Shown here: piece after piece, positions 1 to 64,000 of the stretch | Position numbering within the stretch: position 1 is the first letter of the stretch | Layout: each line of letters opens with the position of its first letter | NCBI RefSeq assembly: GCF_029201445.1 | Contig: NZ_CP102381.1 | Coordinates: forward strand, 682,001-746,000 | Origin: Thiomicrorhabdus lithotrophica | Lineage (GTDB): Bacteria; Pseudomonadota; Gammaproteobacteria; Thiomicrospirales; Thiomicrospiraceae | Length of the DNA: 64,000 bases | Reading direction: 5' to 3' | Notes under the pieces: generated by a model | Databases searched by the model: none | Told to the model about the DNA's origin: nothing | What the model saw: the letters and a program-made list of their open reading frames with translations, nothing else | Made by a program: the position numbers and the translations under genes

Positions 1-349
1 CTGTCACCATGCCTGCAAATTCATGTTTTAAACAGCCTTGAATTGCACGTTTTAACATTTTAATGACATAGTCGGCATTAGCGGGGTTTAATTGACCATC
101 TACCACAGGTTCAGCCGTTTTGATTTCATCTAAAATAAGCGTATTTGCCTGGCTGGGCTTGGCAGCTTGGTTGGCATCATAGTCTATAAACTGAATGTTT
201 AACCCTAATAGGTCGGCTCTATGAGCCAGTAAAGCTTTATCAGCAATCACAACCAACTCAACAGGCCAGTTCTTCTGTGCCAGTTGCAAGACTAAGTCAG
301 GGCCGATTCCAGCCGGTTCGCCAGAGGTAATTACTAATCGTTGAGTCAT
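1..349 (-). CDS. pdxA: 4-hydroxythreonine-4-phosphate dehydrogenase (N-terminal part)
   Basis: This is the first 116 or so codons of PdxA, which oxidises 4-phosphohydroxythreonine in the DXP-dependent pathway to pyridoxal phosphate. The start is the ATG at 349-347, and the protein opens MTQRLVITSGEPAGIGPD, the characteristic PdxA N-terminus with its glycine-rich GEPAGIGPD segment. The gene runs off the left edge of the window, so the metal-binding histidines are not visible. It follows surA on the same strand, the classical surA-pdxA order, but about 250 nt and a long hairpin separate the two. Confidence 0.93.
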   Translation of the reverse strand, partial: MTQRLVITSGEPAGIGPDLVLQLAQKNWPVELVVIADKALLAHRADLLGLNIQFIDYDANQAAKPSQANTLILDEIKTAEPVVDGQLNPANADYVIKMLKRAIQGCLKHEFAGMVT

Positions 350-428
350 GTTTTTTCCGTTGTTCTAGTAGGGGTTTGAATTATTATTCTGGTAAATATG
401 GCATAAATAAGCACAAGCAAGTAACAAC

Positions 429-442
429 TACCAGGCCTGGTA
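429..442. repeat. Iterated palindrome, 14-bp TACCAGGCCTGGTA form
   Basis: This is a perfect 14-bp palindrome in the surA-pdxA intergenic region, just upstream of the pdxA start. It is one of about 27 copies of the CAGGCCTG core in this window. Confidence 0.85.
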
Positions 443-487
443 AAGCCCTAATTATTGAATTAGCTCGAAATATAAGTGACTAAACTA

Positions 488-559
488 AAAAGCAGAACGC
501 TAAACGAGCAACGCCTCACACTTGTCGTAAGGCTTTGTTACGATTAGCGTTCTGCTTTT
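488..559 (-). terminator. Long inverted-repeat hairpin downstream of surA
   Basis: A 16-bp perfect inverted repeat (AAAAGCAGAACGCTAA at 488-503, its complement at 544-559) encloses a 40-nt loop that can fold further through a GCCT/AGGC pair. Read on the minus strand the distal arm ends in a run of T, as expected for an intrinsic terminator or attenuator after surA and before pdxA. Confidence 0.65.
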
Positions 560-598
560 GAATAGGCTATAAAGGTTTAAACGCTATTCAATTGCGGG

Positions 599-1897
599 TT
601 ACTTAATCTGAATAAAGGCTTCATCTTTAAGACGGCGTAACCATAAGTCAAACATCTCGTTAGCTTTACGCACACGGATGGCTTGAATCGCCTTTTGTGT
701 TTCATTTTCACTCGCGGCATTAATCTCGCGAATGTCATCTAAATATAGAATCATCCAGCCTTTATCTGTTGCTAAAGGTGGTAGGGCATTTTTGGCTTTC
801 AGTTTAGCCACGTCTTCACGAATAACACTTGGGATTTTGTCAAGTACACGCCAACCTAGATCACTATCGGCATTTACTTCTGCAGGGATGTCGGAGTATT
901 TATCAAACAGTGCCTGGAAGTCTTGCATACTGTTCAGTGATTGAGATAAGGTCATTAAGCTTGCAGGAACACGCGTTCTATCGACATCATCACTGAGAAT
1001 AATAAAACGGTGAAGGTGGTATTCGGTGAAAACTCCAGCGGCACTACTATCTTGTTTGTCTGCTAATTTGATTAGGTGAAAACCACTGGCGCTTTCAATA
1101 ATCTCGCTCACTTGTCCTGGCTTTAAACCTTCAAGCGCATCGGCAAAAAAAGTTGGAATCTCTTCTTCTTGCATCCAGCCTAAATCCCCACCAGAAAGTG
1201 CTTTACCACCATTTGAATAACGCACTGCAAGTTGCGAGAAATCTTCACCTGTTTGTATACGTTTTTGTATGCTTTTAATATCGGATAACGCTTTTTCACG
1301 TTGTTGTGGTGTAGCAGACTCAGGCAGAGCAATTAAAATATGGTTTAACTTCACTTTGACGTTTTTATTCGCTAATTTCTGACGCTTTAAATAATTTTGA
1401 ATTTCACTTTCTGTTACTTGTGCTTGGCTAATGACTTCTGCCTCACGTAATTTTTGAATCAGTAACTGTTGTTTGATTTTTTCTCGTGCTTTTTGGAAGC
1501 CATCGGGCATTTCGATATTTAAACGATTGCGCAGTTCAAGCAGGGATAAGTTGTTTTGTGCTGCAATTTGCTGCATTTGTGCGTTCACTTCATCATCCGC
1601 TACATTCAAACCAATTTGATTAGCGCGTTCTTCTTGCAGCACTTCTAAAATTAAGCTGTCTAAAACTTTTGCTTTTAATGCTTCGGCATCATTAACGGGA
1701 ATGTTTTGAGCGGCTAATGCTTGTGCTTGCTCATACATTTTTGCAGTCAGTTCACTTTTAAGAATAACGCGATCATTCACTACCGCGACAACCTTGTCGA
1801 GCAAAACATCTTTAGCCATAACGGATGAGCTAGATGAGCCTATAATTGCAAGACTGGTAAAAAGAGAAAAGAGTGCTGAATGTAAAGTTTTTTTCAT
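599..1897 (-). CDS. surA: Periplasmic chaperone/peptidyl-prolyl isomerase SurA
   Basis: SurA escorts unfolded outer-membrane proteins across the periplasm to the BAM complex. The 432-residue product has a Sec signal peptide ending near SVMA (residues 25-28) followed by KDVLLDKVVAVVNDRVI, the typical start of the SurA N-domain. Two parvulin domains follow: the first around residues 180-280 contains the LGWMQEEEIP segment, and the second, more divergent, lies around 290-390. Length matches the family (about 430). It is downstream of lptD on the same strand, and LptD is a known SurA client, so the pairing fits a co-transcribed envelope operon. Confidence 0.95.
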   Translation of the reverse strand: MKKTLHSALFSLFTSLAIIGSSSSSVMAKDVLLDKVVAVVNDRVILKSELTAKMYEQAQALAAQNIPVNDAEALKAKVLDSLILEVLQEERANQIGLNVADDEVNAQMQQIAAQNNLSLLELRNRLNIEMPDGFQKAREKIKQQLLIQKLREAEVISQAQVTESEIQNYLKRQKLANKNVKVKLNHILIALPESATPQQREKALSDIKSIQKRIQTGEDFSQLAVRYSNGGKALSGGDLGWMQEEEIPTFFADALEGLKPGQVSEIIESASGFHLIKLADKQDSSAAGVFTEYHLHRFIILSDDVDRTRVPASLMTLSQSLNSMQDFQALFDKYSDIPAEVNADSDLGWRVLDKIPSVIREDVAKLKAKNALPPLATDKGWMILYLDDIREINAASENETQKAIQAIRVRKANEMFDLWLRRLKDEAFIQIK

Positions 1898-1954
1898 GCG
1901 TATGCCTTATAAGAGACCTTGGTAACATTTAACATTTAAGGGATTTAAATCTCG

Positions 1955-4342
1955 TTAAAAATTGAGTTTTTTAGTTAAAGCTTGCTTAAATTTTGATTTA
2001 GAAGAACTTAAACCTTTGAGTTCAAACTGAACTTTAATTGCGTCATTATACAAGCCATTTTCAAGTTGTGTATGTTCTGCAATAAATTCTGCTGCCCAGC
2101 AGCAGCTGTCATATCGTAATCCTAGTTGCGTTTCATAAAAATCTTGGGTACGCATATCGTAACTGCCATAGATTCCAAGGTCCCAAGTAGAGTTAATTTT
2201 GGTGTAACCACCAACAGATAACATTTCAGTTTCAGTTGTTTCACCTTGGTTGTTTAAGGTGTGATTCATTAAAATCATATTGTTTTTTTGCTGCCATTTA
2301 ATACGTGTATTGGCGTTAGTTAAGCGTTGATCTTGGCTGTCTAATTGGGTGGTCGATGCAAAGTACCATTCATTGAAGTTTAGGCCAAATTTTACAAAAT
2401 AGTCGGATACACTTTCTGTTTCAGGCGTGCCTGTTAGAGTGACTTTTCTGTCTTGTAGGTAAGCGATTTGCCCTATACCTGCCTCAGCAATCTGTCTACC
2501 TTGTGGATTAAGAAGTTTGGTGGTGATAGCCGTCGCTACTTGGCTAGTATCGCCAATGCGGTCGGCGCCTGTAAAACGATTTAGTGCAAATAGGTTACTG
2601 AAATCTAAACTACGATTTGCCGTATCAAATAAAGCGATGTCAGATTGGTCTTCATAAGGGGTGTAAAGGTATTGAACTTCCGGTTCTAGGGTTTGAATAT
2701 AACTCTGTTTATTAAAGTCGATATTCTTTTCAAATACTAACCCACCACGTACTGCAAATTGTGGGATAAAACGGCTAATAGTATCTTCAGTAGAAGGATT
2801 GAACCCATTGTCACGCATGTTGTATTGAGTTTGGTTAGCAACTAAGGTGGTTTTAAGATGCGCAAAACTGTTTTGAATTTGATAGCTTAAAGTGGGGGCG
2901 GTATGCAGTCGAATAGCTTCAGGTTTAGAGTGATCACTTACTGGAACAACAAAGTCAGTAACGGTTGCATCTATATCAAAATCAAAATCACCAACGTATT
3001 TAGCGTAATTTACACCTATTTCTGGACGTTTTTCGTAGTTAATCGCCGCATTTTGTAGTCTCAAATAACTTAATAGTTGAATGTAGGCACCAAAAGCACC
3101 ATCTTTATAGTTGAGTTGTGCGTTACGTCGCTTTTGAGTTGCGGTTTTTAAATTGTTTTGTACCGGGATATCAGCAAAAAAGCTCTCATCAGATACTTCG
3201 TCCCAGTTTAATGAACTTGTAAATCCGTGCCCCCAGTTTTGACTGGCTTCAATGCTAGCACGCCAGCGTTCAGATCGTTTATTACCAAAAATTAAGTTAC
3301 CACTGGTGTCGCTGGAGACAATCCCCTCAGATGCGGTTAGTTGATCTTGCAGGCCTGTTAAAGTGATGGTGGCTCCATGCGTAATCGCGTTCTGTTTTGT
3401 GATATAGCGAAATTCGTTTTCCAGCGCTAAACCACGTTGTGTCATCGGGATCGCGGTAAGCGTGTCATCCATATTTGGAGCAATATTAAAGTAGTAAGGT
3501 AGCTTTACATATTGGTTTGATGAGTCTTGAGTCAATGACTTATAGCTACCCACTTCGGGGAAGAGCAGCCCGCTAGCTCGGTCATCAAGAGGGTAGTCGA
3601 AATAGGGCGTGTAGAAAATAGGCACGTCTTTAAAGTATAAGGTGGTGTTTTTACCAACTACTCGGCGAGTTTCATTGTTTATCACTAACTCATCAAATTT
3701 TAAATCCCAATCTACCGACTGATCACTATTCACTTTACAGGTCGTCAAAGAAGCACGAGCAAGTGCGGCTTGTTGAGATTTTTGATCAAGTTGAATGTTT
3801 TTAGATTTACCATGAGTACGGCTGGGTAACATCTGATATTCAGTGTTATTTAAAACAGCCGTTTCATTTTGATTGTCTATGCGTGCGTTGTCTGCGGTAA
3901 TCGTTAATTCAGGTTGGTGAAGTTCTACGTTACCGTTAAAGACCGCTGTCTTATCGTTTTTGTCATAAATGGCTTCATCACTTAAAACAACCAGGCCTGG
4001 TTGTTTAAAAACCGCATTACCTTGCAATAAATACTGCGTCTTACTGGGTTGTAACAAACTGTCTGCTTCAATGTTTTGCGGAGCGGCTTCAGCATCTTTC
4101 ACTTTTACAGGAATAATTTGCTGGGGGGCAATTAATGCAGGGGCGCAAAGGTTATTATCTATAGCGAGATTGTTTACATTGGTGTCATTAGACCAGGCCT
4201 GGTAAGGCGTTAGAGAAACAGAGCAGATAATACTAAGTACTGTTTTACGACGTAGTTGCTTGAAAAAATAGCGTTTAACCATGACGTTTTGAGCGTTTTT
4301 AGAAGGTTTAGGCATTATAAAATGTGACTCAGGATTTGACAT
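1955..4342 (-). CDS. lptD: LPS-assembly outer-membrane protein LptD
   Basis: LptD forms the outer-membrane barrel that, with LptE, inserts lipopolysaccharide into the outer leaflet. An N-terminal OstA-like jelly-roll (about residues 90-230) precedes a large beta-barrel (about 240-795). Four cysteines sit where the family's disulfides lie: one near the mature N-terminus (NNLCAP), one at TTCK, and the adjacent pair in DSCCW. The annotated first Met may be too early: a good signal peptide begins at the internal Met encoded at 4282 (MVKRYFFKQLRRK, cleavage near QAWS). No strong ribosome binding site distinguishes the starts. Three copies of the CAGGCCTG core lie inside the gene. Confidence 0.94.
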   Translation of the reverse strand: MSNPESHFIMPKPSKNAQNVMVKRYFFKQLRRKTVLSIICSVSLTPYQAWSNDTNVNNLAIDNNLCAPALIAPQQIIPVKVKDAEAAPQNIEADSLLQPSKTQYLLQGNAVFKQPGLVVLSDEAIYDKNDKTAVFNGNVELHQPELTITADNARIDNQNETAVLNNTEYQMLPSRTHGKSKNIQLDQKSQQAALARASLTTCKVNSDQSVDWDLKFDELVINNETRRVVGKNTTLYFKDVPIFYTPYFDYPLDDRASGLLFPEVGSYKSLTQDSSNQYVKLPYYFNIAPNMDDTLTAIPMTQRGLALENEFRYITKQNAITHGATITLTGLQDQLTASEGIVSSDTSGNLIFGNKRSERWRASIEASQNWGHGFTSSLNWDEVSDESFFADIPVQNNLKTATQKRRNAQLNYKDGAFGAYIQLLSYLRLQNAAINYEKRPEIGVNYAKYVGDFDFDIDATVTDFVVPVSDHSKPEAIRLHTAPTLSYQIQNSFAHLKTTLVANQTQYNMRDNGFNPSTEDTISRFIPQFAVRGGLVFEKNIDFNKQSYIQTLEPEVQYLYTPYEDQSDIALFDTANRSLDFSNLFALNRFTGADRIGDTSQVATAITTKLLNPQGRQIAEAGIGQIAYLQDRKVTLTGTPETESVSDYFVKFGLNFNEWYFASTTQLDSQDQRLTNANTRIKWQQKNNMILMNHTLNNQGETTETEMLSVGGYTKINSTWDLGIYGSYDMRTQDFYETQLGLRYDSCCWAAEFIAEHTQLENGLYNDAIKVQFELKGLSSSKSKFKQALTKKLNF

Positions 4343-4399
4343 CTAATAGAGAATCATTAATTATTCACGAACTGCTTATTTTAACCGAGTATTTACCTA

Positions 4400-6204
<1,805 letters not shown>

Positions 6205-6277
6205 TCTTATTTTGTTGATTACATACTCTTTAGTACGTGAACGAAAATGATGACTCTATCTTCATTCTGTTTGTTTA

Positions 6278-6289
6278 ACCAGGCCTGGT
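6278..6289. repeat. Iterated palindrome ACCAGGCCTGGT
   Basis: A perfect 12-bp palindrome in the 150-bp murU-rluF intergenic region; one of the family described in the findings. Confidence 0.85.
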
Positions 6290-6354
6290 AGTTTGTTTGG
6301 TTTCATCGTTATTGCTGTCACTGTAAACAGGCTCATTCAAAGATCTCATTAATT

Positions 6355-7071
6355 ATGACTAGAATTAACAAGTGGTTAAGTGAAATGGGTGTTTGCTCTC
6401 GCAAGCAAGCCGATAACTTAATTCAAATCGGTGAGGTTTTAGTTAATGACAAAATCGCGACCGTAGGTATGCTTGTTAATGACATAGATAAGGTATCGGT
6501 TTCAGGTACAGTTATTACTCATAAGCCTAAACCGATATTTATGCTTTACCATAAACCTGTGGGTGTAGTCTGCACACATGATTTGAATATTGAAAACAAT
6601 ATCGAACAGGCGATTAACTTTCCCCAAAGAGTCTTTGCTGTTGGGCGTCTAGATAAAGAATCTGAAGGGTTAATGCTATTAACCAACCAAGGTGATAGCG
6701 TTAATAAGATTATGCGCTCCGAAAATCACCATCAAAAAGTTTATCGAGTTTGGTTAGATAAAATGCCAACAAAAGAGTTTGCTAATGCGATGGCATCTGG
6801 CGTTGAAATTCTAGATAGGGTTACACTGCCCTGTAAAGTTGTTTTATTAGATGATGGTGAAGATAAACACAGTTTTGAGATTACTCTCACCCAAGGTTTA
6901 AATCTGCAGATTAGAAGAATGTGTAAAGCACTAGGGTATCGAGTGGTACGTTTACAACGTATTAGAATAATGCAGTTTGATTTATCCAGTATTAAACCTG
7001 GTGAGTATCGGATTTTAGAACCAATAGAGATAGAAAAGCTTCAAACAGCGTTGTTAGAATCAATTAGTTAA
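6355..7071 (+). CDS. rluF: RsuA-family pseudouridine synthase, RluF-like
   Basis: An S4 RNA-binding domain (residues 1-60, TRINKWLSEMGVCSRKQAD) precedes the pseudouridine synthase domain with the catalytic-Asp motif VGRLDKESEGLMLLTNQGD (about residues 98-116). The pattern, and the ending LNLQIRRMCKALGYRVVRLQRIRI, are most like RluF, which modifies U2604 (and U2605) of 23S rRNA; RluB/RluE-type specificity cannot be excluded. The product is 238 residues, shorter than E. coli RluF, which carries a C-terminal extension. Confidence 0.88.
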   Translation: MTRINKWLSEMGVCSRKQADNLIQIGEVLVNDKIATVGMLVNDIDKVSVSGTVITHKPKPIFMLYHKPVGVVCTHDLNIENNIEQAINFPQRVFAVGRLDKESEGLMLLTNQGDSVNKIMRSENHHQKVYRVWLDKMPTKEFANAMASGVEILDRVTLPCKVVLLDDGEDKHSFEITLTQGLNLQIRRMCKALGYRVVRLQRIRIMQFDLSSIKPGEYRILEPIEIEKLQTALLESIS

Positions 7072-7202
7072 GCAGTAGAGTGTAAACTCTCTTAACTTGA
7101 AATAACTTTTCGGCTGAAAAGGCTTTGCTTTATCAGCTAAGGTTATAAAATATAACTAACCCAATAAATAAAAAATAACATAATCAAAAAAGGATTACAT
7201 AG

Positions 7203-7469
7203 ATGAGTCATAAGCACAAAGCCCTTATCGAGAAAGTATTTGCTCACCCAATTGCTACAAATGTTGATTGGAAAAAATTATCTCACGCACTAGAGCATTT
7301 TGGCGCAACAATTGAAGTTTCAAGCAGCAACAAGGCAAAAATTCATTTAAAAGATCAAGAGATTGTTTTGGGATTACCGCATCATGGTCATGAATTAGCG
7401 GATAAGTCTGAAATTACAAAACTTCGTCATTTCTTAGAAGCGGTAGAGTTAACACCAGATGCAATTTAA
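7203..7469 (+). CDS. Orphan HicA-like small protein
   Basis: This 88-residue protein resembles the solitary HicA-like family (opening SHKHKALIEKVFAHP, then LPHHGHELADKSEITKLRHFL). The double-stranded-RNA-binding-like HicA fold is suggested by length and the central histidine, but the residues normally contributing the RNase active site are not securely identifiable. No HicB antitoxin is adjacent: upstream is rluF and downstream a terminator, so it is unlikely to be a standard toxin-antitoxin pair. An AAAAAGGATT ribosome binding region precedes the start. Confidence 0.7.
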   Translation: MSHKHKALIEKVFAHPIATNVDWKKLSHALEHFGATIEVSSSNKAKIHLKDQEIVLGLPHHGHELADKSEITKLRHFLEAVELTPDAI

Positions 7470-7530
7470 TTAAATTTGATGTTTGTGGTTAGGTGAACAG
7501 TTAAATTTCATCTAGTCCAACAACCAAAAA

Positions 7531-7560
7531 GGCCGGAATGATTACTCATTCCGGCCTTTT
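7531..7560. terminator. Bidirectional intrinsic terminator
   Basis: An 11-bp perfect stem (GGCCGGAATGA, loop TTAC) has A5 on the left and T7 on the right. It can terminate the HicA-like gene on the plus strand and the cold-shock gene on the minus strand. Confidence 0.92.
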
Positions 7561-7585
7561 TTTATGCCATGGTTGTTAGAAAGAA

Positions 7586-7798
7586 TTAACCTTCGATAAC
7601 AACGATGTTTTCTGCTTGAGGTCCTTTCTGACCGTCAGTAACAGTAAACTGTACTTTCTGACCCTCGGCTAGAGTTTTGAAGCCATCGCCAGAAATTTGA
7701 CTGAAGTGAGCAAATACATCAGGTCCTGAATCTTGTGCAATAAAACCAAAGCCTTTTGTTTCGTTAAACCATTTTACGGTGCCAGTAGTGGTAGACAT
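7586..7798 (-). CDS. Cold-shock domain protein (CspA family)
   Basis: This 70-residue single cold-shock domain carries the RNA-binding motifs KGFGFI (RNP1, residues 15-20) and VFAHF (RNP2, 28-32). Such proteins bind single-stranded RNA and act as RNA chaperones at low temperature or in stationary phase. The start is the ATG at 7798, with AGGA about six bases upstream. A long structured leader lies directly upstream (see the 7812-7882 feature), as is usual for CspA-type mRNAs. Which paralogue (CspA, C, D or E type) it is cannot be decided. Confidence 0.95.
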
Positions 7799-7811
7799 AA
7801 TCTAATCCTAA

Positions 7812-7882
7812 ATTTTCAATAAGTAAAACAAGCCTGAGTATCAGGCGGAAATCTGAAGATGTTGCAGTTACTTATTGAAAAT
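7812..7882 (-). promoter_or_regulatory. Structured 5' leader of the cold-shock gene
   Basis: A 15-bp perfect inverted repeat (7812-7826 with 7868-7882, containing TTCAATAAGTAA) closes a 41-nt interval that holds a second hairpin (GCCTGA-GTA-TCAGGC, 7832-7846). On the minus strand this sits in the csp leader, ending a few bases from the AGGA ribosome binding site, so folding could gate translation. Confidence 0.6.
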
Positions 7883-8096
7883 CAGAGCGAAACGCAAAAC
7901 GGTCGAAATGGTCAAACAAAAATAACAGCAGTAAATCTTACAAGAATCCATTATATACATATTTATTCAGAATAAAAGTTAAATTAATGTGACACACAGA
8001 AAATTTATTCGATTTTTATTAATCCTATGGCTTTATTACTAAGTCCTTGAAGCAAATAGGTTTTTATAACTAATTGTTCAGGAGTTATTGCTTTTT

Positions 8097-8960
8097 TTAC
8101 TTTGATTTCTGTCTGCTTATCCACCATCCAAATGCCGAGCCACTAAAAAACATAATGATAGAGTAGGTTACTGCAGGAATCATCATGACTTCATTTCCGA
8201 TTAAAGTACCGGCGACTAATAAAGCGAGTGTTCCATTTTGAATACCAACCTCAAAACCTATTGACACCGATTGAGCATGAGACAGTTGCGCTAGTTTTGC
8301 CATTTGATAGCCTATGATTAAGACCGAAATATTTAAAAGCAATGTTGCCAGGCCTGCTTCGGCAAAGAAATTCAACATATTGTCTTTGTTTTTTAAGACT
8401 ATGAGCACAATGATTAACAGTAAAAAGAAGACCGAAAACCACTTTAAAAAATTTTCTAATTTAGTCGCTAGATTTGGCCAGCGGGATAATACAAACATCC
8501 CTAATGCAACGGGTATTAAGGTGATAACTAATAATTGAATGATGGTTTTAATGACAGGCAAGCTGAACTGAGTACTGTTTTCCATAAAAAATGTCATACT
8601 CATTGCGGCAAATATGGGAATGGTAAACGGCGTAATAACGCTCACTATGGCTGTTAGGCTGATTGAAAGTGATACATCGCCTTTGGATAAATAGGTAAAC
8701 ATATTAGAGGTTGCGCCTCCCGGAGCAAGTGCAATAATCATCAAACCAACGGCTATTTCAGGAGGAAGTTTTAAGATTATTGCAAGCAAAAAGGCGATTA
8801 ACGGCAGAACAAGCATTTGTCCTATTAGACCAAGCGTAATCGCTTTGGGAGATTGGCTAACTTGTTTAAAATCGGCCAGTTTTAAAGATAAGCCCATTCC
8901 AAACATAATGAGAAAGAGCGAAATTGGCAGAATGACCTTAGTAAGTAAATCTGGAGACAT
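8097..8960 (-). CDS. Bile acid:sodium symporter (BASS) family transporter
   Basis: The 287-residue product has nine or ten hydrophobic segments throughout. It shows BASS-family features: FGMGLSLKLADF (about residues 20-31), LAPGGATSNMFTYL (about 79-92) in the first discontinuous-helix region, and GFEVGIQNGTLAL (about 233-245) in the second, where sodium and substrate bind. Bacterial BASS members carry organic anions such as pantoate or 2-keto acids rather than bile acids; the substrate here is unknown. It stands alone and is convergent with no direct functional partner. Confidence 0.88.
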   Translation of the reverse strand: MSPDLLTKVILPISLFLIMFGMGLSLKLADFKQVSQSPKAITLGLIGQMLVLPLIAFLLAIILKLPPEIAVGLMIIALAPGGATSNMFTYLSKGDVSLSISLTAIVSVITPFTIPIFAAMSMTFFMENSTQFSLPVIKTIIQLLVITLIPVALGMFVLSRWPNLATKLENFLKWFSVFFLLLIIVLIVLKNKDNMLNFFAEAGLATLLLNISVLIIGYQMAKLAQLSHAQSVSIGFEVGIQNGTLALLVAGTLIGNEVMMIPAVTYSIIMFFSGSAFGWWISRQKSK

Positions 8961-9103
8961 GTTTTATCCTAAATTTGGGTTTTAACACATTGTATGCTAA
9001 TTACACAAAAAATCTATTAACTTGATAGTGCTTTACAATCCATCTAGTGATTCGCATCGTATATAATCTTTAACTATTCAAATTAGAGAAAAGGCGTTTT
9101 CAG

Positions 9104-9880
9104 ATGTTAATGGTTGTTTCCCCCGCAAAAGCATTAGACGAAACTACACCCGTACAAACGAATCTTCATACTCAAGGAGTTTTGCTAGACCAAGCCTCTG
9201 AGTTAGCCGAACAGTTAAAGTCTGTGGGCCCGATTGAGATTGGTCAAATGATGCATATTAGTGAAAAGCTGTCAGAGTTAAACTATGAACGTTTTCAAGA
9301 TTGGACGATGCCTTTTCCTGAAGACAAAGCGAAACAAGCGGCTTGGCTATTTAAAGGTGATGTTTATCAAGGTCTAGATGCTTATTCCTTATCTGAAGAA
9401 GGTATTGAGTACACCCAAAATCATTTACGTATTCTATCAGGCCTGTATGGCTTATTAAAACCTTGTGATGATATGCTGCCTTACCGTTTAGAGATGGGTA
9501 CAAAATTTGCCAATACCAAAGGTAAAGATCTTTACACGTTTTGGGGTAGTCAAATCACAGAAGTCTTGAATAAAGAATTGGCAGAAAGTGGCAGCAAAAC
9601 TTTAGTTAACTTGGCTTCAAATGAATACTTTAAAGCGGTTAAGAAAAAAGAGTTAAATGCTCGTATCGTTACGCCAATCTTTAAAGACTGGAAAAATGGT
9701 CAATATAAGATTATTAGTTTCTATGCTAAGAAAGCCCGTGGTTTAATGGCGCGTTACGCAGCAGACAATAGAGTGGAAAACGCAGAAGATTTAAAGTTTT
9801 TTGACTCGGATGGTTACAAGTTTAATCCAGAGATGTCTTCAGAAACAGATTGGGTTTTTACACGAAAAGTTGAAGAGTAA
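9104..9880 (+). CDS. yaaA: Peroxide stress protein YaaA
   Basis: This 258-residue protein is a full-length YaaA/DUF328 member, starting [13 protein letters not shown] and containing the family signature [26 protein letters not shown] in pieces around residues 109-134, then [11 protein letters not shown] and [13 protein letters not shown]. In E. coli YaaA limits intracellular free iron and oxidative DNA damage under peroxide stress and is OxyR-controlled. Its position before a DyP-type peroxidase suggests a small peroxide-defence cluster, although a terminator separates the two. No OxyR site was recognised. Confidence 0.95.
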
Positions 9881-9896
9881 TAACTTTGTATCTTTT

Positions 9897-9921
9897 AAAC
9901 CAGTTAAACGCTGGTTTTTTT
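9897..9921 (+). terminator. Intrinsic terminator after yaaA
   Basis: A 7-bp stem (AAACCAG / CTGGTTT) with a 7-nt loop is followed by T-rich sequence, 17 nt past the yaaA stop codon. Confidence 0.75.
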
Positions 9922-9975
9922 ATATCTATGAATTAGACTACAAAAATTAAAATTAAAAAGTTGGTCAATACAAAA

Positions 9976-10884
9976 ATGAGCATGAAAACTCCGCAAGCAG
10001 GCATTTTTAGAGAAAACGCACAACACATGCATTTTCTAGAGTACCGTTTAACTTCTTCAAATCTAACACAGATTAAGCAGGCTCTTTCAAAAGCGATTGA
10101 AAATATCAAACCGGATGACATTTCGTTAGTAGTCAGTTTTGGTAAGCAGGCCTGGCAGCTTCTGCAACCGAATTGGACTCCTGCTACCCTTGAAGACTTT
10201 GTAACCATAAATGGTCAGCAAGGACATACTGCTCCCTCTACGCAAACTGACCTGTTTTTTTGGATTCAAGGCATTGATATGGGGATGGTTTTTGATCAGG
10301 CAATGCAAATACATAATCATTTACAAAAAGTAGCCGAGTTAACGCTTGAGCAGCAAGGTTTTGATTATCACCATAACTTAGATTTAATTGGATTTGAAGA
10401 TGGTACGGCTAACCCAAAAACGGATGATCTAAAAGTGGATGCAGTTGTTATCCCTGCAGGTCAGCCAGGTGAAGGTGGCAGTCTAGTCTTAAGCCAAAAA
10501 TGGGTTCATGATATGGATAAATGGAATGCCGTTCCAGTGCATTGCCAAGAGGGCATAGTAGGGCGTACTAAGGATGAAAATATTGAGTTAGAAGGTGATG
10601 CCATGCCTGATGATTCTCATATTAGCTGTACTGATTTAAAGGTGGATGGTGTTGCGATGAAAATTTACCGGCGTTCTGCACCGTTTGGAACGGTTCAAGA
10701 AAAGGGCTTAATGTTTTTAGCCTTTGCTAAAGAATTAATCAGGTTTAGTTCACAACTAGAAAGTATGTACGGGTTAACAGAAGAAAAAAAGATTGACCAG
10801 TTAATTAACTATTCTAGAGCGGTTTCAGGTGCTTATTGGTTTGCGCCTGCTGAAGAGGACTTACATCAGGTGTTAAATCAGTAG
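9976..10884 (+). CDS. DyP-type heme peroxidase
   Basis: Dye-decolourising peroxidases reduce peroxides using a b-type heme. The hallmark GFEDGTANP (GxxDG motif, catalytic Asp) occurs near residue 140. The DDSH histidine near residue 215 is the expected proximal heme ligand, and the RRSAPFG arginine near 235 is the distal Arg. There is no signal peptide, so it resembles the cytosolic YfeX-like class. The first ATG (9976) is chosen; an upstream in-frame TTG at 9961 also exists, and neither has a convincing ribosome binding site. It converges with hslO across a 26-bp perfect palindrome. Confidence 0.93.
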   Translation: MSMKTPQAGIFRENAQHMHFLEYRLTSSNLTQIKQALSKAIENIKPDDISLVVSFGKQAWQLLQPNWTPATLEDFVTINGQQGHTAPSTQTDLFFWIQGIDMGMVFDQAMQIHNHLQKVAELTLEQQGFDYHHNLDLIGFEDGTANPKTDDLKVDAVVIPAGQPGEGGSLVLSQKWVHDMDKWNAVPVHCQEGIVGRTKDENIELEGDAMPDDSHISCTDLKVDGVAMKIYRRSAPFGTVQEKGLMFLAFAKELIRFSSQLESMYGLTEEKKIDQLINYSRAVSGAYWFAPAEEDLHQVLNQ

Positions 10885-10891
10885 TGTGTTT

Positions 10892-10917
10892 TGAACTTAC
10901 CAGGCCTGGTAAGTTCA
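10892..10917. repeat. 26-bp perfect palindrome containing ACCAGGCCTGGT
   Basis: The iterated core is extended by matching arms (TGAACTT... / ...AAGTTCA) to 26 bp with no mismatch, exactly between the convergent dyp and hslO stop codons. It could form a cruciform or an RNA hairpin in both transcripts. There is no U-tract typical of an intrinsic terminator. Confidence 0.85.
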
Positions 10918-10926
10918 TCAATAAAT

Positions 10927-22045: not shown

Positions 22046-22333
22046 GTGTCTTTAGGAAAAACTGAAGTCGAATACATATCTCGTTTAGCCGCCATCGACG
22101 TCAATGAATCAGAAGTTGATGATGTTGCCGCTAAGCTATCTAATATTTTAGATTTATTCTCACAAATGCAAGCAGCTGATACCGATAACGTATCGCCAAT
22201 GGCTCATCCATTGGATCAAGTGCAGCGTTTACGCCCTGATGTTGTCACTGAAAGTGATCAACATGAGAAATTACAGTCAGTTGCTCCCGCAGTGGAAAAC
22301 GGATTGTATCTAGTGCCACAAGTTATTGAGTGA
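22046..22333 (+). CDS. gatC: Asp-tRNA(Asn)/Glu-tRNA(Gln) amidotransferase subunit C
   Basis: This is the 95-residue linker subunit that wraps GatA and GatB, including the typical MAHPLDQVQRLRPDVVTESD region. It starts at a GTG with TTAGGAGTAGC upstream. It is the first gene of a gatCAB operon, with gatA 13 nt downstream. Confidence 0.96.
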   Translation: MSLGKTEVEYISRLAAIDVNESEVDDVAAKLSNILDLFSQMQAADTDNVSPMAHPLDQVQRLRPDVVTESDQHEKLQSVAPAVENGLYLVPQVIE

Positions 22334-22346
22334 GTAAAAACAGACA

Positions 22347-23801
22347 ATGCATAATTTAACAATTAAACAGATGAGCGAAAAGTTGCACGCGGGTGAAATC
22401 ACTAGTGTGCAGTTAACGCAGCACTATTTAGACAGAATCTCTCAATATGATGCCGATATCAATGCCTATGTAACGGTTACGCCTGAGTTAGCTATTGCCA
22501 TGGCAAAAGAAGCTGATGAGAAGCTAGCCGCAGGTAAAGGTGAATTACTAACCGGAATTCCTGTCGCGCACAAAGATATCTTTTGTACTGACGGTGTAAA
22601 AACCTCATGCAGTTCAAAAATGCTAGATAATTTTATCGCGCCTTATGATGCGCATGTTGTAACCCAGCTTAAAAAAGTGGGTATGCCTATTTTAGGTAAA
22701 ACCAACATGGATGAGTTTGCAATGGGGTCAACCTCAGAAAGCAGTTACTACGGGCCAACTAAAAATCCTTGGGACTTAAATGCGGTTCCTGGTGGTTCAT
22801 CAGGTGGAGCAGCGGCGGTCATCGCGGCTGGTTTGGCGCCGATGGCAACGGGTACCGATACTGGTGGTTCAATTCGTCAGCCAGCGTCTTTCTGTGGTAT
22901 TACGGGTATTAAACCAACTTACGGCTCAGTTTCCCGTTTTGGTATTGTGGCATACGCTTCAAGTTTTGACCAAGCAGGACCTATGACACGTTCGGCAGAA
23001 GACTCTGCGTGGATGTTAAACGCTATGGCTGGTTTTGATGAGCGTGATTCAACTAGTTTAGAGCGTGAAACGCCAGATTACGCCGCTGAATTAGGTCAGT
23101 CGTTAAAAGGTCTTAAAATTGGTGTGCCTGCCGAATACTTTGGCGACGGTTTAGATCCTGAAGTTGAAAAGATTGTGCGTGATGCAATTGCTGAAGTGGA
23201 AAAGCTAGGTGCTGAAACCGTTGAAGTTCATTTACCAAACAAAGATTTAGCGGTGCCATCTTATTATGTATTGGCGCCTGCGGAAGCGTCATCTAACTTG
23301 TCGCGTTTTGATGGTGTGCGTTTTGGGCATCGTTGTGAAAACCCTAAAGATTTAGAAGACCTATACAAACGTTCACGTTCAGAAGGTTTTGGTGCGGAAG
23401 TTAAACGCCGTATTATGGTTGGTGCTTATGCATTATCGGCTGGTTTTTATGACGCTTATTACTTAAAAGCTCAAAAGTTACGTCGTATGGTGCGTGATGA
23501 CTTTACAAAAGCCTTTGAGTCTTGTGATGTCATCATGGGGCCTGTTGCGCCAAGTCCAGCATTCAATATTGGTGAAAAGTCAGATGATCAAGTGAGTATG
23601 TATCTATCCGATTTATACACCATTCCGGTCAACTTAGCAGGTCTACCAGGCCTGTCTGTTCCGGCAGGATTTGTAAATAACCGTCCTGTTGGTTTACACA
23701 TTGTTGGGCCTTATTTTAGTGAGGCTAAACTGCTGAACATTGGTCACCAATTTCAGCAAGTCACTGATTGGCATAAAAAAATGCCTGAACAGTATCAATA
23801 A
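22347..23801 (+). CDS. gatA: Asp/Glu-tRNA amidotransferase subunit A (amidase)
   Basis: GatA hydrolyses glutamine to supply ammonia for tRNA-dependent Asn/Gln formation. The amidase-signature triad is visible: Lys in [14 protein letters not shown] (about residue 77), cis-Ser and nucleophile Ser in [10 protein letters not shown] and [13 protein letters not shown]. Its 484 residues are normal. It implies the cell charges tRNA-Gln and/or tRNA-Asn indirectly. Confidence 0.98.
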
Positions 23802-23816
23802 TTGGAGTTAACAGAT

Positions 23817-25247
23817 ATGAGTTGGGAAGTTGTAATTGGTTTAGAGATACACGCTCAGTTAACCACTAAGTCAAAGATATTTTCAGGGTCTTCAATCGCT
23901 TACGGCGCGGCACCAAATAGCCAGGCCTGTAATGTTGATTTAGGAATGCCTGGTATGTTGCCAGTATTAAATGCAGGAGTGATTAATAAATCCATCGCTC
24001 TAGGTTTGGCACTGAATGCGGAGATTGGTCGTAAATCGGTGTTTGACCGTAAAAACTATATGTACCCAGATTTACCAAAAGGCTATCAAACCACACAGTT
24101 GGAATTTCCAATTGTAGGGCAAGGTACGTTAGAAATCGAAATCGACGGTGAAAAGAAAGTCATCGGTGTAACCCGTGCTCACCTGGAAGAAGATGCCGGT
24201 AAATCCAATCATGGTATCGTTCCTGGTATGAGTGGAATCGATTTGAACCGTGCAGGAACACCATTATTAGAAATCGTTTCTGACCCTGATATGTCATCGG
24301 CTAAAGAAGCGGTGGCTTACGCTAAAAAAATGCATGAGTTAGTTCAGTATTTAGGGATTTGTGACGGAAATATGCAAGAAGGGTCTTTCCGTGTAGACTC
24401 TAACGTTTCGATTCGTAAGCCGGGTGAGCCTCTAGGAACACGTACTGAGTTAAAAAATATTAACTCATTCAAGTTTATTGAAAAAGCGATTGAATTTGAG
24501 ATTGAACGTCAAATTGAATTGATTGAAAACGGTGGAGAAGTGGTTCAAGAAACACGTCTATACGATTCTGAAAACGATACCACACGTTCAATGCGTTCAA
24601 AGGAAGAAGCGAATGACTATCGTTATTTCCCTTGCCCGGATTTACTGCCAGTTATTATCACTGAAGAAGACATTGAAGCGGTTAAAGCAACAATGCCTGA
24701 ACTACCTGATGCCAAGCGTGTGCGTTTTGTTGCTGAGTTTGGCTTAAGTGATTACGATGCAGAAGTCTTAACTGGTTCACGTGAAATGGCAGAGTTCTTT
24801 GAAGCCGTTGTGGCTGCCACTGACGGTAAAGATGCTAAGCTTTGTGCTAACTGGATGACATCTGGTTTTGCCGCGGCGTTAAACAAAGATGGTCTAGCGG
24901 TAAATGATGCGCCAGTGACAGCAGAAATGTTGGCTGGCATGCTAAAACGCATTATGGACGATACCATCTCTGGAAAAATCGCTAAACAGGTATTTGAAGC
25001 GATGTGGAATGGTGAAGGTTCTGCAGACGAAATCATTGAAGCGAAAGGCCTAAAACAAATCACTGATACGGGTGCGATTGAAGCCCTAGTAGATGAAGTG
25101 TTAGCCAATAACCCATCTCAAGTAGAAGCTTATAAAGGCGGACAAGAGAAGATGATGGGCTACTTTGTTGGGCAAATAATGAAAGCTTCTGGTGGACAAG
25201 CCAATCCTGGGCAAGTGAATAAAATGCTCAAAGAGAAATTAAGCTAA
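23817..25247 (+). CDS. gatB: Asp/Glu-tRNA amidotransferase subunit B
   Basis: GatB is the kinase/transamidase subunit, with [15 protein letters not shown] at the start and [22 protein letters not shown] and [13 protein letters not shown] motifs. The ATG at 23817 is preferred over an upstream in-frame TTG (23802) because GGAG sits about ten bases before it. A C-terminal GatB/YqeY tail domain is complete (ending [14 protein letters not shown]). Confidence 0.98.
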
Positions 25248-25283
25248 ATTCATTACTAATGATAAGTTTATTTGATGTTTTAT

Positions 25284-25291
25284 CAGGCCTG
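25284..25291. repeat. Iterated palindrome core CAGGCCTG
   Basis: A core copy with a one-sided extension (TATCAGGCCTGGTAA) in the gatB-htpX intergenic region. Confidence 0.75.
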
Positions 25292-25339
25292 GTAACTCTG
25301 AATAAATTATGAATTTTTGATGAAAAAGTATTCGAAAGG

Positions 25340-25366
25340 CTTGAAAGGTCATAAAAAAACCTTATA
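25340..25366 (+). promoter_or_regulatory. Candidate heat-shock (sigma-32-type) promoter of htpX
   Basis: CTTGAAA (25340-25346) is followed after 14 nt by CTTATAGT. The -35 is identical to the sigma-32 consensus, and the same arrangement occurs upstream of htpG. It ends about 45 bases before the htpX start. Confidence 0.5.
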
Positions 25367-25411
25367 GTGTCTTATGTCAGAATTTAATATTACCTTCATA
25401 AGGAGAAAATA

Positions 25412-26308
25412 ATGAAGCGTATAGGTTTATTTCTATTAACAAACATCGCGGTTATTGCTGTAGCAATGCTAGCTATGAATATCTTGGGTGTAGGCAACTA
25501 CATGGAAGGTACTAGTCTTAACTTAAACAACTTGTTTATGTTTGCGCTTATTTTTGGTTTTGCAGGTTCATTTGTATCGCTTGCAATGTCAAAGTGGATG
25601 GCAAAAATGTCTACGGGTGCAAAAGTTATCGAAACACCACGTAACGCAGACGAGAAATGGTTGGTTGATACTGTAGCGGCGCAAGCAGCAAAAGCAGGAA
25701 TCAAAACACCAGAAGTTGCTATCTATGACTCACCAGAGCCAAATGCGTTTGCGACTGGGATGACTAAAAACAACTCATTAGTTGCCGTTTCAACTGGGCT
25801 AATGCGTAACATGCGTCAAAACGAAGTAGAAGCTGTTCTAGGTCACGAAGTTGCTCACGTAGCAAACGGTGATATGGTAACTATGGCGTTACTACAAGGT
25901 GTGTTAAACACGTTCGTTATCTTCTTTGCAAAAATCGTGGCGTACATTGTTGACCGCGTAATACTTAAAAACGAAGAATCTGGGCACAGCCTGACATTTA
26001 TCGTTGTTGATATTGTGGCTCAAATCCTATTCGGTATTTTGGCGAGTATCATTGCGATGAAGTTCTCTCGTTACCGTGAGTTCCATGCCGATAACGGTGG
26101 TGCTTACTTAGCGGGTAAAGAGAACATGATTGCCGCACTACGTCGTTTACAGACAATGCAGCCGGGTGAATTACCAGACCAAATGGCCGCATTTGGTATT
26201 TCAGCTAAAAAGTCGTCTTTCGGTGACCTATTCAAGTCTCACCCAGACTTAGAAGACCGTATTGCACGTCTAGAAGCAACTACTCAAGAGCAGTTAAAAG
26301 TAGCTTAA
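25412..26308 (+). CDS. htpX: Membrane zinc metalloprotease HtpX
   Basis: HtpX degrades misfolded inner-membrane proteins. The 298-residue M48B protease has two N-terminal helices (about 5-25 and 40-60), the zinc motif HEVAH at residues 145-149 with the glutamate base, further membrane segments at about 157-177 and 190-215, and the third zinc ligand in REFHADNGGA. A clear AAGGAG ribosome site precedes the ATG. It is monocistronic, closed by a strong terminator. Confidence 0.97.
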   Translation: MKRIGLFLLTNIAVIAVAMLAMNILGVGNYMEGTSLNLNNLFMFALIFGFAGSFVSLAMSKWMAKMSTGAKVIETPRNADEKWLVDTVAAQAAKAGIKTPEVAIYDSPEPNAFATGMTKNNSLVAVSTGLMRNMRQNEVEAVLGHEVAHVANGDMVTMALLQGVLNTFVIFFAKIVAYIVDRVILKNEESGHSLTFIVVDIVAQILFGILASIIAMKFSRYREFHADNGGAYLAGKENMIAALRRLQTMQPGELPDQMAAFGISAKKSSFGDLFKSHPDLEDRIARLEATTQEQLKVA

Positions 26309-26337
26309 TTTAGCCGCTTTATAACGCTTAATAAAAA

Positions 26338-26370
26338 GCCCCGCTAAGGATTTCCTAGCGGGGCTTTTTT
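26338..26370 (+). terminator. Intrinsic terminator after htpX
   Basis: A 9-bp GCCCCGCTA/TAGCGGGGC stem, extended by AGG/CCT, is preceded by A5 and followed by T6. Confidence 0.92.
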
Positions 26371-26441
26371 ATTGCGTGAAACGATGGGCTGGATTACACT
26401 TGTGATACGTAATAATCTGGCAATAATGCCTTATATTAAAT

Positions 26442-26448
26442 GTTAGCG
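26442..26448 (+). other. GTTAGCG, possible 5' cassette boundary
   Basis: A GTTRRRY-like heptamer precedes the 26459 gene by 10 nt and mirrors GTTAGCT at 27013-27019 after it. It would be one recombination point if this gene is an inserted cassette. This is weak evidence alone. Confidence 0.2.
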
Positions 26449-26458
26449 AGAAAATACA

Positions 26459-26968
26459 ATGATTAACTGGGCATACTTTCCACAATCTAATCAGCCGAAT
26501 GAAGCAATTCGAGCGGTCGTATCTGTATTCGAAAAACATCAAGCTGATATTGATTCAGCTACGCATGATGTTCAAGTTAGTGATGATGTTCTCGCAAAAG
26601 TAGCGGATTCACTTGAAGAAATTAATTTTCAAGTTGAAAGAGGAAAAAGAAAAGACCAGAAAATACATATCCCCGTATTATTTGGTCTTAATGGAGTAAC
26701 GGAAAAAGCCTTTGAAGCTGATGCTTATCATAGAGAAAACAAAATAGTTATTGAAGTAGAGGCTGGAAGAGGTGTAACAAACTACCAGTTCCTAAAAGAT
26801 TTATTCCAAGCATGCATGATGCAGGATGTTGATTATTTAACAATCGCAATTAGAAATAAATATAAATCCTCGAAGGATTTTGAAAAAGTTTTTACATTCT
26901 TTGACACGTTGTATAAAAGTAACCGACTGAAATTACCATTAAAAGGGGTGTTGGTAATTGGGTACTAG
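26459..26968 (+). CDS. Uncharacterised protein, possibly PD-(D/E)XK nuclease-like
   Basis: The 169-residue product is not a family I can name. The centre reads FEADAYHRENKIVIEVEAG (residues 85-103), in which D88 followed by the E99-V-E101 pair on a predicted strand resembles the catalytic core of PD-(D/E)XK nucleases, with E in place of the usual K. The N-terminal half is acidic and helical. It has no signal peptide or membrane segment. It stands alone between the htpX terminator and an attC-like hairpin plus inverted-repeat elements, so it looks like a recent acquisition. Confidence 0.6.
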   Translation: MINWAYFPQSNQPNEAIRAVVSVFEKHQADIDSATHDVQVSDDVLAKVADSLEEINFQVERGKRKDQKIHIPVLFGLNGVTEKAFEADAYHRENKIVIEVEAGRGVTNYQFLKDLFQACMMQDVDYLTIAIRNKYKSSKDFEKVFTFFDTLYKSNRLKLPLKGVLVIGY

Positions 26969-26980
26969 AGCTAAAAATAC

Positions 26981-27019
26981 ACTCAACCCGACCGCGCGCT
27001 AATGCGCGGCTGGTTAGCT
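26981..27019 (+). other. attC-like imperfect hairpin
   Basis: ACTCAAC (matches RYYYAAC) opens, and GTTAGCT closes, an imperfect stem built from GACCGCGC and GCGCGGC around a TAAT-containing loop, 13 nt after the stop of the preceding gene. At 39 bp it is shorter than usual attC sites, so it could instead be a plain hairpin. Confidence 0.35.
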
Positions 27020-27122
27020 TAAACGATAAAGAGCATTAGCTAAAAAAGGAAACAATTAAGTGTTTAAGTTGATAAAAAAATATAAAAATAATTGGGATTG
27101 GAGTAAAATTAAATCATTAATG

Positions 27123-27680
27123 ATTGAGAAGCCTTTTTAATATTTGTAGGTCTTTATTTTCATAACACAGGCTTCCTGTTACTTTATTTGCTTGTCCAAA
27201 TAAAGTAACCAAACAAAAGACACCCTACAGACACAATCTATTTCACTAAGCTTGTTAGCTCAAGTTTGTGAACTCGCTGCGCTCAGGCAGCACAAACTCT
27301 TAACCGCTCCCTACGCTAAGTGAAATTACGATTGCTTACAGAAGGGGGATTTTTCTACGTTATTTTTGTATTTCTATCTTAATTAATCATAGGCTGTGAA
27401 CCTTTCCAGGCCTGCTAATACGTTTATCTGTATTCTCAATGCAAACGCCAAAATTCCCCTTGCAATAAACTGTGTAAAGTTCTTAACGAAGTGAACGTTA
27501 AAAAACTTCAGCTGTTAGAGCGAAGCGAGTTCTGAAGTTTCAGTGAACAAGTTTAGAACTTGCCAATTTATGGAGTGGGGTGCATTTTCTTTGCTTCCTT
27601 TCTTTGGGCAAGCAAAGAAAGGGAGGGGAAGCCTAAAAGAGAATCCAAAGGTATATCAATGTTCGAAAAGGCTTCTCAAT
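27123..27680. mobile_element. 558-bp non-coding element with 15-bp terminal inverted repeats
   Basis: Both ends read ATTGAGAAGCCTTTT inward (27123-27137; complement at 27666-27680). Inside are two strong hairpins: a 13-bp stem GTTACTTTATTTG (27178-27209) and a 10-bp stem CCTTTCTTTG (27597-27622). No ORF of useful length is present, so this is MITE-like and would need a transposase in trans. Shorter relatives lie at 27824-27881 and 53572-53804. No clear target-site duplication was seen. Confidence 0.65.
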
Positions 27681-27713
27681 AGCTAAGACAAATCAAACCT
27701 TAAATCCAAAACT

Positions 27714-27725
27714 GCCAGGCCTGGC
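27714..27725. repeat. Iterated palindrome, GCCAGGCCTGGC form
   Basis: A perfect 12-bp palindrome with C/G instead of T/A at the outer position, in the non-coding accessory stretch. Confidence 0.8.
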
Positions 27726-27823
27726 TATTTAGTTATTTGTTCTGTAAAGCCAGCCACAACCGCCAAAATTTCTTTTGTAATAGAAAAAAGGGAAGCTTCA
27801 CTACCCTTTAATTTCATTATGTT

Positions 27824-27881
27824 GTTGAGAAGCCAATTTAATATTGATAACCCTTTGTTTTTATCTAACAGGCTTTTTAAT
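27824..27881. mobile_element. 58-bp internally deleted relative of the 27123 element
   Basis: It begins GTTGAGAAGCC...TTTAATATT and ends AGGCTTTTTAAT followed by AGCTAAG, matching both ends and right flank of the 558-bp element with a few changes. The sequence just before it (around 27752-27800) also resembles the interior of that element (CGCCAAAATT). Confidence 0.45.
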
Positions 27882-27908
27882 AGCTAAGCTTAATTAAACT
27901 TTAAAATC

Positions 27909-27920
27909 ACCAGGCCTGGT
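27909..27920. repeat. Iterated palindrome ACCAGGCCTGGT
   Basis: A perfect 12-bp copy about 190 bp upstream of the zinc-ribbon gene. Otherwise the 27020-28112 stretch holds only the repeat elements listed; no gene is seen. Confidence 0.8.
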
Positions 27921-28112
27921 TATTGCTTGAAGTCATTAAGAGTGATGAAATTTTGACTGTTTTTTAGTTAGCTATATACAAGTATTTACTTATAAGTTAA
28001 GTTAATCAAGTCACTAAATAACCCTGCTATATCTTATTAAGATTGTGTGGTTTAATCATGATAATTTGTTAGTACTATCCATAAAAAATTAAGCATTTAG
28101 GTAATTAAGCAT

Positions 28113-29480
28113 ATGAAAATACAGGTTTGTAGAAATTGCGGGCATAAAAATACAGTTGTTTCTGGTCCTTTTACTTCTTGTAACTATTGTGGCTCGACAG
28201 AACTTGATCCAGTAACCGATACCGAATTGCCCCCAGGTGCAGTAGTCGCTGATACGAGTTCTGGTGGAGCGCTTAAATGGATAATTTTAATTATTTTATC
28301 AGTCGTTGGTTTGGGGGCGGCCGCTTGGTGGGGAATGCAGTATTTAGAGGGCGATAAAGCGCTCAAAACCGAAAACGCATCAGTTTCTGTTCCTATTGCA
28401 GATAGTTCGAACAAACAGCAAACACCTGAAGTTAAAGAACTGCTGCGTCAAACAGAGCACAATGTATCTGTAGAAAAACCAGTTTCAGTGGCTGAGTCAA
28501 CGCCTCAAAAGGTAGAGACAATTGCACTAGTTAAGGAACAGCCTAAAACAGAGCCTGTTATTAACAAACAAGTTAAACCCGTTGCGACACCTCCAGTGGT
28601 AAGTGAAGATAAAGCCCAGGCTGTTGAAAACAGAGTAGTAGAGATTAAACAGGCTGAGATCATCACTAAGGTAGACCCACAAGATTCAACTCAGACTGCA
28701 AATGCTGCTCTGCAGCCAGTTGAGAAAGTTAAGCCAATTATTGTTACAAAAGCGGAGCCTGAAGTTCGTGTTAAACCTAAAGAAGTGGTGAAAGAAAAGG
28801 CCCAAAAAGTAGCAGTGGACAAGCCTGTGAAGAAAGTGGTCAAAGAAAAGATACCTGAAAAAATATCTGAAGAGGAGTCTGAAAATGAAGCAACTGCGGC
28901 ACTTCAACTTAAGCTAGAACAAGAGAAAGTGAAAAAACTGCAGGCTATTTTGGATAGCAAAGAAGCCAAAGAGAAACGTCGAAATATGCGTTCACTCAAT
29001 CGTTCTCAGGGTGTGGTAACGGATGCTAAAACAGGATTGATGTGGATGACTTGTAGCATTGGTCAGGACTGGAATGGCGGTAGTTGTTCAGGTGAGGCTG
29101 AAGAGTTTCTGTGGTCTGAAGCGGTTTCTTTAGCAAAAGATAAAAACTATGCGGGTTATAGTGATTGGCGCCTACCAACTAGAGATGAGTTGCATAGTAT
29201 TGTCTCTTGTACCAATGATAGATTGGATTATAAGTTAGGTGCAGACGGTAAAACTCAAATTAAGAATGGTGTACGGCAAAATGGTAAGTGTTTAGGTAAC
29301 TTTAAAAGACCAGTAATTGATCAACGTGTTTTCCCGAATACTTCACCAAGTTTATATTGGTCTTATTCATTTAATGCGCGAACTAACTATAGTGCTTGGG
29401 GCGTATTCTTTAGTAGTGGACACCATTACAACTACAATACTAGTAATGTCGGAATGGTTAGATTGGTTAGAAACTATTGA
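28113..29480 (+). CDS. Zinc-ribbon membrane protein with C-terminal DUF1566 (Lcl-like) domain
   Basis: The 455-residue protein opens with a four-cysteine zinc ribbon (CRNCGHKN...CNYCGS, residues 5-29). One membrane helix follows (about 54-71, IILIILSVVGLGAAAWW), then a long Val/Lys/Glu/Pro-rich linker (about 90-290). The C-terminal domain (about 300-455) has DUF1566 features: VTDAKTGLMWMTC, GYSDWRLPTRDEL, YWSYSFNARTNYSAWGV and the final MVRLVRNY. Topology suggests a cytoplasmic ribbon and a periplasmic DUF1566 domain, which is often found in surface proteins. The exact role is unknown. Confidence 0.85.
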   Translation: MKIQVCRNCGHKNTVVSGPFTSCNYCGSTELDPVTDTELPPGAVVADTSSGGALKWIILIILSVVGLGAAAWWGMQYLEGDKALKTENASVSVPIADSSNKQQTPEVKELLRQTEHNVSVEKPVSVAESTPQKVETIALVKEQPKTEPVINKQVKPVATPPVVSEDKAQAVENRVVEIKQAEIITKVDPQDSTQTANAALQPVEKVKPIIVTKAEPEVRVKPKEVVKEKAQKVAVDKPVKKVVKEKIPEKISEEESENEATAALQLKLEQEKVKKLQAILDSKEAKEKRRNMRSLNRSQGVVTDAKTGLMWMTCSIGQDWNGGSCSGEAEEFLWSEAVSLAKDKNYAGYSDWRLPTRDELHSIVSCTNDRLDYKLGADGKTQIKNGVRQNGKCLGNFKRPVIDQRVFPNTSPSLYWSYSFNARTNYSAWGVFFSSGHHYNYNTSNVGMVRLVRNY

Positions 29481-29577
29481 TTGTTGAGAAGCTGTTGGTA
29501 TTTCTAGCAAGTAAGATGTTTAAGTTTTTAAATATCTACATGGCGATTTAACTTAAAACTAAGAAAGATTAGCTACA

Positions 29578-29606
29578 AAAAAGCCCCAATTAAGGGGCTT
29601 TTTTTG
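29578..29606. terminator. Bidirectional intrinsic terminator
   Basis: An AGCCCC-AATTAA-GGGGCT hairpin flanked by A and T runs serves the converging DUF1566 gene and trpB. Confidence 0.9.
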
Positions 29607-29619
29607 CTGTGAGATTTAG

Positions 29620-30816
29620 TTATTCACCCGTACCAAAATTCTCTGCAACGTAATCAATATCCTTGTCTCCACGACCTGAAAGGTTAATTAGAATTGTACT
29701 ACCAGGGTTTGCTTTACCGTGTTTCATGGCCCACGCAACAGCATGCGAGCTTTCTAGAGCAGGGATAATACCTTCCATGCGTGAAAGCTTGTAAAAGGCG
29801 TCTAAAGTTTCATCATCGGTTACGGCATGATAATTCACTTTCCCCATAGTCTTTAGGTAAGAGTGCTCTGGTCCAACACCAGGATAATCTAATCCCGAAG
29901 CGATTGAGTGAACAGGTGCAGGGTTACCTTCCTCATCTTCTAGAAGTAAACACTTAAAACCATGGATCATACCTGGCTTGCCGTACGTCATAGTGGCTGA
30001 GTGTTCACCTAAGTTGGTTCCACGACCTAATGGTTCTACACCGTTTAATTCAACACTTTTATCTTCCATAAAGCCTGCAAACATGCCCATAGCATTTGAG
30101 CCACCGCCTACACAAGCGCCTACTTGGTCAGGTAGCTCACCCGTCATTTCTAAGAACTGCTCACGTGCTTCATGACCTACAACGGACTGGAAGTTACGTA
30201 CCATCATTGGGAAAGGGTGCGGACCAACAACCGAGCCGATAGCAAATAAGGCTGTATCTGCTTGGGGTACATATGAATCAAAGGCTGAATCTACCGCTTC
30301 TTTTAAGCTACGGCCACCAAAAGAAACGGGTACAACTTCTGCACCAAGCAATTTCATGCGTGTAACGTTAGGGGCCTCTTTGGCGATATCGATTTCACCC
30401 ATGTGGATTTCACACTCCATACCAAAGTAAGCCGCAGCGGTTGCTAAGGCAACACCGTGTTGACCGGCACCAGTTTCAGCAATCAGTTTTGTTTTACCCA
30501 TATGTTTAGCTAATAAAGCTTCTGCCATACAGTGGTTAAGTTTATGAGCCCCAGAGTGGTTTAGGTCTTCACGTTTTAGGTAAATGTGGGCGCCCACTTC
30601 TTTACTAATGTTGTGTGCGTAATAAACTGGCGTTGGACGGCCTTGGTAGTGTTTACGAATATATTTAAGTTCATTTAAAAAGTCAGCAGAACGCCCAAGT
30701 TCCATATAAGCTTTATTGATTTCTTCAAAGTGTGGAATTAATACTGGCGGTAAAAACGCGCCACCAAAATCCCCAAAAAAACCTTCTTGGTTAGGAAAAC
30801 TTTTTAAATAAGACAT
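29620..30816 (-). CDS. trpB: Tryptophan synthase beta chain (TrpB-like), stand-alone
   Basis: This fold-type II PLP enzyme of 398 residues condenses indole with serine. The PLP lysine lies in SGAHKLNH (about residue 90), the catalytic glutamate in [11 protein letters not shown], the phosphate-binding loop in [10 protein letters not shown], and the PLP-nitrogen serine in NLSGRGDKD. No trpA or trpF is next to it, which is unusual for a canonical trpB. Segments such as [15 protein letters not shown] differ from the E. coli type and are more like the stand-alone form I associate with sulfur-oxidising Campylobacterota. It may be a second, TrpA-independent copy; that is inference. Confidence 0.85.
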
Positions 30817-31020
30817 TCGTTTATCTCCTCTGTATTTTTATTCACGAATTAGAAAAAGCTTGTTTAGGATACACATAAAACTACTTGGTGTGAAATGCTA
30901 AATTTCAATTATTTAAATGCGTTAAGTTGATAGCCAAACTCTGAAGTATTGAATAGTAACCATCCAGTGCACGGGGCTATAAAGGCCAGTTTAAACCGTT
31001 GGAAAGTTTTCTAGAGATAT

Positions 31021-31048
31021 AAAAAAAGCCCCAGTTAAGGGGCTTTTT
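31021..31048 (-). terminator. Intrinsic terminator after sufE
   Basis: AGCCCC-AGTTAA-GGGGCT with A7 on the left, which is T7 on the minus strand. It differs from the 29578 terminator by one loop base. Confidence 0.85.
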
Positions 31049-31054
31049 GTAACC

Positions 31055-31068
31055 TACCAGGCCTGGTA
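31055..31068. repeat. Iterated palindrome TACCAGGCCTGGTA
   Basis: A perfect 14-bp copy between sufE and its terminator. It is the last copy before a gap of about 21 kb. Confidence 0.85.
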
Positions 31069-31085
31069 AGTTATTTTAAATTTTA

Positions 31086-31517
31086 TTAACAACGTTTCTG
31101 GCCTTCAGCCTGAATACGTTTAATCATGTGATAAAGTCCAGTAGAGCGGTTTGGTGAGAGTTGCTGTAATAATCCAATCTTACCTAAGAACTCTAATGGA
31201 GCTGTAGCCACTTCTTCTGGTGTTCTACCGTTATAAATTCTAAGTAGTAGCGCAATTAGACCTGAAACAATCGCGGCATCACTTTTGGCTTGCATGAATA
31301 ATCGGCCATCTTTTTCTTCTATATGAATCCAGACTTGTGACTGACAACCATGGATACGGTTTTCTTCTGTCTGGTAACTGTCATCTAATTGTTGGAGTTG
31401 TTTACCCATATCAATAAGATATTTATAGCGATCTTTTGGGTTGGCAAAGTGGGTGAAGCGCTTGGTTAAATCTGCTTGAACCTCTTCAATACTTTTGTCT
31501 GGCACAGTATAGTCCAC
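31086..31517 (-). CDS. sufE: Cysteine desulfurase sulfur acceptor SufE
   Basis: SufE takes persulfide sulfur from SufS-type desulfurases for Fe-S cluster assembly. The 143-residue protein has the reactive cysteine in IHGCQSQVWIH (about residue 61) and the typical YKYLIDMGKQL start. SufS is not in the window. A CsdE-type role is also possible. Confidence 0.93.
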   Translation of the reverse strand: MDYTVPDKSIEEVQADLTKRFTHFANPKDRYKYLIDMGKQLQQLDDSYQTEENRIHGCQSQVWIHIEEKDGRLFMQAKSDAAIVSGLIALLLRIYNGRTPEEVATAPLEFLGKIGLLQQLSPNRSTGLYHMIKRIQAEGQKRC

Positions 31518-31786
31518 AAGAAAATCCTTTTACTTTTTAATGCGCAATAGTTTACCAAATTCTAGGGTCTTTGTATTTTCCATAATTGGTAGGGTTGTTT
31601 ACTGTATGAAAGCACGGTCATGCATGCACATTTACAGAAGTTTAGTTTGCGTAAACTTTGTTTAATGAATTAGCCTGTGTAGTATGGGGTTATTCGAACA
31701 GTGAAGAAGATTGGTGTAGACATTAATTGTATGCCTCGCAGAGGATACAATTTGTATATTTATAGAGCCTGATTAAAATAGCTTGT

Positions 31787-32599
31787 TTACAACAGATTAT
31801 AACTTACCGGTACTTTAATTAACCACTTGTCTCGTTCGATCTCTTTAGGAAAAACTTTAAAGTGATTGTTCATCTTGATCATGAAAATTTCTAAAGCCGC
31901 TTTATCTAAAATATTTCTTCCTGAACTTTCTGCTATTTTCAACTTATTAATAAGGCCATCTGGAGTTAATTCAAACTGAATTAAGACACTTCCTTCCCAG
32001 CGACGTCGTTTTGCTTTTCGTGGGTAGGTATCTTGTGCGTAAGCTATTATCTGCTTTCTTAAAGCCATTAAATATAATTGTTCAGCGGTAGCAATTTGCT
32101 GCTGGCTATAGACTGGTTTTGCAGGCGGTTCAATGGCTGTTGGTGTTTCAGTGACTGGTGGTGTGTCAATGGTTTGTTTGACGACATCAACCTTAGGTTG
32201 AGCTGGCTCAATAGGCTTTTCAATTTTTTTCGGTTTAACTGGTTTTACGGGTGGTTTTTTAACTGGTTTTTTAATTGGCTTTTCTATTGGTTTTTTAATC
32301 GGTTTTTTGATTGGTTTAGGGTTTTTTTTAGGCGGTTCAATAACTGGCTCAGGTTCCACAATCGGCTCAGGTTCCACGATGGGTTCAGGTTTAACAATAG
32401 GTTTAGCTAAAACAGGAGGGGCTGGCGGAATAATCGGTGTAGGTTCCGCAAACATTGCTAAAGTGACAGGAACAGCTATTACCTTATCGGTAACCTCTTT
32501 CTTGTTTGGTTGAGTCGTCCATAACCCATAACCCGCTAAAATAAGTAGGCTATAGATTATAACGGTTAATATAAAAGATTGTGCGGCAGGGGACTTCAT
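31787..32599 (-). CDS. tonB: TonB energy transducer
   Basis: TonB links the proton-motive force to outer-membrane receptors. The 270-residue protein has one N-terminal membrane anchor (about residues 9-28), a long Pro/Lys/Glu periplasmic linker with repeats such as EPIVEP and KPIKKP (about 60-150), and a C-terminal TonB domain (about 175-270; EGSVLIQFELTPDGLINKLKI and SSGRNILDKAALEIF). It is the last gene of exbB-exbD-tonB, with exbD ending directly at its start. No TonB-dependent receptor is adjacent. Confidence 0.93.
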   Translation of the reverse strand: MKSPAAQSFILTVIIYSLLILAGYGLWTTQPNKKEVTDKVIAVPVTLAMFAEPTPIIPPAPPVLAKPIVKPEPIVEPEPIVEPEPVIEPPKKNPKPIKKPIKKPIEKPIKKPVKKPPVKPVKPKKIEKPIEPAQPKVDVVKQTIDTPPVTETPTAIEPPAKPVYSQQQIATAEQLYLMALRKQIIAYAQDTYPRKAKRRRWEGSVLIQFELTPDGLINKLKIAESSGRNILDKAALEIFMIKMNNHFKVFPKEIERDKWLIKVPVSYNLL

Positions 32600-33010
32600 T
32601 CACTTAGCGGCTTGTTCTGATTTGGTCAATATGGTTAGATTGGTCAAGTTTTGGCCTTTTAAAGCATCGATAAGTGAAACAAAGGTGCCAAAATCTGCTT
32701 TTTTATCAACCTGCAAGGTAACCGCTTGCTTGGTGTTTAATGTAGTAAGAAGTTGTTTAATACTATCTAGGTTTTGCGGAGCTTCATCAACAAAATATTC
32801 ATTACTGTTGTTAATGTAAAGGTGAATCGGTTTTTCGTCTTTTTCAGGTGCATAGCTTTGGGTGTTTACGGTTTCAGGTAAGTCAATATTCAAACTATCT
32901 TTAACAATAAAGCTCGCTGTCATTAATACAATAGCCAACAATACCAACATGACGTCAATTAATGGAATAACGTTCATGCTGTCAAAACGTTTAGGTGCTT
33001 GGCGAATCAT
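32600..33010 (-). CDS. exbD: ExbD/TolR-type proton-channel subunit
   Basis: This 136-residue protein has one membrane helix carrying the functional aspartate (NVIPLIDVMLVLLAIVLM, about residues 13-30) and a small periplasmic domain. Its neighbour tonB favours ExbD over TolR. Confidence 0.93.
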   Translation of the reverse strand: MIRQAPKRFDSMNVIPLIDVMLVLLAIVLMTASFIVKDSLNIDLPETVNTQSYAPEKDEKPIHLYINNSNEYFVDEAPQNLDSIKQLLTTLNTKQAVTLQVDKKADFGTFVSLIDALKGQNLTNLTILTKSEQAAK

Positions 33011-33046
33011 ATTCGGTTAAATCTCATTATTTAAAATTTTATCAAA

Positions 33047-33472
33047 TTAACGTTGTGTTTCGGCACGGAAAAGAGAGTTAATAACATCGACTTTTCTCAT
33101 CAGACTGTTGTATATCATAATAGCAGGTATGGCAATGGCGATACCTGCTGCGGTCGCTTTAAGTGCTAAAGCTAATCCAGTCATGATTGAACCTGTGTCA
33201 ATGGCTTGATTTTGACCCATGTCGTAAAATGTAATCAATACACCCACTACTGTTCCTAATAGTCCAACAAAAGGGGCGTTAGAGCCAACTATTGATAAAA
33301 CTGTGAGGTTTCGAGTGAGTTCGATGTTTAAGACAGCTCCATGATTGTAATCACTTAGTTTGATCGAGCGGTAAAACAATACGCGTTCTATTGCCACCCA
33401 CAGGGTAATAAATCCCATAATTCCTAATATTCCAAAGATAGTTAAATCAAGATATTCTTTAAGTAGTTCCAT
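33047..33472 (-). CDS. exbB: ExbB/TolQ-type proton-channel subunit
   Basis: The 141-residue protein has three membrane helices, with the conserved APFVGLLGTVVGV and LALKATAAGIAIAIPA segments that line the proton path. It is shorter than E. coli ExbB (244) because the N-terminal periplasmic extension is missing; compact forms are known in other bacteria. It is the first gene of the operon; no clear Fur box was found upstream. Confidence 0.92.
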   Translation of the reverse strand: MELLKEYLDLTIFGILGIMGFITLWVAIERVLFYRSIKLSDYNHGAVLNIELTRNLTVLSIVGSNAPFVGLLGTVVGVLITFYDMGQNQAIDTGSIMTGLALALKATAAGIAIAIPAIMIYNSLMRKVDVINSLFRAETQR

Positions 33473-33698
33473 TGAAGAGTGTTTCCTGAGCTTTAGGTGT
33501 TATTGATTGTTAAGTATTTTAATACTTTATTCGCATAGATACTTAAGAAAGTATGAAATTAATATAAGCGTTTAATTATATAGTTATAAATAAACACCTA
33601 TAAGAAGTTAGTAGATATGATTATTAACAAATTTATAAAAGATGATAGAATCATTAAACTTTTTAAGTATTTAAGATAATTCCTTATGGGAGAATGTG

Positions 33699-34697
33699 AT
33701 GAAACGTCGTGAATTAATAAAAACTGCTTTTGGGCTGTCTGCAGGTTTAGTCGGTATGTCGGCTTTAAAACCGCTATACGCCAATACAGGTGGAATGGAA
33801 TTTCGTGCTGAGCCAATGTACGATGTGACGCCAACTAAAGTAACTGATAAGACGTATTACTTTTTAGCAAAGGACCCTGAGCCATCTCCAGATAACCATG
33901 CATTTTTTAATAACCCAGGTTTTATTATTACCAGTGAAGGTGTTGTGGTTATTGATACAGGTAGTTCTGTACAGATTGGTGAAATGGTTTTACGTCAAAT
34001 TAAAACTGTTACGGATAAGCCTGTTATTGCAGTGATTAATACACATTATCACGGTGACCATTTTTTAGGAAATCATGCATTTATTGAGCAAAATCCTAAA
34101 TTAGATATTTTCTCTCATCAAGCGACAATTGATAACATCAAAAACGGTGGCGGTGAGTTCTGGGTTGGTTTCATGCAGCGTAGTTCAAACAACGGTATCT
34201 CTGGTACAGTTATAACACCTCCAAACAAGACGGTTAATGGTGGTGAAACTATGAAGTTTGGTGATACGACAATTAAAATTCATCAGTGGGGAACTGCGCA
34301 TACAGAGTGTGATTTAATTGTAGAAGTTGTTGAAGATAAAGTAGCGTTCTTAGGTGATACGGCAATGCGTCGAGTGGCTAATATGGCGGATGGTTCTTTT
34401 CCTGGTACGATTGAAGCGATGAAAAAAGCAAAAGCGCTAAATTGTGATTATTACATTGTGGGCCATGGTCCTCATGATAATGTTTCTGTTTGTGAAGATA
34501 TGCAGAAATTCTGCGAAGTCATCTACGGTGATGCAACGAAATACTATGATGAAGGGCTTTCTGATTTTGAAATGAAGCCTAAGATTATGCAGCAGCCATT
34601 TATGAAAGATGTAGCAAGTTCATGGCCTGGTTATGAACATACTATTGGTAAGTTCATTGCTGTGGCAGTGGCAGAAGTTGAGAAGAACATGTTCTAA
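33699..34697 (+). CDS. Exported metallo-beta-lactamase-fold hydrolase
   Basis: The MBL-fold zinc hydrolase has THYHGDH (HxHxDH, about residues 113-119), a further metal histidine in WGTAHTECD, the bridging aspartate in FLGDTAMR and the last His in VGHGPH. An N-terminal KRRELIKTAFGLSAGLVG segment looks like a Tat-type signal (twin Arg, then hydrophobic). The ATG at 33699 is preferred to the GTG immediately before it; GGGAG lies just upstream. SoxH-like exported MBL proteins occur in sulfur oxidisers, but the substrate is not determinable here. It is divergent from exbB. Confidence 0.82.
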   Translation: MKRRELIKTAFGLSAGLVGMSALKPLYANTGGMEFRAEPMYDVTPTKVTDKTYYFLAKDPEPSPDNHAFFNNPGFIITSEGVVVIDTGSSVQIGEMVLRQIKTVTDKPVIAVINTHYHGDHFLGNHAFIEQNPKLDIFSHQATIDNIKNGGGEFWVGFMQRSSNNGISGTVITPPNKTVNGGETMKFGDTTIKIHQWGTAHTECDLIVEVVEDKVAFLGDTAMRRVANMADGSFPGTIEAMKKAKALNCDYYIVGHGPHDNVSVCEDMQKFCEVIYGDATKYYDEGLSDFEMKPKIMQQPFMKDVASSWPGYEHTIGKFIAVAVAEVEKNMF

Positions 34698-34722
34698 TCA
34701 GCTTTTTTATAGTGGTTTACTA

Positions 34723-34762
34723 AAAAGGCCGAGACTTAAACTTAAGTCTCGGCCTTTTTTTC
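34723..34762 (+). terminator. Intrinsic terminator after the MBL gene
   Basis: A 12-bp perfect stem (GGCCGAGACTTA, loop AACT) is flanked by A5 and T7. Confidence 0.93.
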
Positions 34763-34833
34763 TGCCAGTTTAAAAACCAATAAAAAGAATTTGGACTTTT
34801 GTAGAAGAAGAGGCCAGATAAATTGAGCTTTAT

Positions 34834-35673
34834 TTAAGCAGTAAAGTCTAAAATGGCATCTAGGCCACTATAGTTTAGGGCTGTGGTTGCTTGTTCTTGA
34901 ACTTTTGGCTTCGCATGATAGGCAACAGATAGGCCTGCTTCTTTCATCATCAATAAATCATTAGCACCATCACCGACTGCAATAACCTGGTTTGGTGTTA
35001 TGTTTAGTTTTTCACATAATTCATGTAAAAAGTCAGATTTAGCTTGCGCACCAATAATGCCTCCAATCACTTCCCCAGTTAACTCGCCATTGCTTTCACC
35101 TAAAACATTCGCTCTCGCAAAGTCTAGTCCCAATTCTTGTTTTAGTCGCTCTGTAAAGAAAGTGAAGCCACCAGAGACAAGTGCAAACTTGATGTTTTGC
35201 TCATGTAGTCCAGAAACCCATTTTTCAGCACCAGGATTCAGTTTTAGGCGATCACTGTACACATATTGCAAGGCACTCGTGTCTAAGCCTTTTAATAGGC
35301 CAACGCGCTTTTTTAAAGAATCTTCAAAATTCAACTCACCACGCATGGCAGCTTCGGTAATGGCAGAAACTTCTGGCTTAACGTTAATGTAATCGGCAAT
35401 TTCGTCAACGCATTCAATACTAATTAAGGTTGAATCCATGTCGCTGATAACGAGTTTAATCTCTTTACCATCAAAGCCCTCAGGTAGTAGATTAATATCA
35501 ATTTTTATCTCTTCAGATAATTCTTTTAAGGTTTTTTGGTCAGGACGATGATCAAGTTCTATGCGGAAGTGGTTGTCTATTTTTGTCGGCTTCCCATTTT
35601 GACCATAGGCACGTTCAATCACTTTGGATTGTTCAAAATTTAAGGTGTTACTATGGATAATTATTGTTGCCAT
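34834..35673 (-). CDS. serB: Phosphoserine phosphatase SerB
   Basis: This HAD enzyme makes L-serine from phosphoserine. The catalytic ISDMDSTLI (DxDxT, about residues 81-89) is followed by VSGGFTFF (motif II), a lysine in GAQAKSDFL, and VGDGANDLLMMKEAG (motif IV). Residues 1-70 form the N-terminal regulatory-like domain, shorter than in E. coli (279 versus 322 residues). Serine is also the co-substrate of the nearby TrpB, although the genes are not linked. Confidence 0.95.
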   Translation of the reverse strand: MATIIIHSNTLNFEQSKVIERAYGQNGKPTKIDNHFRIELDHRPDQKTLKELSEEIKIDINLLPEGFDGKEIKLVISDMDSTLISIECVDEIADYINVKPEVSAITEAAMRGELNFEDSLKKRVGLLKGLDTSALQYVYSDRLKLNPGAEKWVSGLHEQNIKFALVSGGFTFFTERLKQELGLDFARANVLGESNGELTGEVIGGIIGAQAKSDFLHELCEKLNITPNQVIAVGDGANDLLMMKEAGLSVAYHAKPKVQEQATTALNYSGLDAILDFTA

Positions 35674-35744
35674 GTTTTGTCCTGTAGATTTTTGAAGCTA
35701 GAATTTGATAGTTTCTAGGGAGAAAAATAATTGTTTTTAGTAAT

Positions 35745-36143
35745 TTATTGGTTTTTAACTGCGATTATTTTAGTCTTTGCAAATCGATCCTGCAAAAGTT
35801 GTTGTTTGGGAAGGAATAAACCAACCCAGCCAATCAAGAAGAAAAGGATAGTAAAGATAAAGCGAAGATTTGCCGAATACCTTGAAAGTAGCGTGTTGTT
35901 TTCGGTCACTAATTGTAATTTCCATGTTCTTAAACCAGGTGTTTGTCCTGATTGAATCCAAAAAAAGGTGAGATAGACATAGGTAATAGCAATGAGGTAT
36001 ATCTGAAATGCGAATGTGACGCCAGGTTTGTCTGTAAACTCTTGACCTTGCCAGAGCACAAACGGAATTGCTGCTACAAACCATATAGCAATGAGTAATA
36101 AAAGGTCATATAAATTGGCAAAAAGTATTTTAAATCCACTCAT
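35745..36143 (-). CDS. RDD-family membrane protein
   Basis: The 132-residue protein has three hydrophobic segments and an RDD-like core (LYDLLLLIAIWFVAAIPF and QSGQTPGLRTWKLQLV). RDD proteins are poorly characterised and some affect ion exchange. The usual R-D-D signature is only partly kept (NLYDLLL). It lies alone between serB and a divergent permease. Confidence 0.75.
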   Translation of the reverse strand: MSGFKILFANLYDLLLLIAIWFVAAIPFVLWQGQEFTDKPGVTFAFQIYLIAITYVYLTFFWIQSGQTPGLRTWKLQLVTENNTLLSRYSANLRFIFTILFFLIGWVGLFLPKQQLLQDRFAKTKIIAVKNQ

Positions 36144-36255
36144 AGGGCTTAGGGCTTATAATTGTCATTAATAATTCTGAAGTATTGTACACGTTTAAAG
36201 TTTTTTATTAACAGGGATAATCTTTTGAATAACGAAAAAGATTGGAGGAAATGTT

Positions 36256-36924
36256 TTGAATTTAATTTCTGAAAGTTTGGGTTTGACAACGATTGTTGGT
36301 GGCTGGCTTTTATTTACTTTAGTAGTTGTTTGGGCTTTAAAAACTGCACCTTGGTATAAAATTGATAGTGATAAAGGTGCGCAACATATCCTGTTAGCGG
36401 CATCAGTTATTGTTTTTTTGGTTTGGCAATTTGGCGCAAGTTTAGATAATGGGATCACGTTTCATTTTTTATTAATGGCATTAATGACGCTAATGTTCGG
36501 TCCACAATTTGCCGTACTGGGTATGTTGTTAGCGTTAATAGGGGTTACGATTCAAGCGGGTTTAGGTTGGTTAGGCTTTGGTGTTAATGCTGTTTTAATG
36601 GGAGTTGTACCAATAGCGGTGACTTGGTTGATGTATAGGTTAGGGGCTAAGTTTTTAGCAGCAAACTTTTTTGTCTATATCTTTTACAACGGTTTCTTGT
36701 CGGCGGCAGTAGGTGTGGTTATCTCTTTAAGTTTAGCAGCCGTAGTCTTGTCAGTGAATGAAGTTTATAGTTATCAGGTGTTGGAGCAGAGTTTTATTGT
36801 CTATATTCCTTTAATGGCCACGCCAGAAGGTTTTGTAAATGGAATGATATTGGCGGCATTGATTGTCTTGAAACCAAACTGGATTGCGACATTTCATGAT
36901 CGAACCTATATCAACGGTAAGTAA
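36256..36924 (+). CDS. CbiM/COG3235-like energy-coupling-factor permease
   Basis: The 222-residue polytopic protein has about six or seven membrane helices and resembles predicted CbiM-like membrane proteins (COG3235). The start is a TTG, supported by a strong GGAGG seven bases upstream; the nearby ATG at 36251 is out of frame and stops at once. No ECF ATPase or substrate genes are adjacent, so transported ion or vitamin is unknown. Confidence 0.65.
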   Translation: MNLISESLGLTTIVGGWLLFTLVVVWALKTAPWYKIDSDKGAQHILLAASVIVFLVWQFGASLDNGITFHFLLMALMTLMFGPQFAVLGMLLALIGVTIQAGLGWLGFGVNAVLMGVVPIAVTWLMYRLGAKFLAANFFVYIFYNGFLSAAVGVVISLSLAAVVLSVNEVYSYQVLEQSFIVYIPLMATPEGFVNGMILAALIVLKPNWIATFHDRTYINGK

Positions 36925-37099
36925 TTTAAGATTAGAGCAGCTTTTAATAAGAGGGTTTAAAGTGGTTACCTTGTGCTCACATTGTAATGACTTCAAGGGG
37001 GCATGCCAGGCTTCATACACCCTTTTGCGGTGTGTGGTAGCTTTATTTAAACGGTTTTTGTTGTTTAATAAAATGGCCTGTTATAATTTTTAGGCATAA

Positions 37100-37137
37100 A
37101 AAAACCGACCATATGTGTAAACATGGTCGGTTTTTTG
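37100..37137. terminator. Bidirectional intrinsic terminator
   Basis: A CCGACCAT/ATGGTCGG stem with flanking A and T runs sits between the convergent permease and the lipoprotein gene. Confidence 0.88.
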
Positions 37138-37159
37138 TTAAAGCATTGTTGTTAAGAAA

Positions 37160-37489
37160 TTATTTTTCCCAACCAGCCTTTTGGCCTTTCCATGCTTCCA
37201 TTTGTGCAACTTCAGCATTTGCAGATTTGTAAGCTTCTTTAGCGTACTTCAGTGCAGCCGCTTCATCGCCTTTTTTCTTAGCTTCGTCAGCTTTAGCTAG
37301 GTATGTTTCAACATAAGACTTTTTCATTTTCTTTTGTTTCCACACATTGTTTACCGCTTTAGCTTTTGCGTGAGCAGCTGTTGCGCTAGCAACATAATCA
37401 GCATAGCTAGTAGGCTTTGCTTCGTTAGATGTACAACCACCCATACTTAGTGCTGCAACAATTGCTGTTCCGATAATTAATTTCTTCAT
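37160..37489 (-). CDS. Small lipoprotein resembling SoxXA-binding protein (SoxK)
   Basis: The 109-residue product has a lipoprotein signal (LSMGGC, Cys19) and a short Lys/Ala-rich helical body (VETYLAKADEAKKKGD, YAKEAYKSANAEVAQMEAW). This layout matches SoxK-type SoxXA-binding proteins that support thiosulfate oxidation in the periplasm. No other sox gene is present here, so the call rests on sequence character. The residues after the Cys (TSNEAKP) suggest outer-membrane sorting. Confidence 0.6.
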   Translation of the reverse strand: MKKLIIGTAIVAALSMGGCTSNEAKPTSYADYVASATAAHAKAKAVNNVWKQKKMKKSYVETYLAKADEAKKKGDEAAALKYAKEAYKSANAEVAQMEAWKGQKAGWEK

Positions 37490-37843
37490 TTGGTATCCTC
37501 CAGGTTAAAACGAGCTATATAGCTTTTAAGCTTCATATATTTTTTTATATATTTTTTATGTCGCAAGTCATTGTAATCGCTATTGACATAATGTTAAAGC
37601 TTAATACGAACACTTTTTTTGCTGTTTTCGCATGGTTGTATACGTTATTAAGTTTACCCCGCCCCTGTCAATCTTTATAATACCCAGTATTGGATGAAAA
37701 TAACGTTATTTTTCTAGTTTCTTAACAGGTGTTATACTCTTAACTTGTTGAAAATTAACGTAATTGACTTTTTAGTGAAGTTTTTTGGTTTTTTTTAGAA
37801 AAATAACTGATTAGCCTATAAGTTTTATATAAGGTAGAAAAAA
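37490..37843. promoter_or_regulatory. Divergent lipoprotein/guaB promoter region
   Basis: This is 354 bp with no ORF. It contains a 16-bp perfect palindrome (AAAATAACGTTATTTT, 37697-37712) and a TATACT -10-like hexamer (37733-37738) upstream of guaB. The palindrome has an AACGTT centre, reminiscent of but not matching the PurR operator. Confidence 0.45.
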
Positions 37844-39304
37844 ATGAGAATTTTGCAAGATGCATTAACTTTTGATGATGTTTTATTGGTACCAGCACAC
37901 TCAACAGTGTTACCAAAAGATGTTTCATTAAAAACAAAATTAACAAAAGAAATTACGTTAAACATTCCGTTTGTTTCTGCTGCAATGGATACAGTGACAG
38001 AAGCACGTCTTGCAATTTCAATGGCGCAAGAAGGTGGGATAGGAATTATTCACAAGAACATGACTGTTAAAGAACAGGCTCATGTAGTGAGTAAAGTCAA
38101 AAAATATGAACACGGTGTTATTTTAGAGCCGATTACGGTTCAACAATCTGATAGTGTGGCAGACGTTTTAAAAATTACTAAAAAGAACCGTGTCTCAAGT
38201 GCTCCGGTTATGAATGGTAGTGATTTGGTTGGAATTGTTACAAGTCGTGATATTCGTTTTGTAACGGATATGTCTCAGCCAGTGTCAAAAATCATGACGC
38301 CTAAAGACAAGTTGGTTACGGTTAAAGAAAAAGAAGATCCACAAGTTGTGTTGAATCTTTTACATGACCACCGTATAGAGCGCGTATTAGTTGTAGATGA
38401 TAACTTTGCGTTAAAAGGTATGATTACCGTTTCAGATATGATGAAACAGTCTGATCACCCAAATGCTTGTAAAGACGATTCAGGTCGTTTACGCGTTGGT
38501 GCGGCAGTTGGAACGGGTGCGGAAACTGAAGAACGTGTTACGGCCTTAGTTAAAGCTGGTGTGGATGTCATTATTGTTGATACGGCACATGGTCACTCTC
38601 AAGGTGTTCTTGATCGTGTCGCATGGGTTAAGCAAAACTTTCCAGAGCTACAAGTTATCGGTGGGAATATTGCTACCGGTGAAGCGGCACTTGATTTAGT
38701 TAAAGCGGGTGCTGATGGCGTTAAAGTTGGTATTGGTCCAGGTTCAATTTGTACAACACGTATTGTTGCTGGAGTAGGTGTGCCTCAAGTGACAGCCATT
38801 TCTAATGTGGCTAAAGCCTTAGAAGGTACGGGTATTCCTGTTATCGCTGACGGTGGTTTACGTTTCTCTGGTGATGTAGCTAAAGCGATTGTTGCTGGAG
38901 CTTCCTCTTGCATGATTGGTTCAATGTTCGCCGGTACTGAAGAGTCGCCTGGTGAAATCGAATATCTTCAAGGCCGCGCTTATAAGTCATATCGTGGTAT
39001 GGGATCTTTAGGGGCTATGGCTCAGCCATCAGGTTCAAGTGACCGTTATTTCCAAGCATCAAATGCGGAAGATAAGTTGGTTCCAGAAGGGATTGAAGGC
39101 CGAGTAGCTTACAAAGGTCCTTTAGCGCCAATTATTCACCAGTTAGTTGGTGGTGTTCGTTCGAGTATGGGGTACACAGGTTGTAAAGATATCCCAACAA
39201 TGAACTCAAAACCTTCATTTGTTAAAGTGACTTCTGCAGGTATGGCGGAAAGCCATGTGCATGACGTTACTATTACTAAAGAAGCACCTAACTACCGTAT
39301 GTAA
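37844..39304 (+). CDS. guaB: IMP dehydrogenase
   Basis: GuaB oxidises IMP to XMP, the first step to GMP. The 486-residue enzyme has the catalytic-cysteine loop [17 protein letters not shown] (about residues 295-311), two CBS domains (about 95-200) and the flap [13 protein letters not shown]. It is followed directly by guaA. Confidence 0.98.
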
Positions 39305-39347
39305 TCGAAACTTCATTCTTGCGTATAAATAAAAGAATGAATTGATT

Positions 39348-39380
39348 AAGGCTTTTGCAGTTTTCTGTAAAAGCCTTTTT
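39348..39380 (+). terminator. Intercistronic hairpin between guaB and guaA
   Basis: AAGGCTTTTGCAG pairs with CTGTAAAAGCCTT (mismatches near the TTTT loop) and is followed by T5. It could lower guaA expression relative to guaB. Confidence 0.75.
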
Positions 39381-39413
39381 CCTTATAAAAACTGCTCAGA
39401 TTTGGAAAAAATT

Positions 39414-40994
39414 ATGACACAAGCAAATATTCATGATCATCGTATTCTTATTCTTGATTTCGGTTCACAATACACACAGTTAATTGCTCGCCGTATTCGT
39501 GAAATTGGTATCTACTGTGAAGTAGAGCCTTGGGATATTGACGCCAAAGACGTTGAAGAGTTTGGCGCACGCGGAATTATTCTTTCAGGTGGACCAGAAA
39601 CGGTTATTGGTGATGATGCTCCTGCAGCACCAGACATTGTTTTTAATCTTGGTGTACCTGTATTGGGTATTTGCTACGGTATGCAGACTATGGCTCAGCA
39701 GTTGGGTGGCCAGGTTATTAATGCTGATGAACATGAGTATGGTTATGCAAAAGTTCGTGCTCACGGCCACACTAAATTTTTAGTAGATATTGAAGATGAA
39801 GTCACACCAGAAGGTTATGGCATGCTAGATGTTTGGATGTCTCATGGTGATCGTGTTGAAGCCATGCCAGATGGGTTTAAATTAATGGCAAGTACGCCAA
39901 GTTGTCCAGTGGCTGGTATGGCTAACGAAGAGAAAAACTTCTACGGTATTCAGTTCCACCCTGAAGTGACACACACTAAACAAGGTCTACGTATGATTGA
40001 ACGCTTTGCGGTTGATCTTTGTGGTTGTGAAAAATTGTGGACAACGGCAAATATTATTGACGATAGTATTGCTCGTGTTCGTGAACAGGTTGGTACGGAT
40101 CAAGTTATGTTAGGTCTTTCTGGTGGTGTTGATTCATCTGTCGTAGCGGCCTTATTGCATAAAGCGATTGGTGATCAATTAACCTGTGTCTTTGTTGATC
40201 ATGGACTACTTCGTTATAAAGAGGGTGATCAGGTTATGGCCATGTTTGCAGAAAACATGGGGATTAAAGTGATTCGTGCAGATGTTGAAGATCGCTTTAT
40301 GGAAGCTCTTGCAGGTGAAACCGATCCTGAGAAAAAGCGTAAAATTATTGGTCATGAATTTATCGAAGTCTTTGATGCTGAATCTGCGAAGCTTAAAGGG
40401 GTTAAATGGTTGGCCCAAGGAACCATTTACCCTGATGTCATTGAATCGGCAGGTTCTAAAACAGGTAAAGCAAAAGTAATCAAGTCTCACCATAACGTAG
40501 GTGGTTTACCAGAAGATATGGAAATGTCTTTGATTGAGCCATTGCGTGAATTATTTAAAGACGAAGTACGTAAGTTAGGTGTTGCTTTAGGCTTACCATA
40601 CAATATGGTATACCGTCATCCGTTCCCTGGGCCTGGTTTAGGTGTGCGCATTTTAGGTGAAGTTAAAAAAGAGTACGCTGATATTCTTCGTTTAGCAGAT
40701 AACATCTATATTGAAGAGCTGGTTAAATGGGATTTATATGAGAAAACCTCTCAGGCATTCACCGTATTCCTACCGGTAAAATCAGTTGGTGTAGTTGGTG
40801 ATGCACGTCGATATGACTATGTGGTTGCTCTTCGCGCGGTAGAGACGATTGACTTTATGACAGCTCGTTGGGCACATTTGCCATATGATTTCTTAGAACA
40901 TGTTTCAGGTCGAATCATTAATGAAATTCCGCGCATTTCACGTGTTGTTTACGATGTTTCAAGTAAACCGCCAGCGACAATTGAGTGGGAATAA
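39414..40994 (+). CDS. guaA: GMP synthase (glutamine-hydrolysing)
   Basis: GuaA aminates XMP to GMP. The class-I glutamine amidotransferase domain has the nucleophile in GICYGMQTM and the His-Glu pair in QFHPEVTHT; the ATP-pyrophosphatase P-loop is LSGGVDSSV; the C-terminal dimerisation domain ends PPATIEWE. The ATG at 39414 gives the family length; the longer in-frame start at 39342 overlaps the intercistronic hairpin and adds non-homologous residues. Confidence 0.98.
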
Positions 40995-41014
40995 TTTCCG
41001 ATTTTGATTGCTTT

Positions 41015-41043
41015 AAAGGTCTTATTTATTAAGGCCTTTTTTG
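41015..41043 (+). terminator. Intrinsic terminator after guaA
   Basis: AAAGGTCTTA/TAAGGCCTTT stem (one G-U pair) with a TTTAT loop and T-rich tail. Confidence 0.8.
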
Positions 41044-41070
41044 TATCTAGTAAGATATTTGAGTTTAAAT

Positions 41071-41601
41071 ATGGTCAAAAAAATGCGTTGTCCTAAAGAG
41101 TATAGTCAGCAGCAGCAAGATGAGTTTTGGGTTGAATATGCGCAACAACTCGCCCAAAAAGCCGAAGAAATCGGTGAGGTTCCCGTTGGTGCCATTGTTG
41201 TTTTAGATAATGTACTGATTGCAGAGGGTTGGAATCAATCTATACAAAATAATGACCCAACTGCTCATGCTGAAATTGTCGCTTTAAAGGATGCGGGTAA
41301 AGCGGTTGGTAATTACCGATTAATTGATGCCACGCTTTATGTCACTTTAGAACCTTGTGCTATGTGCGCTGGAGCAATGGTGCATGCTAGGATTAAACGA
41401 GTTGTTTTTGGAGCTTATGACGCTAAAACTGGAGCTGCTGGCTCCGTTTTTAATTTGGTGGACTCGCCTGAATTAAACCATCAGTTGTTAATAAAAGGTG
41501 GAGTAAGACAGCAAGCATGTGGAGATCAAGTCAGTCAGTTTTTTAAAAAACGGAGAGAGGTTCATAAATTAAAAAAATTAAATGCCAAGAAAAATTCATG
41601 A
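41071..41601 (+). CDS. tadA: tRNA adenosine(34) deaminase TadA
   Basis: TadA makes inosine at the wobble position of tRNA-Arg(ACG). The zinc and catalytic motifs are HAEIVAL (HAE) and PCAMCAGA (PCxxC). The ATG at 41071 is chosen because the earlier in-frame TTG (41041) falls in the guaA terminator. The basic tail (KKRREVHKLKKLNAKK) fits tRNA binding. Confidence 0.95.
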   Translation: MVKKMRCPKEYSQQQQDEFWVEYAQQLAQKAEEIGEVPVGAIVVLDNVLIAEGWNQSIQNNDPTAHAEIVALKDAGKAVGNYRLIDATLYVTLEPCAMCAGAMVHARIKRVVFGAYDAKTGAAGSVFNLVDSPELNHQLLIKGGVRQQACGDQVSQFFKKRREVHKLKKLNAKKNS

Positions 41602-41729
41602 TTAAGTGGCTTGCTGATTGTTTAAAACAATGCGAATATAGATTCAATAGTTTCTAGCGTTTACAAAGCATTTAATCAGTGTAGTTACAAATTTAAATTA
41701 TTTATTTTAGGATTATTCACAGTTCAATT

Positions 41730-42305
41730 ATGCAAACCAGCATCGATCCAGCAGAAGGCATTACCATAATTAGAATTTTACCTGGTGAGTTTTATGTCAC
41801 CAAGGAAAATGAAAGGGTAGAAACCGTGCTCGGTTCATGTATTTCCGCCTGTGTTCGAGATCCTATCGCAGGTGTAGGCGGCATGAATCATTTCATGTTA
41901 CCCGTTGATAAAAACAAAAAAGGCAATTCTGAACTATCTGATGCCAACCGATATGGCAACTATGCGATGGAAAATTTAGTGAATGCTTTATTGGGTTTAG
42001 GTGCTAAAAGAGAGCGTTTAGAGTTCAAACTTTTTGGCGGTGGACGCATCATGAGTTCGATGACTAACGTAGGTTGGTACAATATTGGCTTTGCATTTGA
42101 CTATATTTACACAGAAGGGTTTAAAATCGTCTCTCAAGACATTGGCGATATTTACCCTCGTAAAGTCTTATATTACCCAACCAGTGGTCGAGTACGTGTG
42201 AGGCGATTGAATGCGATGCACAATCAGTCATTGGCTGATGAAGAAAATCGTTATATTAATAAGATAGAAGCGAAGCCTGTTGAAGGCGATGTAGAACTTT
42301 TCTGA
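41730..42305 (+). CDS. cheD: Chemoreceptor glutamine deamidase CheD
   Basis: CheD deamidates receptor glutamines and tunes CheA signalling. The 191-residue protein has the catalytic Cys in TVLGSCISACVRD (about residue 36) and the His in GGMNHFMLP (about 53). It is 11 nt upstream of cheA, so the two are probably translated from one mRNA. Other usual partners (cheW, cheY, cheR, cheB) are not in the window. Confidence 0.94.
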   Translation: MQTSIDPAEGITIIRILPGEFYVTKENERVETVLGSCISACVRDPIAGVGGMNHFMLPVDKNKKGNSELSDANRYGNYAMENLVNALLGLGAKRERLEFKLFGGGRIMSSMTNVGWYNIGFAFDYIYTEGFKIVSQDIGDIYPRKVLYYPTSGRVRVRRLNAMHNQSLADEENRYINKIEAKPVEGDVELF

Positions 42306-42316
42306 GGAACAATACT

Positions 42317-44407
42317 ATGGATATGATGGAAACATTTCGCCAAACCTACTTGGAAGAGAGTTTTGAAGGCCTAGATGTTATGGAAACTGGCTTGCTAGAA
42401 CTCCCTCCTGGTACACCTGATAATGAAAAAATTAACGAGATTTTCCGTGCTGCCCACTCAATCAAAGGTGGGAGTGGTACTTTTGGTTTTAGTGAAATTG
42501 CTGGCTTTACACATGTTTTAGAAACATTGTTAGATGAAATGCGTGATGGACGTCGAGATGTAACGCAAGAGTCTATTGATGCAATGTTAGCGGCGGTTGA
42601 TATTCTTAGGGATATGTTAACTAAGCTTCAAGATCACGAGCCGATTGATGAAGAGCGTGCAAGTGAAGTTCAGAGCGTTTTAGAGGCTATACTTGGCGGC
42701 GGTTCGGCTGAAGATTCAGAATCAGAAAGCTCACAAACACCAGAGCCTGAGGCAGCGGCTGGTGGAGACTGGACTATTCATATTCTTCCTGAAAAAGAGT
42801 TGTTACAAACAGGTAATGAACCGTTACGTATCTTTAGAGAATTAGAAACTATCGGTAAATTAAGCGTTAGTGCTGATTGGGAAGCTTTGCCAAGCAGTTC
42901 AATGTTTGATCCAGAGGCACTTTATATCAAGTGGGAGTTAACACTTTCTGGTGATTCTGTAAAAGAAGATGATATTAAAGAGGTCTTTGAGTGGATTGAT
43001 GGTGATGGTGCAGAAGTTAAAATCATTCCACCAGCTGTTGCACCAAAGGTAGAAGCTATCGCCGAACCCGTTGCTGAAATTGTTGAAGAGTCGGCAACTT
43101 CTGCCACACCAGAACCTGTAGCAAAAGCACCGGCTAAGCCAGCGGCAAAACCTGCAGCAAAAGCCAGTGATGCTAAAGCACCTAAACAGGAAGGGTCTAT
43201 TCGAGTTGATTTAAGTAAAATCGATCAAATGGTGAACCTTGTTGGTGAGTTGGTTATTACACAATCAATGTTAAGCCAGTTTGGTGAGCAAGCAGAGCAA
43301 AGCTCTGATAACTCAGAAGAAGCTAACATGGAATGGGTTGAGAAGCTTAAAGAAGGTTTAACGCATTTAGAACGTCATACTCGTGAACTGCAAGAATCGG
43401 TCATGAATATCCGAATGTTACCTGTGAGTTTCGCTTTCAACCGTATGCCACGAATTGTGCATGATGTGAGCCAGAAACTAGGTAAACAGATTGATTTAGT
43501 GATGGAAGGTGAAGGAACTGAGCTAGATAAAACTATGTTAGAGCAGTTAACAGATCCTTTGGTACATATTGTTAGAAACTCGATTGACCACGGTATTGAA
43601 ACTCCAGAAGTGCGTACTGCATCAGGTAAGCCTGAAATGGGTACGGTTAAAATGGCTGCTTTCCACCAAGGTGGAAATATCTTAATTCAGATCACCGATG
43701 ATGGTGCAGGTATTGATTATCGTCGAATTGAGGCTAAAGCGATTGAAAAAGGGGTGATCGAAGAAGATCATAATCTTAACAAGGATGAAATTGTTGATCT
43801 TATTTTCCACGCAGGTTTTTCTACAGCAGATGTTGTGAGCGATATTTCAGGACGTGGCGTAGGTATGGATGTGGTTCGTCGAAACATTCGAGGACTAGGT
43901 GGTTCTGTTGATGTTAAGACTACTATTGGTGAAGGTAGTGTCTTTACTATTCGTTTACCACTTACTCTTGCCATTCTTGATGGTCAGCTATGTTCTGTGG
44001 GCAGTCAAACTTATGTCTTCCCTCTTATCTCTATTATTGAATCTATACAGGTTGATAAAACACATGTAAAAGGGATTGCTGGTGAAACAGAACTTTATAA
44101 ACTCCGAGATAGTTACATTCCAGTGATTCGTTTACATAAGAAACTTGGTATTGATGATGCCCAAGAAGACTTGTCTGATGGTTTATTAGTAGTAGTTGAA
44201 GATGGTGGTCAACGTGCGGGTATTTTTGTTGATGATCTGTTAGGACAACAACAAGTGGTTATTAAAAGCTTAGATAGTAACTTTATGAAAATTGAAGGTA
44301 TTGCTGGCGCGACCATTTTAGGTGACGGTACAGTATCATTGATTTTAGATGTGACTGAAACAGTGACTTCTCATAAGGGTGGCAATGCTAAGTTGAATGT
44401 TGCATAA
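42317..44407 (+). CDS. cheA: Chemotaxis histidine kinase CheA
   Basis: The 696-residue kinase has an HPt domain with phospho-His at residue 47 (AAHSIKGGSG), a central domain (about 150-240) and an Ala/Pro-rich linker (about 240-290). Next come the dimerisation domain (SIRVDLSKIDQMVNLVGELV), the ATPase with N box VHIVRNSIDHGIE, G1 DDGAGID and G2 GRGVGMDVV, and a C-terminal CheW-like domain (about 550-690). The architecture is complete, implying functional taxis. Confidence 0.97.
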   Translation: MDMMETFRQTYLEESFEGLDVMETGLLELPPGTPDNEKINEIFRAAHSIKGGSGTFGFSEIAGFTHVLETLLDEMRDGRRDVTQESIDAMLAAVDILRDMLTKLQDHEPIDEERASEVQSVLEAILGGGSAEDSESESSQTPEPEAAAGGDWTIHILPEKELLQTGNEPLRIFRELETIGKLSVSADWEALPSSSMFDPEALYIKWELTLSGDSVKEDDIKEVFEWIDGDGAEVKIIPPAVAPKVEAIAEPVAEIVEESATSATPEPVAKAPAKPAAKPAAKASDAKAPKQEGSIRVDLSKIDQMVNLVGELVITQSMLSQFGEQAEQSSDNSEEANMEWVEKLKEGLTHLERHTRELQESVMNIRMLPVSFAFNRMPRIVHDVSQKLGKQIDLVMEGEGTELDKTMLEQLTDPLVHIVRNSIDHGIETPEVRTASGKPEMGTVKMAAFHQGGNILIQITDDGAGIDYRRIEAKAIEKGVIEEDHNLNKDEIVDLIFHAGFSTADVVSDISGRGVGMDVVRRNIRGLGGSVDVKTTIGEGSVFTIRLPLTLAILDGQLCSVGSQTYVFPLISIIESIQVDKTHVKGIAGETELYKLRDSYIPVIRLHKKLGIDDAQEDLSDGLLVVVEDGGQRAGIFVDDLLGQQQVVIKSLDSNFMKIEGIAGATILGDGTVSLILDVTETVTSHKGGNAKLNVA

Positions 44408-44473
44408 TGCATTCAATAAATAAAGTGGCGCTATTAAGCGCTCTAGTAGAAATATTCTAAATTAGAGGTAGTT

Positions 44474-45055
44474 ATGACAGAGCAAAGTTCAGATTATGTA
44501 TTGGGGTCAAAAGAAGTTCAACAAACAATCCTGGTTTTAAATTTGTCCATTGCTCAAATTGATTTATCCATCACTGAAGGGGATAACTCTGTAAACACTC
44601 TAATTGACTCTTTTACATTTATGTCACATCACATTGAGCAGATTCAGCAAGCTGGAAATAGCCTTGCAGAAATGAGTTCTGATTCGGCTGATGTAGCAGA
44701 ACATCAAAGTGTTTTATTGAGTGAAGCAGGAGAGTTATCCGCTAAGATGCAACAGGCGATTATTGCATTTCAATTTTACGATAAATTAAGTCAGCGTTTA
44801 GCTCACGTTTCTCATGGTCTTACAGGGCTTGCGGAAATTGTTTCGCATGAAATGAAGGTCAAAAACGAAGAAGAGTGGGAAGCATTTAAAAGTAGTGTAC
44901 GCAAAGGGACAACAATGCGAGAAGAGGAAGAGTTGTTTGAGCTTATCTTTGACCAGCATGTACCGACTGAAGAAGCGATTGATATTATGAAAGAGCGTAT
45001 GCGTCAACGTATGCATGAGGCTGAACAAGTAGAAGATGACTTTGAATTCTTTTAA
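44474..45055 (+). CDS. Coiled, acidic protein downstream of cheA; possible CheZ-like
   Basis: The 193-residue protein is not assigned with certainty. It is helical and acidic, with a central IIAFQFYDKLSQRLAHV (about residues 96-112) and an acidic, aromatic C-terminus (EDDFEFF). CheZ phosphatases combine a long helical hairpin with a short C-terminal peptide that docks on CheY. Placement 66 nt after cheA and this layout make a CheZ-like function possible. The catalytic Asp/Gln pair of CheZ cannot be assigned with confidence. Confidence 0.55.
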   Translation: MTEQSSDYVLGSKEVQQTILVLNLSIAQIDLSITEGDNSVNTLIDSFTFMSHHIEQIQQAGNSLAEMSSDSADVAEHQSVLLSEAGELSAKMQQAIIAFQFYDKLSQRLAHVSHGLTGLAEIVSHEMKVKNEEEWEAFKSSVRKGTTMREEEELFELIFDQHVPTEEAIDIMKERMRQRMHEAEQVEDDFEFF

Positions 45056-45082
45056 TGAATGCATTTTATCTTTTGTTAAAAA

Positions 45083-45108
45083 AAGCTCGTTTAAAACGGG
45101 CTTTTTTT
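45083..45108 (+). terminator. Intrinsic terminator after the chemotaxis cluster
   Basis: AAGCTCG/CGGGCTT stem (one G-U pair) with T7 following. Confidence 0.85.
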
Positions 45109-45251
45109 ATGTCTAGTGTTTAATTACTTGAAAATAGCAGGAAGTTTATTCGGCTATAAAAATAATTTAGTTTTATTAATTAGAAAAATTTATAACAATA
45201 AGTGCTTAGATTTGAGTAAATTAAAAATATAAAATAATCAACGAGGCAACA

Positions 45252-46193
45252 ATGAAGTTATTATCGAAACAAAGCATGATTCGTGCAGGTGTTATCACAG
45301 CTCTACTTACAATTATGTTTGCTCCATTAAACGCAGTAGCGGCAGGTTTAATGCCTTTTATTTTAGGTGATGCGCCTAAGGAAGCATCCTTTAAAGCATC
45401 GGTTGCTAAAACCCAGAAATCGTTAACCGATAATGGCTTCACCATCGTGGGTAGTTATTCGCCAAGTGCTAATTCGACAGTGATTGTCGTAACAAACTCT
45501 CACCTTAAACAACTTGCCGGTAAGTCTAAGAATGGTGGTTTTGGCGCAATGGAACGTATTGCTGTAACGGATAACAGTGGGGTAATTGAAGTTAGTTATA
45601 CAAATCCAACTTATCTCTGGAATGTTTATCGTATGGAAGGAGATATTAATCCTATTCAAGTAGCAATGGAAAAGGCCTTAGGAAAGCAGTCATCATTCGG
45701 TGCGGATGATGGACTTTCCGCAGATGAATTGCGTGGCTACCATTATAAAATGATGATGCCTTATTTTGACGATGAAGATGAGTTGGCGGAATATGGCTCA
45801 TATAAAGAAGCTGTTGCTGCGGTTGAAGCCGGTTTAAAAGCAAAGCATGCTGGTACTGAAAAAGTATACCGTATCGATATTCCTGGTAAAGAGATGACAG
45901 TATTTGGTGTTGCCTTAAATCATGCTGATGGAGCAGATAAGAGCATTACCAAGCAAATTGATAATAAAGGTCATTCACATAGTGCTCACTTCCCTTATGA
46001 AATTTTAGTTTCAGGTGATGAAGTGTTGGCTCTAAATGGTAAGTTCCGTATTGCAATTAACTGGCCAAGCCTTTCTATGATGGGGCAAGGTAGCTTCATG
46101 AGTATTTCTGGTGCGCCAGATAATATTAAAGAAGCTTTAGAAGCGGTTGCGACTAATCAGAAACTAGAAAGCAGTTCTAACGATATGTTTTAA
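45252..46193 (+). CDS. Secreted protein of unknown function
   Basis: This 313-residue product has a clear Sec signal peptide (hydrophobic residues about 11-29, cleavage after VAA). The mature part has two halves, around residues 45-160 (ASVAKTQKSLTDNGFTIVGSY) and 180-300 (EAVAAVEAGLKAKHAG...GKEMTVFGVAL), both alternating helix and strand. A distant relation to DUF302-type domains is possible but not shown. It has its own terminator. Confidence 0.7.
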   Translation: MKLLSKQSMIRAGVITALLTIMFAPLNAVAAGLMPFILGDAPKEASFKASVAKTQKSLTDNGFTIVGSYSPSANSTVIVVTNSHLKQLAGKSKNGGFGAMERIAVTDNSGVIEVSYTNPTYLWNVYRMEGDINPIQVAMEKALGKQSSFGADDGLSADELRGYHYKMMMPYFDDEDELAEYGSYKEAVAAVEAGLKAKHAGTEKVYRIDIPGKEMTVFGVALNHADGADKSITKQIDNKGHSHSAHFPYEILVSGDEVLALNGKFRIAINWPSLSMMGQGSFMSISGAPDNIKEALEAVATNQKLESSSNDMF

Positions 46194-46212
46194 CTTCATA
46201 CTAACCTTCTTT

Positions 46213-46243
46213 AAAAAAGCACAGAGTTTTCTGTGCTTTTTTT
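46213..46243 (+). terminator. Intrinsic terminator
   Basis: GCACAG-AGTTTT-CTGTGC flanked by A6 and T7, just after the secreted-protein gene. Confidence 0.88.
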
Positions 46244-46253
46244 GTTTTCAGGC

Positions 46254-46283
46254 CTTGAAAAGGTAATTTTAAGCCTTATGAAT
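46254..46283 (+). promoter_or_regulatory. Candidate heat-shock (sigma-32-type) promoter of htpG
   Basis: CTTGAAA (46254-46260), 14-nt spacer, then CTTATGAAT. This is the same spacing and -10 start as upstream of htpX, which supports a common heat-shock sigma factor. Confidence 0.55.
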
Positions 46284-46340
46284 CAGGCACATTTAAAGTT
46301 TATTTAATCAAATAATTAAAACAAATTAGGAGATGTATTA

Positions 46341-48233
46341 ATGAGTGCAACAGAGACTCACGCGTTTCAGACCGAAGTAAACCAACTTTTAAAGTTGATG
46401 ATTCACGCTTTATATTCAAACAAAGAAATCTTTGTAAGAGAGCTAGTATCCAATGCTTCTGATGCGTTAGACAAATTACGTTTTGAAGCTGTTTCTAATG
46501 ATGCTTTAACTGAAGGTGAAGAAGAATTAGCTATTCAGCTAGAGTTTAATAAAGAAGCTCGCACAATTACAATTACCGATAACGGTATAGGTATGACACG
46601 TGATGAAGTGATTGCAAACATTGGTACTATCGCAAACTCTGGAACTAAAAAATTCTTAGAGTCTATGACGGGTGATCAAGCAAAAGATTCTCATCTGATT
46701 GGGCAGTTTGGTGTTGGTTTCTATTCTTCTTTTATTGTGGCTGACGAGGTTGAGCTGGTTACGCGTAAAGCAGGTACCGACAAAGCGGAAGGAACTAAGT
46801 GGGTTTCTAAAGGTGAAGGTGAATTTACGCTTGAGACAGTTGAAAAAGGCCAAAAGGGTACAGAGATTACTCTTCATCTAAAAGAAGAGATGGATGAATT
46901 CTTAGAAGAAGCACGCCTAAAAACCATTATTACTACCTATTCTGATCACATTAACTTCCCAATTAAAATGGAGAAGTCTGAGTGGGATGAGGAAGCTAAA
47001 GAATCAAAATCAACGGGTGAGTTTGAGCAGGTAAACAAAGCAACGGCTATTTGGACACAACCAAAGTCTGAGTTAACTGATGAAGAGTACAATAACTTCT
47101 ATCAAACCATCTCTCATGACTACAGTGAGCCTTTGGCTTATATGCACAACCGTGTTGAAGGTACGCTTGAGTATACATCGTTACTGTACCTACCTAAGCA
47201 AGCACCGTTTGATCTATATGATCGTGAGCGCCGTTACGGCCTTAAACTTTATGTTAAGCGCGTATTCATTATGGATGATGCAGAACACTTAATGCCAACA
47301 TACTTACGTTTCGTGCGTGGTGTGATTGATTCAGCTGATTTACCGCTAAACGTATCGCGTGAAATTCTACAGAGCAATAAGGTTGTAGATAAGATTCGTT
47401 CGGCATCGGTTAAACGTGTTTTAGATCAGCTGGCTAAATTAGCTAAAGCGGAAGATCAAACCGAGTACAACACTTTCTGGGATCAGTTTGGTCAGGTCAT
47501 GAAAGAAGGTGTGGTAGAAGATTTTGCTAACAAAGATAAGATTGCTAAGCTTTTACGTTTTGCATCAACTCATGCTGAAGCGTCTTCTGAACAACGTGTT
47601 TCGTTAGAAAACTATGTTGATCGTATGCAAGAAGGTCAAGAAGCGATTTACTACATTGTCGCAGACACGCATGCAGCAGCTAAAGGTAGTCCACACTTAG
47701 AGATGTTCCGTAAGAAAGGCATTGAAGTGCTATTAATGTCAGATCGTATTGATGAGTGGTTAGTTTCTCATCTAACGGAATTTGATGGTAAAGCCTTAAA
47801 GCCAATAACTTCTGCAGACTTAAAAGAGTTTGAAGATGAAGCGGAAAAAGATCTAACGGAAGACGAGAAGCAAGCACGTGAAGCGTTAACTGAGAAAGTG
47901 AAAAAAGCGATTGAAGATAAAGTCTCTGATGTACGTATTACGCACCGATTAACTGATTCTCCGGCTTGCGTGGTAAGTGCAGAAGGCGATATGTCCGCAC
48001 ACATGGCTCGTATGATGGAGCAAATGGGACAGGCTATGCCAAAGCAAAACCCTGTTTTAGAGCTTAACCCTGATCATGTCTTAGTTAAGAAGCTAGAGGC
48101 GCTTGATGACGCTAAGTTAACAGAATGGTCTCTATTCTTATTAGAGCAAGCTCAGTTAGCTGAAGGTGATCAACTTGAAGAACCAGCAGTGTTTATTAAG
48201 CGTATGAATATGTTATTGAGTGAAACTGTGTAA
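46341..48233 (+). CDS. htpG: Hsp90-family chaperone HtpG
   Basis: HtpG is the bacterial Hsp90. Its 630 residues include the N-terminal GHKL ATP site ([37 protein letters not shown]), a middle domain with NVSREILQ (catalytic Arg) and a C-terminal dimerisation domain. AGGAG lies close to the ATG. Confidence 0.98.
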
Positions 48234-48294
48234 ATGTAAAGCGCAGCTAAACATCAACACAGTTATTTAAACGCTGTAATTTATTCAAAAATGA

Positions 48295-48330
48295 AACCCA
48301 ATCTACTTTCCTGGTAGGTTGGGTTTTTTA
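48295..48330 (+). terminator. Intrinsic terminator after htpG
   Basis: AACCCAATCTAC/GTAGGTTGGGTT stem (one G-U pair), 7-nt loop, T-rich tail. Confidence 0.88.
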
Positions 48331-48485
48331 GTTTATAAAACGAATAATATTCAGACACTTAGCCTCTTTTTTATGGCACAATAGCGCCCAAATTCAATGA
48401 GCCGTTACTCTATTTTTTAGAAAAAACGCCACGCTCAAACCGCAATTAAAACATTAAGTTGCCATATCATAATAAGGAAAAAACT

Positions 48486-50087
48486 TTGATTTCAACAGCC
48501 AATATCACCATGCAGTTTGGTGAAAAACCACTTTTTGAAGATATCTCCGTAAAATTCGGTGGCGGTAAACGCTATGGTCTAATTGGGGCAAATGGTTGTG
48601 GTAAATCTACCTTTATGAAAATCCTAGGTGGTGACTTAGAACAAACGGCTGGAACGGTTAGTGTTGATGAAAATGAGCGCGTCGGTAAGTTGAAACAGGA
48701 CCAGTTTGCCTATGAAGAATTTAGTGTTGTTGATACCGTTATTATGGGACAACCTGAACTATGGGAAGTTAAACGGGAACGTGATCGTATTTATAGCCTA
48801 CCTGCGATGACAGAAACAGAAGGAATGCTGGTTGCAGACCTAGAAGTAAAGTTTGGTGAAATGGACGGTTATACCGCTGAATCACGTGCTGGTGAACTGT
48901 TATTAGGGTTGGAAATTCCTGTAGAACAACATTTTGGTCCAATGAGCGAAGTAGCGCCAGGTTGGAAACTTCGTGTCTTATTGGCACAAGCTCTATTCTC
49001 AGATCCAGATATTCTTTTACTAGATGAGCCAACAAACAACTTGGACATCAATACTATTCGTTGGTTAGAAAATATTCTGAATGAACGTAAAAGTACCATG
49101 ATAATTATCTCTCACGATAGACACTTCCTAAACAGTGTATGTACTCATATGGCTGACTTAGATTACGGTGAATTACGTCTATACCCAGGTAACTACGATG
49201 AGTATATGACCGCATCAACCATGGTTCGTGAGCAACTATTGTCTGATAACGCTAAGAAACAAGGTCAAATCAACGAGCTAAAAGCGTTTGTTAGTCGTTT
49301 CTCAGCTAACGCTTCCAAAGCTAAGCAAGCCACTTCACGTGCTAAGTTAATTGATAAAATCGAGTTGTCAGAAGTTAAAGCTTCAAGTCGTGTTAATCCG
49401 TTTATTCGTTTTGAACAAGATAAAAAATTATTTCGCCTTGCATTAGAAATTGAAAAGCTAGGTAAGACCTATGATAACGATGGCGAACCTAATGAAGTGC
49501 TTAAAGATCTTAACTTAATGTTAGAAGTTGAAGAGCGTCTTGCCGTACTAGGCCCTAACGGTGCAGGTAAAACCACTTTACTTAAATGTTTAGTGGGTGA
49601 TGAACAGCCAACTTCAGGTGTAGTTAAATGGTCAGAAAACGTTAAGATTGGATACTATGCACAGGATCATGCTCATGATTTTGAAGAAGACATGTCTTTG
49701 ATCGAATGGATGGGGCAGTGGAAGCAAGAAGGTGACGATGAACAAGCTCTTAGAGCCGTTTTAGGTCGTTTATTGTTTTCTCAAAAAGACATTGATAAAT
49801 CCGTTAAGGTTTTATCAGGTGGTGAGCAAGGACGTATGTTGTTTGGTAAGTTAATGCTACAAAAACCAAACGTGCTGATTATGGATGAGCCAACCAACCA
49901 CTTGGATATGGAATCGATTGAATCACTTAACCAAGCAATGGAAGATTTTCCTGGAACTATTGTGTTTGTTTCCCATGACCGTGAATTTGTATCTTCGATA
50001 GCCACACGTTTATTAGTACTCTCAGAAGATGGTGTAGAAGATTTCCGTGGTGATTACGAGTCCTATTTACAGACACAAGAAAACTAA
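48486..50087 (+). CDS. ybiT: ABC-F translation-associated ATPase YbiT
   Basis: ABC-F ATPases act on stalled ribosomes. Two nucleotide-binding domains are present: Walker [10 protein letters not shown] and GPNGAGKTT, signatures in the first domain region and [10 protein letters not shown] in the second, Walker [14 protein letters not shown] and [12 protein letters not shown]. The closest type is YbiT, beginning [11 protein letters not shown]. The start is a TTG at 48486 with AAGGA seven nt upstream; an earlier in-frame TTG at 48459 adds nine residues not shared with YbiT. Confidence 0.95.
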
Positions 50088-50140
50088 ATTTTTTTAAGTT
50101 ATAGTGAACTGTAATTTAGTATTTCAAATCTAAAAAATAG

Positions 50141-50178
50141 AAAAGCCCGTCAACTCAAAAGAGTTGACGGGCTTTTTT
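50141..50178. terminator. Bidirectional intrinsic terminator
   Basis: A 12-bp perfect stem (GCCCGTCAACTC, AAAA loop) with flanking A4 and T6, between ybiT and the micropeptide array. Confidence 0.93.
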
Positions 50179-50269
50179 GTTTTCAGTAGCTTGAAGAGAT
50201 AGGAGAGAAAGAGGTATACCAAGCTAACTGAGGGCAAACTAGTTGTTTAAACTAATTTTCAAATCACAC

Positions 50270-50404
50270 TTAAAATTCCATTGTTAAATGTGGTGACGTA
50301 GATGGAATACTGGCTCCAGCATCAGGGTTAGCTGAAAAATGGTGAGCCGAAGCGACTGATGTAATTCCAAATGTTAATAGTGCTGCTAATAGTACTTTTT
50401 TCAT
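50270..50404 (-). CDS. Secreted micropeptide, copy 1 of 3
   Basis: This 44-codon gene has a signal peptide of about 20 residues (MKKVLLAALLTFGITSVASA) and a mature part of about 24 residues with the pattern HH-x3-NPDAG-x2-IP-x-TSPHL-x-M-x-F. AAGGAA lies a few bases upstream of the ATG at 50404. It differs from copy 2 only at residue 5 (L/F). The mature N-terminal His-His plus a later His and Met could bind metal, which is inference. The family is not recognised. Confidence 0.8.
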   Translation of the reverse strand: MKKVLLAALLTFGITSVASAHHFSANPDAGASIPSTSPHLTMEF

Positions 50405-50473
50405 TATAATTTCCTTCAATATTTCTATCACTCTCATGTTCAGAGAGCTTTTTATTTAATCAACCAACTTTGA

Positions 50474-50608
50474 TTAAAATTCCATTGTTAAATGCGGTGA
50501 AGTAGATGGAATACTGGCTCCAGCATCAGGGTTAGCTGAAAAATGGTGAGCCGAAGCGACTGATGTAATTCCAAATGTTAATAATGCTGCTAAAAATACT
50601 TTTTTCAT
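50474..50608 (-). CDS. Secreted micropeptide, copy 2 of 3
   Basis: A 44-codon gene with mature peptide identical to copy 1 and a near-identical signal (MKKVFLAALLTFGITSVASA). The nucleotide similarity extends through the whole CDS, indicating a recent tandem duplication. AAGGAA precedes the ATG at 50608. Intergenic spacers of 69 and 48 bp suggest one minus-strand transcript with copies 1 and 3. Confidence 0.8.
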   Translation of the reverse strand: MKKVFLAALLTFGITSVASAHHFSANPDAGASIPSTSPHLTMEF

Positions 50609-50656
50609 AATATGTTCCTTTTTTATTAAGTCTAATTTTTGAATCTAACCAATGGT

Positions 50657-50791
50657 TTAAAAAACCATATCTAAATGCGGTGATGTATCTGGAATGTTAA
50701 CTCCTGCATCTGGATTCGTAGCCATATGATGTGCTGAGGCTGCTGTAGTGATTCCAAAAGTTAGTAGTGCTGCAAAAATAATCTTTTTCAT
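50657..50791 (-). CDS. Secreted micropeptide, copy 3 of 3
   Basis: This is the most upstream and most diverged copy, again 44 codons (signal MKKIIFAALLTFGITTAASA). The mature peptide keeps HH, NPDAG, IP, TSPHL and M-x-F while the residues between vary (MAT, VN, D, D, V). This pattern of conserved islands in a diverged copy argues for selection on protein sequence. AGGAAAG lies upstream of the ATG at 50791. The promoter must lie in the 294 bp shared with the divergent amidase gene. Confidence 0.8.
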   Translation of the reverse strand: MKKIIFAALLTFGITTAASAHHMATNPDAGVNIPDTSPHLDMVF

Positions 50792-51085
50792 ATTCTTTCC
50801 TGTTAATGGCTTTTTTAAGTTTCATTAAGTTCTTAATGGTTTCAGAAATGTGATTCCGCTCAGTATTCGTTATATCAACACGAGTTTTGCATCACGCTTA
50901 ATAAGATAGAACTTTTAACTTGTTTAACTAATTTAAGGATTTATTAAAATGTTATAAAGTTACATATCTTGATTTGCATATTAAATGTAAAATTATTACA
51001 TGTCAAATATATTTGTAAATCTTTTAAAGAGTGTATGGATTGTTTAAATGTAAAATACGGAGATAAACCTAAATAGGATGCATCC

Positions 51086-51880
51086 ATGAACATTCTCGTA
51101 ATGCAGTGGAATACTGCTTGGCAAGACACTAGAGCCAATCTAAATAAGTTCGAAAAAGCACTTTTAATTCAATTGAATCAAATCACCAATAATATTGATT
51201 TAGTGGTGCTTCCAGAGCTGTTTCATGCGGGTTTTTCAATGCAACCAGAACTTTTTTCGGAATCTGTCGAGGGTGAAGTTAGCCAAACTTTAGCTAATAT
51301 GGCAAAACAGCATTCAATCAATATTGTGGCAGGCGTGGCACAGCGAAAAGTCCGTTCAAATTGCGAAGGTAAGCAAGTAAACTTTTTTAATACCGCTTTA
51401 GCTTTTAATTCTAAAGGGGAGCAGATTGGCTCTTATGTTAAACAGAGATTATTTGGCTATGCCAATGAAGATAAGAGATTCACAGCAGGTTATAAACCCG
51501 AAATTATCGATATATCGGGAGAACCGTTCGCTCTCTTTATCTGTTATGACTTAAGGTTTCCTGAGTTATTTAGAGAAGTCGCCAATAAAGTTAAAGGGTT
51601 TATTGTGTTGGCCAACTGGCCAGAAGCTCGGCAGGTGCATTGGGAAGCCTTACTCAAAGCTAGAGCGATAGAAAATCAGTGCTTTGTGATAGGTGTAAAC
51701 AGAATAGACCAAGACGGCAACGGTTTATATTACGGCGGTGGTTCGAGCGTTATCTCTCCGCAGGGGGCATTGCTGTTGTATGCGGATAAAAATACCGAAT
51801 TCTCGGCTGTTGAAATTAATCTTCAAGAAGTGGATGAGGTTAGAAAACAATACCCTTTCTTAAAGGACATGAAATCTTAA
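51086..51880 (+). CDS. Nitrilase-superfamily amidohydrolase (YafV/omega-amidase type)
   Basis: The 264-residue carbon-nitrogen hydrolase has the Glu-Lys-Cys triad: VVLPELFHAGF (Glu), YVKQRLFGYANED (Lys), FICYDLRFPELFR (Cys). It is most like YafV/Nit2 omega-amidases that hydrolyse alpha-keto acid amides such as 2-oxoglutaramate in methionine salvage and glutamine transaminase repair. The precise substrate is not shown by sequence. Confidence 0.92.
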   Translation: MNILVMQWNTAWQDTRANLNKFEKALLIQLNQITNNIDLVVLPELFHAGFSMQPELFSESVEGEVSQTLANMAKQHSINIVAGVAQRKVRSNCEGKQVNFFNTALAFNSKGEQIGSYVKQRLFGYANEDKRFTAGYKPEIIDISGEPFALFICYDLRFPELFREVANKVKGFIVLANWPEARQVHWEALLKARAIENQCFVIGVNRIDQDGNGLYYGGGSSVISPQGALLLYADKNTEFSAVEINLQEVDEVRKQYPFLKDMKS

Positions 51881-51947
51881 TTGACTAGAACAACCCCAGC
51901 ATAATAAAAACAGTTAAAAAGCACGACTACTCAAGCCCGAAAGGGGG

Positions 51948-52000
51948 TGTAAAGGCCTGGCATGCCCTGTGGCATTAATACTCTATGAGCATAGGGTAAC
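51948..52000. repeat. About 52-bp dispersed repeat, copy A
   Basis: Contains GGCCTGGCATGCC, TGTGGCATTAAT and GAGCATAGGGTAA in order, as in the copies at 52624 and 55944. The left end has lost the CC of TTACCAGG. Confidence 0.7.
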
Positions 52001-52016
52001 TAACTTAATCCATCTT

Positions 52017-52589
52017 TTATTCAGGAATCCGATTTGGATTATTTAACGCTTTAAGAGCATTGTTTATCGACTGTTTAAGATAAAAGGGATAATAATCATA
52101 AGCACCAGAAAGTAACTGATCTGTAATCACTTCGCCTTCGCCATTCACAAATACCATTACGGGTAAACTCGTTAAATTATACAAATCCTTAAACTCGGGA
52201 TTTGGCGTGGTATCACCATAAAAATCAATCGTGGTTTCATCTACATTGACATTAATCTCAGTCATGAAAACATGACCGTCTAATTGACCAGAATACAACG
52301 CAGGTAGAATCGCTTCATCTTTTAAATTAGATGTGGATTTTAAACCCTTAGCGGAAAAGAAAATTGCAATGGGAAGGTTTTGTTTAGTCGCTTTTTGACC
52401 CAATTCTTGGAGGTTGCTAGCAATCGGTAAAACGCTGGTATCGCTGTAAGCATGACTAGAAAACAGTACAGAAGTTAACAGGCCTGCTGTAATGGTGATA
52501 GAACGTAAAAACAAATGAAAAGCGATAAAGTGCGCTTTAAAAGATTGAATGGATTGTGTCTTAATGGATAACTTTTGAACGGATAGCAT
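52017..52589 (-). CDS. Exported thioredoxin-fold protein lacking CXXC
   Basis: The 190-residue protein has a hydrophobic segment (about residues 28-47) acting as a signal or anchor, and a thioredoxin-like domain with IAIFFSAKGLKS where a CXXC would be, then LPVMVFVNGEGEV (cis-Pro and strand). It has no cysteines at the active site, so it cannot catalyse disulfide exchange. It resembles SoxW/thioredoxin-like proteins of sulfur bacteria in size, but without the redox pair. Its role is unknown. One CAGGCCTG core lies in the signal region. Confidence 0.7.
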   Translation of the reverse strand: MLSVQKLSIKTQSIQSFKAHFIAFHLFLRSITITAGLLTSVLFSSHAYSDTSVLPIASNLQELGQKATKQNLPIAIFFSAKGLKSTSNLKDEAILPALYSGQLDGHVFMTEINVNVDETTIDFYGDTTPNPEFKDLYNLTSLPVMVFVNGEGEVITDQLLSGAYDYYPFYLKQSINNALKALNNPNRIPE

Positions 52590-52623
52590 AATGTTTAACT
52601 TATCTAAAGATTGATAAATTATC

Positions 52624-52675
52624 TTACCAGGCCTGGCATGCCTTGTGGCATTAATCCAATGTGAGCATAGGGTAA
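52624..52675. repeat. About 52-bp dispersed repeat, copy B
   Basis: TTACCAGGCCTGGCATGCC at the left and CATAGGGTAA at the right; TTACC/GGTAA ends are inverted. It lies between fklB and the thioredoxin-like gene. Confidence 0.75.
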
Positions 52676-52811
52676 GTTTATTCTTTGCTATTTTGAATGG
52701 ATTAAGTAAGAGTGTTCTAAAGGTGTGAATGTGTTTTAAAGTGAGAAAACAAGGCAGAGTGAGTAAATAGTCAACTATTTACTTTCTATGACTCTGCCAA
52801 GAATGTTTTGA

Positions 52812-53432
52812 TTAAGAAACGATTTCTAAAAGTTCTACATCAAAAACCAATGTTGAGAATGGAGCAATTTTTCCACCAGAACCTTGAGCACCATAGGCTA
52901 GGTCTTGAGGAATAGTTAAACGCCATTTAGAACCAACAGGCATCATTTGTAACGCTTCAGTCCAACCAGGAATAACACGGTTAACAGGGAACTCAGCAGG
53001 CTGACCACGTTCAACAGAGCTATCAAACACTGTACCGTCAATTAACGTACCGTGATAGTGAGTAGAAACAACAGACTCAGCACTTGGCTTATCACCAGAA
53101 CCTTCAGTAATGATTTCATACTGAAGTCCAGATTCTGTCACAACAACGCCGTCTTTAGTGGCATTTTCAGCTAAAAACGCTTCACCAGCTGCACCAGCAA
53201 CTTTAGCTTGTTCCGCTTGTTTAGCTTGCATGATTTCGTTAATTTCTTGGAACGCTGCAGCAAAAGCTTCTTGGCTAATTGGGCTTTCAGTACCTTCTAA
53301 AGAATCAATGACACCCGCAGCAACCGCTTGAGCGCTAATCCCTTCAAAAGGGTCAGAAGCCAACTGATCACCCATTTGGCGACCAATACCGTAACTTACA
53401 ATTTCAGGTGTAGTAGTAAAGTTGTTAGACAT
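52812..53432 (-). CDS. fklB: FKBP-type peptidyl-prolyl isomerase (FklB-like)
   Basis: The 206-residue protein has an N-terminal helical dimerisation domain (about 1-85) and a C-terminal FKBP domain (about 100-206): VVSTHYHGTLIDGTVFDSS, VIPGWTEALQMMPVG and LAYGAQGSGGKIAPFSTLVF. There is no signal peptide, matching cytosolic FklB rather than periplasmic FkpA or Mip. Confidence 0.94.
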   Translation of the reverse strand: MSNNFTTTPEIVSYGIGRQMGDQLASDPFEGISAQAVAAGVIDSLEGTESPISQEAFAAAFQEINEIMQAKQAEQAKVAGAAGEAFLAENATKDGVVVTESGLQYEIITEGSGDKPSAESVVSTHYHGTLIDGTVFDSSVERGQPAEFPVNRVIPGWTEALQMMPVGSKWRLTIPQDLAYGAQGSGGKIAPFSTLVFDVELLEIVS

Positions 53433-53529
53433 GTTATGAGTCCTGTTAAATGAAAAAAGGGCATCTTAGCATAAACGGGGGTGTTTTAAGAGGGCGACTA
53501 TTGATTGGTATAAAAGTTAAAACAAACTA

Positions 53530-53541
53530 ACCAGGCCTGGT
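53530..53541. repeat. Iterated palindrome ACCAGGCCTGGT
   Basis: A perfect 12-bp copy immediately left of the 233-bp inverted-repeat element. Confidence 0.85.
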
Positions 53542-53571
53542 AGATGTTTTCATGGGTTTACTCTTATGGCT

Positions 53572-53804
53572 ATTGAGAAGCTTTTCTAATATTTATCGTT
53601 CTTCAAGTTTTTTTTCATTTGGCTTCCTCTTATTTTGTTTGCTTACTTTGTTTAGACCTTGCCAATTTATAGAGCGGGGTTTACCCCAAGCGCACTTCCT
53701 TTGGGGCGCATATTTTGGTTACTATTTTATTGAATGACAAAAAAGTAACGGGAAGCCGAAAAGTTGAAATCAAGGAACTATAAATATGAAAAAGGCTTCT
53801 CAAT
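53572..53804. mobile_element. 233-bp element related to the 27123 element
   Basis: The ends read ATTGAGAAGC-TTTTC and, from the right, ATTGAGAAGCCTTTTT. The interior shares CTTGCCAATTTAT-GAG-GGGGT with 27558-27581, and a GTTACT...AGTAAC hairpin resembles the other copy. It is non-coding; a 61-codon plus-strand ORF here has no support. Confidence 0.6.
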
Positions 53805-53817
53805 AAAATGACCAAAA

Positions 53818-53961
53818 TCAATCGAGTCTGACCCCATCGATACCGTAGATTGTATTTTTTATTAGTGTTGTTCTTTCGTCAATTTCGACTCGTTTTTTGC
53901 GATAGTCAGCATAGAAATAAGTGGGTGAGAATACGAATGAAATTATTTTTCGATATTCCAT
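53818..53961 (-). CDS. Hypothetical 47-residue ORF
   Basis: It starts MEYRKIISFVFSPTYFYADY and ends ...IDGVRLD, just beyond the attC-like site. Its last codons lie in a GGGGTCAGACTCGATTGA motif that often abuts mobile DNA in gammaproteobacteria (from memory). No family is recognised, and no clear ribosome binding site is present. Confidence 0.25.
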   Translation of the reverse strand: MEYRKIISFVFSPTYFYADYRKKRVEIDERTTLIKNTIYGIDGVRLD

Positions 53962-53984
53962 AATATTTACGTTTCAGTTAATTA

Positions 53985-54047
53985 GCATAACGCCAAGTTA
54001 ACTGGCGCGCGTTAGCGCGGCCAAGCGAGGTACGAGCGTTGTTAAAC
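53985..54047 (-). other. attC-like recombination site
   Basis: On the minus strand, GTTTAAC (RYYYAAC) begins 13 nt after the reverse-transcriptase stop, and GGCGTTATGC ends it, 63 bp in all. Between lie complementary blocks (CTTGG and CCAG, CGCGC and GCGCG) that fold into an imperfect hairpin, as integron attC sites do. Confidence 0.5.
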
Positions 54048-54060
54048 TTCTTGTTATATT

Positions 54061-55639
54061 TCATTTTTTTGCTTTCTTTGGGTCAAACGATTCAATAGCA
54101 AAATAATCCTCGGACGAATGAACCTTGACATTTTTTAACCAGGGGCGCTTCTCTTCTTCAGAAAGGACAGAATTCACTATCCGTATTATTGCTCGCTTCT
54201 CCCAGTAATCCGCTCTCGCGTAATATTGTCGAATCTCTAGAACATCTGTTCGGCTAGCATTCTCGGAAAGAGCATCGAGAATTGCCCTACCAACATAGGC
54301 TCCCGAATTACGCTTGAGACTCCTAAATAGCTCCATCAATGCAGCATGGTTTGCAAACCCCTGAGCACCAAGAAGACGCACAATTGCTATGAGCATGTAC
54401 TCGGGATATTTTATTCCTTCGGATAGCAATTCAGAGAAGTATTCTCGAATAGAAGCCTTCAGGCTAGAAGGCATTAGAGATTCCTTTTTAATCAAAATGT
54501 CAATAAATAAAGGGGTAAACTGGGGAAATTTCTCAACCAATGACTGGTACAGCGCTAATTTGCTGTAATCACCGCTAGCTACAACTATTCTCAAAAACCG
54601 TCGTATGTCATCAGGCTGTAATATCTCGCTTTTAGTAATCTTTTCCTCAAACTCTTCAGTTGCTACTTCTTTAAGGTCTTCAATCTCACGTTCCGAAAGC
54701 TCTCTAAACTTAGTTGGTATGGTTCCCGTATACCCGACAATTATTCTTCCTCGGCGCAATTCATCAGCAACCTGCCGCGCTTCTTCTGAATATGTGGAAG
54801 ACGAAGGCAGTTTTCCAGACACATCCTCGATGACTGTTTTTGACGGGTTGATAGTCAAGCCTTCTAGGTATAGACGCTCGACCAATATGGTTAACCAAGT
54901 GTGCGCTGTTTTCGCATCCGGAGCGAACAGTCGGTAATCATCAACATACCTACAGAATTTGACCTTTAGTGATCGTAAATAGTCATCGATAGCTATAAGC
55001 GCGGCTTCGGCCAGAATTCGGCTTGCGTTTCCTCCGATGGGGAGGCTGTAGGAATCTCTATTGGCCCAGAATAAAAGTGCTTCGTTAGTCAATTTGACCC
55101 ATTTTTTATCAATGGGAAGACTTAGCAAAGTCGATTCAAGTCTGTGCAAATTCAATCTGTCGTAGTAATTAGAAATGTCGCATTTCACCAACACCTTTAC
55201 TCGTTTGCTCTTTATTGTCTTAGTTACGTGAGACTGAAATGCTGTAAAGGAGTACTTAGGATCAAATAGATATCCACCCTTAGGCTTTAGCCGATACGAA
55301 AAAACAACATTGTAACGTTTTTGAACCCTATGCTTTTCGATGACATCGGAAAACATAAGCACTAGCGCTAGGTATGCAATTGTATCAATGGGCTGAATAA
55401 GTGCAGCTCTTCGAAAGTCGTATGCGTCTTTCTTGGGAAATAGGACGTGACTTATCGGGTAGATCTTCATGCCAGACAAAGAACCGGATTTTATTCTCGT
55501 CTTGATTTGCCCTGACAAGAATAATCTGAAGTGTTCATTTTTTTAGCAAAGAAACCTCAAACGGCTCGGGAAAGATATCGGTTAATCCTTCCTTCCGTAC
55601 GTTTTCTATTGCTAAATCTATGGCCTTATCTATGTCCAC
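54061..55639 (-). CDS. Reverse transcriptase with helical C-domain; N-terminus in another frame
   Basis: The RT core carries VKCDISNYYDRL (motif A), SLPIGGNAS (motif B), FCRYVDDYRLF (catalytic YVDD) and LTINPSKT. After it come about 240 residues of mostly helical, repeat-like sequence, resembling Abi/DRT-type defence RTs rather than group II introns (no maturase or endonuclease motifs). The open frame holding the RT has no plausible start signal (TTG at 55518). Upstream, in the +1-related frame, a GTG at 55639 with AAGG seven nt before it encodes VDIDKAIDLAIENVRKEG...FEVSLLKK, stopping just after A7 (55538-55544). Skipping one A joins it to KNEHFRLFL in the RT frame. It may be recoded, mutated or a sequencing artefact. 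Confidence 0.75.
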
Positions 55640-55943
55640 TACTCAACCTTGTGAAATATAACTATTATTAGACATCCTAAATTCAATAAAAAGCGTAATT
55701 GAGCTATCTATAAAAACGCCGTTTTATCTGATTATTATTTTTCAGGGTGTCTTTAGTTGTTTGTTTTAATAATCAAAATTCTAACTTGTTATTGTTTTAT
55801 AACGCCTAAAACTAAGTTTTATCTGGCAATAGAATGATTGATTAAATGTTTTTTAGTTTGAATAAAGTTTACATGAATATGCAACTATTACGTATTAAAT
55901 TATTGAGTTTTTTAAGAAAAGAAACCACTCCCAGAAATCGGTC
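55640..55943. other. Non-coding stretch upstream of the reverse transcriptase
   Basis: About 300 A+T-rich bases without an ORF. It contains GGCGTTAT on the minus strand (55800-55806 area), the same octamer that closes the attC-like site, so it may be the other cassette boundary. A non-coding RNA for the RT could lie here, but none is recognised. Confidence 0.35.
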
Positions 55944-55996
55944 TTACCCTATGTTCATATTGTACTAATGGCCACAGGACATGCCAGGCCTGGTTA
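55944..55996. repeat. About 52-bp dispersed repeat, copy C (inverted)
   Basis: A reverse-complement copy of the 52624 repeat. Its CAGGCCTGGTTA end supplies the stop codon of the DUF1415 gene. Confidence 0.7.
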
Positions 55997-56557
55997 CTTT
56001 TTAAAGATGTGCGGAAACAGAGCGGCTTTTTGTTCTAAGGTTAGATTGCTTACTGTTTCAATATTGTGCTCTGGAATGGTTTCTGGATTTGGATAATGAG
56101 CGATGGCTTTTTCTAGGCTGGCTTCACGAAGTAGGTGAAGGATTGGATAGGGTGCTCTGTTGGTTAGGTTTTCTGTGTCTTCGGGTTCTGTTCCACCAAA
56201 TTGATAGTCTGGATGAAAGGTTGCTACTTGAAAGGTTCCTTCCCACTCGTTGTCTGCAATTAAAGCATCGACATATTCTAAAAAATCATTGTAGTCGTAA
56301 AAGTCTTCTAGCATGTTTGGCACAATCAATAATGTGGTTTCAATGCTTTCCGCTTTGGTTTCATCTAATAGATTCAACTCGTTTTGCAGGTCTTCAAGCA
56401 AACAAGCGTCAGAATTACAATGGGATATTGCAAAACGAATCTGTTTGTTTTTATATGGCTGCGAAGCAAAAGGGCAGAGATTTAGTCCGATGACGACTTT
56501 GTCTAACCACTGATTTACATCATTTAAAATCTGTTCGTTATTGCTTGGGTTAGACAT
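55994..56557 (-). CDS. DUF1415 family protein
   Basis: The 187-residue protein starts with NQWLDKVVIGLNLCPFA (about residues 15-31), the diagnostic DUF1415 block, and continues GTFQVATFHPDYQFGG and NRAPYPILHLLREASL. The conserved Cys and His residues suggest metal or redox chemistry, but function is unknown. It lies just 14 nt downstream of the DUF5718-like gene. Its last codon is within a dispersed repeat. Confidence 0.9.
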   Translation of the reverse strand: MSNPSNNEQILNDVNQWLDKVVIGLNLCPFASQPYKNKQIRFAISHCNSDACLLEDLQNELNLLDETKAESIETTLLIVPNMLEDFYDYNDFLEYVDALIADNEWEGTFQVATFHPDYQFGGTEPEDTENLTNRAPYPILHLLREASLEKAIAHYPNPETIPEHNIETVSNLTLEQKAALFPHIFKK

Positions 56558-56571
56558 GGTTTGTATTCTCT

Positions 56572-57426
56572 TTAGACAATTTTTTGTTGAAGGATTGAAC
56601 TATTTTTTAATTCAGTTAGCTTGCCCGTAAGGTGCGCGTAAACTTCATCGGCCGTGTTTAACGATGCATCGTAAACATATATAGCGACTTCATCACCGGG
56701 TTGCAAGAACACGGTTTCACCAAATTCGGTATAGGTGGTGGCGCCAAGGCTTACTAGAATTTGTGCTGGGTATTCTGCTTGTTGCAAAATTTGATGGAGA
56801 TTCTCTAAAGGGCCAAAATCTTGTTGATGATTGAGTTTTTCAATTATCCAGTCACTTAATTGCTCATGAAAATAAGAGTAGGTCAGTACTGAGCTGTCTT
56901 TGCCGTAGGCGTGGATTTCGCCATCACGTTTTAGAAAGGAAGCGATTCTGAAGGTGTCTAGCTCACAATCTGGCTTAAAGCTATTTAGTTCAATAAAATT
57001 TTCTGAGACACCTTTGGTAGAGGCGCCCCAGTTCTTTTTTTCACTGATTTTTTTAGCGCCTGGTTTACGAATAGAACAGTCGTTAAATGCAGCGAAAGCT
57101 TTGGGCGTAAGTTGGGTAACTAGGCCATTATCGTAACTGACATCAAAAAGCACGCAGGCTTCAGGTTCGGCTTGCAAGTGGGCATCGTCAGATAAGTTTT
57201 TAGGGTAATGAATCTCTTTTGAACATAGAGGGTATTCGCCAAGTTGTTTGTCTGAGGTTTTAATGTAATAAGGGAAAATACCTTTTGGAGCATTGGCTGA
57301 TATGGTTTTTACATTTACAAAATCAGGTGTTTCGCCAGCTTGTTCTAGGTGGCCAGCAAAGTTGCCTGCCACACCAAACCCTACAATGTTTTGTAGGGTA
57401 GATTTCTCAATTGGAAAATAACTCAT
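56572..57426 (-). CDS. DUF5718-like protein
   Basis: The 284-residue protein has IVGFGVAGNFAGHLEQAGE near the N-terminus, which I associate with DUF5718 members. Later parts (KKISEKKNWGASTKGVS, YTEFGETVFLQPGDEVAIYVYD) look enzymatic (a fumarylacetoacetate-hydrolase-like pattern is conceivable), but no catalytic set is secure. It is 18 nt downstream of cytochrome b561. Confidence 0.65.
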   Translation of the reverse strand: MSYFPIEKSTLQNIVGFGVAGNFAGHLEQAGETPDFVNVKTISANAPKGIFPYYIKTSDKQLGEYPLCSKEIHYPKNLSDDAHLQAEPEACVLFDVSYDNGLVTQLTPKAFAAFNDCSIRKPGAKKISEKKNWGASTKGVSENFIELNSFKPDCELDTFRIASFLKRDGEIHAYGKDSSVLTYSYFHEQLSDWIIEKLNHQQDFGPLENLHQILQQAEYPAQILVSLGATTYTEFGETVFLQPGDEVAIYVYDASLNTADEVYAHLTGKLTELKNSSILQQKIV

Positions 57427-57444
57427 AGGGGATTGTTTTCTTCT

Positions 57445-57996
57445 TTATTGTTCTTTTTTGTTTTTACCAAGCATACGTAACAGTGTGGCATCTTTATAAA
57501 CAAGGTGGTGCTTCAATGCGCCAGCAATGTGTAAAAGGATGATGGCAATTAATACCAGGCCTGCTGTTCCGTGAATGGCTTCTGCAATCTCGTGAATTAT
57601 TTCATTTTCGCCAACAAAATTTGGCAGAGTGAATAGGGTAAAGAATGAAACATCGTGACCGCCAGAGTTCGACATAATCCAACCTGAAATTGGCATCATA
57701 ATCATCGCTAAATAGAGAATACCTTTAACAGCGTGACCTAGAATATGTTCAAATTTATTTTTGGAAAGTTGTTCTGGGTTAGGGCTAACTTTTAACCAAA
57801 CAAGGCGTAACATCATCAGCATGAAAAGACCGATTCCCAAAGATTTATGTAGGTCATAAAGCTCAAATTTTTCTGGGCTTTTTTCAAGTTCGTGCATATA
57901 TAAACCTAATGCAATCAAACCGATAAATAAAATGGCACTAAGCCAATGGTTGGCGCGAGATACTAAGCCGTAGTTTTGTTCACTGTTTTTTAACAT
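57445..57996 (-). CDS. cybB: Cytochrome b561
   Basis: The 183-residue membrane cytochrome has four helices with heme-ligand histidines (RANHWLSAILF, YDLHKSLGIG, ILGHAVKGILY, ILLHIAGALKHH). It belongs to the family that oxidises quinols, superoxide or related donors. A CAGGCCTG core lies within helix 4. Confidence 0.93.
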   Translation of the reverse strand: MLKNSEQNYGLVSRANHWLSAILFIGLIALGLYMHELEKSPEKFELYDLHKSLGIGLFMLMMLRLVWLKVSPNPEQLSKNKFEHILGHAVKGILYLAMIMMPISGWIMSNSGGHDVSFFTLFTLPNFVGENEIIHEIAEAIHGTAGLVLIAIILLHIAGALKHHLVYKDATLLRMLGKNKKEQ

Positions 57997-58035
57997 CGAT
58001 GATTCCTTTCAATTTCTGTATGCGGTTTTCTCAGC

Positions 58036-58902
58036 TTAGTACAATAAGCTTTGGAATTTGCGTCTGTATATTGTAACTAATTCAGGAGCCGGGCCTGAAA
58101 GCATTTCAAACGCCTTCAGTATGGATTTTCTAGCTAAGCTGTCTTGATAGTCTCTGTCGCTGGCAAAAGACTTTAAAAGCGCCATTAACGCATTTTCTGG
58201 CTGTCTGTTTAATATGAGATAGCATGCCAACGATATGAGCGCTTGCGGGTCGTCTGGGTTTTCTGCAAGAACGGCTTGTACGGCTTCGATATCAGGTGAC
58301 TGTGCCACCATTTCTGAGAAGTATATGATGCCGTCAACTTCTTTACCTTGAGGTGAGTTTTGTGCTTCTTCAGGGAGTTTTTTCAATAAGTCTGCGGCTT
58401 TTTCTAAATGGCCTGTATGCAGGTACATTTGTACTAGGTCTAAATGGACTTTGAAATTGTTTGGATTGGATTGCGATGCTTCGCCCAGTAATTTTATTGC
58501 ATCATCAAACTGCCCTTGAGCAAATGCTTGAGTGGCTTGTTTGCGTAAAATTTCAGACTCTTCTTCTTGAATATTAGCGTTAACGATAGAACGGTATTCC
58601 GCTTCGCTTAACAGGCCTGCGCCTTCGGTAATAATGTCGTTGTTTTTAACGACTTTATAAAAGGGTGCGTTCTGAACGTTAAATTTTTCAGCAATATCCT
58701 TTTCTTGAGCGATATTGATTTTGGCTAGAATGAACTCGCCGGCTTTTTCGGCGGCAATCTTTTCTAGAATGGTATTCGCCAATTTACTTTGCTCATTTAA
58801 CGGCGACCAAAAGCTAATCACCACAGGAAAGCGTTTGGAGTTTTGCATTACCATTTCTTGAACATTGTTAATGTTGACGTCAACAATCATTGCCTGAGAC
58901 AT
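58036..58902 (-). CDS. cnoX: CnoX/YbbN-like thioredoxin-TPR chaperone
   Basis: The 288-residue protein joins an N-terminal thioredoxin-like domain (about 1-110) to TPR-like helices (about 115-285; AFAQGQFDDAIKLLGEA). In place of CXXC it has WSPLNEQS, with no cysteine. E. coli CnoX is a holdase working with GroEL. Loss of both active-site cysteines implies no thiol exchange by this site. Confidence 0.85.
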   Translation of the reverse strand: MSQAMIVDVNINNVQEMVMQNSKRFPVVISFWSPLNEQSKLANTILEKIAAEKAGEFILAKINIAQEKDIAEKFNVQNAPFYKVVKNNDIITEGAGLLSEAEYRSIVNANIQEEESEILRKQATQAFAQGQFDDAIKLLGEASQSNPNNFKVHLDLVQMYLHTGHLEKAADLLKKLPEEAQNSPQGKEVDGIIYFSEMVAQSPDIEAVQAVLAENPDDPQALISLACYLILNRQPENALMALLKSFASDRDYQDSLARKSILKAFEMLSGPAPELVTIYRRKFQSLLY

Positions 58903-58929
58903 GAGTTTTCCTTAGTGTTTTATCTGTTT

Positions 58930-61548
58930 TTATTTGTTTTTTAATGTGGCTTTTAACGCATAAATTGCATCCAGCGCCATGCGAGGTGTGAGTTCGTTTG
59001 GATCAATCTCATCTAATTGAGTAGCCACTTTTTCTAGAGCTGGGTTGGCAGGCGCGCTAAACATATCAAACTGTTGCACGGGTTCTGCAACCTGTTTAGT
59101 TTCTTTGATGATATTTAACTGCGCTGAGTTTTGGTTCACCGCTTGGTTTTCTAATTGTGACAAATGTTCTTTAGCCAGTTGAATCACGTTTTGCGGAACA
59201 CCAGCTAAAGCGGCAACTTGTAAACCATAACTCTGTGATGCTGGGCCATCTTGAACCTGATGCAAAAAGACAATACTGTCTTGATGTTCAATGGCATCTA
59301 AATGCACATTTATGGTGTTATCAAACTGTTGATTTAACGTAGTCAGTTCAAAGTAGTGTGTGGCAAATAAGCAGTAACCTTTTACTTTTTGAGCGATGTG
59401 TTCAGCGATAGCCCAAGCTAAGGCTAGGCCATCAAAAGTGGAAGTTCCACGTCCAACTTCATCCATAAGAATGAGTGAGTTTTCAGTGGCGTGATGCAAA
59501 ATGTTAGCGGTTTCGGTCATTTCAACCATAAAGGTTGAGCGTCCAGAGGTGAGGTCGTCTGATGCACCAATACGGGTGAAGATTCTATCAATAGGGCCAA
59601 GTTCAGCCTTATCTGCTGGCACATAGCTGCCCATAAAGGCCATTAAGGTAATTAAGGCCGTTTGGCGCATGTAGGTGGATTTACCGCCCATGTTTGGCCC
59701 AGTAATAATATGCAGCTTACGCTCTTCATTAAATAGCGCATCGTTGGGAATAAACGGTTCATTGGAAACCGCTTCTACGGTTAAATGACGACCTTGTTCA
59801 ATGACCAGGCCTGGTACATCGGTTAAAACAGGGCGTGTGAGATTTAAACGCTCTGCTTGTTGTGCAAGATTAACCAAGACATCTAATTCCGAAAGCGCGC
59901 TGGCGCAGTTTTGCAATTCAGCCAGTTGTTCATTCAGTTTTTCTAGTAAGGCCTGGTATAACCATTTTTCACGAGATAAGGCTTTTTCACCGGCACTTAA
60001 GATTTTATCTTCAAAGGTTTTAAGTTCAGGAATAATATAGCGTTCTTGGCCTTTTAAGGTTTGACGGCGAATGTAGTCAGCAGGGACATGTTCACTTTGC
60101 AGTTTACTGATTTCAATATAGTAACCATGAACACGGTTGTAACCCACTTTTAAAGTAGAGATGCCAGTACGCTCTTTTTCACGCTGTTCTAAAGCCAGTA
60201 AATAATCGCCCGCTTCATTCTTTAAATTACGCAGTTCGTCCAGCTCAGCATCATAGCCTTCGGCAATGACACCACCATCACGAATCAGCATCGGAGGGTT
60301 ATCAATAATGGCTTTATCGAGCAGTTCAGAGAGTTCTGGAAAGGTACTCATTTGTTGAGCAAGTTCAGTCAGTTTTTCTGCACTGTTTAAATTGGCTAAC
60401 TGGTGTTGAAAGTCAGGTAAAGCGTTAAGAGTTCTACCCAAATGCAAACAGTCACGCGGGCGAGCTGAACGCAAAGCCACACGGCTTAAAATACGTTCCA
60501 TATCGCCAACTTGCTTTAAGGTCTGGCGAAGTTCATCGTCTTGATGGTTGGCTAAGATCGTTTCAATAGCATCTAAACGTTGATTGATAATTGTTTGGTT
60601 GCGCAAAGGTTGATTCAGCCAGCGCTTTAGTAGACGGCTCCCCATTGCGGTAGCGGTGTTATCTAAAATAGCGGCTAAGGTGTTGTTGGTACCTCCCGCT
60701 AAATTGGTGTCAATTTCTAGGTTACGGCGACTGATTGCATCTAAAACGAGTGTGTCCGTTGTTTGATATGAGTGCAGGCTAGAAATATAGGTTAAATCAC
60801 TTTGTAGCATGCTTTGTGCATAATGCAAAATGACACCCGCAGAACTGATTGATGCATTATTTGTATCGCAACCATAAGCCACTAAATCTTGGGTTTGAAA
60901 GTGTGTAATTAAACGTTTACGACAACTGGAAACATCAAAATGCCAGCTTGGATATCTTACCAGGCCTGGTCGGTTCAAAATTGACTGCGGCAGTTGCTCT
61001 CTAAAAAGGTCATCATCGGGCACTAATAGCTCAGAAGGCTTTAAACGTTCCACTTCTGAAAGCAATTGGTTTAAAGAACTGAGTTGAGTGGTTTCAAACC
61101 GTCCACTTGATACCTCTAAATAGGCTAAACCGTATTGGATATCTTGCTGAGTGATGGCCACTAATAAATTTTCGTGTTTATCATCCAGTAGCGCTTCTTC
61201 AACTAAGGTGCCGGGTGTAATGACTCGCACCACTTTACGTTCTACTGGGCCTTTACTGGTTGCAGGGTCGCCTACTTGTTCACAGATGGCAACGGATTCC
61301 CCTAGCTTAACCAGCTTAGCTAAATAGCCTTCAGCCGAATGATGTGGAATACCCGCCATAGGAATCGGATCACCACCCGATTTTCCTCGTGCGGTAAGCG
61401 TAATTTCTAGTAGTTCAGAAGCCTTTTTGGCATCATCAAAAAACAATTCATAAAAGTCCCCCATACGATAAAAAAGGAGATGGTTTGGGTGCTCAGCTTT
61501 AATCGCTAAGAACTGTTGCATCATTGGGGTGTGAGTGGTTTTTGTCAT
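58930..61548 (-). CDS. mutS: DNA mismatch repair ATPase MutS
   Basis: MutS recognises mismatches. The 872-residue protein has [12 protein letters not shown] (mismatch-reading Phe-x-Glu at the N-terminus), Walker [22 protein letters not shown] (Walker B region) and ATHYFELT. C-terminal helix-loop residues ending in LKATLKNK are present. Two copies of the CAGGCCTG core (59806, 60961) are in the gene, each read as Pro-Gly-Leu-Val. Confidence 0.98.
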
Positions 61549-61710
61549 GGCGAGTTCTTGTGTGTGCTTTTAGAATTTGAATCAACTATAAAAAAGAGTA
61601 TGCTATGGCTTATTAATATTGTATGCAAGGCTATTATGACAAGCATCTTAAATTATGCCGATATTTTAAGTGCGTTTGTTGAGTTTGTTATCTGACAGAT
61701 CGGGGGAAAT

Positions 61711-62193
61711 ATGCAATTTGAAAGTTTGGTTTCACAAGTAGGTAAAGCACTAGTTGATAATGATTTGATGGTGGTCACCGCAGAATCTTGTACGGGTGGA
61801 ATGATTGCTGAGGCATTAACCTCTATTGGCGGAAGTACTGCTTGGTTTGATCGCTCTTATATCACCTATAGCTATGAGTCAAAGCGTGAAATGCTGGGCG
61901 TTAAAGAGATAACGATTCAGAAAAAAGGCGCAGTAAGCCAAGAGTGCGTAGAAGAGATGGCTTTAGGTGCTCTGCAGCAATCACACGCAAAGGTCAGTGT
62001 GGCATGTAGCGGTATTGCAGGACCTTCAGGCGGTTCACCTGATAAACCTGTGGGTACGGTATGGGTGGCTTGGGCTGTTCAGGGTCAAGAAGAGGTGGTT
62101 TCACAGCAATTTCATTTTGATGGCGACAGGCAGGCCGTAAGAGAAAAAACGACTGAAACCGCCTTAATGGGAATAATGAAACTTATCGCTTAA
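61711..62193 (+). CDS. pncC: CinA C-terminal domain / nicotinamide-nucleotide amidase (PncC type)
   Basis: The 160-residue protein has VTAESCTGGMIAEALTSIGGST and VACSGIAGPSGGSPDKPVGTVWVAW, the family signatures. PncC deamidates NMN to nicotinate mononucleotide. It lies upstream of recA in the frequent cinA-recA-recX order. Confidence 0.94.
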   Translation: MQFESLVSQVGKALVDNDLMVVTAESCTGGMIAEALTSIGGSTAWFDRSYITYSYESKREMLGVKEITIQKKGAVSQECVEEMALGALQQSHAKVSVACSGIAGPSGGSPDKPVGTVWVAWAVQGQEEVVSQQFHFDGDRQAVREKTTETALMGIMKLIA

Positions 62194-62639
62194 TCTTTAA
62201 TGCATTATCTCTGAGCTAATCTAGGCAGATGACTAGGATTTGCAATTAAATTATGGGATAATTTAACGCTTAAATTTGACTGGGATCGTTATAGTAATCA
62301 TCCCTGATAAATTACAATGTTTAAAAGCCTATTAAAACGACTGTTTAAAGGCCGTTACGTTGAAAAATAATTTGCTAAACCTTTGTTTTAGCCAAACATT
62401 TTGTCTATTAAAAAAGAGATAATCTTTGATGCGATAGGCAGGTTGGCGAACAAGGGTTTTTTATTGGAAACGATAAAGTTAGTTTCTAAGTAAAATCAAA
62501 ATGCAAAGCTTTTCAAAAGCTTGAAGGAGGCAATGTAGAACGGGTGTTAATTCACAGTTCTAACTTGTCATGAATTAAAGCGCTAAAGCTAAGCAAAACA
62601 GACTTAGGTCAACGCCGAAACCAAAAGGATATGCACTAG
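62194..62639. promoter_or_regulatory. recA upstream region
   Basis: 446 bp without a supported gene. No CTGT-N8-ACAG LexA box was seen. A 17-codon ORF (62317-62370, MFKSLLKRLFKGRYVEK) exists but lacks a ribosome site. Confidence 0.45.
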
Positions 62640-63665
62640 ATGGATGATAATAAGAAAAAAGCATTAGACGCCGCTTTAGGTCAAATTGAAAAACAATTTG
62701 GTAAAGGTTCCGTCATGCGTATGGGCGACAGTACTGTGCCTCGTGATATTCAAGCCGTATCTACAGGTTCTTTAGGACTTGATATGGCGTTAGGCATAGG
62801 CGGTTTACCAAAAGGACGTGTAGTTGAAATTTATGGTCCAGAGTCTTCAGGTAAAACAACATTAACGTTACATGCTATTGCTGAAATGCAGAAAGCTGGT
62901 GGTACAGCAGCATTTATTGATGCTGAGCATGCACTTGATCCAATTTATGCTGAAAAGCTAGGGGTTGATGTGGATAACCTTTTAGTTTCTCAGCCAGATA
63001 CGGGTGAGCAAGCGCTAGAGATTACAGACTCATTAGTACGTTCAGGTGCGGTTGATATCGTGGTTATTGACTCGGTTGCCGCTTTAACACCTAAAGCAGA
63101 AATTGAAGGCGACATGGGTGATTCACACATGGGTCTACAGGCACGTTTAATGTCTCAAGCTTTACGTAAGTTAACAGCTAATATTAAACGTACCAATACT
63201 TTGGTTATCTTCATTAACCAGATTCGTATGAAAATTGGTGTGATGTTTGGTAACCCTGAAACTACAACTGGTGGTAATGCACTTAAGTTCTACGCTTCTG
63301 TTCGTTTAGATATTCGTCGTATTGGTGCAATCAAAAAAGGCGATGAGATCTTAGGGAATGAGACTCGCGTTAAAGTGGTTAAAAACAAAGTTTCGCCGCC
63401 GTTTAAGCAGGTTGAATTTGATATTCTTTACGGAAAAGGAATCTCTCGTGAAGGTGAAATCATCGATTTAGGTGTGAAAGAAAAACTGATTGAAAAGTCA
63501 GGTTCTTGGTATGCCTACAACGGTGCAAAAATTGGTCAAGGTAAAGATAATGTTCGTCAGTACTTGATTGATAACCCTGAGATTGCTGAAGAGTTGATGG
63601 ATAAAATCAAAGTTGCACAGATGCCACAACCTAAAGTGGTTGAAGAAGTTGCTGAAGAAAAATAA
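62640..63665 (+). CDS. recA: DNA recombinase RecA
   Basis: RecA drives strand exchange and SOS signalling. The 341-residue protein has Walker [10 protein letters not shown] (about 66-74), the L1/L2 region ([22 protein letters not shown] in parts; [22 protein letters not shown] in parts) and an acidic tail (EEVAEEK). AAAGGAT precedes the ATG. Confidence 0.99.
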
Positions 63666-63698
63666 ATATTATTAAAAAAGTAGAGTTTTGATACAACC

Positions 63699-64000
63699 TT
63701 GAAAAGTGCAGAAGAGTTTCTAGCTGAGTTAAATATTAAATCGGGTGCCGATTTAGGTGTTGAACCTGGCCTGGAGTTTGATAAGGATGACAAGGGCTTT
63801 TGGGGAAGTAAAGCCGAGTCTGAAACCTTAGCTGACTTATCTAAAAGAATCGAAGCGAAAGCAGTAGCACTTTTGGCTATGCGTGAGCATGGTTCTAAAG
63901 AGTTACAGCAGAAATTACTGAAGAAGTTTCCAGAAACACCTGAGTTTTTGTCTGAATATTCAGAACAACCAGGCCTGGTAAAACGGTTAGTAAATGACGT
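63699..64000 (+). CDS. recX: Regulatory protein RecX (partial)
   Basis: RecX moderates RecA filaments. The visible 100 codons begin at a TTG (63699), the only start in frame after an upstream TAG, and include ALLAMREHGSKELQQKLLKKF, the first RecX repeat. It continues past the right edge. An ACCAGGCCTGGT copy (63968-63979) is in the reading frame, encoding Pro-Gly-Leu-Val. Confidence 0.9.
   Translation, partial: MKSAEEFLAELNIKSGADLGVEPGLEFDKDDKGFWGSKAESETLADLSKRIEAKAVALLAMREHGSKELQQKLLKKFPETPEFLSEYSEQPGLVKRLVND

Follow-up and report, generated by a model that had tools for sequence, protein, structure and literature searches.

Apparently exported His-His micropeptides encoded by a tandem gene array in Thiomicrorhabdus lithotrophica form a family that spans two phyla and may bind metal

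Three neighbouring genes of 44 codons each in Thiomicrorhabdus lithotrophica, easily overlooked at this size, encode micropeptides of a family that crosses phyla, falls into two classes and has its own promoter elements, all of which goes beyond the initial annotation of this DNA. The micropeptide ORFs of the window (the whole stretch of 64,000 nucleotides that was analysed) are real genes under selection and not chance reading frames, because dN/dS between the window copies is 0.07-0.11 and homologous copies are present in seven other genomes of the genus. Our sequence comparisons suggest that the peptides have a job outside the cell membrane, possibly metal binding. The function that we favour, with a probability of roughly 0.4, is that of an acidic exported chelator which would use its free N-terminal histidine and whose dose would be set by the tandem copies. 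This reading was chosen because a His-His pair stands at the likely new N-terminus and a third histidine is fixed in every member; if metal binding is true, few genetically encoded metal buffers would be smaller than these peptides.

Organization of the array

The genes lie on the minus strand as direct repeats spaced 204 and 183 nt apart and are, in the direction of transcription, copy 3 (50657..50791), copy 2 (50474..50608) and copy 1 (50270..50404), each encoding 44 aa. The ORF list and the coordinates bear out the original description of three minus-strand 44-codon genes with a ribosome-binding site, an export signal and a mature part of about 24 residues, the Sec signal being judged by eye from MKK, a hydrophobic stretch and A-x-A before the cut. 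All copies share the same precursor layout, a 20-residue export signal (by eye) followed by a 24-residue mature peptide, which reads HHFSANPDAGASIPSTSPHLTMEF in copies 1 and 2 alike and HHMATNPDAGVNIPDTSPHLDMVF in copy 3. As had also been noted, copies 1 and 2 are 43/44 identical, with one residue differing, and all three copies match the motif HH-x3-NPDAG-x2-IP-x-TSPHL-x-M-x-F. A ribosome-binding site of the AAGGA or AGGAAA type is present at each of the three copies; the ORF of copy 1 is listed as 55 codons from an upstream ATG, and its 44-codon start has the ribosome-binding site GAAGGAAAT. The array ends in a strong intrinsic terminator of 16 pairs (50141..50176, minus strand) before the convergent ABC-F gene, terminator-like sites numbering 4 in the window versus 0.6 in shuffles.

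Distribution and relation to known families

A profile search found full-length copies in 8/32 Thiomicrorhabdus genomes, including Thiomicrorhabdus sp. ZW0627 (some of the other 24 are incomplete assemblies), and none in the remaining 30 of the 62 genomes searched across the order; partial matches in five rows of this search (G008, G012, G029, G062, G064) lie outside the full-length count. In samples of 369 Gammaproteobacteria and 398 Pseudomonadota, full-length copies occurred only in the window's genome, each sample holding partial matches in three further genomes. Among the matches listed in a scan of genome contigs was Sulfurovum sp. AR (Campylobacterota), which has six copies. Full-length copies were then counted in 12/397 genomes of a Campylobacterota class sample (18 matched, 6 of these partial) and in 23/228 genomes of the Campylobacterota family of G784 (25 matched, the partial G1320 and G1374 being left out of the study), two samples that overlap. 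The initial annotation had proposed such a tBLASTn/HMM-type search for relatives, and the family proved to be conserved outside this genome, reaching a second phylum. The third locus of the contig scan, in a Bacteroidaceae record (L057), aligned over residues 1-29 with the beginning of a 674-aa protein and was discarded. As to a mobile element, no relative was detected in viral contigs or phage records, and the plasmid search yielded three partial matches only (E 4).

None of the Pfam and NCBIfam matches (listed at E up to 10) reached a curated cut-off, the best match in PHROGs, which has no cut-offs, had an E of 0.035, and Rfam returned nothing for the array or its leader. The statement that no known family carries this motif therefore held at cut-off for the libraries searched. 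The weak matches mostly cover the signal; a few enter the mature part, none of them convincing (Cyt_c_ox_IV, residues 4-40, E 0.063; TDE1717, residues 1-33, E 0.17; a PagP phrog, residues 1-40, E 0.18; CDIF630_02480-like, residues 16-35, E 0.23; DUF6732, residues 2-39, E 0.27). The PA0050 family of NCBIfam (NF047882), a 45-position model, matches the micropeptides over its first 20-21 positions, but its best score is 15 bits against a cut-off of 45 and covers the signal peptide region only. A literature search, with most subscription journals outside its coverage, returned no small secreted peptides for Sulfurimonas and no small proteins for Thiomicrorhabdus.

Conservation of the mature peptide and its two classes

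Thiomicrorhabdus supplied 21 and Campylobacterota 36 of the 57 distinct peptides on which conservation was assessed; duplicates, copies beside a gap of N in G025 and matches of the 228-genome family lacking a locus were excluded. The extraction regex demanded HH, AG and S-x-H, and for Thiomicrorhabdus also Ala before HH; the full-length profile matches (order and class, and family matches with a locus) all fitted it. In precursor numbering, Ala(-1), His21, His22, Ala29, Gly30, Ser37 and His39 are present in 57/57 peptides, an invariance that for HH, AG and S-x-H is partly by construction because the regex required them. Near-invariant positions are Leu40 (55 of 57), Ile33 and Phe44 (54 each) and Met42 (48). 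The mature part begins with His-His and has a third histidine later in 57/57; it is without Lys, Arg and Cys in 57/57 and acidic in all, with a net charge of -1 to -6. As it lacks Lys and Arg, trypsin would leave it in one piece, and searches of such data need the untrimmed 24-mer. Twelve of the 57 peptides extend past residue 44, and those read end in FF, FY, Y, L or M.

The family divides into class I (48 peptides; SPHL, with one SAHL and one SLHL form, and HLxM in 48/48) and class II (9 peptides; SGHL or SGHW, with no Met at the HLxM place), the latter present in both phyla. Across the phyla, identity has a mean of 69% for class I mature parts and of 22% for signals. The comparison of G013 with the Campylobacterota copy L105 is the extreme case, in which the mature parts are identical at 24/24 residues and share 61/72 nucleotides, with 14/24 third positions equal, and the signal DNA is 47% equal. 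The only Thiomicrorhabdus class II copy, the middle gene of G014, has a mature part with 69% mean identity to Campylobacterota class II versus 46% to class I of its own genus, and its signal peptide is of the own-genus type (61% vs 20%). We read this cross-phylum pattern as an ancient split in which strong selection held the mature peptide; alternatively, the mature part may have been transferred horizontally and joined to a local signal. Since the mature peptide is fixed across two phyla while the signal drifts, it should have a specific partner or ligand.

Gene neighbourhoods

An ABC-F ATPase gene is directly convergent with the array in 7/8 genomes, and in G014 the two are separated by a gene for a 915-aa membrane protein. 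On their other side, three of the eight arrays (G005, G017, G025) have a two-component system in divergent orientation, behind which come TolC, MFP and CzcA/CusA-type RND genes. This two-component/RND operon stands elsewhere in the genome in G000 (the window's genome) and G013. G018 and G020, two genomes in which the profile search detected no array, have it as well, and the regulator protein found matches in 24/35 genomes searched, with or without an array. In G018 a DUF6502 gene lies near the operon, with a sulfide dehydrogenase-like flavoprotein (by eye) between them (L171:3776-16394). The array-linked RND pump is closest to ZneA (678 bits) versus 574-581 bits for CusA and, in our reading of the alignment at what we take to be the positions of the three CusA methionines, these are not kept. 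On both grounds the claim that the array belongs to a Cus copper system was given up. The link to metal efflux is only suggestive because the pump operon is inconstant, nearest to ZneA and apparently without the CusA methionines.

The neighbours vary among the Campylobacterota loci, where no constant partner was recognised. At L100 a ZIP zinc transporter gene is transcribed divergently from the copy, at L108 TolC and CusB/HlyD-like efflux genes lie nearby, and at L102 a two-component system does, its regulator recognised by Pfam and its kinase by eye. Sulfurovum sp. AR has an ABC-F gene near its copies that is 42% identical to the ABC-F of the window. There, a peptide pair adjoins the ABC-F gene in the same orientation (L116:7854-9871), unlike the convergent Thiomicrorhabdus arrays.

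Promoters and putative regulators

The predicted promoter of the array (TTGACA-17-TAATAT, 50978..51006, minus strand) matches the consensus at 10/12 positions. Promoter-like sites are no commoner in the window than in shuffles (5 vs 6.3) and the assignment therefore rests on conservation in relatives, a TTGACA element standing at a comparable place upstream of the other seven arrays. If the promoter is right, the array would be read as a single transcript whose leader spans about 180 nt (50792..50971, minus strand), in which a small stem GTGAT...ATCAC is tentatively predicted. By eye, the predicted leader fold shows a GTGA(T)/(A)TCAC stem in 6/8 genomes and lacks it in G013 and G025; it may be cis-regulatory or due to chance.

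Two 17-bp palindromes are found near the promoter upstream of 8/8 arrays, with 0-3 mismatches at 14 scored positions; 0-6 of 200 shuffles per genome reach this score, for a pattern that was itself drawn from these sequences. In the window, the first operator-like palindrome occupies the spacer between -35 and -10 (50984..51002, no strand assigned, 2 mismatches/14) and the second lies 36 bp downstream (50948..50966, likewise, 3 mismatches/14). A less circular test, a scan with the pattern ATGKNAANNNTTNMCATTT, gave 13 distinct places in 8 genomes versus two control matches, both in G000. Three of the places are at arrays (G005, G017, G025), and the arrays of G000, G013, G014, G021 and G030 are not exactly matched. 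Of the places whose genes were read, five lie beside DUF6502 genes or gene sets (G000, G005, G017, G025, G030), two beside DUF2202 genes (G005, G013) and one beside a lipoprotein-like gene (G025); at the two remaining places (G014, G021) the site sequence, which is what was read there, equals that of G000. Pfam confirms the G005 protein as DUF6502 and the G013 protein as DUF2202, the other labels resting on sequence likeness; four DUF6502 proteins were aligned. In G000 the palindrome site is upstream of the gene for a Met-/Gln-rich, apparently exported 102-aa protein, the first of the DUF6502 set.

A palindromic operator-like site is common to several little-studied genes of the genus, namely DUF6502 (followed by DUF5666 in G005), DUF2202, the Met/Gln-rich small exported-looking protein and the lipoprotein-like gene (L125:1480-1862; near 1501 in L136, L127 and L137 and in L122, L123 and L128). 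Allowing one mismatch, the promoter pattern had 35 matches in ten genomes versus 17 in the control, and every one of the six exact matches falls beside an array or a DUF6502 gene; of nine one-mismatch loci read, one (L161) precedes a small exported-looking gene and the rest are unconvincing. In Thiomicrorhabdus the two palindromes of the array are probably bound by a repressor, for which the shared sites make the DUF6502 protein a candidate. A sequence search of the PDB with DUF6502 gave no match, and the literature search gave no paper naming DUF6502 or DUF2202.

A different element, a CTAACA- or TTCACA-type direct repeat spaced at 11 bp, lies upstream of the Campylobacterota copies. With a consensus drawn by eye from the same promoters, some of them from close relatives, 30/37 promoters score at least 10/12 at spacing 11, versus 1-6 at the further spacings tried except for 15 at spacing 13, and 28/37 have p < 0.05 against shuffles. 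In 28 of these 30 promoters, which include both classes, the repeat stands 58-60 nt upstream of the start codon. Direct repeats at 11-bp spacing are the form of OmpR/PhoB-type sites, and the Campylobacterota copies are probably under a response regulator of this type acting on the repeat. The sequence TTCAC-N6-TTCAC, which we take to be the DccR repeat, is found upstream of two copies (L118 and L119); the micropeptide promoters resemble the DccRS regulon in their 11-bp-spaced direct repeat, a likeness tied to DccR through this presumed form, with the regulator putative. A review describes DccRS of Campylobacter jejuni as having an OmpR-type regulator, DccR, which late in growth enhances a small number of genes whose products are putative periplasmic and membrane proteins (PMC9449129). 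The conserved promoter elements offer a direct route to the inducing signal.

Proposed function and alternatives

In the exported chelator that we favour, a 24-residue peptide would be released by cleavage at a fixed, likely site directly before His-His. In the periplasm or outside the cell, His1 would bind a metal ion through its free amino group and its side chain, helped by His2, His19 and, in class I, Met22; copper would be the likeliest metal, with zinc as the other candidate. The peptide, which is acidic, is without Cys, Lys and Arg and has no regular secondary structure predicted, would therefore act as a small carrier or buffer without a fold; structure prediction gave the signal helix only. 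Its dose would be set by tandem copies kept alike through duplication or gene conversion, and the genes would be controlled by a dedicated regulator, a repressor in Thiomicrorhabdus and a response regulator in Campylobacterota. A free N-terminal histidine chelates copper strongly. The three histidines in 57/57 peptides and HLxM in 48/48 of class I are consistent with metal binding, and in favour of chelation are also the two-component/TolC/MFP/CzcA-type operon divergent from 3/8 arrays, the position of L100 beside a ZIP gene, and the similar palindrome upstream of the Met-rich, apparently exported 102-aa gene in the window's genome. Against it, metal binding gives no reason for the invariant Ala, Gly and Ser or for the near-invariant Ile, Leu and Phe, class II (9/57) is without the conserved Met, and the efflux neighbours are inconstant, with a pump that apparently lacks the CusA methionines.

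A close counterpart in kind is SilE, which one study describes as an unfolded exported His/Met protein with HxxM motifs that can serve as a metal sponge (PMC5008109). The micropeptides share with SilE/PcoE the export, the lack of a fold in the free form (SilE) and the combination of His with HxxM, seen as HLxM in 48/48 of class I, but SilE has ten histidines over a far longer chain, whereas the micropeptide has 24 residues with three histidines, two of them at the mature N-terminus. The SilE/PcoE families are absent among the Pfam/NCBIfam matches listed at E up to 10. We tentatively suggest that the peptides could be metallopeptides of an undescribed class, made by ribosomes, 24 residues long, left unmodified and common to Thiomicrorhabdus and Campylobacterota, in which the free N-terminal His-His would be a minimal histidine-brace-like site, the mature part stays fixed while signals, copy number and regulators change, and two paralogous classes occur in both phyla.

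Two other functions are the main rivals, each less likely than the chelator. The mature 24-mer, or a fragment of it, could be an exported cell-cell signal, perceived through a two-component system or by uptake, whose dose the tandem copies raise. The peptide is short and exported, it is encoded in several copies with their own promoter elements, and two-component genes stand beside 3/8 arrays and near the L102 copy. However, signals normally diverge with their receptor, and an identical mature sequence in two phyla would be unusual; moreover, no constant receptor, protease or exporter was recognised among the Campylobacterota neighbours, and a signal gives the three invariant histidines no role. 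With about the same likelihood, the peptide might be an envelope accessory that binds one conserved partner (an oxidase, pump or protease), for example by way of its hydrophobic-x-Phe terminus, a possible counterpart of the C-terminal ends of outer-membrane proteins. Such a partner would account for (near-)invariant residues along the whole 24-mer, including Phe at position 44 in 54/57, and for the identity of the peptide across phyla. Yet no constant neighbour presents itself as the partner at the Campylobacterota loci, and the 12/57 peptides that run past residue 44 end, where read, in FF, FY, Y, L or M.

It is improbable that the genes encode RiPP precursors like the bufferins and HvfA, which are small Sec-exported RiPP metallophores with modified Cys, encoded beside modifying enzymes. 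The micropeptides resemble these in being small and Sec-exported with a proposed role in metal buffering, they combine an export signal with a highly conserved core, and one of six peptides matches the HvfA model, far below its cut-off (E 0.21, residues 1-30, mainly signal). They differ in that Cys occurs in 0/57 mature parts, that no modifying-enzyme family was recognised in the ten Pfam-scanned proteins near Campylobacterota copies, one of which is a methyltransferase (L103), and that the neighbours are inconstant. The bacteriocin-like role raised in the initial annotation is more improbable still. Short, exported, multi-copy peptides would fit it, but class II bacteriocins have a cationic mature peptide, whereas these are acidic in 57/57 (net charge -1 to -6) without any Lys or Arg; the sequence is also kept across phyla, and no immunity or export gene was recognised by eye in the listed neighbourhoods.

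Coding selection and copy evolution

The pairwise dN/dS values of the window copies are 0.114, 0.106 and 0.074, and the coding selection first claimed from the drift of copy 3 is thereby borne out at a dN/dS of about 0.1. Across 354 between-genome pairs, the signal part has a dN/dS of 0.09, and the mature part has a pN of 0.18 with saturation at synonymous sites (pS 0.75). Differences between genomes at codon positions 1, 2 and 3 number 3414, 1688 and 7723 and thus fall mostly on third positions. That the array is a repeat or regulatory RNA with chance ORFs, as units repeated almost perfectly (180 nt long in G005 and 200 nt in G017) might suggest, has next to no probability and is refuted by the codon pattern, namely the third-position bias and dN/dS of about 0.1, while the open frame is kept in two phyla and there is no Rfam match.

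Among 29 intact genes, mean nucleotide identity is 90% within genomes versus 73% between genomes. In G005, 5/6 copies encode one peptide in 180-nt units and, in G017, 5/7 copies do so in 200-nt units; identical peptides in near-perfect repeat units show concerted evolution by recent duplication or gene conversion. The array of G025 is broken by a run of N (L038:7146-7460) and has a copy number of at least two. In Sulfurovum sp. AR, three dispersed class II copies (L118:7210-7560, L119:7205-7550 and G427:C10:118311) score nearly alike, and L118 and L119 share near-identical DNA both upstream and downstream, as if a small cassette had been copied.
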